From a virus: a stretch of DNA of 37,157 bases. The DNA lies in IMG/VR virus record IMGVR_UViG_3300042111_000276, positions 1-37,157 of that record; one strand, 5' to 3'. Position numbers and translations under genes: made by a program. The notes under the pieces were generated by a model. The model ran no database searches. It saw nothing but the letters and a program-made list of their open reading frames with translations, and was not told the origin of the DNA. The first letter of the stretch is position 1, and each line of letters opens with the position of its first letter. This document shows positions 1 to 37,157 of this stretch, piece after piece.

Positions 1-292
1 GTTCTGCGAATACGGTGTTGAAGTCGGATGGTACGGATGCGTCGTGGGGGACGATTGCTGATGCGAACATTGGTTCGGCGGCGGCGATTGACGCGTCGAA
101 GCTTGCTAATGCTCCTATCAACGATCAGACTGCTTCGTACACGCTTGTGGCTGGTGACCGCAATAAGCGTGTGGTGATGAACGTCGCATCAGCCAACACG
201 GTCACCGTCAACAACTCCATCTTCTCGGCAGGCGACACGATCTTCATCGCGAACAAGGGCGCAGGCACCTCGACCATTACGGCAGGTGCGGG
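1..292. repeat. Left copy of the terminal direct repeat (circularity overlap)
   Basis: These 292 bases recur at 36866-37157 without any insertion or deletion. Six positions differ: 95, 107, 130, 257, 275 and 287 (partners 36960, 36972, 36995, 37122, 37140, 37152). Both copies lie in the same reading frame of the tail-fibre gene. Joining the end to the start restores one uninterrupted gene, so this is most simply the overlap of a circular or circularly permuted genome assembled from a mixed population. A real second partial gene copy is the less likely alternative. Confidence 0.9.
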
Positions 293-1223
293 CGTCACCA
301 TCAACACAGCGGGCTCACTTGCATTGGCGCAATACGGAGGCGGCACGCTCGTTGCACTGTCGGCGTCAACCTTCACATTTTTTCTAGCAAGTGGCGAAGC
401 AATCCCTTCGACGGTTGATTATCTAGTCGTCGCTGGTGGCGGCGGCGGCGGTACTGGTCTTGGTGGACAATACAACGGCGGTGGTGGTGGTGCTGGTGGT
501 CTGCGTAGCACAGTCACAGCTACTGGCGGTGGCGGTTCACTCGAAACCGCTTTTAGCGTTACGAGCGGTGTCACTTACACAATCACGGTTGGCGGTGGTG
601 GTGCTAGTTCGACAAGCGGAACAGATAGTTCTATTGCTGGTACAGGTCTAACAACGATTACATCGACTGGCGGTGGTCGAGGTGCTACGTCGGTTGCAGC
701 CGCCACAGGTGGTTCAGGTGGCGGTGGCGCTTCGACTGGTGGTACCGGCGCTGGCACAGGCGCGGCAGGCACAACCAATCAAGGTTTCGCTGGTTCTAAT
801 GGTGGCGGCTCGTCTGCGTTTGTGGCTGGAGGTGGCGGTGGTGCTGCTGAAATCGGTGGTACAGACGGCGCAGGTGAGGGCGGCGACGGTGTAGCAGTCG
901 CAATAACCGGTACTTCGACTACCTATGCTGGCGGCGGTGGTGGTGGCGCAACGACTGGTGCAGGCGGCGGCGGCGCTGGCGGTGGCGGTGCTGGATCATC
1001 GTCGGGAGCCGGATCGTCAGGAACAATAAATCTAGGAGGCGGTGGCGGCGGTGGCGCGGCAAGCGCTAGCGGCGCTGGTGGTGCTGGCGGTAAAGGTGTT
1101 GTTGTCATTCGCCAACTAAAAAGTGCAAAGTTTCCAACAACGTGCACAGCCCAAAGCGTGACTGTAACCGCAACCGAATACGTGTTCGTATTCAATGACT
1201 CTGGCACTATCGGGTGGTCATAA
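3..1223 (+). CDS. Tail fibre / receptor-binding protein with glycine-rich domain (5' end at window edge)
   Basis: This is the C-terminal three quarters of the gene that starts at 36484. The frame is open from base 3, and the joined gene would be about 534 residues. An N-terminal part of the type GSANTVLKSDGTDASWG is typical of phage tail fibres. It is followed by a beta-rich stretch (nt 130-420), then a long glycine-rich region (nt about 420-1110) that begins with YLVVAGGGGGG, the hallmark of the Gly-rich domain found in phage adhesins. The C-terminus (VFVFNDSGTIGWS) looks like a folded cap. Such glycine-rich lattices form polyglycine-type stalks or tips that touch the host surface. An internal ATG at 15 is not the real start. 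The stop TAA overlaps the ATG of the next gene. I am sure it is a tail adhesin; its exact receptor is unknown. Confidence 0.85.
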   Translation, partial: SANTVLKSDGTDASWGTIADANIGSAAAIDASKLANAPINDQTASYTLVAGDRNKRVVMNVASANTVTVNNSIFSAGDTIFIANKGAGTSTITAGAGVTINTAGSLALAQYGGGTLVALSASTFTFFLASGEAIPSTVDYLVVAGGGGGGTGLGGQYNGGGGGAGGLRSTVTATGGGGSLETAFSVTSGVTYTITVGGGGASSTSGTDSSIAGTGLTTITSTGGGRGATSVAAATGGSGGGGASTGGTGAGTGAAGTTNQGFAGSNGGGSSAFVAGGGGGAAEIGGTDGAGEGGDGVAVAITGTSTTYAGGGGGGATTGAGGGGAGGGGAGSSSGAGSSGTINLGGGGGGGAASASGAGGAGGKGVVVIRQLKSAKFPTTCTAQSVTVTATEYVFVFNDSGTIGWS

Positions 1224-1489
1224 TGGCATACTTCGCTCAACTAGACGACAACAACACGGTGCTGAGAGTTATTAGCGTGAGCAACGATGTGTGCGGCGAA
1301 CCGACACTCTCATTCCCTGACACTTGTGCGGCTGGTCGTGCGTTCATCGCCAACACACTGAAATTTGAAGGCGTGTGGAAGCAGACTTCGTACAACGGCA
1401 ACTTCCGTTCTAAATACGCTGGTATCGGTGATACCTATGATGCGGTGAACGATGTGTTCGTTTCACCGCAGAACGGAGCAGAAGAATGA
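1223..1489 (+). CDS. Conserved small phage protein following the tail fibre
   Basis: An 88-residue protein starting at the ATG at 1223, which overlaps the TAA of the tail fibre (TAATG). A GTG at 1214 in the same frame is possible but would overlap more. The sequence has an N-terminal MAYFAQLDDNNTVLRVISV strand and a C-terminal motif of the form WKQTSYNGNFRSKYAGIGDTYD. From memory this motif recurs in small proteins of cyanophages, pelagiphages and other environmental phages, where the function is unknown but a virion or tail-associated role is usual. Its position between tail fibre and lysis genes fits that. The stop overlaps the ATG of the next gene by four bases, which suggests translational coupling. 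Confidence 0.75.
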   Translation: MAYFAQLDDNNTVLRVISVSNDVCGEPTLSFPDTCAAGRAFIANTLKFEGVWKQTSYNGNFRSKYAGIGDTYDAVNDVFVSPQNGAEE

Positions 1490-1686
1490 AACTCTCGAAC
1501 CAACACAAGGCAGCCCTCGCGTCATACGTCCGCAGCGTGGTTGGCGCAGTTGCGGCAGTCGTCGCCACCGGCAACTACGCACCCGAAGACCTAGCGAAAG
1601 CCGCGGTCGCCGCACTTCTCCCGCCGCTCCTCCGCTGGGCGAACCCAAAGGACTCGTCGTTCGGTCGCGGCAGTGAAGCCGCGTAA
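1486..1686 (+). CDS. Putative holin
   Basis: A 66-residue protein. A hydrophobic stretch around residues 14-27 (VRSVVGAVAAVVATG) and a second one around 37-51 (AAVAALLPPLLRW) could give one or two membrane segments, and the ends are charged. Holins oligomerise in the cytoplasmic membrane and open holes that let the endolysin or its signal reach the wall. The call rests on size, hydrophobicity and position directly upstream of an endolysin; small holins of actinophages have the same plan. The ATG overlaps the previous stop (ATGA) and the gene overlaps the endolysin start by 14 bases. It could also be another small membrane protein. Confidence 0.6.
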   Translation: MKLSNQHKAALASYVRSVVGAVAAVVATGNYAPEDLAKAAVAALLPPLLRWANPKDSSFGRGSEAA

Positions 1687-2140
1687 ATACACCGGCACCA
1701 GCGACGGCCCAGCCAAAGCCAAACGGCCAGGCACCGAACAGTTCGTCCGCGAAGTCTGCGCTCTGTCGGGCGGCGCACTTTGGAACAACGGCACCTGGGT
1801 CGTGCGCAACATGCAAGGCAAAACCAGTCTCTCCGTCCACGCAACAGGTAGAGCAATGGATTTGTCGTGGCGCGGCAAATCCAACGGCAGAAAACACGCC
1901 GAACGCATCATGGACACCCTCGTCGCCAACAACCAACTACTCGGCGTCGAAATGATCCTCGACTACTGGGAAGGTTTCGGCAGGGGCTGGCGTTGCGACC
2001 GCCAACAATGGCAGGTCTACGACAAACCGACAATCACCGGCGCACCAGGCGGCGACTGGATACACGTAGAAATCTCACCGAGAATGGCGGACACACCACA
2101 CAGGGTGACCGCCGCGTTTGCTAAGGTGAACATGATTTGA
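1673..2140 (+). CDS. Endolysin, peptidase M15-like (VanY / L-Ala-D-Glu or D-Ala peptidase fold)
   Basis: A 155-residue protein starting at GTG 1673. It carries the M15 zinc-site pattern SxHxxGxAxDL (His56, Asp63 in SVHATGRAMDL) and a downstream HxE-type segment GDWIHVE (His131), together the three expected zinc ligands. M15 peptidases cut peptide cross-links of peptidoglycan, and stand-alone versions of this size serve as phage endolysins. The N-terminal 20 residues are basic and probably flexible. There is no signal peptide, so export depends on a holin, and the putative holin gene lies just upstream. A separate wall-binding domain is not visible. Family call good; exact bond cut not determinable. 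Confidence 0.82.
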   Translation: MKPRKYTGTSDGPAKAKRPGTEQFVREVCALSGGALWNNGTWVVRNMQGKTSLSVHATGRAMDLSWRGKSNGRKHAERIMDTLVANNQLLGVEMILDYWEGFGRGWRCDRQQWQVYDKPTITGAPGGDWIHVEISPRMADTPHRVTAAFAKVNMI

Positions 2141-2141
2141 C

Positions 2142-2429
2142 ATGGACATGGCCGTCGCAAGCATCATCGTCGCCGTAATAACGGCAGTCGGCGGCATCAT
2201 CGTCGCAGCCATCAGCAAGTTCCGCAAGGAAAACCACGACGACCACGCCTACGTCCGCGGCCTGCTGACAATGCTCTACAAATCCCAAAACCGTATCGAA
2301 ACGAAGGTGGACAAGGTTGACGAACGCCTCACCAGTCACCTAGAGTTCCACGCCTCGGAGGGGATGCTTGACAATGGGCGAACAATACAGCAAAATGGAA
2401 CTGAAGCAACTGGCGAAGTTTCTTCGTAA
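2142..2429 (+). CDS. Membrane-anchored coiled-coil protein of the lysis region
   Basis: A 95-residue protein with one strong N-terminal membrane segment (about residues 4-24, VASIIVAVITAVGGIIVAAI), then a charged stretch rich in His and Asp, and a heptad-like segment (RIETKVDKVDERLTSHLEF, residues 54-72) that could form a short coiled coil. Starts at ATG 2142; ATG 2148 is also in frame. The plan resembles DUF2746-like membrane proteins that follow endolysins in actinophages. A second holin, antiholin or spanin-like role is plausible from position alone. The last 60 bases overlap the next small gene in another frame. Confidence 0.6.
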   Translation: MDMAVASIIVAVITAVGGIIVAAISKFRKENHDDHAYVRGLLTMLYKSQNRIETKVDKVDERLTSHLEFHASEGMLDNGRTIQQNGTEATGEVSS

Positions 2430-2532
2430 GGTATACCCCGGAGTGTCCGACCAAGACCAACTGTGGGCGCTGATAGAAAAAACAGAACAACTAATCAAGG
2501 GGAAGCATGGAACAGAAAACCGCAGGCGCTGA
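2374..2532 (+). CDS. Small hypothetical protein (52 aa)
   Basis: ATG 2374 is preceded by a purine-rich GGAGGGG at 2357-2363. The frame codes for 52 residues and stops with TGA at 2530-2532. The product is helical-looking and polar (MGEQYSKMELKQLAKFLRKV at the N-terminus, then a segment with IEKTEQLIKGK). It overlaps the end of the upstream membrane protein and the start of the DUF6378-like gene in other frames, as is common in this genome. No family recognised. It fills what would otherwise be a gap between 2429 and 2507, which supports it being real. Confidence 0.5.
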   Translation: MGEQYSKMELKQLAKFLRKVYPGVSDQDQLWALIEKTEQLIKGKHGTENRRR

Positions 2533-2809
2533 AATTGTTCGAGAGGCGCATGATCTAATTGTCGGCTCGCGACAAGCAGAATACAACCATCCATACCACG
2601 ACTATTCAAGAACGGCCGATATTTTCAGGGCGATCACCGGCGTTTCTCTTTCGCCGGAACAAGCAATTTTGTTCATGGTCGCAGTCAAACTTTCGCGCAT
2701 TGCCAACGAATTAGATATCGGCCTGGAAGTACCGGACAACACGCGCGATGCCATTGGTTATCTTGGTTGCCTGAACATGGTAAGGACGGTGCGTCGTGGG
2801 ATTTCTTGA
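2507..2809 (+). CDS. DUF6378-like protein
   Basis: A 100-residue protein starting at ATG 2507 after a good ribosome site (AAGGGGAAGC). It has the pattern of DUF6378 proteins of phages: an N-terminal helix EIVREAHDLIVGSRQAEYNHP, then DYSRTADIFRAITG, SPEQAILFMVAVKLSRIAN and a final DAIGYLGCLNMV. The alternation of helices with acidic and histidine residues resembles small all-alpha (MazG-like) nucleotide pyrophosphohydrolases, but that link is only an inference. These proteins usually sit next to DNA metabolism genes, as here. Confidence 0.7.
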   Translation: MEQKTAGAEIVREAHDLIVGSRQAEYNHPYHDYSRTADIFRAITGVSLSPEQAILFMVAVKLSRIANELDIGLEVPDNTRDAIGYLGCLNMVRTVRRGIS

Positions 2810-3023
2810 TGAAGCAAAGACGCTTTCGTTGTCGTCCGGCAAGCACGACGAGATACGCGCCAAACTGGAACCAAGGGATTACAAGGAATTTGTTGCCGCG
2901 CTTGGTGATCCGGACATCTCCAACGTAGGGATTGCAAAGGCGCTGAAGAAACGCGGCATCGAGTGCGCGCCCAATACGATTGCAAGAATTAGGGAAAGGA
3001 CACAGAGCGATGTCAATGAGTGA
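2796..3023 (+). CDS. Small putative DNA-binding protein
   Basis: A 75-residue protein from GTG 2796, overlapping the upstream stop by 14 bases, with AAGGA at 2782-2786 as a likely ribosome site. The C-terminal half reads like a helix-turn-helix (ISNVGIAKALKKRGIECAPN followed by TIARIRE), similar to small phage proteins that precede recombination nucleases in actinophages. An ALEPRDYKEF-type segment precedes it. It may be a regulator or accessory of the recombination module. No specific family can be named. Confidence 0.6.
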   Translation: MGFLDEAKTLSLSSGKHDEIRAKLEPRDYKEFVAALGDPDISNVGIAKALKKRGIECAPNTIARIRERTQSDVNE

Positions 3024-4008
3024 GGACGCCAGGTACGAAGACGAGATATCGCTTCTCAAGGCCGCCTTGCAGCGGGCGCAACGCGCGGAAGCAAGAGCCA
3101 AACGCAAGAACGACGACCTGGTTGATGCGGTGTACAAGGCAGCACATCAGGCAATGCTCGTTCAGCCGCGCATAAACGTCAAGCCATACAAGCCAAAGAA
3201 GAAAGGGCGCGCAGAAGTTGCATTGGTGCATCTTACGGATTGGCAGGCGGGCAAGGTGTCGGTGTCGTACAACATTGAAGTGCTTCGCAAACGCATGGCA
3301 CAAATGGTCGACAAGGTCATGGCGCTCACCGACATTCAACGAGCCCATCATCCGGTCAACGACTGCGTGTTGGTTCTGGGTGGCGACATGGTGGAGGGAC
3401 TGACTGTGTTTCCCGGGCAACAATACGAGATCGAGGCACACCTGTTCGAGCAGTTGTTCTCTGTCGCCAGCATCATCGAGCAATGTGTGCATGCGCTGGC
3501 TGGTCATTTCCGCAAGGTGCACGTGGTGTGCGAGTACGGGAACCACGGGCGCATTGGTCGCAAGGGGGACATGCCATCCGCGGACAACGTTGATCGCATG
3601 GCATACAAGATTGCATCTGAACGGTGTGCGCATCTCAAGCACGTAACGTGGCAACAATCCGCCGACTGGTACCAGATTGCCACCATTGGCAACTACAAAC
3701 TCCTGGTCGTTCATGGCGACGAGATTCCTTCGTTCGGTGGACAGACTCCGTCGTACTCGATATTGCGCAAGTGCAATGCTTGGGCTACGTTCATGGAGTT
3801 TGATGATGCGGTTCTTGGTCATTTCCACACGCCCATAAATTTGACCATGGCAAATGGTGGGCGCATTTGGGTCACCGGGAGTCCGGAATCGGACAATCAA
3901 TACGCCAAATCGTTTGTTGCTGCGGTGGGCAAACCATCGCAGCGTCTAATGTTTGTCGACCCAGAGAAGGGTAGGGTGACCTGTGAATATGTCTGCTGGC
4001 TCGATTAG
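3010..4008 (+). CDS. Calcineurin-like metallophosphoesterase (SbcD/Mre11-type candidate)
   Basis: A 332-residue protein from ATG 3010 (GGAAAGGA upstream); an ATG at 2980 lies deep inside the previous gene. All five metal-binding blocks of the calcineurin-like phosphoesterase fold are visible: HLTDWQ (Asp77), GGDMVEG (Asp126), YGNHGR (Asn178-His179), VVHGDE (His235) and GHFH (His271, His273). Block one reads D-W-Q instead of the usual D-x-H. The first 60 residues are a charged helix, possibly a coiled coil. Phage enzymes of this type are usually DNA nucleases or repair factors related to SbcD/Mre11. No SbcC-like ATPase partner is present. The next genes code for an exonuclease, an annealing-protein candidate and a resolvase, so a DNA role is likely. 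Confidence 0.85.
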   Translation: MSMSEDARYEDEISLLKAALQRAQRAEARAKRKNDDLVDAVYKAAHQAMLVQPRINVKPYKPKKKGRAEVALVHLTDWQAGKVSVSYNIEVLRKRMAQMVDKVMALTDIQRAHHPVNDCVLVLGGDMVEGLTVFPGQQYEIEAHLFEQLFSVASIIEQCVHALAGHFRKVHVVCEYGNHGRIGRKGDMPSADNVDRMAYKIASERCAHLKHVTWQQSADWYQIATIGNYKLLVVHGDEIPSFGGQTPSYSILRKCNAWATFMEFDDAVLGHFHTPINLTMANGGRIWVTGSPESDNQYAKSFVAAVGKPSQRLMFVDPEKGRVTCEYVCWLD

Positions 4009-4288
4009 TCCGTGCCCGTGGTCCCTGGTTGCAATTCATTGGACCGACGCGTTTGACTCAGAGAACGGTTGGATATGCATACGGGAATACAAACCCAAGT
4101 CATGCGAGGTGGTTTCGGTGGGCTTCCTCTATCCAGATGCCCTGGATGGTTACATCTCGATCACCGGTTCCTACATGCCGGACGAGTTGCCGGAAATGGA
4201 AACGGTCGGTATGATTACGCACATACCATGCGCGATGGTCAAAAAAATCGTCGTGCTTGAACAACCCAACTGGAGTCAACCCAGCTAA
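3989..4288 (+). CDS. Conserved small phage protein of unknown function
   Basis: Encodes 99 residues from ATG 3989; GTG 3983 in the same frame is an alternative, and AGGGTAGGGTG lies just upstream. It overlaps the end of the metallophosphoesterase gene. Features are an N-terminal block WSLVAIHWTDAFD, a middle strand CEVVSVGFLYPDALDGYISI and a C-terminal IPCAMVKKIVVL. Small proteins with an HWxDA-type N-terminus and a VGFL strand occur widely in phages near DNA metabolism genes; none has a function known to me. It is probably a small beta-rich domain. Confidence 0.65.
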   Translation: MSAGSISPCPWSLVAIHWTDAFDSENGWICIREYKPKSCEVVSVGFLYPDALDGYISITGSYMPDELPEMETVGMITHIPCAMVKKIVVLEQPNWSQPS

Positions 4289-4304
4289 AACCCAAAGGAG
4301 AAAC

Positions 4305-5249
4305 ATGAACAACCGAACAATCAAGAAGCCCGCGCACGGGAGCGAACAGTGGCTTGCAACAAGATGGAAGGACGAGAACAATCTCGCCAGGATTTCTGCA
4401 TCCGTAGCAGCGGCGGTGCATGGTTGTCACCCGTACACAACCGGGGCCGATTTGGCAGTCGAGTTATTGTCGGACACCCCACCGACACCACAGCCAGAGA
4501 ACAGGGCGATGATGCGGGGCAACACACTTGAGACACCGATAAGGGATTGGGCTGCAAAGTTGTTGGGTCGCGGACTCAGCACCCCGGTAGTCATGCACGT
4601 GTACGAAGAGGACGGCGTACGTCTCATTGCCACGCTCGATGCGATTGATGACGACGGCGGGGTCTTTGAGATCAAGACGACGCGCAAACGATGGAACAAC
4701 AAACTGCCGGACCATTGGTATTGGCAGGGCGTACAACAGGCAATCTGTGCCAACGTCGACAAAATCACCTGGGTCGTGTTCGACAGCGACCTCGACCTGC
4801 AGTTTCACGAACAAAGGGTGACCAGTGATGAGAAACGCCTGCACATAGAAAAGTGCCGCAACTTTCTTGCAGCCATCGACATGGGCATGGTTCCGGATGA
4901 TGCGTCGATGAACTATGAAAACGTATCCGACCTGTTTCCCAGGGGGCAAGGCACGAGCATTGAATTGAATGATGAATGTGCAGAACTGCTCCGGAACTAC
5001 AACAAGATGCAGGCAACCATAGCATCCCTTGAAGAGACATGCAAAGACATCAAGACGCGATTGTGCCAACAGCTTGGTGATTCTGAGTACGGTCACGTTG
5101 ACGGTCAGCTTGCGTGCACGTGGAAGACTGCGACCCGCACCTCATTCGATACCAAGAAGTTTGAGTTGGAACATCCGGCGCTTGCCGCTAGATTCAGGAA
5201 ACAAACCACGTATCGAACGTTCCGTTCGGTCGAAGCAAAAGGAGAATGA
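4305..5249 (+). CDS. YqaJ-family viral recombinase (exonuclease)
   Basis: A 314-residue protein. ATG 4305 is preceded by AAAGGAG at the right distance, so the upstream in-frame ATG at 4257 is rejected. The YqaJ/lambda-exonuclease pattern is complete: GSEQWLATR (residues 12-20), ISAS (30-33), RGNTLE with Glu76, ATLDA with Asp112, and FEIKT with Glu122 and Lys124, the metal-binding and catalytic residues of a PD-(D/E)xK nuclease. The C-terminal 100 residues are helical and end in a strand-rich tail. Such enzymes chew 5' ends of duplex DNA and hand single strands to an annealing protein, and the next gene is a candidate for that partner. Together they would form a Red-like recombination pair. 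Confidence 0.9.
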   Translation: MNNRTIKKPAHGSEQWLATRWKDENNLARISASVAAAVHGCHPYTTGADLAVELLSDTPPTPQPENRAMMRGNTLETPIRDWAAKLLGRGLSTPVVMHVYEEDGVRLIATLDAIDDDGGVFEIKTTRKRWNNKLPDHWYWQGVQQAICANVDKITWVVFDSDLDLQFHEQRVTSDEKRLHIEKCRNFLAAIDMGMVPDDASMNYENVSDLFPRGQGTSIELNDECAELLRNYNKMQATIASLEETCKDIKTRLCQQLGDSEYGHVDGQLACTWKTATRTSFDTKKFELEHPALAARFRKQTTYRTFRSVEAKGE

Positions 5250-5250
5250 C

Positions 5251-6045
5251 ATGAGGTTCAACCTCGACAACTACGAGACGGTGGAGGCGCGCCTCGCCAA
5301 GTTCTGGGAAATGTACCCGAACGGACAGGTGTTCACCGCCATCCATCACTACGACGCGGACAAGGTCGTGTTCCGTGCCGAGATATACAAGGACATCTCC
5401 GACCCGCGCCCCGTTGCCACGGGATACGCCGAGGAGATTCGCGACGCATCCCCGGTAAACCGAACATCGCACGTGGAAAATGCGGAGACCTCGGCAATCG
5501 GCAGGGCTCTCGCCAACTACATCTTTCAATCGAAGACCGCGCCCCGTCCGAGCCGGGAAGAGATGGCAAAGGTGGCACGACGGGAAGAACCAAAGTCGGA
5601 TGCCGATCTTCTTACGAGGTTCCGCGAGGCGTGCGCCAAGGCCGGGCTTGACCCGCAGGACGTTGCCAAATCTGCAGGCGTTGACCTGTATGAACTGACC
5701 AACGAGTCCATGCCCAAGTTGCGTGACGCGTTCAAGGCAATGCAACAGCCCAAGCCAGAGCCAGCCCCGGTTGGGGACAACCTCCTTGACAAAGTCAAAG
5801 AGGCTTTTCCTTCGGCCGAAGTCACCGATCAACCACAGGTCAAGGACCCAGATGCACCGGCAACGAACGCACAGATAGGCAAGCTGCGTGCGATGCTGTT
5901 GGCAAACGGTATTGGTGAGCGACCCAAACAGGTGGAGGCGGTAGCCGAGATAATCAATGCGCCACTTGCCAAACTTGACATGCTGACCAAGGGTCAAGCC
6001 AATGCCGCAATCAAGGCCCTTGATGCAAGGGCAAATCGTGGATGA
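5251..6045 (+). CDS. Rad52/Sak-like single-strand annealing protein candidate
   Basis: A 264-residue protein starting at ATG 5251, two bases after the exonuclease stop, with AAAGGAG upstream. The N-terminal 95 residues are conserved-looking: a helix (ETVEARLAKFWEMYP), a strand pair, TGYAEE (57-62), then VNRTSHVENAETSAIGRALA (69-88). The last segment resembles the helix of Rad52/Sak proteins with the pattern ESAxKxAETDAxKRAL. The call is inferred from this and from the partner exonuclease. A helical repeat (about 112-160), a proline-rich linker and a small C-terminal domain (about 205-260: NAQIGKLRAMLLANGIGE) follow. Annealing proteins coat single-stranded DNA and pair it with complementary strands. 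Confidence 0.6.
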   Translation: MRFNLDNYETVEARLAKFWEMYPNGQVFTAIHHYDADKVVFRAEIYKDISDPRPVATGYAEEIRDASPVNRTSHVENAETSAIGRALANYIFQSKTAPRPSREEMAKVARREEPKSDADLLTRFREACAKAGLDPQDVAKSAGVDLYELTNESMPKLRDAFKAMQQPKPEPAPVGDNLLDKVKEAFPSAEVTDQPQVKDPDAPATNAQIGKLRAMLLANGIGERPKQVEAVAEIINAPLAKLDMLTKGQANAAIKALDARANRG

Positions 6046-6487
6046 GCGCAAAGGTGAATGTCGGGGCAACAGGGACAAATGTTCCCTGGACAACTGCCCA
6101 TTGTTTGGCACTCTGGGAAGACCGGACCGACGTGGCATACGCCGAGTCAGAGGGTGTGCCGATCCTGCCGCTCGCGGTCGAAGAAATAGGAACAAAGGAG
6201 ATGCGAAAGCGCGTCGTGCCCGTAAAAAGCTGGGGTTGGGCGGTCACCTTACCCGCCACGAGGAGAACTGGGGTGGTGCTTTTCGTACCGAGATCAAGGC
6301 CGGCGCTCAGATCGGTCCGATTGCTACCCGTTTCCACGCCGCTAAAGCCCAGTCTGATGCGGCGAAAGCGCTGGGCGACATTCGCCCGTTCGTGATGGTC
6401 GCGATGCCGGATGGCACCACAGAGGGCATCGTGCTCATGACGTTGTCAGAATTTAGTGAACTTGTTAGTCTGGTAATCAACCCTTAG
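6038..6487 (+). CDS. Holliday-junction-resolvase-like PD-(D/E)xK nuclease
   Basis: I choose GTG 6038 (149 residues), overlapping the previous stop, with AAGGG six to eight bases upstream; ATG 6023 and 6002 are in-frame alternatives. The core has RNRNKGDAKARRARKKLGL (residues 48-66), RHEENWGG (73-80) and RTEIKAG with Glu85 and Lys87, the order expected for Hjc-like resolvases and other PD-(D/E)xK nucleases. An N-terminal cluster with Cys8, Cys15, Cys20 and Cys40 may bind zinc. The C-terminus (ALGDIRPFVMVAMPDGTTEG) matches actinophage proteins annotated as putative resolvases. It probably trims branched DNA from recombination before packaging. Confidence 0.7.
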   Translation: MDERKGECRGNRDKCSLDNCPLFGTLGRPDRRGIRRVRGCADPAARGRRNRNKGDAKARRARKKLGLGGHLTRHEENWGGAFRTEIKAGAQIGPIATRFHAAKAQSDAAKALGDIRPFVMVAMPDGTTEGIVLMTLSEFSELVSLVINP

Positions 6488-6497
6488 GACGGAACCA

Positions 6498-7043
6498 ATG
6501 GACCTTGTTGTTCGGATGTTTGCATTCATATCGGCCGTGTTCTTCGTGGTCGGTATTGGATCCAGGGACGATGTAGAAAGCGTCCCTGTGTCCACCACCA
6601 GCACGAGCACGGTTTTGGTAGGGGGGTCGTCTCCTTCCCTCGCCTACCAACCGGCCCCCACCACAACCACTACATATGCCATTCCGTCCACGGCTCGGTG
6701 TGGTCAGTGGTGGGGGCTGGCGATTGAAATTGGATGGACCGAAGAAGCAATGGAAACCCTTGACTACATAATGTGGCGGGAATCCCGCTGCGACCCCACC
6801 CAACACAACACCGAGCTGAATGCCGATGGTTCCACCGATGTCGGCCTGACCCAAATCAACGACCGCTCGTGGTGTTTGCCGACCCGCTGGTATCCGAAGG
6901 GATACTTGCAAACAGTCGGTTTGTTATCTAGCATTGGGTGCGAACAGTTGTTCGCTCCCGAAACAAACCTCAAGGCGGCAAAGGAAATCTATGACTACAC
7001 CAGAAAGCACGGAGGCACCGGCTTCGAAGCGTGGGGGTTATAG
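6498..7043 (+). CDS. Secreted lysozyme-like transglycosylase (SLT-type)
   Basis: A 181-residue protein from ATG 6498. The first 22 residues form a hydrophobic signal or anchor (VVRMFAFISAVFFVVGIG). A Ser/Thr/Pro-rich linker (about 25-65) precedes a lysozyme-like domain with the catalytic glutamate in IMWRESRCD (Glu95) and the GLTQIN motif followed by DRSWC. Cysteines at 68, 98 and later could form disulfides outside the cell. SLT enzymes cut the glycan strands of peptidoglycan. It lies far from the endolysin cassette and directly before a regulator, which is unusual for a lysis gene. It could act early on the host wall, or be a helper lysin or superinfection factor. Confidence 0.8.
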   Translation: MDLVVRMFAFISAVFFVVGIGSRDDVESVPVSTTSTSTVLVGGSSPSLAYQPAPTTTTTYAIPSTARCGQWWGLAIEIGWTEEAMETLDYIMWRESRCDPTQHNTELNADGSTDVGLTQINDRSWCLPTRWYPKGYLQTVGLLSSIGCEQLFAPETNLKAAKEIYDYTRKHGGTGFEAWGL

Positions 7044-7317
7044 CTACATGGAACTGATGAGCGAATGGCAACTCAACAACAGGGACTTTTCTTGGATGGA
7101 TTACGCGGCCTGCATCGGAGCCGACCAAAGTATCTTCTTTGCCGACACCGGTGGCTGGCACGCAAGACACGAGAAGGCGCGCGAGTATTGTGGGAAGTGC
7201 ATCGTGTACAAGAATTGCATGAAGTTTGCCATCGACAACCAGATTGAGTACGGTATTTGGGGCGGTCTATCACCGTCGCAGCGCAAAGCAAATGGAGGCA
7301 AGCATGTCGGAGAATGA
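6991..7317 (+). CDS. WhiB-family transcriptional regulator
   Basis: A 108-residue protein from ATG 6991, preceded by AAAGGA and overlapping the transglycosylase end by 53 bases. The four iron-sulfur cysteines are present as C-x25-C-x2-C-x5-C (Cys41, 67, 70, 76), followed by the GIWGG turn (88-92) and LSPSQRK. WhiB proteins bind a [4Fe-4S] cluster, contact the primary sigma factor and steer transcription. They are restricted to actinobacteria and their phages, so the gene fixes the host phylum. Phage WhiB proteins can interfere with host WhiB2 and septation (known for mycobacteriophage TM4). The basic C-terminus after the turn is short, so DNA contact may be weak. Confidence 0.93.
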   Translation: MTTPESTEAPASKRGGYSYMELMSEWQLNNRDFSWMDYAACIGADQSIFFADTGGWHARHEKAREYCGKCIVYKNCMKFAIDNQIEYGIWGGLSPSQRKANGGKHVGE

Positions 7318-7492
7318 AATGATCACGTACCAGGCGTGGTTGAACGAACTTCAAATAACCGTAGACTCCCTCAGGGAACAACGGGATGAAGACCGCAAGC
7401 GGATTGCGGAACTAGAAAAACAAGTCGCCATGTACCGCAGCATGGTCGAACGACTCAAGGTTCTGATGAGCCGGGGAGATGATTACAGATGA
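7304..7492 (+). CDS. Small coiled-coil protein
   Basis: A 62-residue protein from ATG 7304 with GGAGG ten bases upstream; it overlaps the WhiB gene end by 14 bases. The central part has clear heptads (LQITVDSLREQRDEDRKRI, then AELEKQVAMYRSMVERL), so it is mostly a coiled coil and probably dimerises. No family recognised. Tight overlap on both sides places it in the WhiB operon, where a partner or anti-regulator role would be possible but is not shown. Confidence 0.65.
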   Translation: MSENEMITYQAWLNELQITVDSLREQRDEDRKRIAELEKQVAMYRSMVERLKVLMSRGDDYR

Positions 7493-7704
7493 CAGCAACG
7501 TGGTACAAACTCAAGGACGGCAAGTGGGGCGTGAAGATTCGTCATTCCGGTACGCCAGGCGAGGCGGTCGAAGTAACAAACAAGAAGGGCGAAACCAAAA
7601 CCGTATGGCTCGACAACCGTGCGGCGAAGTTCGACGACGCACAACTCTGGTCGGTTACCTCACAGGAACCAGAGCCCGCACCTGCAGAAGTCGAACCCTT
7701 CTAG
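7489..7704 (+). CDS. Small conserved domain protein (WYKxKDGxWGV type)
   Basis: A 71-residue protein from ATG 7489, overlapping the previous stop by four bases, with GGGGAG upstream. It begins MTATWYKLKDGKWGVKIRHS and continues GEAVEVTNKKGETKTVWL, a short beta-rich domain seen at the N-terminus of small actinophage proteins that often end in a zinc ribbon. Here the frame stops at TAG 7702 after a Pro/Glu-rich linker, and a cysteine-rich segment follows in the +1 frame (see next entry), so the two may be one frameshifted protein. Function unknown. Confidence 0.65.
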   Translation: MTATWYKLKDGKWGVKIRHSGTPGEAVEVTNKKGETKTVWLDNRAAKFDDAQLWSVTSQEPEPAPAEVEPF

Positions 7705-7855
7705 CACCGGTTGCCAGCATTGCGGCACCGTCGATAGGGCGCTCAAAATATGGACGCGGGAACAAACGGCCGGCTGCCAGTGCCCCTGTCATTTGTATCG
7801 CGCCGGCAAGCTGACCGCATCTGACAAGACATGGAAAAAGAAGAAACAAAAATAG
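7619..7855 (+). CDS. Cysteine-rich zinc-ribbon-like segment, possibly the +1-frame extension of the upstream gene
   Basis: The convincing part starts near 7705: GCQHCGTVDRAL, then TAGCQCPCHLYRAG, a C-x2-C...C-x-C-x-C-H set that could bind zinc, and a lysine-rich tail. The only conventional start in frame is GTG 7619, deep inside the upstream gene, and the residues between it and 7700 look like a shadow frame. The upstream gene ends at CCC TTC TAG exactly where this frame becomes protein-like. Possible readings are a separate gene with GTG 7619, a programmed +1 shift, or a sequencing indel. Zinc-ribbon role inferred from cysteines only. Confidence 0.4.
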   Translation: MRRSSTTHNSGRLPHRNQSPHLQKSNPSSTGCQHCGTVDRALKIWTREQTAGCQCPCHLYRAGKLTASDKTWKKKKQK

Positions 7856-8010
7856 TGTGCAACCACTGCGAACAAGTCGTCGTGCACGACAAACGCAACG
7901 TCGCCGGATGCAACTGCGATCCGGACGCACCGACGTGGGTGTACATTCAACCAGACGGCAGAATCCGCGGGTTCTCGCAGTCGAGCTGGAGATACTATGA
8001 TGCTACGTAA
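7831..8010 (+). CDS. Small zinc-knuckle-like protein (59 aa)
   Basis: ATG 7831 to TAA 8010 gives 59 residues. The first half has C-x2-C (VCNHCEQ) and, after HDKRNVAG, C-x-C (CNCD), with a conserved-looking His-Asp between them. The second half reads WVYIQPDGRIRGFSQ. The plan C-x2-C / HD / C-x-C / DG...R resembles small phage zinc-binding proteins of unknown function. It overlaps the lysine-rich end of the upstream segment and the next zinc-ribbon gene. Confidence 0.6.
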   Translation: MEKEETKIVCNHCEQVVVHDKRNVAGCNCDPDAPTWVYIQPDGRIRGFSQSSWRYYDAT

Positions 8011-8164
8011 TAGGTTCAAGTGCCCGAGGTGCGACAATGCGATTACCCTTCATGTCAAAACGACGGAAGCGCCGCGATGCACAAGACACGCACCAAGGTC
8101 TATACCAATGGTCAGAACAACAGGAGACAAACATGACAGACTACCCGCCATCGTTCACGGTTAG
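7997..8164 (+). CDS. Small zinc-ribbon protein (55 aa)
   Basis: From ATG 7997 (ATG 8000 adjacent) to TAG 8164. Residues 7-13 read FKCPRCD, and a third cysteine with nearby histidines follows (PRCTRHAPR). The sequence FKCPRCDNAITLHV with TEAPRC is typical of short actinophage zinc-ribbon proteins. The last third (PMVRTTGDKHDRLP) is polar and probably flexible. It overlaps the previous gene by 14 bases and the next by 32 bases. Function unknown; such proteins are presumed nucleic-acid or protein binders. Confidence 0.6.
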   Translation: MMLRNRFKCPRCDNAITLHVKTTEAPRCTRHAPRSIPMVRTTGDKHDRLPAIVHG

Positions 8165-8348
8165 CGATCTTCAAACGGCCGAAGAGGTTCTCACGGAACT
8201 TCTTTGCCTGGCTATCACGGTTCGCCCGGAGCTGCGGCTACCGATAACGGCCCTAGCCGAGAGCGTTGCCGACATTCTTTCACCGGAGGCAATTGAACGC
8301 TCAAAGGATTATGCGCGATACCGGACGGTGGAAAAACCCGAGGCATAA
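8133..8348 (+). CDS. Small helical hypothetical protein
   Basis: A 71-residue protein from ATG 8133 after AGGAGA. It is acidic and largely helical (DLQTAEEVLTELLCLAITV, then ITALAESVADILSPEAIERS). It is the last gene before a strong terminator, so it closes the WhiB/zinc-ribbon operon. No family recognised. Confidence 0.6.
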   Translation: MTDYPPSFTVSDLQTAEEVLTELLCLAITVRPELRLPITALAESVADILSPEAIERSKDYARYRTVEKPEA

Positions 8349-8385
8349 CACCACGGCTACCGATACCATTCATTACGCCATACAC

Positions 8386-8420
8386 AAAGACCCACAGGCT
8401 TCAAGTGTCTGTGGGTCTTT
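8386..8420 (+). terminator. Rho-independent terminator closing the WhiB operon
   Basis: A perfect 12-bp stem (AAAGACCCACAG at 8386-8397 with CTGTGGGTCTTT at 8409-8420) encloses an 11-base loop and is followed by a T-rich stretch (GTCTTTATCC). The A-rich left foot could let it work on the opposite strand too, though no genes oppose it. Confidence 0.85.
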
Positions 8421-8441
8421 GTCTTTATCCGTATTTCTTAG

Positions 8442-8486
8442 CAAGCCCCCCCCTTCGGGGGGGGCTTGACGGTTCGGTCAGACTTG
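8442..8486 (+). promoter_or_regulatory. UUCG-capped leader hairpin, copy A
   Basis: A perfect 12-bp inverted repeat (8442-8453 with 8457-8468) is closed by a C-UUCG-G tetraloop. Exactly eight bases later comes GTCAGACTTG (8477-8486). The same arrangement recurs at 12991-13031. No T-run follows, so it does not look like a terminator. It lies 56 bases upstream of the ATG of the 117-aa gene, after the terminator at 8386-8420, and so heads the accessory cassette. It may be an RNA structure in the leader or a protein-binding site. Confidence 0.65.
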
Positions 8487-8542
8487 CCCCGACGAGCCGA
8501 CCAAATCTAGAGTTGGCAGTCACAACCAAGGAGATAACAGCA

Positions 8543-8896
8543 ATGCCCAAGAAACGCAAGTCCAAGAACATACCGATTACCATCGAGAAGGAAGCAGTCA
8601 GCCACAAGTTTCGTTCTGCTCTTGCTTCCAGCAAGCGTGGTCAAGTCGGAAGACCAGCAACCAAGTACAACCAAGTCATTGCCCTTGTTGGCACTGAGTT
8701 GCCGTACTTCATTGATGCCTGTTGTGACCCAAGGGTTACAACCCGTCAGTTGATGGAGACAGTCACAAACCTGGGAGTTCCAGTCTCCTATGTCACCATG
8801 ACTCACATCAGGAAGCAAATCGAACAGGACAATCGTTGGTACTACGAGATGATTGACCAGATTGATGACCCAAAGGATTCGGTAAGGGTCATCTAG
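8543..8896 (+). CDS. Basic hypothetical protein, first gene of the MoxR-vWA cassette
   Basis: A 117-residue protein from ATG 8543 with a strong ribosome site (AAGGAGAT). The N-terminus is very basic (MPKKRKSKN) and the middle has GRPATKYNQV. The stretch TTRQLMETVTNLGVPVSYVT followed by MTHIRKQIEQD has the rhythm of a helix-turn-helix. A DNA-binding regulator of the cassette is therefore possible but not shown by any family I recognise. It is preceded by the hairpin leader and followed by a structured 140-base gap. Confidence 0.6.
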   Translation: MPKKRKSKNIPITIEKEAVSHKFRSALASSKRGQVGRPATKYNQVIALVGTELPYFIDACCDPRVTTRQLMETVTNLGVPVSYVTMTHIRKQIEQDNRWYYEMIDQIDDPKDSVRVI

Positions 8897-9036
8897 TTTC
8901 CCCCATTCTCGCTGTGTGTTCTTCTCCACAGCGAGACAGGCAGTTGTGCGCCTGACTGTTACCCGTCTGCTGGCAGACCAGCGGAAAGAGCACATCTAGT
9001 CTGCCACCATAACCACAACCCACAGGGAGAACAACC
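8897..9036 (+). other. Structured intergenic leader before the 271-aa gene
   Basis: Contains a perfect 10-bp hairpin (TCTCGCTGTG at 8907-8916 with CACAGCGAGA at 8927-8936, 10-base loop), then two weaker hairpins around CAGGC/GCCTG and GTCTGC/GCAGAC before the ribosome site AGGGAGAA at the GTG start. No gene is visible. The first hairpin lacks a T-run. It could be a processing site, an attenuator or an mRNA stabiliser. Confidence 0.5.
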
Positions 9037-9852
9037 GTGAACGAAGACGAAAAGTTATTGGCTGAGACAGCCGAAATCATCAACAACGCTGCGACCAACT
9101 TCAAAGGCGATTACACCGAATACAGACGGCAAGTCGCCATTGATTTGGAAGAAACGCTTTGGCAGGAGTATGGCGTTTGTGAAACCTATGTGCTCTGGCG
9201 ATTGGGCTTGGCACACAAGGGCGACAAAGACTCTATGACCAAGTTCAAAGACGAACTAAACACCAAGGCTGGTGAACAGATTCAAGAAATCAAGGTCAAT
9301 CACCAGTTTGACCAAGATGTCAACAGCATTGTTCGTATGGATATGGCCTACTTTGCCAGAGAAGGTTTGCCAGACACCATCAAGGGTCTGCTCAACAACA
9401 CAGCCCTTATGACAAGACTTCATCGCGGAGATGACTTCGTCGGTTTGGTAGCCAGAACTGGTGCTTGGGCATCCCAACAGGATGATGTCAAACCAAGCGA
9501 ATCCAAGGACAGGCAGTCAATCACCGTGACTACCATTGCCATCAACGGACTAATGACAATCATTGCCCGTGATGACAAGACCGGTAAGCGTATGGATACG
9601 ACGCTGAGTCTTTCGTACTTCGTGCCAAGTACCAAGAAACACGGCAACAAGGTCAAGTCCTGCTTCATCCAACTCACAGAAGAACACGGAGAAATGCCAG
9701 CAGCAGTCTATGCTGCTTGTTCTTTCCCGTTACTTGCCAAGATTATAGACCCGCAGATGTTCGCTGCGTGTCTCAAAGACCTTGACCAAACGGTCAAAGG
9801 GTCTGACGGCGAAGAGTCGTCAGACGAACCCACAGGAGATAACAACCAATGA
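9037..9852 (+). CDS. Hypothetical protein upstream of the MoxR ATPase (271 aa)
   Basis: Starts at GTG 9037 after GGGAGAA. The N-terminal third is acidic and helical (DEKLLAETAEIINNAATNF). The middle has EEYG-like helices and FVGLVARTGAWASQQDD, followed by a beta-rich segment (QSITVTTIAINGLMTIIARD and TLSLSYFVPSTKKHGNKVK). The C-terminus is strongly acidic (SDGEESSDEPTGDN). No signal peptide or membrane segment. Its stop overlaps the ATG of the AAA+ gene by four bases, so the two are translated together. Family unknown; context suggests a substrate, adaptor or target-recognition subunit of the ATPase. Confidence 0.65.
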   Translation: MNEDEKLLAETAEIINNAATNFKGDYTEYRRQVAIDLEETLWQEYGVCETYVLWRLGLAHKGDKDSMTKFKDELNTKAGEQIQEIKVNHQFDQDVNSIVRMDMAYFAREGLPDTIKGLLNNTALMTRLHRGDDFVGLVARTGAWASQQDDVKPSESKDRQSITVTTIAINGLMTIIARDDKTGKRMDTTLSLSYFVPSTKKHGNKVKSCFIQLTEEHGEMPAAVYAACSFPLLAKIIDPQMFAACLKDLDQTVKGSDGEESSDEPTGDNNQ

Positions 9853-10571
9853 CAACCAAACCACAACCACTCACGGACTGGCAGAAAGCAGAGTTCGCCA
9901 TACAGCACTCCAACAGGGTGTTGTTATACGGACTACCCGGTACTGGCAAGACATACTTCGGGCTGAATGCCAGCCTGAAGGGTCGCAACTCGTACCGTCT
10001 CATCTGTACCGAAGAGATGACAGACGCAGACCTTATCGGCTGCTACAAGCAGAACAAGCAGGGCACTTGGTCATTCGCTGAAGGCGTTGGCATCAAGGCT
10101 TGGCGTGAAGGCGCAAGGCTTGTCGTTGACGAAATCAACCGTATGAACGGTGATGTCGAGAGCCGTATGATGGCTTTGATCGACAGCGTCAAGTCAAGCA
10201 GTTGGCAGCATCCAGATACCGGTGAAGTGGTCAAACCACACAAGGACTTCTCTGTCGTTGCGACAATGAACGGCTTACCAGAAGACCTAGCACCTGCCAT
10301 TCTTGACCGTCTTACCGTCAGGTGTCAGGTCAATGACCCACACCCAGACGCTTTGGCATCATTGCCTGAGTACCTGCGTGGTATCGCACAGACTATGACC
10401 AGTCCGAATGCTCGCAACCGTTATTCGTTGCGCTCATTCGTTGAGTTCAACGCAATGTACCAAGCAAGCAACAACCTAGAGCATTGTGCTCAGGTGTTGT
10501 TTCCGGAAGACCATACTTCAGTGACCACGGTACTGAAGGTTGGCGCCCAGAAAGCGAGTGATTCAAAGTGA
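9849..10571 (+). CDS. MoxR-type AAA+ ATPase
   Basis: A 240-residue protein. Walker A is GLPGTGKT (residues 28-35), Walker B is LVVDEINRM with Asp94-Glu95, sensor 1 is ATMNG with Asn141, and a DRLTVR arginine-finger block is at 153-158. The DEINRM and ILDR signatures place it in the MoxR/CobS group of AAA+ proteins. It is shorter than usual MoxR proteins (about 300 residues), with a short C-terminal lid. MoxR ATPases form rings that remodel client proteins or insert cofactors, almost always with a von Willebrand A partner, and such a partner is encoded by the next gene, which overlaps by four bases. Confidence 0.88.
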   Translation: MTTKPQPLTDWQKAEFAIQHSNRVLLYGLPGTGKTYFGLNASLKGRNSYRLICTEEMTDADLIGCYKQNKQGTWSFAEGVGIKAWREGARLVVDEINRMNGDVESRMMALIDSVKSSSWQHPDTGEVVKPHKDFSVVATMNGLPEDLAPAILDRLTVRCQVNDPHPDALASLPEYLRGIAQTMTSPNARNRYSLRSFVEFNAMYQASNNLEHCAQVLFPEDHTSVTTVLKVGAQKASDSK

Positions 10572-11965
10572 GACGCCACGACTTTATGGGTTCAGCATTG
10601 CCCAAGCGTGCCAGACAAAAGAACGCCAAGTTCAAGGATACTGGTGGTTTCGTCAGTGACATTTCTTCAACCAATGTCACCGTCACCACCAGTGAATCCG
10701 GCAGTTCATACTCAGTGCCGTCATTCGACGGTGTTGAGTTTGACAGAATGAGACGCTACGGTCTGGTGCTTACACGCTGGTCGCTTCACGACCCAAGCAA
10801 ATACGCCAAGAGTTGGAAGGTCACACCACAGACGGTTGTTTCGGCAAGCAGGGTTGTGAGTAATCGCCTGTTCACCAACACCTTTGACGGTGAAGACCCA
10901 ACCAAGGACACAATCAACATCAAGCCTTATGTCAATGCTTTCAAGTCTCTGGCAATCAGCAAGGACTTGACCACTGCGACACTATCGTTGGTTGGCACCA
11001 AAGCGTTCAAGCAGATACTCGACGAAATCAGGGGGCAATCAAACCTTGAAGAAGTGGTTGAGACTCTTGAAGCAGCAGAGAAAGCGCTTGACCAAATGGT
11101 GCTGAACGGTTTGTCCAAACTTGATGGTCTACACTCCAAACAACAGTACAAACAACGCTGGGCAATAGACGCCTATCGGAACATTGTCCACTACTTAGAC
11201 CATTACTCTGATGTCACCCAAAGACGGGCAAACGAAGCCATTTCTCGCAAGAGAAAGGGCAAGGGTTCGGGAGTCAAACCAACAAACGGCAAGCACGGTG
11301 AACGAACCAAGAAGAGAAGCAATGTCATAGTGCGCAGGGCGCCAGAACTTGCCCTAGACGATTGGTGTACGCCGTATGTTGCCAAGTACCCGTTGGAACT
11401 ACCCCATACCGGCAAGGCTGGTAGGCGTTTGATTCCAACCAACGAAGGCAAGTATCCCAAGGCGTTCTATCGATTGGTCACAGACCCATACCGTCGTATC
11501 TTCCAGCGCAAGACAAGGGCGCTTGGTGGTGTGGTGGTCATTGACTGCTCGGGCTCAATGGGTTTATCCGACGAAGACATTGACCAAATGCTCAAGGTGT
11601 CTGCTGGTTGTACGGTCATCTGTTATTCGTCACACCTTGACGAAGGTGAGTGGGATAAGAACCACGGCAACATACACCTAGTCGCCAAGAACGGTAGGCG
11701 TATGCGTGGTTTGCCTGACTTTCCGGGTGGTAATGGCGTAGATTTGCCAGCCTTGCGCTATGGCTACGAACACCACAGAATCAACGGTTTCTCGCCAGTC
11801 ATCTGGGTTTCCGACGGTCAAGTAACGGGCAAGGGCGATATGTGCTCAGACGCCCTTTCCGACCAAACCAGCAAGTACACCAAGAAGCACAAGATTCCAA
11901 GGGTACACAATACCCAGCAGGCAATCAAACTACTAGCGAAACTCCAAAGGGGGATAAAGAAATGA
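10568..11965 (+). CDS. von Willebrand factor A (vWA) protein, CobT/MoxR-partner type
   Basis: A 465-residue protein. GTG 10568 overlaps the ATPase stop (GTGA); ATG 10586 is an alternative. The N-terminal 300 residues are helical and charged, including a basic linker (SRKRKGKGSG). The C-terminal vWA domain has the metal-site motif DCSGS (326-330) in VVVIDCSGSM and a third-loop WVSDG (Asp416). The second-loop threonine is apparently replaced: GNGVDLPAL has Val391 where GTDL is usual. Such proteins dock on the MoxR ring and recognise the client. Cobaltochelatase CobT and nitric-oxide-reductase NorD share the plan, but metal chelation cannot be claimed here. Confidence 0.85.
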   Translation: MRRHDFMGSALPKRARQKNAKFKDTGGFVSDISSTNVTVTTSESGSSYSVPSFDGVEFDRMRRYGLVLTRWSLHDPSKYAKSWKVTPQTVVSASRVVSNRLFTNTFDGEDPTKDTINIKPYVNAFKSLAISKDLTTATLSLVGTKAFKQILDEIRGQSNLEEVVETLEAAEKALDQMVLNGLSKLDGLHSKQQYKQRWAIDAYRNIVHYLDHYSDVTQRRANEAISRKRKGKGSGVKPTNGKHGERTKKRSNVIVRRAPELALDDWCTPYVAKYPLELPHTGKAGRRLIPTNEGKYPKAFYRLVTDPYRRIFQRKTRALGGVVVIDCSGSMGLSDEDIDQMLKVSAGCTVICYSSHLDEGEWDKNHGNIHLVAKNGRRMRGLPDFPGGNGVDLPALRYGYEHHRINGFSPVIWVSDGQVTGKGDMCSDALSDQTSKYTKKHKIPRVHNTQQAIKLLAKLQRGIKK

Positions 11966-12621
11966 CAGACGAAGAGCAGGTACTCAAGTCGCTTGAAGAC
12001 TTGGTCAAGGAAGCAGAGTCCAAGATGGAGACTGAGTTCACAGACATCCTGATGAAGTCAATCGTCTACTTCCGTGACCAATCAACAGAGCATCTGGTCG
12101 ACAAAGACAAGAGTGGCGTACATCTGTTCGTCATTTCCCAAGTTGATGACGACCAGATACCCACTGATGTCGTGATGGCAGACCCATTCAGTCTGAAAGA
12201 CGAACCCCACGCCAACTGTTGGTTTGGTCATTTCTTTCGCTTTGATGATGTGGAAGAAGCAACGACTATGATGCTCAACCCCAAGTCATCAGTTGTTATG
12301 CACCACGCATCAGACGGCAAGCAGATTGGCTTGTTTATGGTTCAGGACAAGAGCACCTACCTGATGTATGTGAACAACAGGCTGTTGATTCATCAGGTGG
12401 TCAGTCCTTCGGAGAGTCTCACCCATATGGCAGACATTCTCAAAGACGACCCTGATGAGTTCTACGACAAGGCCAAGGTCACCAACGACACGAAGCAACT
12501 GTCAGTGGCTATGGTGTTTCTTGCCGAAGCCGGTGAAGACTTCAAGGCAAGAATGCCAGAAGTCTACAACCTAATCATCAAGCGCCTGACCGAAGAGCAG
12601 GATGACGAAAGCGACGACTGA
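11962..12621 (+). CDS. Acidic hypothetical protein, MoxR-vWA cassette (219 aa)
   Basis: Starts at ATG 11962, overlapping the vWA stop (ATGA), with AAAGGGGG upstream. It is acidic and soluble, with an N-terminal helix (EEQVLKSLEDLVKEAESKME), a beta-rich centre (VHLFVISQVDDDQIPTDVVM; GLFMVQDKSTYLMYVNNRL) and a final helix rich in Glu and Asp. A short FGHFFRFDDVEEA stretch and HHASDGKQIG are distinctive, but I recognise no family. Coupling to the vWA gene argues for a common complex. Confidence 0.65.
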   Translation: MTDEEQVLKSLEDLVKEAESKMETEFTDILMKSIVYFRDQSTEHLVDKDKSGVHLFVISQVDDDQIPTDVVMADPFSLKDEPHANCWFGHFFRFDDVEEATTMMLNPKSSVVMHHASDGKQIGLFMVQDKSTYLMYVNNRLLIHQVVSPSESLTHMADILKDDPDEFYDKAKVTNDTKQLSVAMVFLAEAGEDFKARMPEVYNLIIKRLTEEQDDESDD

Positions 12622-12773
12622 TGTTCAAACACATAGCAACTGTATTACTACCCATCAGTGTGTTGAGCGCCTTTCGGGAAGCAGCCAAAGCGCCTTGGCA
12701 TCTGTGGGATTACATAGTGAACGGTGGGTTTATCACTATTTGCGTCATCCTGTGGGTTGCTCTGCGTCGTTAG
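12621..12773 (+). CDS. Small membrane protein at the end of the MoxR-vWA cassette (50 aa)
   Basis: ATG 12621 overlaps the previous stop (TGATG) and the frame runs to TAG 12773. Two hydrophobic stretches are visible: residues about 5-18 (IATVLLPISVLSAF) and 37-48 (FITICVILWVAL), joined by REAAKAPWHLWDY. The end is Arg-Arg. One or two membrane passes are likely. The coupling suggests it works with the cassette, for instance as a membrane anchor or pore, but this is inference. Confidence 0.55.
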   Translation: MFKHIATVLLPISVLSAFREAAKAPWHLWDYIVNGGFITICVILWVALRR

Positions 12774-12990
12774 TTGTCTGGTTGGTAGGCAACATAACCG
12801 TAGAGAACCTGCGCCAAAGGGGGGTAGTGCGTCTAGGATCAGGCGCATTACCCCCTGAATCGCTACCGATACAAACATTTAGCCGCCTGACACGCAGTCT
12901 CTATCACTAACTTGTAGTAATCCTTGACCATCAAGTATCTAACTTAGGTGTTCTTAGCATTATGGTGGGGCGAACACTTGTTCGCAAATC
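12774..12990 (+). other. Non-coding stretch between the MoxR-vWA operon and leader copy B
   Basis: No convincing gene. It contains a 12-bp hairpin with one G-T pair (12820-12831 with 12844-12855), probably a terminator or attenuator without a clear T-run. It also holds a short inverted repeat CTTGA-cca-TCAAG at 12923-12935 and a 6-bp hairpin GCGAAC/GTTCGC near 12970-12985. TTCTTAGCA (12951-12959) is also found just before leader copy A (8435-8443). A promoter for the 97-aa gene probably lies here, but I cannot place it with confidence. Confidence 0.5.
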
Positions 12991-13031
12991 CAAGTACCCC
13001 TTCGGGGTACTTGACGACCAAGTCAGACTTG
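12991..13031 (+). promoter_or_regulatory. UUCG-capped leader hairpin, copy B
   Basis: A perfect 10-bp inverted repeat (CAAGTACCCC at 12991-13000 with GGGGTACTTG at 13004-13013) is closed by C-UUCG-G, and exactly eight bases later comes GTCAGACTTG (13022-13031). Compared with copy A at 8442-8486, the stem differs in both arms while pairing is kept, and the downstream decamer is identical. It stands 45 bases upstream of the ATG of the 97-aa gene. Confidence 0.65.
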
Positions 13032-13076
13032 GTTCAGCGACGGCAACCAGCCGAAGCACAAACAAGGGAGACAACA

Positions 13077-13370
13077 ATGTCTACATTGCTAGAAGCAATA
13101 GACAAAGCCGTTGTAGAAAGTGGCAGTTTCTATGCCACTTTCCACTACGGTCGGGATACCAACGGAAACACCACTGGTGAAGTGTTCGTCAGAGTATCTG
13201 ACGGACAACTCTCTGGTGCGCCAGAAGTCGGTTCTGGTGTCGTGGTCATTGAGAAGAAATCCAAAGTCCAAATCGGTACTTTGGGTGAACTCAAAGGCTC
13301 AGTTCAGTCAATGGGAGTGAACTACTCTCTCTGGACTTTCGTGAACCAGACTGCCCTACTTCGTAAGTAG
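13077..13370 (+). CDS. Hypothetical protein with its own leader (97 aa)
   Basis: Starts at ATG 13077 after AAGGGAGA; an ATG at 12948 in the same frame runs through the leader hairpin and is rejected. The product looks like a small beta-rich domain (SGSFYATFHYGRDTNGNTTG, GEVFVRVSDGQ, GVVVIEKKSKVQIGTLGELK, VNYSLWTFVNQ). No family recognised. It stands alone between the hairpin leader and two strong terminators, so it is likely transcribed at a level different from the operon before it. Confidence 0.65.
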   Translation: MSTLLEAIDKAVVESGSFYATFHYGRDTNGNTTGEVFVRVSDGQLSGAPEVGSGVVVIEKKSKVQIGTLGELKGSVQSMGVNYSLWTFVNQTALLRK

Positions 13371-13430
13371 GTCAGGTCAGTCACTTTGGCAATGACGGTA
13401 AGTTGGTCGTTCTCCACAAGATGACGGACA

Positions 13431-13468
13431 AGGGGTATGGGGCTTTCGCCCCATACCCCTTTCTTTAT
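13431..13468 (+). terminator. Rho-independent terminator 1 after the accessory cassette
   Basis: A perfect 13-bp stem (13431-13443 with 13448-13460) with a four-base TTTC loop is followed by TTCTTTATG. This is a canonical strong intrinsic terminator. Confidence 0.9.
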
Positions 13469-13491
13469 GTCTCCAACCTAATCAGACGGTC

Positions 13492-13531
13492 AAAGGCGCA
13501 TAGGGCTAAAGCCCTATGCGCCTTTCTTTCT
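13492..13531 (+). terminator. Rho-independent terminator 2 in tandem
   Basis: A perfect 15-bp stem (13492-13506 with 13511-13525) with a TAAA loop is followed by CTTTCTTTC-type T-rich sequence. It lies about 30 bases after terminator 1, and together they insulate the cassette from the packaging genes. Confidence 0.9.
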
Positions 13532-13626
13532 GCCTGCTTTCTAAACGCGCGCGTCAATGGGGGTCTGCCGAGCCGTCGGGGGTGGGGGCGCGCAATATGC
13601 CGTTCTCTCTATCTGCGTAAATCTGC

Positions 13627-13632
13627 TACTGT
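13627..13632 (+). promoter_or_regulatory. Candidate -10 box of a leaderless gene
   Basis: TACTGT ends six bases before ATG 13639. There is no Shine-Dalgarno sequence, and the upstream terminators mean a new promoter is needed. No clear -35 box. Transcription would start at or very near the start codon. Confidence 0.45.
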
Positions 13633-13638
13633 TACTCC

Positions 13639-13908
13639 ATGCCCAACGATCCATACGACGACTTTGAAAAAGCCATTGCGTCAAACAGAAAAGGCACCAA
13701 GGGCAACAGGGTTCTCAAACGTGGCTACGTTGGGCTTGTAGAAACCGTAGCCAAAAGTGCATGGAACGTAATCAATGCTCCGTTTAGGTTTCCCAGCGAT
13801 GAGCGGATGAAGAAGTTCATCAACGACCGCAAGCGTGAGAGCGAGTACTGGTACGAGCGCAATGACCCCGACTATCTTCCCCCGGGTCACCCCGACAGGA
13901 AACGGTAG
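13639..13908 (+). CDS. Hypothetical protein (89 aa)
   Basis: From ATG 13639, apparently leaderless. The protein is basic and polar with an aromatic middle (GYVGLVETVAKSAWNVINAP) and a C-terminus rich in Tyr, Asp and Pro (SEYWYERNDPDYLPPGHPD). No family recognised. It is the first gene after the tandem terminators, upstream of the packaging genes, and may be a virion or packaging accessory. Confidence 0.6.
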   Translation: MPNDPYDDFEKAIASNRKGTKGNRVLKRGYVGLVETVAKSAWNVINAPFRFPSDERMKKFINDRKRESEYWYERNDPDYLPPGHPDRKR

Positions 13909-14130
13909 TTTCTAGCCCCCCCAAGTTCTGTTTTACGCCTGAACCCGTCTGTCTCGATACCGAAAGAAGGCGACAATCATCGGTCCCCTTTTCAGGCCAC
14001 TCATCCCGTGCGGTCTGGCCATGCTGCCCGTGCAGTTGTTTGCACGGAGGAATGTAACCGTTTAGGGTCCGATGCTCTTTGGTTGTGCCACGCACCCTAG
14101 CACGTCGTCTCCGGCCTTGCAACCCGATGC
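13909..14130 (+). other. Non-coding gap before the 206-aa gene
   Basis: About 220 bases without a convincing gene on either strand. A 7-bp hairpin with a six-base loop (CCGTGCA at 14028-14034 with TGCACGG at 14041-14047) is the only clear structure. No tRNA fold could be drawn. Confidence 0.5.
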
Positions 14131-14136
14131 TAAAGT
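14131..14136 (+). promoter_or_regulatory. Candidate -10 box of a leaderless gene
   Basis: TAAAGT ends six bases before ATG 14143, and no Shine-Dalgarno sequence intervenes. This is the same spacing as at 13627 and 31848. Confidence 0.45.
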
Positions 14137-14142
14137 TTTTGC

Positions 14143-14763
14143 ATGGCACGTAGGCCGAAGAATCCCATCGACGACATCTCGAAGCTGGTTGGCGGCTGGT
14201 TGGGCGGGAGTGGTCCTGGCACCAATCCACAGGTACGGGCTGCCATGCAGGCGACTCGTGGGGCTGCGAGGGCGGTGGATACGGCTACTGGCGGGTTCGG
14301 ACAGGCCCTTGTGTCTGATGCGCAACGGATGGCTCAAACTGGGTCGAGTACTCCTTCGGCTCTCTACAAGACGGCTGCGGTGAATCTGGCTGCTGCTGCT
14401 ACTGGTGCTGCGGCAGCGAAGGTGTTAGCAAAAACCGCAAACAAGTTGGCTCAAACCGGCCCAGCGATAGAAGCAAAATATGCACTTGTCAGGGCGGCCA
14501 ACAAAGCCAATATGGTTTTGCCAAAGCACAGGACCGCCTTCAATCAGATTCAAGAGGATATGTGGGAAAGCGGATATTTTGATCAGGGTCATGGGGGACT
14601 GGGCGCAATTTATGACCCAAGGAAATTTGAGGACGTGATTGAGAGCGGCTACCTGAGCAAGCGTCAAGTTTCAAAAATCAACAAAGATGCAAAAAAAATG
14701 CGGACCGACTCTGTGATTCGAGAACTAAATCGGCAAAAAAAGAACAACCCCAAGCGCAAATAA
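14143..14763 (+). CDS. Hypothetical virion- or packaging-associated protein (206 aa)
   Basis: From ATG 14143. N-terminus ARRPKNPIDDISKLVGGWLGG, then an Ala/Gly-rich amphipathic section (residues about 30-110, including AAVNLAAAATGAAAAKVLA), and a basic C-terminal half ending KKNNPKRK. The amphipathic Ala-rich stretch is reminiscent of membrane-interacting internal proteins of podoviruses. It lies one stem-loop upstream of the large terminase, in the position usual for a small terminase, but no small-terminase motif can be recognised. Confidence 0.55.
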   Translation: MARRPKNPIDDISKLVGGWLGGSGPGTNPQVRAAMQATRGAARAVDTATGGFGQALVSDAQRMAQTGSSTPSALYKTAAVNLAAAATGAAAAKVLAKTANKLAQTGPAIEAKYALVRAANKANMVLPKHRTAFNQIQEDMWESGYFDQGHGGLGAIYDPRKFEDVIESGYLSKRQVSKINKDAKKMRTDSVIRELNRQKKNNPKRK

Positions 14764-14829
14764 GTGTCCGCCGGCGTCAGGAGAACGTAGCGCGGACAAC
14801 CAGGCGCGCAACACAACGCCGGCGGACGC
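14764..14829 (+). other. Large stem-loop directly upstream of the terminase gene
   Basis: A 14-bp stem with one G-T pair (14764-14777 with 14816-14829; core GTCCGCCGGCGT / ACGCCGGCGGAC) encloses a 38-base loop rich in GCGC. It begins at the last base region of the upstream stop and ends just before the -10 box of the terminase gene. No T-run follows. It could act as a terminator-like insulator, as an mRNA structure or as a packaging-recognition site. Confidence 0.6.
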
Positions 14830-14832
14830 AAG

Positions 14833-14838
14833 TATGAT
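14833..14838 (+). promoter_or_regulatory. Candidate -10 box of the leaderless terminase gene
   Basis: TATGAT (one mismatch to TATAAT) ends nine bases before ATG 14848. There is no Shine-Dalgarno sequence and no -35 box at the normal distance, so the transcript would begin at or within a few bases of the start codon. Confidence 0.55.
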
Positions 14839-14847
14839 ATCAGACTG

Positions 14848-16797
14848 ATGCCAAAAGGGAAACGTCACATCTCTCCGGAGGATCGCGCCATGTTCTGGCA
14901 GGCGATGCAGTCCGGGGTAAACATGAAGGAAGCCGCCCGTATGGCCGGCATCTCGTATGCTTCGGCTACCAAGTGGGTGGCAAAGGCCAAGGCCACGTCG
15001 GCCGAACTGGACAAACAGAACCTGGAGTTCGGCAAGCAATCCGGCGGCAATGCCCTGAAGCGCGACCTGGTGGTGGCAAAGGAACTGCCACCCGTCGTTC
15101 CGCCATCCCGGCTCTCCAAGCACTCGGCCCGGGCCCTCGAAGACTTTGACTACTTCCGCATGCGCTATTTGGGCAGGGTGCCGAGCAACTGGCAGGTGGA
15201 CGCGGCCTACAAGATCGTGTCCAAACTGGAGTCCAACGACAAGGAGTTCCTGGTCCTCAACTGTCCCCCGGGTGCGGGCAAGTCGACTTTGTTCCATGAC
15301 GTAGCCGTATGGTGCATCGTGCGGAACCGGGCAATCCGTGTGATGATTGGCTCAATTTCCCAGACCCTGGCAAAGATGTACAGCCGGCGCATCCGTGAGA
15401 CATTGGAACGAACTTCGCCTCTTCGTCCCGACCCGGAGATGGTCAGGCGCGGACTGGCAATCGACGCCGAGGCGTGCCTGGCTTTGGACTTTGGGCGCTT
15501 CAAGCCGACCCACGTGGGTGCCCTGTGGCGCGCCGAAGAGTTCATCGTCGAGCAGTACGGCGAGGGAGGACTGGACAACAAAGAGCCGACCGTGTCGGCC
15601 TACGGCATCGAGTCGGAGTTCATCGGACACCGTGCCGACCTGTGTTTGTTCGACGACGTGGCATCTCCGGAGAACGCAAAGGAGTCCGCAGCCCGCGACA
15701 AGTTGTTGGAGCGCTGGGATTCGATGGCCGAGGCCCGCGTCGAGCCGGGTGGCGTCCTGGCGGTGATCGGACAGCGGCTGGGACCACAAGACCTATACGC
15801 ACATTGTTTGGCAAAAGTGACGTACGAAGAAGACCCCGATGACTACGACGGTAGCGATATGACCACCAAAGAAGACAAAGAACCCGTCAAGCAGTACAAG
15901 TACGACCACATCGTCTACAGGGCCTACTATGACGAACTCGACACGGGACCTGAATCCAGGCGCACGCTGGCACCGGCCTGGCCCAACGGTCCGCTTCTTG
16001 AGCCGTTCCGTCTTTCATGGAAGGACCTGTCGTATATCAAACACAACTCCCCAATCAAGTTCGCCACCGTCTACCAACAGGAAGATTTGGTCGAGGGCCA
16101 CTATCTCATCGACAGGGTTTGGGCAACCGGCGGCATGGGCGGGGACGGCGTGTTGTATCCGGGGTGCATCGATCAGGATCGCAGACCCGGCTACATCCCG
16201 CCGAACCTCGAACCACCGATCATCTCCATTTGTTCCGTGGACCCCAGCCCGACGATGTTCTGGGCGGTGCAGTGGTGGTTGTACCAACCGGCGACCAAGC
16301 TGCGCTACTTGATTGATTTAGAACGGGTCAAGTTGACCGCCGAAGAACTGCTCGGATACGACGTGTCCAGCCGCGAGTACTACGGCCTCATGGAGGAATG
16401 GCAGAACCGTTCATGGGAACTTGGCTACCCCATTAGCCACTGGGTGGTGGAGATCAACGCTGCGCAACGATTCCTTCTTGCGCACGACTTCATCCGCAAG
16501 TGGCAGGCATTGCACGGCACCAACGTCGTTCCCCACACGACCAACCGCAACAAACTCGACGACAACCTGGGCGTCGAAGGATTGCTGCCGCCACTCTGGA
16601 GATCCGGCTCCGTGCGACTGCCGACGATGCGGGACAACTGGAAGACCCTGGCGTTCGTCGACGAGATGACTTCCTGGACCAGGGACAAGAAGAACGGCAC
16701 CGACCTCGTGATGGCGCACTGGTTTGCCGAGCTGCACATGCCCGCCCTTTCCCCGCTCCGTCCACCACCAAAACTATGGCGTCCGTCATGGATTTAG
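14848..16797 (+). CDS. terL: Terminase large subunit with fused N-terminal helix-turn-helix
   Basis: A 649-residue protein. An N-terminal helix-turn-helix (residues about 24-46, MKEAARMAGISYASATKWV) resembles small-terminase DNA-binding domains. The ATPase has Walker A CPPGAGKST (139-147) and Walker B LCLFDDV with Asp269-Asp270. The RNase-H-like nuclease shows Asp465 (SVDPSPTMFW), Glu535 (WVVEINAAQ) and Asp619 (GTDLVMAHW) in the right order. The enzyme pumps DNA through the portal and cuts it. No separate small terminase is recognised, so the fused domain may do the DNA recognition. The gene opens the packaging and head block. Confidence 0.92.
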   Translation: MPKGKRHISPEDRAMFWQAMQSGVNMKEAARMAGISYASATKWVAKAKATSAELDKQNLEFGKQSGGNALKRDLVVAKELPPVVPPSRLSKHSARALEDFDYFRMRYLGRVPSNWQVDAAYKIVSKLESNDKEFLVLNCPPGAGKSTLFHDVAVWCIVRNRAIRVMIGSISQTLAKMYSRRIRETLERTSPLRPDPEMVRRGLAIDAEACLALDFGRFKPTHVGALWRAEEFIVEQYGEGGLDNKEPTVSAYGIESEFIGHRADLCLFDDVASPENAKESAARDKLLERWDSMAEARVEPGGVLAVIGQRLGPQDLYAHCLAKVTYEEDPDDYDGSDMTTKEDKEPVKQYKYDHIVYRAYYDELDTGPESRRTLAPAWPNGPLLEPFRLSWKDLSYIKHNSPIKFATVYQQEDLVEGHYLIDRVWATGGMGGDGVLYPGCIDQDRRPGYIPPNLEPPIISICSVDPSPTMFWAVQWWLYQPATKLRYLIDLERVKLTAEELLGYDVSSREYYGLMEEWQNRSWELGYPISHWVVEINAAQRFLLAHDFIRKWQALHGTNVVPHTTNRNKLDDNLGVEGLLPPLWRSGSVRLPTMRDNWKTLAFVDEMTSWTRDKKNGTDLVMAHWFAELHMPALSPLRPPPKLWRPSWI

Positions 16798-16818
16798 TGT
16801 GTTATCGTTGGAGCACCC

Positions 16819-19800
16819 ATGGCCAGTAAGAAATCAAACAAGAAGATTCAACGACGCTTCGTGGAGGCCAGGGCCGCCGGTCTGGGTTTGGAATACGAAG
16901 ACCTGACCCTGGAACAACGGGAACGGTTCCAGGACCGTTTCCAGACACTGTCGCAAACCGTCGAGGGTCGCGGAAAGATTGCCCGGCGCATCCTCGGGCC
17001 GGACGCTCCGCAGGAGTCCCGCCGCGCACTGCGCCAGCGAATCAGGCAAAACCTCCCGGACACCGAACTGCCGGGCACCGACCTTGGCGATGCCGGTCCA
17101 ACGATCACCAGCAAGCAGATGACGATGCGCGATTTCCGTCGCGCCGAAATGCAAACGTCCGACTATCAACGGGGTGACTACGCGCGCGCCGGGGCAGAAG
17201 AAGCAAGAAAAAGATTGCGCACCGGGGAACGAGCCACCGGCACAAAGCGCGTAACCGTAACGACCCAGGACCGCGACACTGGTGGCGGTATCTTCGGCAA
17301 CATCAAGAAGGCGGCATCAGCCGTCGGTGGTTACGTGCAATCAGAGCTCGAATACCAACAGCGTGCGTACGTCAATCCAGTCATCAACCTTGCCGGTCGC
17401 GTCAGCGACGTGATTGGCAACAAGGGTCCTGGTCAAAAATTCAAGCCGTTGCCACAACTTAGCGACCGGGAAGTCTTCGTCGAGTCAGGCGTGGTCGTAT
17501 TGACCGCTGGTGCCGCCAAGGTCATTCCTGGTGCCAGCGCCGCTGCGCGCAGTGCAATCTCTTCGGCTGGCAAGGCAATTGGTCGACGCGGAGCGGTTCG
17601 TGTCGGGGCAGCGATTGCCAATCCGGCACAACGCGCAATTGCCCGCAGCACGGCTCGTCAACAGGTTCAATCGCAGCTGGCTCGCCAAGAATTGGGCGAG
17701 CGCATGGTCTCGAAATATTCGGATGTTTTTTCCGACATCGTCCCCAGCCGCGTTACCCCGGCACCCAGTGGAGTCAAGCGCACCACTCCGCCGGCAACTG
17801 GAACCAAGCGCACAACCCCGACGAGTCAAACGGCGTCGAAGCCCAAGGTCAAGCAAAAGAGAATCAGCAAAGCAGATCAACCGTTCCTTGAGGATCTTTC
17901 GGCAGATCAACGCTACGACATCTACAGCACCCCGGCGGTTGACCGCCCCGTTGCCCAGCCGGTGCAACCGGCAAATCAGAAAAAACAAAAAGCTGCTCGC
18001 GACCTGGCTAGACAAAGAGACATTGAAAAAAAGAACAAGCTTCCCGCCAAACCAAAACAACAGTCAACATCCACCCCAGAGCAAATCAAATCGTTCCTCA
18101 AAATGATTTCCGAAGGAACGGAAACCGTAACGCTTGCCGGTGGCAAAAAGGTTTTGAGGGTCAAAGATACGCGTCCCATCTATGGACCGCAACCCACTCC
18201 TCCCCTGACTGCAAAAGCAATCGAAATCAGGACCGAGAAATACGCGCCTGGTTTCGGGAAGAATTTTGGCGACATCGAAATGCGTTCCACCGAATACGAA
18301 CCACTGGAAGCCATCGAAAGGATTGTGTCAAAGACCGAGACACCGAAGAAGGCGCCTAAACCAACCTCGGTAAAGAAGCTGGACCAGCCACCGTTGGTTT
18401 CGGCAAAAGTGGACAACGCAATGGAACCGTTGGAGATCCCCGCATCGCCGCGCTCCGAACCGGCACTGCCAAAGCCCAAGCGGGTTTCCAAAAAACCGAC
18501 GCAAAAAAAAAGTAAGAGCGAAGTAGCAACGCCGCAAAAACAAACCCCCGTCGAAATAACGATGGAGGAAGCAGACATTTTACGACTCTATCCGTCTAGC
18601 GCCAGGGCACGGGAAATATACAGGCGACAAAGCGGAATCAAAGACTATGTTCCGGGAACGGGACGCGCGGACATTCCAGTGCAACGCGAAAAGCCGTTCA
18701 CGTACACTTCGTTGTCCGTAGAAGAATTCAAGCGGGTCAACATTCCAAAACCCAAGGAACCGTTGGGTTTTGTTCCGATCAAGAGAACCAAACTTCCGTC
18801 ACAAAGCGAAGCCATGAATCGCCTCGAAGAAAAAGGCAGCATGCTATTCCGCATGTACGACAGGGGCATTGGCAGCGGAAAACGACCCGGTGGCCCAGCC
18901 GGAGAAATGAACACCGGTCTATCCGCGCAACAACAGGTCGACGACCTTATTTCACCCATTTCTACCGGACAACCGGTTCTGACAAAATCTCAAGAACAAG
19001 CACTAAAGAAACAAATAGATGAAGTGCTGCAGGATGAGGCAGCAATTCGCACTGGTCGCTCAATCAATCCGCGATACCGTCGCGCACCCAGAAAAGACGT
19101 TGCCGAAGGCACGATGGAGATGCCGACCAGCATGAGCAAGGCCGACCTAAGGGTGACTTATGGTCTCAAGAAAGCCGAAACCGGCAAAAGCCTGGAACAA
19201 AGACAGTCGGATTTTTTCAGGTCGCTTTATCCCGATGCAAAATCCACGGCCGAGGCACGAAAGCGCTACGCACGAGACATGGGTATTGATCCACGCAAAC
19301 TTGCGCGCTCCCCGATAGGCAGCCCGCTCGGTCGGCTTGCACAAAAATCACCAGTTGGAATCGCCAGGAAAAAGGTGCCGGTTGCGTTCGAGGAGATAAC
19401 GACTGTCGTGGGCGGCAAAGTAAAGACGGTCAAGAAACCAATCAAGTTCAAGACAGAAGAATCGCCCGGCATCCAAACGCTGTTTTCTGCACCAGGTCAA
19501 TTCACCCCGATTGAGGACATCCAAGAAGCGATTTCATCCGGTCGCATCATCACGGACATGCAAAAAATCCGTGGTGGCGCCATGGAAACAAAGGCGGCTA
19601 CATTCAAGAGCCGGGCCGAAATGGCGTCAAGGTTGCGCAACCGCGGTCTTGCCGGTGAGGCTCGTGGTCGAGAATACACGCGCCGCAAGAAGGCGGTCGA
19701 GGAAGGCAAACAATTCCAGACACGATTTGATGAGTTGACCAAACAAAACGTCGACCAACTCATGGGCCTGCCGGCACCCCAACCCACCAAAATCTTCAAG

Positions 19801-19824
19801 AACAAGAAGAGGAAAAAGAAGTAG
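16819..19824 (+). CDS. Large basic, low-complexity virion-associated protein candidate (1001 aa)
   Basis: From ATG 16819 after TTGGAG. The protein is rich in Lys, Arg, Pro, Thr and Gln. It has an N-terminal basic helical part, a section about 215-270 with Ala-rich helices (VVVLTAGAAKVIPGASAAA), and long apparently disordered Lys/Pro stretches (residues about 310-560). Its stop overlaps the GTG of the portal gene. No domain recognised. Position between terminase and portal plus charge suggest an internal or DNA-associated virion protein, or a portal-associated factor. Confidence 0.65.
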   Translation: MASKKSNKKIQRRFVEARAAGLGLEYEDLTLEQRERFQDRFQTLSQTVEGRGKIARRILGPDAPQESRRALRQRIRQNLPDTELPGTDLGDAGPTITSKQMTMRDFRRAEMQTSDYQRGDYARAGAEEARKRLRTGERATGTKRVTVTTQDRDTGGGIFGNIKKAASAVGGYVQSELEYQQRAYVNPVINLAGRVSDVIGNKGPGQKFKPLPQLSDREVFVESGVVVLTAGAAKVIPGASAAARSAISSAGKAIGRRGAVRVGAAIANPAQRAIARSTARQQVQSQLARQELGERMVSKYSDVFSDIVPSRVTPAPSGVKRTTPPATGTKRTTPTSQTASKPKVKQKRISKADQPFLEDLSADQRYDIYSTPAVDRPVAQPVQPANQKKQKAARDLARQRDIEKKNKLPAKPKQQSTSTPEQIKSFLKMISEGTETVTLAGGKKVLRVKDTRPIYGPQPTPPLTAKAIEIRTEKYAPGFGKNFGDIEMRSTEYEPLEAIERIVSKTETPKKAPKPTSVKKLDQPPLVSAKVDNAMEPLEIPASPRSEPALPKPKRVSKKPTQKKSKSEVATPQKQTPVEITMEEADILRLYPSSARAREIYRRQSGIKDYVPGTGRADIPVQREKPFTYTSLSVEEFKRVNIPKPKEPLGFVPIKRTKLPSQSEAMNRLEEKGSMLFRMYDRGIGSGKRPGGPAGEMNTGLSAQQQVDDLISPISTGQPVLTKSQEQALKKQIDEVLQDEAAIRTGRSINPRYRRAPRKDVAEGTMEMPTSMSKADLRVTYGLKKAETGKSLEQRQSDFFRSLYPDAKSTAEARKRYARDMGIDPRKLARSPIGSPLGRLAQKSPVGIARKKVPVAFEEITTVVGGKVKTVKKPIKFKTEESPGIQTLFSAPGQFTPIEDIQEAISSGRIITDMQKIRGGAMETKAATFKSRAEMASRLRNRGLAGEARGREYTRRKKAVEEGKQFQTRFDELTKQNVDQLMGLPAPQPTKIFKNKKRKKK

Positions 19825-21581
19825 TGCGCTCACTTGAAGAAATCATTGAGTTGTACAACCAGCGCAAGTTGGCGGCTGGACCGGTGCACGAACAGATGCG
19901 CCGTGTGCGCGACCTTGCCAACGGCGATGTCATCGTTCCGCTCAACGAACTGGACAAGAACGCCAAGACCAACGTTGCCAACCTGTTGGTCCAGGGCTTG
20001 GAGCAAATGTCGATGCGGGTTGCATCAACCATGCCGTCGCCATTTTTTCCCCCAGCCAAGGAGGGTTCGGATAGGTCCAAGGGATACGCCCGTTTGCGCA
20101 GGAAAGCGATGCTGTCGATCTGGGACGAGAACCGCATGCGCATCAAGATGCGTCGCAGGGCGCGACACCTGCTTGCCTATTCGACCAGCGCGGTCATGCT
20201 GCGCCCCAACTTCCGCACCCTGACGCCCCAATGGGTGGTGCGCAATCCACTGGACACGTTCGCAGCACCACTCGAAGACCCGGACCAATTCATACCGGAC
20301 GACTGCATCTTCACCTACAAGGCGAGTGCCTCGTGGTTGTTGCGCAACTACGGCGAGTTGGTCGCCAACCAGTTGCGGTTTGGGCAAGTCAATTCCGATT
20401 CCCGGTACACGATGCTGGAATATTGCGACTCGGACGCCATGCAGCTCGTCGTCCTTGGTGCCGAAGACAATCCAGAGCTGAGCACCGCCGAACGCGCCGG
20501 ACTCGAAGCAATCATGCTCGAAGCCATACCCAATCGAACCGGCCGACCACTGGCCGTCATCACCAACCGAATCACGCTCGACAAACCGCGTGGACAGTTC
20601 GACGGCGTACTCGGCATGTACTACACGCGCGCACGACTCCAGGCTCTTACCGAAATCGCCATTGAGCGCGGCATCTTCCCGGAAGAGTACCTCGTTGCGC
20701 GCACCGGAGAGAACCCGGAAATCCTTCAGCTTGCTGACGGTAAATCAGGCATGCTCGGTGTCGTAAAGGGCGGTGACATCCAGCAGCTGCAACTAAATCC
20801 CGGCTACAAAACCGACACAGCCCTCGACCGTCTGGAACGCCAGGAGCGTTTGGAAGGTGCGATACCCGCAGAGTTCGGCGGCGAATCCGCAACCAACATC
20901 CGTACCGGTCGTCGCGGCGAAGCCGTCCTGTCCGCCACCGTCGACTACCGCGTGCAGGAAGCACAAACCCTGTTCGAACAATCGTTGGTCCAAGAGGACA
21001 AGATTGCCATTGCAATCGAGCTTGCATACTGGGGCAACAAGGAAAAGACGTTCTTTCTCCCTTCCCGTTCCGTTACTTCGCAAGAAACGTACGTGCCCGA
21101 GAAAATTTGGGAAACCGATGCCCACTATGTGGCATACTCTGCCGCCGGTTCCGACATCAATTCGTTGATCGTCGGCCTGGGTCAACGTCTCGGTGTGGGA
21201 ATGATGAGCAAGGAATCGGCACGGGAGGCTGACCCGTTGATCTCGGACCCAGAACTGGAACACGACCGCATCATTGCCGAAGGCGTCGAAGCGGCCCTCT
21301 TGTCATCCATCCAGCAGCAGGCAGCCAATCCGCAGGGTCCATATCAACCAGATGATCTTGCGTACCTGACCATGCTCGTCATGGAACAAGACCAATCCCT
21401 GTACGAAGCGGTTCGCCTCACCGATGAGCGCGCACGCGAGCGCCAGGCACAGGCAATGCCCATGGGCGCACCAGAAACAATGCCCGGCCTGGCGGCACCG
21501 GGCATGGGCGCGGAAGCACCAATCGAGTCTCCGGCGGGCGGACCGCCGTTGGAGGCACTACTCGCACAATTGGGGGGTTGA
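19824..21581 (+). CDS. Portal protein
   Basis: A 585-residue protein starting at GTG 19824 within the upstream stop (TAGTG). Portal features: N-terminal helical region with KTNVANLLVQGLEQMSMRVA, a stem-like centre (MRRRARHLLAYSTSAVMLRP), a VRNPLDTFAAP segment typical of podoviral and related portals, and a long helix after LDRLERQERLEGAIPAEFGG with NIRTGRRGEAV. The C-terminus is Met/Pro/Gly-rich and flexible. Portals form a 12-subunit ring for DNA entry and exit. Order after terminase and before capsid genes fits. Length is within the normal range of portals. Confidence 0.85.
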   Translation: MRSLEEIIELYNQRKLAAGPVHEQMRRVRDLANGDVIVPLNELDKNAKTNVANLLVQGLEQMSMRVASTMPSPFFPPAKEGSDRSKGYARLRRKAMLSIWDENRMRIKMRRRARHLLAYSTSAVMLRPNFRTLTPQWVVRNPLDTFAAPLEDPDQFIPDDCIFTYKASASWLLRNYGELVANQLRFGQVNSDSRYTMLEYCDSDAMQLVVLGAEDNPELSTAERAGLEAIMLEAIPNRTGRPLAVITNRITLDKPRGQFDGVLGMYYTRARLQALTEIAIERGIFPEEYLVARTGENPEILQLADGKSGMLGVVKGGDIQQLQLNPGYKTDTALDRLERQERLEGAIPAEFGGESATNIRTGRRGEAVLSATVDYRVQEAQTLFEQSLVQEDKIAIAIELAYWGNKEKTFFLPSRSVTSQETYVPEKIWETDAHYVAYSAAGSDINSLIVGLGQRLGVGMMSKESAREADPLISDPELEHDRIIAEGVEAALLSSIQQQAANPQGPYQPDDLAYLTMLVMEQDQSLYEAVRLTDERARERQAQAMPMGAPETMPGLAAPGMGAEAPIESPAGGPPLEALLAQLGG

Positions 21582-21584
21582 TCA

Positions 21585-21962
21585 ATGGCTGAAGCAAAGG
21601 GTCGAAGGACCGATCTCAACATGCCGCAAGCAAAGGTCAAACGCATGGTGGCACAGAACCAAACGTATGGCGCAGCCAACGAACAGATGCTGGCGCAAAA
21701 AGCCGTGCCGATGGGTGCGCCCCCAACCGAAGTTGCCGGTCGCAGAGCGGCACTCCCGCCATTGCCCGCGTTTGGTCGCGCAACCGAGAGACCCACCGAA
21801 CCAATCACTGCCGGAGCGCCGTTCGGCCCCGGCATGAGCCCGGTGGCTGCAGGTGTTCCAGTATTCGACGCGACCGCTTCGGCATTGCAAGAAATTCGCA
21901 CCATTGCAGAGTTGGAACAAAACGAAGACTTGATGGACCTTTTGTCGCGCTGGATGTCGTAA
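21585..21962 (+). CDS. Small protein downstream of the portal (125 aa)
   Basis: From ATG 21585, preceded by GGGGGG, overlapping the next ATG by one base. The first two thirds are rich in Ala, Pro, Met and Gln and look disordered. The C-terminal 35 residues form an acidic helix (ALQEIRTIAELEQNEDLMDL). No family recognised. Possibly a portal-associated or scaffold-like accessory, by position only. Confidence 0.6.
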   Translation: MAEAKGRRTDLNMPQAKVKRMVAQNQTYGAANEQMLAQKAVPMGAPPTEVAGRRAALPPLPAFGRATERPTEPITAGAPFGPGMSPVAAGVPVFDATASALQEIRTIAELEQNEDLMDLLSRWMS

Positions 21963-24900
21963 TGGACACAAACAGGGCGTTTACGCCGGAAGAACGAAAT
22001 CAAATTTCCGCAACGGCGGAAACATCGCCGTCGTTCTCCGTCATCGACAGCGAAAGACTGACGCAAATCTCCCGCGAATATCCGTGGGTCAGGCCAGAAA
22101 CACTGACCGCAATGGCGAAATACCGGGTATCCGACGAAGCCGTGCGCATTGTTGGCGAACAAACAGCCATGCGTGAACTGAACAGTTATGACCAAAAAGT
22201 GAACGCCCAGGGCGATTTGATTGCCCCACTTCGCTACGTCATTGATGGTCTTGGTTGGACCGTCAAGAGCGCAAAAGGCGTCGTTGGGGCGGTGGTTCCG
22301 GACGTAGTTGGGGAAGTCCTGGGCGCCGTGGCCACACCGTTGGCCAAACTTGCCTATGCACCTTCGCGCCCCTTCAAGGGTGCGGTTCGATGGATTTCTG
22401 CCGGCGCCGATATCGTGCCAGAAACCGTGCAAAACCTTGCATCGATGGCGGCTGGTTCCTCGAACTATGACCTGATGGGGTTGTGGGAGTCCACCTCCCT
22501 TGCCGTCATGCTGGAGAACTACCAAGACACTGGCTCAGGTTATTTCATGAGCCAGAACCTGCGAGAAGAACAAGCCAAACGGGCACGAGCTTTTCGCGGC
22601 ACCATCTACGGCAATGCATTCACAATTGGTCGCGGACTCACATCATGGGCTGGCGAGGGTTCGCTTGCCTACAAGTATGCCTCTGGAGTGATTGACGCCG
22701 CGGTTCTTCTTGCCGTTCCGGACCCGACCAAATACGTTGCAAAGGGGATTTATGCACTTGGTCAGGGTACAAAAGTCGCTGGCGGAGTGTTGCGGCAAAT
22801 CAAGGTTGGCGAGGACATCAATGCTGCCCTGAAGGCCGGGGGTGGATTTAGGGGTTTGGTGCCCCTTTTGGCCGGAGACGACGCAAAAGTGGTGCAACAA
22901 GTAATGCGACAAGCCACATCGGACATGCGTTCACAGGCCGGAATGTTGTCCGAACTTTCTGGACAAAGCGTCGATGGTGCCAAATTTGTCCAATTCATGC
23001 AGAACAATCCGCTTGCCGTGCGCCTCGTCGACCACCTCGTGGAAACCGACAGCTCAAAGGAAATCCTCGAAGACGTGTTCAAGTTCCAGATTCGTTCCGA
23101 TACCGCGGTCAAACTTGCCAAAGCCGAAACACGCGAACAAGTCATATCGGTCCTGACCGAACCTTTTACCCTTGGTGAGGGAACATTGAACGCCAGCATC
23201 GGGCGCTACAGGGTCAATCAACCGTTCAAGTTCATTCGGCAAAGTCGTTTTTTCACGGAGATGCCCAAGAACCTAATCGTCGTCGACGGCACCAACGATC
23301 TGGAAAACATCGATGCAATCAAGAACATGATGTACAGCATGCGCACCGCCGGTGTGGCGGAAGACAAGATCACCGCGTGGGCAAACAAGTCGATTGAATC
23401 GTTCTCCCAAAGGGGCACGCCGACGGGCAGGTACGAGGCATTCCAGGAGTACGACGATGCCGTCAGGGAGATTTTGCGCGCAAACGGCATCGTTGACCCA
23501 ATAATCAACAAGGTCATGGAAAATGCCAAGGGCGGGATCACCAGGCTTCGGTCCTACATGACCGAAAGAATGGGCGTCGACACAGACAATGGACATTTCA
23601 AGATGATGGCACAAATCTTGTCCGAACACACCGACGACAAGGTATTGGCCGCTTTGTACGAAAAAGCAATCACCCTGGGTGACGACTTTTCGTTTGCCGG
23701 TCCGGCACAATTGAGCCAACTTTTGTCCCGGGTGCGCACCCTGCCCGACCCAAGGGAACTGCGCCGCCTCACCCGCAATCCTTTGTTCCAGTCCGTGTTC
23801 AACAAGATTGGATTGGGTGACTTAGATAAATTTGCAATTGCCGGTCGCAAGGCCGTGGTGCAGGTCGATAGGTTCCGCGATCCGGCAGAAGCCGAGAGAT
23901 TGCAGGGCATACTGAAAGCCCAAAGACTCCTGCCCAAAGCGGAACGAAACGCCGAAACTATTGCCTACGCAACCTCCGAACTTGACGCGATGCGTTATAC
24001 CGAAGAAGTGAGGACGTTGACGGGACAGGCACGTCGGTCGATTGACGCCGTTGATTTTCTGCAAAACAGGATCTGGAAGCCACTCAACCTTGCGACCATT
24101 GGCTACATCATGCGCAACGGCATAGACGCCCAAATCCGAATGGCCTTCGGAGGCGCGCGGTCGTTGGCAAACGGTGGAGTCCTGCATCCACTCGAATACA
24201 TCCATATTGCCATTGGCCTGCCCGGCAAGGGCACCAAGTACGCAAAGAGCATCGCCGGCGTAGACATGACGAACCTTGGCGTTGCCGGACGCAAAGCATT
24301 CACAGGCGAGGTAATTCCCGAGTCCATTTCCAAAGAAGTCGAATTCCTGTACGTAGGTGAACGCAAGTTCAGGAATAACCCCAGGGGTGTCAAGGCTGCC
24401 ATCAAGTACCAAGAAAAAAGCGGTAAGCCGCTTATCGTCCCGGAAGAGGGGGCGATCATGGACAACATGACGGCGCGCCTGGAGGTCCAGAATCAACTGG
24501 CACAAACCCTCGGCATGACCGGTCGCGGCGCGGGTTTCCATGAGTTCGACGAGATTCGTCATGGCAAGAAGACCAATGCCTTCGCAACGGTTACACGAGG
24601 GGAACCGGGCACCGCGGCCGAAGGCGATTACGTTCGTGGACTCGTCACGGAACTGCAGGGTTACCAATCGAGTGAGTACTACAGGTTGATTGCACGTGCA
24701 TTACAAGAGGGCAAACCATCGGAACAGATTGCGGACGAAGTGGCCGACTGGGTTCTGAAAAATCCCGGGAGCCAAGACGCAAAAGAAATCTTCTCCCTAC
24801 ACATGCATGGTCGTGCCTACCGGAACGTCAATGCACCGGAAGATGTCTTCACTGCACCCATCGATCTCAAGGCACTTCTTGCCGCCGGCAAAACCAATGC

Positions 24901-27175
24901 GGTTCGAGAAATCATCAGGCAGGACATTCTAAAGATCGATTTGTTTACGCTTGAACAACTTACCGGAAACCTACCCGAACTCAGGTTTGTCGCCGCTTAT
25001 GACGCTTTCCCGGATCTGAGGGGAACGAAGTCCCTGAAGGAAGCCGACATGAAAATCACGGGACCATTCCTGGTGCCGGTGCAGTTCAAGGTGGGTCAAC
25101 GCGTCAAATACGGAGACCAAGAAGGGGTCATCACCGCCCTCGACAAAACCGCAGAAGAGACCGTCTACACGTTCGTGCCATTCATGGAAAAGAAGGTCTT
25201 GAGCAACTATTCGCCCGGGACCACGAGCCCACGCCTGCGCCAATTCATTGCACGGGGTCCGATATGGGATGGTACCCAAGGTCTTCCCAACAAGGTACGT
25301 GTCGAAGTGCTGAAGTATGACGACAATGTCATGGACCTGAGGGACCTGACTGCCGGATTCATCAACAGGTCCACCGGATTGATCTTCAATTTGTTGAACG
25401 ATGTTTCGGTGCGCAAGCTCGAAAGGTCGCCGCTGTTCCGTCAGTACTACTACCAGGAAATCGCACGCCACGTGGACCGTTTGTCATACGAGGAGGGAAT
25501 CAGGCTGTATGACGACATCTCCGCGAGAGCCGCAAAGGATGGGTTGAACATTCGCCAATATCTTGGTGAGGGTGTGTTTCAGCGCAACAGGGTTGCCGAT
25601 AAAATAGAACGACTAAAGACGCGTTCGCAATCTTCGGCCAAGGGCAAACTCACCGCTAGGGACCTCGACGATTATGCCAGGTTCAAGGCAATCAACGACA
25701 CCAAGGAGTTGTTGTACGACGCATCCACACGCAACAACTTCTACGATGCATTGAGAATCGTGATGCCGTTCGCAGACGCCTGGAAGGACATCGTTAGCAC
25801 GTATGCGCATCTGGGTGCCAGGCACAACGTGCACATGGTGCGTCAGTTTGCCCGCGTATACAACGGACTGGAAGAAGCCGATCCGGACCAAGACGGTCGC
25901 GGGTTCTTCTTCCGTAGCCCCACGACCAACGAGGTTCAATTCTCGTTCCCACTCTCGGGCTCTATATCCAAAATGGTTACGGGAATCAACGCGCCATTGA
26001 TTGCCCCGGTTCAGCGCTTGTCACAAGGCATCAACATCTACCCGGCCCTGGGACCCTACGCGCAATTCGGATTGTCCCAACTGCTGAGCAACGACCCCAA
26101 GTACAACGACATCAAAGAACTGTTCCTGCCCTACGGCGAAACCACGATTGGCGAACTGGTCACCGCACCAATCCCCGGCACTTTGCGCAAGGCATTCGAG
26201 GCATTCGTGGCTGACACCGACAACACCAGCAGCACGTACGGCAACGTGTACATGGAAACCGTGCGGGCCCTGAGCGTGAACCCCAAGTACGATTTGTCCA
26301 CGGAGCAGGGACAAAAAGACCTGTTCGCAGACGCTCGGTTTCGTGCGCGAATCCTGACCAGCATGCGCATGGTGTCACAATTCTTGGGACCATCGGCCGG
26401 CGTTCAAGAATGGAAAGTGCCGACCAAACAGGGGGACCAATACGTGAATGAACTGTTGGAGCAACTGCGCAAGTTTCAGACGGACGACTACGACACCGCC
26501 ATCGACAAGTTCTTGAACCTGTATGGCGATGACCTGGTTCTTTACGTTTCGTCAAAGAGCCGGGCGTTACGCGACGGACTGGAAGCAACACAGGAATTTG
26601 GCGACTGGCAGGCAACCAATCAGGACATCCTGGACCGGTATGACCGCGTCGGTGCGTACTTTGGTCCGGTCGGTTCGGACTTCAATTTCACGGTATGGGA
26701 GCAACAGCGCCAGGAAAAAGAACGCGAGAAACTTTCGGACAAAGAGCTGGTTGAACTTGCGCAACTGCGCGTCGGATCTGCCAAATACAGGGCGCTGCGC
26801 AAGATGTTCCCCCCGGATCCAAGCGAAAAACAGAGGGCGATACTATCCGCCTATCGCGCCCAACTGCACGACGAACTACCCGGTTTCCCCGAACTACCGG
26901 AGTTCGAGGTCAACAAGTTTGCCAACTCCCTAACCGAACTGCGGGAAGCACTCGAAGACCCGCGACTGGCAAAGAACGTAATCATGCCGCAACTGCGTCA
27001 ATACCTGCAATTGAGGGACAATCTCGAAGCGGTCGACGGTGGTTTGTCGTTGCGTTCAAAGAAGAAACAAAAGTACCGCGCGCAACTGTTTGCCTTTGGC
27101 GAAGCACTGGGGCAGGAAAACCCCGAATTTGATAGAATTTGGTCGCGTTTGCTTTCACAAGAGGTCGAGAGATGA
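21962..27175 (+). CDS. Giant virion protein, likely internal/ejection protein (1737 aa)
   Basis: The largest gene of the window, starting in TAATG overlap at 21962. Hydrophobic amphipathic stretches occur at about residues 106-131 (VVGAVVPDVVGEVLGAVATP) and 240-270 (DAAVLLAVPDPTKYVAKGIY). Much of the rest is helical and charged. The C-terminal third includes ALRIVMPFADAWKDIVSTYA and GINIYPALGPYAQFGLSQLL, a style seen in large polyvalent or internal proteins of podoviruses. No enzyme motif could be identified by eye. Such proteins are usually packed in the head and ejected to form a channel for DNA. Position between portal and scaffold agrees. Confidence 0.7.
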   Translation: MDTNRAFTPEERNQISATAETSPSFSVIDSERLTQISREYPWVRPETLTAMAKYRVSDEAVRIVGEQTAMRELNSYDQKVNAQGDLIAPLRYVIDGLGWTVKSAKGVVGAVVPDVVGEVLGAVATPLAKLAYAPSRPFKGAVRWISAGADIVPETVQNLASMAAGSSNYDLMGLWESTSLAVMLENYQDTGSGYFMSQNLREEQAKRARAFRGTIYGNAFTIGRGLTSWAGEGSLAYKYASGVIDAAVLLAVPDPTKYVAKGIYALGQGTKVAGGVLRQIKVGEDINAALKAGGGFRGLVPLLAGDDAKVVQQVMRQATSDMRSQAGMLSELSGQSVDGAKFVQFMQNNPLAVRLVDHLVETDSSKEILEDVFKFQIRSDTAVKLAKAETREQVISVLTEPFTLGEGTLNASIGRYRVNQPFKFIRQSRFFTEMPKNLIVVDGTNDLENIDAIKNMMYSMRTAGVAEDKITAWANKSIESFSQRGTPTGRYEAFQEYDDAVREILRANGIVDPIINKVMENAKGGITRLRSYMTERMGVDTDNGHFKMMAQILSEHTDDKVLAALYEKAITLGDDFSFAGPAQLSQLLSRVRTLPDPRELRRLTRNPLFQSVFNKIGLGDLDKFAIAGRKAVVQVDRFRDPAEAERLQGILKAQRLLPKAERNAETIAYATSELDAMRYTEEVRTLTGQARRSIDAVDFLQNRIWKPLNLATIGYIMRNGIDAQIRMAFGGARSLANGGVLHPLEYIHIAIGLPGKGTKYAKSIAGVDMTNLGVAGRKAFTGEVIPESISKEVEFLYVGERKFRNNPRGVKAAIKYQEKSGKPLIVPEEGAIMDNMTARLEVQNQLAQTLGMTGRGAGFHEFDEIRHGKKTNAFATVTRGEPGTAAEGDYVRGLVTELQGYQSSEYYRLIARALQEGKPSEQIADEVADWVLKNPGSQDAKEIFSLHMHGRAYRNVNAPEDVFTAPIDLKALLAAGKTNAVREIIRQDILKIDLFTLEQLTGNLPELRFVAAYDAFPDLRGTKSLKEADMKITGPFLVPVQFKVGQRVKYGDQEGVITALDKTAEETVYTFVPFMEKKVLSNYSPGTTSPRLRQFIARGPIWDGTQGLPNKVRVEVLKYDDNVMDLRDLTAGFINRSTGLIFNLLNDVSVRKLERSPLFRQYYYQEIARHVDRLSYEEGIRLYDDISARAAKDGLNIRQYLGEGVFQRNRVADKIERLKTRSQSSAKGKLTARDLDDYARFKAINDTKELLYDASTRNNFYDALRIVMPFADAWKDIVSTYAHLGARHNVHMVRQFARVYNGLEEADPDQDGRGFFFRSPTTNEVQFSFPLSGSISKMVTGINAPLIAPVQRLSQGINIYPALGPYAQFGLSQLLSNDPKYNDIKELFLPYGETTIGELVTAPIPGTLRKAFEAFVADTDNTSSTYGNVYMETVRALSVNPKYDLSTEQGQKDLFADARFRARILTSMRMVSQFLGPSAGVQEWKVPTKQGDQYVNELLEQLRKFQTDDYDTAIDKFLNLYGDDLVLYVSSKSRALRDGLEATQEFGDWQATNQDILDRYDRVGAYFGPVGSDFNFTVWEQQRQEKEREKLSDKELVELAQLRVGSAKYRALRKMFPPDPSEKQRAILSAYRAQLHDELPGFPELPEFEVNKFANSLTELREALEDPRLAKNVIMPQLRQYLQLRDNLEAVDGGLSLRSKKKQKYRAQLFAFGEALGQENPEFDRIWSRLLSQEVER

Positions 27176-28023
27176 GCCAGCAAGATCAAGGACAAGAACA
27201 GACTGATACCACCCCGGCGCCCACTGCGTACCAGACCGAAACGCAGGATTTGATGGAACAGGTTTACAAGGGTTATTCGCCGCGTATTGTCAAGGGTGTC
27301 CGACCAAACATGCTCGGGCAAGAAGCAGCCGCCGGCTTTGGCGCGGCAGGAACACGGGCTCTTGAAATAAGCGGCGTCAGTCCACAGGGAGCCCAGTTCT
27401 TGGCAGAAAGAGCCAAGGGTCAGTACTGGCTCGGACCTGGTCTTATGGACGAGGAAGGGTTCATTGCCCGCCAAGAATATTCGGATCTCGACACGGATGC
27501 CAACACGATTCTTCGCAACATGACCAAGGAACAGCGGCTGCTGTGGGCCAAGGAAGCGGACAGGATTGGTTATTATGGGGCTTCTGACCCGAGTCCAATG
27601 ATGGGTCAAACCGGCGAGGGCTTCAATACCACCGACGTTACGGCAATGAAGACATTCCTGAACATGGCGAATGTCAACGGCGTCACCTTCAGTGTCCTGT
27701 TTTCCAAGATGTCACAGATGGCCTCGGCCAAAGTCAAAGGCACGGTGGTCAAAGTAACGGCGCCCGAAGACATTGAGTATTACTTCCGCCAGCAATGGCT
27801 GAACACCTACGGCACCATGCCGACCAAGCAGAAAATCGATGCTGCAATCAAGGGCTACCAACAAATGGAACGACAGGCTTCGGCTCAGTCGCGACTTGCC
27901 CCGTCCTTGACCACCGGCACACGCGCACTTGCCACCGACCTTGGTAGGCCCGAAGCCCGCGGCGGCAACATGGTCGGCAAGGCAATGCAACGCGCCTTCA
28001 AGATTCTTGGCGGGGGTGCATAA
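27172..28023 (+). CDS. Putative virion protein (283 aa)
   Basis: ATG 27172 overlaps the previous stop (ATGA); an upstream ATG at 27139 is inside the previous gene and rejected. After a Gln/Thr/Pro-rich N-terminus the protein is helical, with GAQFLAERAKGQYWLGPGLM, ILRNMTKEQRLLWAKEADRI and a C-terminal IEYYFRQQWLNTYGTMPTKQ. From memory, related helical proteins with a conserved YxRQAWLxTYGxxP-like block are found in virions of actinophages, downstream of large internal proteins. Function unknown. Confidence 0.6.
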   Translation: MSQQDQGQEQTDTTPAPTAYQTETQDLMEQVYKGYSPRIVKGVRPNMLGQEAAAGFGAAGTRALEISGVSPQGAQFLAERAKGQYWLGPGLMDEEGFIARQEYSDLDTDANTILRNMTKEQRLLWAKEADRIGYYGASDPSPMMGQTGEGFNTTDVTAMKTFLNMANVNGVTFSVLFSKMSQMASAKVKGTVVKVTAPEDIEYYFRQQWLNTYGTMPTKQKIDAAIKGYQQMERQASAQSRLAPSLTTGTRALATDLGRPEARGGNMVGKAMQRAFKILGGGA

Positions 28024-28025
28024 CG

Positions 28026-29069
28026 ATGGCGAACAAAACCACGTCTAGCATCGGTCGAGACAAGTGGATCAAAGAGCAGCTCACGCTGCAAAACAAAAAG
28101 GACACACCCGCCAACCGGAAATCATTGGGCGCTCAATACGACAAGATCTATGGTGCCGGCGACCGGAAGGATTGGCGCACGTACTTCAAGCTGTCGTTCC
28201 CGCAACTTGCAGAACTCCTCGATGACGGCGAAGGCGAACGAAAGGCCCGGGAAGTCTTTGGCGACCTCATCGACCTTTTCATTGACGTTGCCAACAATCC
28301 CGGTAACTACGACTTCGATACCCAGGCCGGGCTCGATGCCTTTGACCGCAAGGTTCAGGGAACTCAGTATGCAATCAAGACCACGGAGAAACAGGCCCAG
28401 TGGGATGCCCTGGATTCGGCAGAGAAGAATCGGCAGATAGAGGCGTCAAAGCGCGCAATCTCCACCGCCTTTGCCTCTTCGCAACTCACCACCAAGGAGT
28501 TGGGCGACCTTTCCGTCCTGCGCCTTCGCAACGGATTGACCGACCTTGAACTCAAGTACCTGGTGTTCGACCGCCTGGCAACACGTGGCGGCGACGAAAC
28601 CCTGATGGGAACGGCCGAAGCCACGGACCTAATCAAGACTCTGCGTTCCTACAACTATCCCTTCCTGGACCAAGACATAACAGATGCATTGACCGGGGCA
28701 ACCAAGGGCGACGTTCCGCAAAGCAGCGAGCTGTTGATTTCGAAAGCCAAGAATGCAGCCAAGATCCAGTATTCGCAGTTTGCCCAGTTAATTGACCAGG
28801 GGTTTACCGTGGATGACATTTTCGATCCCTACCGACAGCTTGCAGCAAAGACCCTTGGCAAATCAGTCAACGACATCAGGCTAGACAACAAAGCTTACGA
28901 GAAGGCATTGCGCATCAACCCCGCAACTGGAGAGACATGGACTGGTGTCGACTGGATAAGGGAGCTAAAAAGCAACAAGGACTATGGTTGGCAGTTCACC
29001 AACGAAGCGAATCAGCAGGTGTCTAGTGTGGTGTCTACTTTGGAGAGGGCGTTCGGGCTAATCAAATGA
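28026..29069 (+). CDS. Putative internal virion protein (347 aa)
   Basis: From ATG 28026, three bases after the previous stop. An almost entirely helical soluble protein. The C-terminal 90 residues (IDQGFTVDDIFDPYRQLAAK, then GETWTGVDWIRELKSNKDYG and a final VSTLERAFGLIK) match a recurring block in actinophage structural proteins (phosphate-lacking, non-enzymatic). The middle has LTDLELKYLVFDRLATRGGD. It overlaps the next gene start by four bases, so it is co-translated with it. Likely a packed or head-tail protein, by context. Confidence 0.6.
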   Translation: MANKTTSSIGRDKWIKEQLTLQNKKDTPANRKSLGAQYDKIYGAGDRKDWRTYFKLSFPQLAELLDDGEGERKAREVFGDLIDLFIDVANNPGNYDFDTQAGLDAFDRKVQGTQYAIKTTEKQAQWDALDSAEKNRQIEASKRAISTAFASSQLTTKELGDLSVLRLRNGLTDLELKYLVFDRLATRGGDETLMGTAEATDLIKTLRSYNYPFLDQDITDALTGATKGDVPQSSELLISKAKNAAKIQYSQFAQLIDQGFTVDDIFDPYRQLAAKTLGKSVNDIRLDNKAYEKALRINPATGETWTGVDWIRELKSNKDYGWQFTNEANQQVSSVVSTLERAFGLIK

Positions 29070-30244
29070 GCAACTTCAGCATTGACGCAAGCCAGTTTGA
29101 TTTGGAAGAGTTGGAGCGCTCAATAAGAGAAACTGCGGCCCCAACACCCAGACAACCCACCCCAGAGGAAACGGCTGCTGGCATCGTGGAGTCTTTACGG
29201 CAAGCCGACCCAGCAACGAGACGTGAAGCGTTGAAGGGTTTGGGTGAAGGGTTTTTGGGTACGGAAGTGTTTCGGGAACTTAGCGCAATACCCGATGAAG
29301 AAGAAGAAGAAGAAGTGGTCACCCCGCCAGCCGTGGTCACCCCGCCAGCCAGCAACGATGCGTTTGATGCGTTCAACGCCGCCCGCGCCCAATCCCGCAC
29401 CGACGCGTTCAGCCGTCTCCGCGTCCTGCTGTCACAGTTCGGACTGTCCGAGCTGGAACGCACCGTTGAAGGCATCATCACATCGGGCTCGGTCGCCCTT
29501 GACGACCCGAACGCCATCATTTTCGCCATCAGGGGCGAAAGCGCATACAAGCTCCGTTTCGCCGCCAACGAAGCTCGCAGAAAAGCCAAATTGGCCGAGT
29601 TGGATCCAGCCACATATCTTGGGCTTGAGGATCAGTATCGAAACATTCTTCGGTCAAATGGCTTACCGTTGGGATTTTTCGACGATATCACGGATTTCCA
29701 GGGGTTCATTGAGGGTGATGTATCACCCTCGGAGCTGCAAGAGCGGGTTCAGCAGGGTTACCGCCGAGTAGCCGAAGCAGACCCGGCGGTCAAACAACAG
29801 ATGCGCGAGCTCTATGGAGTGAGCGATGGAGACCTAGCCGCCTATTTCCTTGATCCGAAACGCGCCCAGCCGCTGTTGACCACACCAGATCGAGTCAAGC
29901 AGGCTAAGGCTGCCCAAATTGCAGCGCGCGGTTTGGAGCAGGGTGGCGTTCAGCTGGGCAAAACCGAAGCAGAAATGCTGGTCGAACGCGGCGTAACCGA
30001 GGAAGAAGCCCAACAGCGATTCACCGAAAGGGGACTACTCAGGGGCCTCTATCAGGGCATGACCGGTGAGGAGGAGATTCCCGACGAACTCGGAACCACC
30101 TTTGGGTATAATGTTCAAGGACGCCAAGCTCTAGAACGCCGTCGCCAACAACGTCTTGCAGAGTTCCAGGCGGGCGGACAGTTTGGCCGCACCACAGGTG
30201 CAACTTCAGGCACCATCGAGACCGGCGCAGGGATGGCTCAGTAA
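29066..30244 (+). CDS. Putative internal virion protein with acidic-proline insert (392 aa)
   Basis: ATG 29066 overlaps the previous stop. A Glu-rich run followed by a duplicated VVTPPA unit (residues about 76-96) forms a flexible linker. The second half has LGLEDQYRNILRSNGLPLGF, FDDITDFQGFIEGDVSPSEL and LAAYFLDPKRAQPLL, a pattern I know from structural proteins of actinophages of similar gene order. It is the last gene before the promoter of the scaffold and capsid genes. Function unknown; virion role likely. Confidence 0.65.
   Translation: MSNFSIDASQFDLEELERSIRETAAPTPRQPTPEETAAGIVESLRQADPATRREALKGLGEGFLGTEVFRELSAIPDEEEEEEVVTPPAVVTPPASNDAFDAFNAARAQSRTDAFSRLRVLLSQFGLSELERTVEGIITSGSVALDDPNAIIFAIRGESAYKLRFAANEARRKAKLAELDPATYLGLEDQYRNILRSNGLPLGFFDDITDFQGFIEGDVSPSELQERVQQGYRRVAEADPAVKQQMRELYGVSDGDLAAYFLDPKRAQPLLTTPDRVKQAKAAQIAARGLEQGGVQLGKTEAEMLVERGVTEEEAQQRFTERGLLRGLYQGMTGEEEIPDELGTTFGYNVQGRQALERRRQQRLAEFQAGGQFGRTTGATSGTIETGAGMAQ
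29315..29350 (+). repeat. Perfect tandem 18-bp repeat in a linker
   Basis: Two adjacent copies of an 18-base unit (29315-29332 and 29333-29350) code for VVTPPA twice, right after a run of GAA triplets. This looks like slippage-generated linker length variation. Confidence 0.9.
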
Positions 30245-30248
30245 CCCC

Positions 30249-30276
30249 TTGACAAAAGCACCCAGCATGCTATGCT
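30249..30276 (+). promoter_or_regulatory. Strong sigma-70-type promoter of the capsid genes with an overlapping inverted repeat
   Basis: TTGACA (30249-30254), a 16-base spacer and TATGCT (30271-30276) form a near-consensus housekeeping promoter. An inverted repeat CCAGCAT-GCT-ATGCTGG covers the -10 box and could be an operator or a hairpin at the transcript start. The leader to ATG 30337 has a 6-bp CCCCAG/CTGGGG hairpin and a good AAGGAG site. Confidence 0.8.
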
Positions 30277-30336
30277 GGTGATTGCAGCCCCCAGGCTACC
30301 TCCGGTTCTGGGGTGGGCACACAAGGAGTGTGAGTC

Positions 30337-30789
30337 ATGTCCAATGTCAACGATCAATTCGATGATGAGGTAGTGGAACAGGTTGACAAGAATCCGGTCC
30401 GCGCAAGAATGCGTGAACTGGAATCCGAAGTCAAGGCCCTACGAGACAAGGCAGCGGAAGCCGACAGGCTTCAACGAGAACTGGCTTTTTCAAAGGCCGG
30501 CATCCCGCTTGATTCACCGATGTCCAAGTACTTCGTAAAGGCATATGACGGAGAGATCACCGCAGAGGCAATCCGAAAGGCAGCCGAAGAAGTGAATCTG
30601 GTTCAGCCACAAAAACCATCCCTTGATGACTCAGAGCAAAGAGCATGGGCTCGTTTGCAGAAAGCCGGTGCCGGAGCACAAACAAGTGACCCGGTGGTTG
30701 ATTGGAATGCAAAAATCAACCAAGCCCGCAATCAAGACGAGGTCATGCAAATCCTGGCTCAAGCAAGGCAAGAAATAGAAACCATCTAG
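30337..30789 (+). CDS. Capsid scaffolding protein
   Basis: A 150-residue protein from ATG 30337 with AAGGAG upstream. It is acidic and helical: an N-terminal coiled coil (RARMRELESEVKALRDKAAE), a conserved-looking middle (FSKAGIPLDSPMSKYFVKAY) and a final amphipathic helix (ARNQDEVMQILAQARQEIET). Length, composition and position directly before the major capsid gene are those of scaffolding proteins, which guide coat assembly and then leave the shell. Confidence 0.8.
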   Translation: MSNVNDQFDDEVVEQVDKNPVRARMRELESEVKALRDKAAEADRLQRELAFSKAGIPLDSPMSKYFVKAYDGEITAEAIRKAAEEVNLVQPQKPSLDDSEQRAWARLQKAGAGAQTSDPVVDWNAKINQARNQDEVMQILAQARQEIETI

Positions 30790-30829
30790 CCCCGGGCTCC
30801 CAGCCTGTGGGAGAAAGAAATAACAGGCA

Positions 30830-31780
30830 ATGTCAAAAACACAAACAAGTAGCTTGCTGACTGACCAAACAGCATTCGACCGGATTGCGTATTTCGCTCT
30901 CCGCAGCGAACTTCTGTTCGATTCAGTTGCAGACGTGATGCCCGTCGCCCAGGCAATGCCCGGGTCGTCGGTCAAGTTCACCATTTTCAACGACATCGCG
31001 GCAGCAACCTCGGCACTAACCGAGGATACGGATGTCACCCCGGTGGCAATGAGCGACAGCCAAGTCGAAGTGACTTTGGTTGAGTACGGCAACGCGGTCA
31101 ACACAACCGCCAAGTTGCGCGGCACCTCGTTCCTCGACGTAGATGCGGCGGCAGCCAACATTGTTGGCTACAACGCAGGCATCTCGGTTGACTCGGTGAT
31201 CCGCGACGTTCTGTCGGCTGGCACCAACGTCATCTACGGTGGCGGCGGTTCGACGAACCCATCAAGCCGCGCAACGGTTGAGGCCGAAGACATCATCGAG
31301 GCCAACGACGTTCGCAAGATCACGTCTGCGCTTCGCAGCGCCAACGCAGTGTCGTTCAACGGCATGTACATGGGCTTCATCCACCCAGACGTGTCGTACG
31401 ACCTCCGTCGTGAGACTGGTGTTGCTTCGTGGCGTGACCCGCACGTGTACAGCGACCCAGCCGGTATCTACAACGGCGAAATCGGAGCCTTTGAGGGCGT
31501 GCGTTTCATCGAGACGCCGCGCGCGAAGAACTTCGAGAATGGTGGTGCGTCGAGCACTGTGGACGTGTACTGCACGCACATCGTCGGCCGTCAGGCGCTC
31601 GCAAAGGCGCACTCGATTGTCGACGGCAACGGCCCGTTCCCGCGTGTCGTGCGCGGTCCGGTCGTGGACGTGCTCTCCCGCTTCCAGCCAATCGGCTGGT
31701 ACTGGCTGGGTGGCTACGCCCGCTTCCGTGAGGCTTCGCTGCGTCGCATCGAGTCCTCGTCGAGCATCGGCGCAAACTGA
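30830..31780 (+). CDS. Major capsid protein (N4-gp56-like)
   Basis: A 316-residue protein from ATG 30830. It has the order of N4-gp56-family coat proteins with an HK97-like fold: an N-terminal arm, VKFTIFNDIAAATSALTEDT, VEYGNAVNTTAKLRGTSFLD, a helix with NDVRKITSALRSANAV, then MGFIHPDVSYDLRRETGVAS, WRDPHVYSDPAGIYNGEIGA and FEGVRFIETPRA. The IHPDVxYDLR and GEIGxFEGVRF blocks are diagnostic. A small hairpin lies in the gap after the scaffold gene. Codon style shifts toward G- and T-ending codons in the second half. Confidence 0.88.
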   Translation: MSKTQTSSLLTDQTAFDRIAYFALRSELLFDSVADVMPVAQAMPGSSVKFTIFNDIAAATSALTEDTDVTPVAMSDSQVEVTLVEYGNAVNTTAKLRGTSFLDVDAAAANIVGYNAGISVDSVIRDVLSAGTNVIYGGGGSTNPSSRATVEAEDIIEANDVRKITSALRSANAVSFNGMYMGFIHPDVSYDLRRETGVASWRDPHVYSDPAGIYNGEIGAFEGVRFIETPRAKNFENGGASSTVDVYCTHIVGRQALAKAHSIVDGNGPFPRVVRGPVVDVLSRFQPIGWYWLGGYARFREASLRRIESSSSIGAN

Positions 31781-31796
31781 ACTAGTTAGTTCGGTT

Positions 31797-31846
31797 ACAA
31801 GAGTGTGGGGGGCGGGTTCTCCCCTGGCCCGCTCCCCGCTTCTTGT
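31797..31846 (+). terminator. Terminator-like hairpin after the major capsid gene
   Basis: An outer ACAAGA/TCTTGT pairing (31797-31802 with 31841-31846) and a GC-rich inner stem (GGGGG-GCGGG with CCCGC-CCCC, one bulge) form a stable hairpin. A T-run is weak. It would partly stop transcripts after the abundant capsid message. Confidence 0.5.
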
Positions 31847-31847
31847 G

Positions 31848-31853
31848 TAGAAT
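31848..31853 (+). promoter_or_regulatory. Candidate -10 box of a leaderless gene after the capsid gene
   Basis: TAGAAT (one mismatch to TATAAT) ends six bases before GTG 31860 and directly abuts the terminator-like hairpin. No Shine-Dalgarno sequence and no -35 box. Confidence 0.55.
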
Positions 31854-31859
31854 CTGTTC

Positions 31860-32126
31860 GTGGCTATTTTTCGTCCGCCGACAGACAACCTGGTTCGCTA
31901 CGCCGACCCGAACGGGTACGGTTTGGCGCACCGCCTGTTCAGGTTTTATTCGCCTGACCCTCGCGGCAGGAACGTCTACAAGATGGCAGACGGCTCCTAT
32001 TCCGAGGTGGACCAGCGTGATGATTCGTTGTACACGAAGATTTATTTCGGTGGTCACGACAACGAGGTGACCGCGCAGGAGGTTTCTGATTTGACTGCGG
32101 CTGGGTACGGGGAGTACATTTCGTGA
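31860..32126 (+). CDS. Conserved small protein next to the capsid gene (88 aa)
   Basis: Starts at GTG 31860, apparently leaderless. Blocks FRPPTDNLVRYADPNGYGLA, VYKMADGSYSEVDQRDDSLY and FGGHDNEVTAQEVSDLTAAG are the pattern of a small protein that follows the coat gene in many actinophages. Its C-terminal HxN-VTA...DLTAAGYG block suggests a compact alpha/beta domain. Possibly a capsid cement or head completion protein, by position only. Confidence 0.7.
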   Translation: MAIFRPPTDNLVRYADPNGYGLAHRLFRFYSPDPRGRNVYKMADGSYSEVDQRDDSLYTKIYFGGHDNEVTAQEVSDLTAAGYGEYIS

Positions 32127-32488
32127 GTTTGCAGGGTGATTTGAACCGCCTGTTGGGGACTGCTGGTTTGGGGTCGCAGCGTGCCGCGAACGAATTGGCA
32201 GGGACGAACAGCAAAGAGTTGCTGGGGGCGTTGAACACGATTGCCGGTACCTGGGGTAAGGGCATCATCCACGTAATGGCCCTCATTGCCCAGCAGCAGG
32301 GTAGCGGAGACGATTTTGGCATTAGCCAAGAGGGGTACGTCGAGGGCCTCGACCCACAGGGTGCCATCGCGTCGATTCCCGACGGGGCAATTATTGTCGG
32401 TGGATTGAACACCTTGATCATCGCATTCAATTCGGCCTATACTGGTAAGTACATGCCGTTCAGGGATGCCGCAGGCACCTTCTACTAG
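32123..32488 (+). CDS. Hypothetical protein of the head-tail region (121 aa)
   Basis: GTG 32123 overlaps the previous stop (GTGA). The sequence begins SLQGDLNRLLGTAGLGSQRA and has AANELAGTNSKELLGALNTI and a hydrophobic C-terminal half (IIHVMALIAQQQG; DGAIIVGGLNTLIIAFNSAY). The N-terminal repeat of LxGT/LG helices is common in small actinophage head-region proteins. No function known. Confidence 0.6.
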   Translation: MSLQGDLNRLLGTAGLGSQRAANELAGTNSKELLGALNTIAGTWGKGIIHVMALIAQQQGSGDDFGISQEGYVEGLDPQGAIASIPDGAIIVGGLNTLIIAFNSAYTGKYMPFRDAAGTFY

Positions 32489-32497
32489 CAGGGTTCA

Positions 32498-32731
32498 GTG
32501 AAGCACAGGGAGACGCATCCGAATCTTGATGTGCCTGGTTGTTTTGCGTGCCGTATCAGTCACGTGCGGATGTCTGGGGCGGCGATGCCGACCCGTCACA
32601 ATGTCGCAGAGTTGACCTCAAAGGAGAAGGTGTTGGACAAGGATTTGGATGCCTACAAACGGATACGCAAGACTGGTGGGCAGCCGGTGAAGATTGACGG
32701 GTCTGCCAAACTCGAAAAGATTGCGGATTGA
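32498..32731 (+). CDS. Conserved small CxxC protein of the head region (77 aa)
   Basis: GTG 32498 preceded by CAGGGT. N-terminus KHRETHPNLDVPGCFACRI carries a C-x2-C pair, followed by HVRMSGAAMPTRH and DKDLDAYKRIRKTG. The HxxTHPxLDVxGCFxCR pattern recurs downstream of capsid genes in environmental actinophages. Metal binding by the two cysteines with nearby His is likely but unproven. Confidence 0.65.
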   Translation: MKHRETHPNLDVPGCFACRISHVRMSGAAMPTRHNVAELTSKEKVLDKDLDAYKRIRKTGGQPVKIDGSAKLEKIAD

Positions 32732-32740
32732 ACCATGGTG

Positions 32741-32769
32741 TTGTCATGCGCCCAGCCATGCGTTATGCT
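32741..32769 (+). promoter_or_regulatory. Sigma-70-type promoter of the micro-protein cluster
   Basis: TTGTCA (32741-32746), a 17-base spacer and TATGCT (32764-32769), the same -10 hexamer as the scaffold promoter at 30271. ATG 32797 lies 27 bases downstream with AGGGTGG as a ribosome site. Confidence 0.7.
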
Positions 32770-32796
32770 TGTCCATAGGTCAAACAGGGTGGAATC

Positions 32797-32979
32797 ATGA
32801 AAAAGAAAACCAAGTCCAGGGTCAACGAAGCGGGCAACTACACGAAGCCCGAGATGCGCAAGCGTCTGTTCAAGAAAATCAAGGCTGGCTCAAAGGGCGG
32901 CGATCCTGGCGAATGGTCGGCACGCAAAGCGCAGCTTCTCGCATCCGAGTACAAGAAAGCTGGCGGAGGCTACAAGTAA
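32797..32979 (+). CDS. Lysine-rich conserved micro-protein (60 aa)
   Basis: From ATG 32797. The sequence is strongly basic, with TKPEMRKRLFKKIKAGSKGG, then EWSARKAQLLASEYKKAGGG. The block GxxGGxPGxWSARKAQLLAxEYKKAGGGY is very conserved in marine and freshwater phages. Structure and function are unknown. It may bind DNA or a negatively charged partner. Its stop overlaps the ATG of the next gene (TAATG). Confidence 0.75.
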   Translation: MKKKTKSRVNEAGNYTKPEMRKRLFKKIKAGSKGGDPGEWSARKAQLLASEYKKAGGGYK

Positions 32980-33218
32980 TGCCGTTGGCTAAGTCCCAGC
33001 AGTCGTTGAAGAACTGGTCGAAGCAGAAGTGGCGCACGTCCGACGGCAAACCGTCGAAAGGCAAGAAGCGTTACCTGCCCGACGCCGCATGGAACGCCCT
33101 GACTCCCGCAGAGAAAGCGGCGACGAACAGTGCGAAAGCAAAAGGCAACAGGGCGGGCAAGCAGTTCGTCAAGCAGCCGAAGAAGATTGCAGAAAAAACA
33201 AAGAGGTACCGTGGCTAA
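32979..33218 (+). CDS. Lysine-rich conserved small protein (79 aa)
   Basis: From ATG 32979. Blocks KSQQSLKNWSKQKWRTSDGK and RYLPDAAWNALTPAEKAATN and the tail GKQFVKQPKKIAEKTKRYRG are the pattern of a small protein of cyanophages, pelagiphages and other environmental viruses. Very basic. Function unknown. The next gene begins inside its end (GTG 33211). Confidence 0.75.
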   Translation: MPLAKSQQSLKNWSKQKWRTSDGKPSKGKKRYLPDAAWNALTPAEKAATNSAKAKGNRAGKQFVKQPKKIAEKTKRYRG

Positions 33219-33507
33219 GACACCGGCGTGGCAACGCAAAGAAGGCAAGAACCCGAAAGGCGGATTGAACGCCAAAGGTCGGGCATCGTACAAGGGTGGC
33301 ACGCTGCGTGCGCCCGTGAAGTCTGGTGACAATCCTCGACGCGCATCGTTCCTTGCGCGAATGGGTAACATGCCTGGACCTGAACGCGACGAAAAAGGGC
33401 GACCCACTCGCCTGCTATTGTCGTTACAGGCTTGGGGCGCGTCCAGCAAGGCTGATGCGCGCAGCAAGGCTAAAGCAATATCCGCACGAAACAAAAGGAA
33501 AAAGTGA
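33211..33507 (+). CDS. DUF6321-like basic protein (98 aa)
   Basis: GTG 33211, overlapping the previous gene by eight bases. N-terminus PAWQRKEGKNPKGGLNAKGR, then SYKGGTLRAPVKSGDNP, RRASFLARMGNMPGPERDEK and GRPTRLLLSLQAWG. This is the typical sequence of DUF6321-like phage proteins (AWQRKEGKNPxGGLNAKGR and FCARMxGMPGPxxDExGRPTR). Lysine/arginine-rich, probably nucleic-acid binding by composition. Function not established. Confidence 0.78.
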   Translation: MAKTPAWQRKEGKNPKGGLNAKGRASYKGGTLRAPVKSGDNPRRASFLARMGNMPGPERDEKGRPTRLLLSLQAWGASSKADARSKAKAISARNKRKK

Positions 33508-33508
33508 C

Positions 33509-33619
33509 ATGCCGAAAGTTGGAAAGAAAGAGTTCCCGTACACCAAGAAGGGAATGGCCGCCGCCAAGAAGGAAGCAGCCAAGTCCGGCAAGAAGATGAA
33601 GTACGGGAAGAAGAAGTGA
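33509..33619 (+). CDS. Conserved 36-aa lysine-rich micro-protein
   Basis: ATG 33509 to TGA 33619. The sequence MPKVGKKEFPYTKKGMAAAK continues with Lys-rich residues to the end. The same MPKVGKKxFPYTxKGM start is frequent in environmental phages. Seventeen of 36 residues or so are Lys. It is tiny but has a clear conserved N-terminus and fills the gap between neighbours. Confidence 0.75.
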   Translation: MPKVGKKEFPYTKKGMAAAKKEAAKSGKKMKYGKKK

Positions 33620-33735
33620 AGAAGTCCCCCAAGAAGCCAGCCAAAGAAATCAAGGGCCCACCCCAACGCAAGAAGGGTAAGCGCACCATGAAGTCTTCGG
33701 CTCGTGCACAGTACGGGAGTTACGCAGGCTACTAA
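33616..33735 (+). CDS. 39-aa basic micro-protein
   Basis: GTG 33616 overlaps the previous stop (GTGA) and the TAA at 33733 overlaps the ATG of the adaptor gene (TAATG). It begins KKSPKKPAKEIKGPPQRKKG and ends AQYGSYAGY. It is so basic and Tyr/Gly-ended that a nucleic-acid or protein-coat binding role is possible. I recognise no family, but its exact fit between two coupled genes supports it. Confidence 0.6.
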   Translation: MKKSPKKPAKEIKGPPQRKKGKRTMKSSARAQYGSYAGY

Positions 33736-34619
33736 TGACGACGGTTGCGACGATCCTGAACAGGGCGTCGCGGCAGATGTTGGCAGGGGTCGTTGAGGAA
33801 CGCAACAAACTATCCGCGACCATCAACAGTAGTGCGACGAGTCTCGTTGCTACTTACGCTGTTGGCGGTCTTCGTGCTGGTTCTGTATTCGAAATCGACT
33901 CCGAACTCTTTTACGTTTGGGAAGCGGACTCGGCAACGAAAACTCTCACAGTCGAGAGAGGCTATGCGGGGTCTACTGCGGCGGCGCACACCTCCGGTGC
34001 GCTGATTACGGTGAACCCGCGTTTCCCGCGGGCACAAATGTTCGACGCACTCAACGCCGACTTGGATGACTTGTCCTCGACGGCGAACGGCTTGTTCCGT
34101 GTGGTGGCAACGAGCATCTCGTACAACGGTGTGGACAGGCAAATCAACGTTACGTCGTCCGGCACGATTATCGAGTTGTTGGATGTTCGTCTGCGTTACC
34201 TTGCCGACGAGTACCCGATCATTCACGGAGTGCGCCTGCAGACGGGTTTGCCGACATCGGATTTTGCGTCGGGGAACAGCATCGTGTTCGATGAAGGGGT
34301 GATGGCTGGGACGCTGCGGGTGCGGTACAAGGCCCCGTTCGTGCGTGCCACCACCGAGGCATCCGATTTGACGACCGACTGTTTCCTGCCTGCAACGTGT
34401 GATGACATCGTGGAGATGGGTGTGGTGTTGCGGATGATGGCTGGTCGGGAAATCAAACGGAACTTCATCGAGTCGCAGTCCGATACCCGTCGGGCTGATG
34501 AGGTGCAGGCTGGGGCTATCACGCAGTCGATTGTGAACATTCAGCGTTTGCGTCGTGAGCGTGTGATTGCCGAAGCGGGGCGACTGAAAGCGCAGCATCC
34601 GATCAAGTTCAGGAAGTAG
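33735..34619 (+). CDS. Head-tail adaptor / connector protein candidate (294 aa)
   Basis: From ATG 33735. N-terminal helix TVATILNRASRQMLAGVVEE, a beta-domain with SVFEIDSELFYVWEADSATK and LTVERGYAGSTAAAHTSGAL, then NPRFPRAQMFDALNADLDDL and a helical C-terminus (DIVEMGVVLRMMAGREIKRN). The RGYxGSTAAAH beta block is common in phage tail and adaptor proteins. Location between capsid and tail genes and helix-plus-beta plan fit a connector, such as a podoviral gp4-like adaptor. Family not certain. Confidence 0.65.
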   Translation: MTTVATILNRASRQMLAGVVEERNKLSATINSSATSLVATYAVGGLRAGSVFEIDSELFYVWEADSATKTLTVERGYAGSTAAAHTSGALITVNPRFPRAQMFDALNADLDDLSSTANGLFRVVATSISYNGVDRQINVTSSGTIIELLDVRLRYLADEYPIIHGVRLQTGLPTSDFASGNSIVFDEGVMAGTLRVRYKAPFVRATTEASDLTTDCFLPATCDDIVEMGVVLRMMAGREIKRNFIESQSDTRRADEVQAGAITQSIVNIQRLRRERVIAEAGRLKAQHPIKFRK

Positions 34620-34622
34620 CCG

Positions 34623-36476
34623 ATGGGTTACCTGAACGATTTTACGGCGGCGTTCTATCCAGCGACCGCGTTCTTCACGGGTACGGGTTCGAGCCAGCTC
34701 GTCCCCGACGTGTTCCCTATCGCCATCAACGGGCGACCGTACATGTTGGACATGGCATCCAACCAGTTCTCGCGGGCGTTTGATGCGCGTGTGCGTGATT
34801 CGGTTGACCAGTCGGTTGAACCTGGCGAGTCGGCGTTGAACCCGCAGGGGTTGTGGCGTCGTTCGCAGTCGTCGTGGCATTACGGTGCGGGGCAGCAGTA
34901 TGCGGACACGGCTGACGCCGAGGCGTACCGGTTCTACACGAGCAAGGGTGTGGACGTGTGGACGAAGGGGCGTCTGTCGCTTTTGTCGGATACGAGTCAG
35001 GTGGTGTCGAGTGCGAACAGCAACCTGTATCTTGTGACCGCCGATACGCGCCTGTACATGTCGGATGGGCAGACGTTGAAGTACACGACGGACCTGTCCA
35101 CGTTCACGACGGTGACTTCTACGAACGCGTCCAACATCTATTCGGTGGCGTCGGACGGCTACAACGTGTTTTTTTCGTATGCGGATGGGGACATAGATCA
35201 GACGAACGCTGGTACTGGTGCGGCATCCAACTACATCACGGGTATCGAGGCTGGGAAGTTGGGGTATGTGAAGGGCCGTTTGATGGTGGGCGGTCAGGGT
35301 GTGGACAAGCACAAGTTGTGGAACATTACGACTGCGGCTGGGTCGAGTGCGAACAATCCGAGTGCGCTGTACACGCATCCGAACAGCAACTTTGAGTGGG
35401 TCGGGTTTGCTGGCGGACAGTCGCACATCTACTGTGCTGGGTATGCGGGTAACCGTAGCATCATCTACAAGACGGCGATTCAGGCTGACGGTACGGCGTT
35501 GAGTATTCCGACGGTGGCAGCCGAACTGCCGTTCGGTGAAATCGTCACCGCGCTCCACGGCTATCTGGGGTACGTGTTGGTGGGGTTGACGGATGGTTGG
35601 CGGTTCTGTTCAGCCGACGACGCAGGGAACCTAATCATAGGTCCGAGGGTCGTGTTGGGTGCGCAGGTAGACGAGTTCGCGGGTATTGGGCAGTTCGTGT
35701 ATTTCTCGTACAAGAACTTTGATTCGACTTCGACGGGTATCGGGCGTATGGACATCTCGGTGTTCATCTCAACGAATCAGCCTGCGTATGCGTCGGATTT
35801 GATGGTGACGGGTCAGGGGGCGATACCTGACGTGCACGAGTTCGCTGGGAACCCCGTGTTCACGGTGGCTGGTTTGGGGTTGTACAAGAAACATGCGACG
35901 AACCTAGTCGCGTCTGGGTTTCTGCGGTCGGGTATCTACAGGTGGGGTGTGCCGGATGCGAAGTTCATCCCGAAGTTGGACATTCGTTGCCTGCCGTTGG
36001 CTGGGTCGGTCACCTTGTCGGTGGCGTCCGATGACGGGGGCTTCGAGGATTTTACGGTGATTGACGCCCCCGACATCAAAGAAAAGACGTTGGACGGTTT
36101 GGAGGACAAGGTGTTCGAGGCGGAGGTGAAGGTGACATTGGCTCGTGCTGCTGGGGCTACGACGGGTCCGACGCTCACCCGTTGGATGGCGAGGGCGTAT
36201 GCGGCGCCGTTGCGCAGCCAAATCTTCACGGTGCCTTTGGTGATGCACCACAAGTTGCAGGTTGGGGGTCGGGAGTATTGGCAGGACGTGGACTTGGAGT
36301 TGGGTTATCTGCGGGATTTGGTGAATACGCCGCGGGTCGTGACCTATCAGGAGAACGAGGAGACGTTCCCTGTGGTGGTGGAGAACGTGCAGTTCCAAGC
36401 CCGCCAACTCGTGAACGCCCACAATGCGAACGATTTTGAGGGGACTGCTATCGTGGTGATGCGTAGTGTAAGATGA
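34623..36476 (+). CDS. Tail protein, probable tail nozzle or tubular-type protein (617 aa)
   Basis: From ATG 34623. The protein is beta-rich, with repeated strands of propeller type (LYLVTADTRLYMSDGQTLKY, NIYSVASDGYNVFFSYADGD, YLGYVLVGLTDGWRFCSADD, FVYFSYKNFDSTSTGIGRMD). A C-terminal domain carries PLVMHHKLQVGGREYWQDVD and ENVQFQARQLVNAHN. No tape measure is present, and this gene sits between the adaptor and fibre genes where podoviruses encode tail tubular B or nozzle proteins. Exact homologue cannot be named without a search. Confidence 0.7.
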   Translation: MGYLNDFTAAFYPATAFFTGTGSSQLVPDVFPIAINGRPYMLDMASNQFSRAFDARVRDSVDQSVEPGESALNPQGLWRRSQSSWHYGAGQQYADTADAEAYRFYTSKGVDVWTKGRLSLLSDTSQVVSSANSNLYLVTADTRLYMSDGQTLKYTTDLSTFTTVTSTNASNIYSVASDGYNVFFSYADGDIDQTNAGTGAASNYITGIEAGKLGYVKGRLMVGGQGVDKHKLWNITTAAGSSANNPSALYTHPNSNFEWVGFAGGQSHIYCAGYAGNRSIIYKTAIQADGTALSIPTVAAELPFGEIVTALHGYLGYVLVGLTDGWRFCSADDAGNLIIGPRVVLGAQVDEFAGIGQFVYFSYKNFDSTSTGIGRMDISVFISTNQPAYASDLMVTGQGAIPDVHEFAGNPVFTVAGLGLYKKHATNLVASGFLRSGIYRWGVPDAKFIPKLDIRCLPLAGSVTLSVASDDGGFEDFTVIDAPDIKEKTLDGLEDKVFEAEVKVTLARAAGATTGPTLTRWMARAYAAPLRSQIFTVPLVMHHKLQVGGREYWQDVDLELGYLRDLVNTPRVVTYQENEETFPVVVENVQFQARQLVNAHNANDFEGTAIVVMRSVR

Positions 36477-36483
36477 GGTACCG

Positions 36484-37157
36484 ATGCCAGCAGTGACACG
36501 TAGACAGTACAAGGGCGCAGCCGCACAGACGACGATCACGAACTCGTTGTCGGCTGGTGACACGTCGGCTACGTTGGCGGCGACGACGGGTTGGCCTTCG
36601 ACTGCGGCGGTGCCGTTCTTCGTGGTCATCTCGCCTGGGACTTCTTCTGAGGAGAAGTGTTTGGCGACGATTTCTGGGTCGGTGCTGACCCTGACTCGTG
36701 CGCAGGATGATACGACTGCGACGACGCACGCGTCGGGTGCTTCGATCTATCCGGTGTTCACGGCGGATGATGCGGATGAGGCGAACAAGTTTGCTTCGAC
36801 GATGACGACTCGCGGCGACTTGGTGACGATGGGTTCGGGTCCCGATTTTGCGCGTATCGCTATCGGTTCTGCGAATACGGTGTTGAAGTCGGATGGTACG
36901 GATGCGTCGTGGGGGACGATTGCTGATGCGAACATTGGTTCGGCGGCGGCGATTGACGCATCGAAGCTTGCGAATGCTCCTATCAACGATCAGATTGCTT
37001 CGTACACGCTTGTGGCTGGTGACCGCAATAAGCGTGTGGTGATGAACGTCGCATCAGCCAACACGGTCACCGTCAACAACTCCATCTTCTCGGCAGGCGA
37101 CACGATCTTCATCGCGAACAAAGGCGCAGGCACCTCGACTATTACGGCAGGCGCGGG
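36484..37157 (+). CDS. Tail fibre N-terminal part (continues at the left edge of the window)
   Basis: ATG 36484 starts a tail-fibre gene; GAGG lies eight bases upstream and TAAGAT at 36469-36474 is a possible -10 box. The N-terminus (PAVTRRQYKGAAAQTTITNS, then GDTSATLAATTGWPSTAAVP) is a beta domain that often anchors fibres to the tail. GDLVTMGSGPDFARIAIGSA and NTVLKSDGTDASWG are typical fibre motifs. The frame is open to the window end. The last 292 bases equal the first 292 of the window apart from six substitutions, so the rest of the gene is at 293-1223. Combined length about 534 residues. Confidence 0.85.
   Translation, partial: MPAVTRRQYKGAAAQTTITNSLSAGDTSATLAATTGWPSTAAVPFFVVISPGTSSEEKCLATISGSVLTLTRAQDDTTATTHASGASIYPVFTADDADEANKFASTMTTRGDLVTMGSGPDFARIAIGSANTVLKSDGTDASWGTIADANIGSAAAIDASKLANAPINDQIASYTLVAGDRNKRVVMNVASANTVTVNNSIFSAGDTIFIANKGAGTSTITAGA
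36866..37157. repeat. Right copy of the terminal direct repeat (circularity overlap)
   Basis: Equals bases 1-292 with six substitutions and no gaps. Five are at third codon positions and silent. The one at 36995 (130 in the left copy) changes Thr to Ile. This pattern is what strain variation under purifying selection would give. Confidence 0.9.

Follow-up and report, generated by a model that had tools for sequence, protein, structure and literature searches.

A conserved MoxR-vWA cassette with paired acidic partners in a small phage genome: a candidate phage-owned protein remodeller

Introduction

What would a MoxR-type ATPase and a vWA protein act on when they are encoded, together with partners of their own, by a phage of about 36.9 kb? 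The question is raised by IMG/VR record IMGVR_UViG_3300042111_000276, of which positions 1 to 37,157 were analysed (37,157 nucleotides, hereafter the window). Viral MoxR-vWA pairs are recurrent, and that of ATV is the sole bench-studied one in the literature covered. The cassette described here is small and recurrent in freshwater actinophages, and it offers a natural comparison: some relatives share the terminase and portal and have no cassette, others have a version of the peptidase type, and one gene follows the cassette in its distribution; what viral MoxR-vWA machines act on is therefore a directly testable question.

Layout of the locus

The last 292 bp of the window repeat the first 292 at 97.9%, so that the genome looks complete, at about 36.9 kb. 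The genes and three terminators listed in the earlier note were all recovered in place by open reading frame calls and hairpin folding, and the features are as follows.

8037..8348, plus strand: 103-aa ORF, small gene just 5' of the cassette and before the first terminator; cassette-clade specific by tblastn
8384..8422, plus strand: intrinsic terminator ahead of the cassette; 16-bp stem, -28.1 kcal/mol, z -7.2
8442..8486, plus strand: leader, a perfect hairpin followed by CTTGACG-N5-GTCAGACTTG; same leader at 12990-13031
8543..8896, plus strand: 117-aa basic protein, pI 9.5, ATG start; close relatives only
9037..9852, plus strand: p271, 271-aa acidic protein, GTG start; p271/p219 family
9849..10571, plus strand: MoxR-type AAA+ ATPase, 240 aa (AAA_5, NorQ/CbbQ-like); from PF07728 and structural relatives in the PDB
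10568..11965, plus strand: vWA adaptor, 465 aa, GTG start; from predicted structure and conserved motifs
11962..12621, plus strand: p219, 219-aa acidic protein with acidic C-terminus, p271 paralogue; from profile comparison and charge
12621..12773, plus strand: 50-aa hydrophobic microprotein, putatively membrane-bound; similar ORF directly 3' of p219 in relatives
12990..13031, plus strand: second leader copy, hairpin and CTTGACG-N5-GTCAGACTTG; matches the leader at 8442-8486
13077..13370, plus strand: 97-aa protein, separate unit with the same leader; present in close relatives
13430..13461, plus strand: intrinsic terminator; hairpin folding
13492..13525, plus strand: intrinsic terminator; hairpin folding
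16819..19824, plus strand: 1001-aa very basic protein between TerL and portal, candidate cassette client; from co-occurrence with the cassette

Neighbouring genes overlap by 4 bp at the 271/MoxR, MoxR/vWA and vWA/219 junctions, and by one base at the 219/50 junction, and the three terminator hairpins have folding energies of -28 to -30 kcal/mol (z -6.5 to -7.4). The block had been said to possess its own leaders, and indeed the hairpin leader is present in two copies, one ahead of the 117-aa gene (8465) and one ahead of the 97-aa gene (13010), against 0.12 expected by chance; leaders of similar type are also found in L004, L005, L016 and L126. Promoter-like sites were not above chance (4 found, 4.5 expected), and an Rfam search of the region gave no match.

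Conservation of the cassette

The gene order is conserved elsewhere, that of four core genes (271-aa, MoxR, vWA and 219-aa) being kept in dozens of IMG/VR contigs. The description of a self-contained cassette is supported, with the correction that its conserved core consists of the four genes 271-MoxR-vWA-219. Identity to the order-conserving relatives is 63-85% for MoxR, 35-63% for the vWA protein and 18-51% for the 271-aa protein, and the core genes are under purifying selection (dN/dS 0.03-0.32 in informative pairs). Sequence similarity reveals the 117-, 50- and 97-aa genes in close relatives only, although in 13 of 28 loci the 219-aa gene is followed by a hydrophobic ORF of about 50 aa. 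By tblastn, the gene at 8037-8348 was detected in 14 of 15 cassette phages, in none of six with a diverged MoxR-vWA pair and in none of 15 devoid of the cassette. Among the window genes within reach, consistent restriction to the clade is seen only for this gene, 16819-19824 and the genes of the cassette.

The partners were rightly called unknown: the 271- and 219-aa proteins have no known family, profile and family searches gave no family match for the 117-aa protein, and no homologue of the three was found in a described operon. Searches of named phages by tblastn gave no match for the vWA and 271-aa proteins. Scans of genome contigs, which rely on short patterns that diverged copies would escape, returned nothing for vWA and four weak WOR-3 or uncultured matches for MoxR (33-35%), and hence nothing that would point to a home in bacteria.

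The ATPase

Walker A, Walker B, sensor 1 and the arginine finger are invariant in the 11 rows of the MoxR alignment. The protein matches PF07728 (AAA_5) with an E-value of 2.4e-16 (60.5 bits for a cut-off of 22), its best relatives in the PDB are midasin, NorQ and CbbQ, and the AAA_3 profile PF07726 stays just under its cut-off (26.7 bits for 27), which argues for a NorQ/CbbQ-like rather than an MRP-like protein. As judged from sequence, the cassette MoxR is thus of the AAA_5 type.

MoxR-vWA pairs are known in bacterial conflict systems (PMC7159879), and the membrane-type microprotein that closes the operon could be the membrane part of a superinfection exclusion or infected-cell defence device. 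We regard this as improbable: the bpMoxR profile PF20030 scores 16.7 bits on MoxR, far under its cut-off of 27, neither the VMAP nor the beta-propeller partner of the VMAP/bpMoxR ternary conflict systems nor an effector domain was found in the cassette, and the hydrophobic gene is undetected in half of the loci.

The vWA protein

Pfam profiles are silent on the vWA protein, whose AF2 model (pLDDT 91.0) and motifs delineate an N-terminal pseudopeptidase-like domain (1-232), a disordered linker (234-250), a finger (about 254-318) and a vWA/MIDAS domain (316-465). Structure searches (VIA) retrieved overwhelmingly vWA/integrin-I-type folds on residues ~316-465 (Z 6-8, top 8.1), including NorD (9qhd_G; Z 6.9, rmsd 3.5 over 138 residues), and the predicted structure confirms a C-terminal vWA fold. 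In the MIDAS motif, DxSGS and the later Asp are conserved; GGNGVD occupies the expected position of the third ligand (Thr), where a Thr is not evident. NorD presents a finger motif GRXLL/I and an essential C-terminus (PMC13036017). The cassette protein fits this pattern with a finger preceding the MIDAS strand, the motif HTGxxGRRxI at 280-289 and a conserved C-terminus LLxKLQxG, insertion into the pore being only putative.

By profile comparison (hhalign 94%, E 9e-8), the N-terminal domain is a homologue of the corresponding domain in relatives with HExxH. Of 14 distant relatives, 12 have HExxH, as does DSL-LC01, whereas none of 36 cassette vWA proteins has it, nor has the protein of the window; the domain is thus of metallopeptidase-like type with HExxH lost. 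Mean net charge of this domain is -3.4 in the HExxH type versus +7.3 in the cassette type. Other phages, such as DSL-LC01, keep the HExxH version beside MoxR. A loss of HExxH accompanying the gain of p271 was considered and rejected: the motif is missing too in diverged MoxR-vWA phages of the same family that have no p271, so that the two are not tied.

The acidic pair

The vWA protein is on average basic (+18.7), with p271 and p219 averaging -22.0 and -16.6; p271 is negative in every one of 41 alignment rows (-13 to -29). Profile comparison of p271 with p219 (hhalign 97%, E 4e-11) identifies them, at the level of sequence, as diverged acidic paralogues that belong to one family and match no known one. 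Two of the genes called unknown in the earlier note are therefore related to each other. The p271 model is confident (AF2, pLDDT 90.9) and has no convincing fold match in the PDB (VIA; best Z 5.0, a pilin), and a BFVD search gave four modest matches. One of these, Catdawg gp79, is weakly supported by profiles (E 0.4-0.5 genome-wide). A motif PS[ED]xxD[RK] common to p271 and gp79 was discarded, being carried by only 12 of 41 p271 rows. Outside the MoxR operon, the p271 core domain occurs on the other strand in L052 and L053, besides the weak match in gp79.

Sister phages and the candidate client

A long, mostly basic ORF lies between terminase and portal in 19 of 19 cassette phages versus none of 31 relatives, and the encoded proteins have a common N-terminal region of about 75 aa. 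In the TerL tree, carriers of both this gene and the cassette form one clade (98/97), so that their co-occurrence counts as one evolutionary event; repeated joint gain is unsupported.

Sister phages with portals 62-82% identical encode neither MoxR nor vWA in their records of 22-41 kb or in the stretch of up to 10 kb before TerL, and MoxR is absent from 18 of the 19 sister records checked. This virion type therefore does not need the cassette, which argues against virion maturation, one of the roles suggested earlier, as a general requirement. A chaperone of virion assembly in general, the role put forward for ATV p618/p892 and jumbo phages (PMC4124505, PMC7824862), would suit a cassette that adjoins the terminase and has its candidate client in the structural operon, but the same sister phages make it an improbable explanation.

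The main rival is host takeover or counter-defence, in which p271/p219 would steer the engine against a host complex, to be dismantled or blocked, or would themselves, being acidic, mimic DNA against restriction or other nucleases. The lack of MoxR in nearly all sister records would agree with it, as would the accessory position of the cassette between early genes and terminase and the acidic, fast-evolving nature of p271/p219. A C5 DNA methyltransferase is moreover encoded by 10 of 15 cassette-less sister genomes versus none of nine with the p271-type cassette (Fisher p 0.002, ignoring kinship). However, this contrast holds across whole clades, and the methyltransferase is carried by two MoxR-vWA phages that have no p271. 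Besides, MoxR and vWA are strongly conserved, unlike typical arms-race genes, and the cassette matched no known defence family (PADLOC 2023), yielding only generic P-loop matches of about 20 residues to IetA/TRIP13. We thus hold host takeover or counter-defence to be rather unlikely.

Proposed mechanism

The reading that we prefer, although its chances seem to us evenly balanced, is that the block forms a phage-owned, ATP-driven protein remodeller akin to NorQ-NorD and CbbQ-CbbO with dedicated partners, whose likeliest client is the phage-encoded TerL-portal protein. By analogy, the pore of the MoxR ring would admit the finger of a single vWA protein, and the engine would exert a twisting action on its client; since HExxH is lost, the machine should remodel rather than cut. 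p271 and p219 would dock on the basic vWA protein as adaptors or cargo-holding subunits, and the 50-aa hydrophobic protein may tether the machine to a membrane. The best candidate for a client is the 1001-aa basic protein whose gene lies between terminase and portal (16819-19824), long homologues of which are confined to cassette phages. Gene order, sequence and predicted-structure families, motif conservation or loss, paralogy, charge and co-occurrence are observed, whereas complex formation, twisting, docking and client are inferred. Several observations count against this reading: the p271 core domain occurs outside a MoxR operon too, a Thr is not evident as third MIDAS ligand, HExxH is also absent from phages that have no p271, and the co-occurrence with the TerL-portal gene amounts to one event. 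A bolder and doubtful version is that a protease-dead MoxR-vWA motor with paired acidic adaptors acts as a novel assembly machine on one dedicated virion protein, long and basic, which it would unfold or load. To our knowledge, no such ATP-driven remodelling step is known in tailed phages of bacteria.

Comparison with known systems

The engine type is already known; the cassette version and its p271/p219 partners are new. The earlier note could not match the cassette, yet precedents exist, with MoxR genes or MoxR-vWA pairs in ATV (p618/p892), haloviruses, jumbo phages (MoxR and peptidase-vWA), T4-like cyanophages and the freshwater actinophage DSL-LC01. Closest in design are NorQ-NorD and CbbQ-CbbO, with an AAA_5-type MoxR beside a vWA protein that has an N-terminal domain, disordered linker, finger, MIDAS and conserved C-terminus, the N-terminal domain of NorD being comparable with that of the cassette in its place in the layout. 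Their client is a host metalloenzyme and they have no p271/p219-like partners. As these nearest mechanistic relatives insert metals, insertion of a metal or cofactor into a phage or host enzyme, as by CobS/CobT or NorQ/NorD, might be envisaged; it seems very improbable, as no metalloenzyme or cofactor gene was recognised in the cassette and several MoxR-vWA pairs have protein targets into which no metal is inserted.

Jumbo phages (PMC7824862; proteins compared by description) and DSL-LC01 likewise encode MoxR adjoining a vWA protein, which in DSL-LC01 bears HExxH in its N-terminal part, the domain of the window being homologous to that of HExxH-bearing IMG/VR relatives; the window differs by the lack of HExxH, the presence of p271/p219 and a much smaller genome. 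ATV p618/p892, a pair acting on virion proteins (PMC4124505), and the halovirus AAA/vWA pairs, likened by description, similarly combine a virus-encoded MoxR-like ATPase with an adjacent or interacting vWA protein, but belong to archaeal viruses and have no p271/p219. The nearest named virions are those of the Beephvirinae Streptomyces phages FlowerPower and Immanuel3 (capsid protein 45-47%, TerL about 25%), in which MoxR-vWA is not annotated and primase and DnaB-like helicase genes are found instead. Finally, CobS-like genes, noted earlier as known from some larger phages, include the CobS-type ATPases of T4-like cyanophages and actinophages; these AAA_5-like proteins are 26-32% identical to the window MoxR, but reside in large phages among other neighbours.

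Organization and conservation of the cassette

The self-contained MoxR/vWA cassette that an earlier note had placed at 8386-13531 was recovered gene for gene at the positions proposed, and terminator hairpins do bound it on both sides. Its core genes overlap, and one leader occurs in two copies, ahead of the 117-aa and 97-aa genes.

9037-9852: gene of p271, an acidic 271-aa protein; 4-bp overlap with the MoxR gene
9849-10571: MoxR gene; 4-bp overlap with the vWA gene
10568-11965: vWA gene; 4-bp overlap with the p219 gene
11962-12621: gene of p219, an acidic 219-aa protein; followed by the 50-aa ORF
12621-12773: 50-aa hydrophobic ORF
8465-8486 and 13010-13031: leader element CTTGACG-N5-GTCAGACTTG, two perfect copies, each immediately 3' of a perfect hairpin

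Similar leaders are present in close relatives, and no recognisable sigma-70 promoter was found in this element. Searches of IMG/VR returned dozens of cassette relatives, and the gene order, which the earlier note had left to a survey of other phages, proved to be p271-MoxR-vWA-p219 in most contigs of sufficient length. In the MoxR tree, every p271-type cassette (p271-MoxR-vWA-p219) falls within one well-supported group (52 rows, support 100/99), 43 of whose rows have a recognised p271. MoxR evolves slowest, p271 and p219 fastest; dN/dS is 0.03-0.32 across informative pairs, a few near-identical pairs yielding unreliable ratios of up to 1.8.

A probable NorQD-like remodeller with a lost peptidase site

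The MoxR protein belongs to AAA_5, its best solved relatives being midasin, NorQ and CbbQ. The vWA protein escapes Pfam; in its model (pLDDT 91), residues 316-465 resemble vWA and integrin I domains, and NorD of the NorQD complex aligns over 138 residues (Z 6.9, rmsd 3.5); such Z values are middling taken singly, and weight rests on their agreement across rows. A helical N-terminal domain is followed by a low-confidence linker (234-250), HTGxxGRRxI at the finger position, DCSGSM, GGNGVD and a conserved C-terminus, the same layout as that described for NorQD (PMC13036017). There, the NorD finger (GRXLL/I motif) inserts in the NorQ pore and the ring is held by the C-terminus of NorD; as ATP is turned over, the vWA domain twists relative to the N-terminal domain (PMC13036017; PMC9976466). 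MoxR and the vWA protein very probably form a NorQD-like remodeller.

Jumbo phages encode a MoxR and peptidase-vWA pair with a proposed role in virion assembly (PMC7824862). Among distant phage relatives, the vWA N-terminal domain bears HExxH, a metallopeptidase motif, then EExRxN in 12/14 rows; HEALH stands there in the vWA protein from DSL-LC01, a freshwater actinophage. The N-terminal domain of the window protein is homologous to that of HExxH-bearing IMG/VR relatives (profile comparison, 94%, E 9e-8), with RYGLVLTR in the HExxH column. HExxH is absent from all 36 p271-type vWA rows, a loss not confined to these cassettes. Other freshwater phage contigs (L051-L066, L123) have MoxR adjoining an HExxH-bearing vWA protein, with varying third genes. 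The machine is of a known kind; new to this variant are the lost protease site, the probable acidic, paralogous partners, the small genome and the accessory status.

The acidic proteins p271 and p219

The 271- and 219-aa proteins, uncharacterised in the earlier note, still fit no Pfam or PHROGs family. They are paralogous (hhalign 97%, E 4e-11), and some contigs hold an extra, low-scoring paralogue, placed either upstream or in the MoxR/vWA interval. The p271 model is confident (pLDDT 90.9), and no convincing PDB match was found for it. All p271 rows (41/41, mean -22.0) and p219 rows (26/26, mean -16.6) are acidic; the vWA proteins encoded alongside them carry positive charge (mean +18.7, window +27.9), most of it in the N-terminal domain and finger. 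HExxH-type N-terminal domains, from operons lacking p271 and p219, average -3.4. On the simplest reading, p271 and p219 would dock on the vWA protein, and they are likely partners of the MoxR-vWA machine. The p271 core domain is also found in two contigs (L052, L053) about 6-7 kb away from the MoxR-vWA genes, encoded on the other strand. Weak similarity to p271, in structure and in motif, was seen for Catdawg gp79 (KF017002, 49309-49941), whose gene adjoins that of a DNA polymerase III beta-clamp.

The virus and its sisters without the cassette

The final 292 bases of the 37,157-base record repeat the first 292 at 97.9% identity, so the assembly is apparently complete and terminally redundant, at about 36.9 kb. 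The few differences between the ends (1-292 and 36866-37157), which lie within a tail-fibre-like gene, may reflect a slightly mixed population or assembly errors. A WhiB-like gene (6934-7317) points to an actinobacterial host. The closest named virions are distant Streptomyces podophages of Beephvirinae (capsid 45-47%, TerL about 25%); these have genes for a primase and a DnaB-like helicase, and no MoxR-vWA is annotated in them. A scan of the window genes, the small ones in part, brought up no polymerase, primase or helicase. TerL of the window starts with a helix-turn-helix-like segment (14848-15000, EAARMAGISYASATKWVAK) conserved in relatives, and no gene for a distinct small terminase subunit was identified.

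One group of TerL relatives, at 68-73% TerL and 62-82% portal identity, has neither MoxR nor vWA in the stretch searched, up to 10 kb upstream of TerL, and MoxR is absent from 18 of 19 whole sister records (22-41 kb, some possibly fragments). The cassette is thus accessory to this virion type. A C5 DNA methyltransferase (such as 4241-5974 in L161, a cassette-less TerL relative) occurs in 10/15 cassette-less sisters versus 0/9 p271-type genomes. This contrast is clade-bound and no proof alone, but leaves counter-defence as a possible role.

A candidate client between terminase and portal

A long gene (438-1587 aa) separates terminase and portal in 19/19 p271-type phages versus 0/31 relatives without p271, where the longest ORF at this place has 264 aa.

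16819-19824: TerL-portal gene; very basic 1001-aa product, long homologues only in cassette phages

These proteins have about 75 N-terminal residues in common, in two related forms, and a variable remainder; net charge is strongly positive in most (+35 to +89, window +79) and lower in three (-2 to +32). Among window genes within reach, only 8037-8348 and the TerL-portal gene, the latter scored by position with a sequence match reaching 9/15, are consistently specific to cassette phages beyond the cassette itself. Its product is a tentative candidate for the client of the MoxR-vWA machine. In the TerL tree, carriers of this gene lie on one side of a branch (support 98/97), so that its association with the cassette counts as a single event and is suggestive only.
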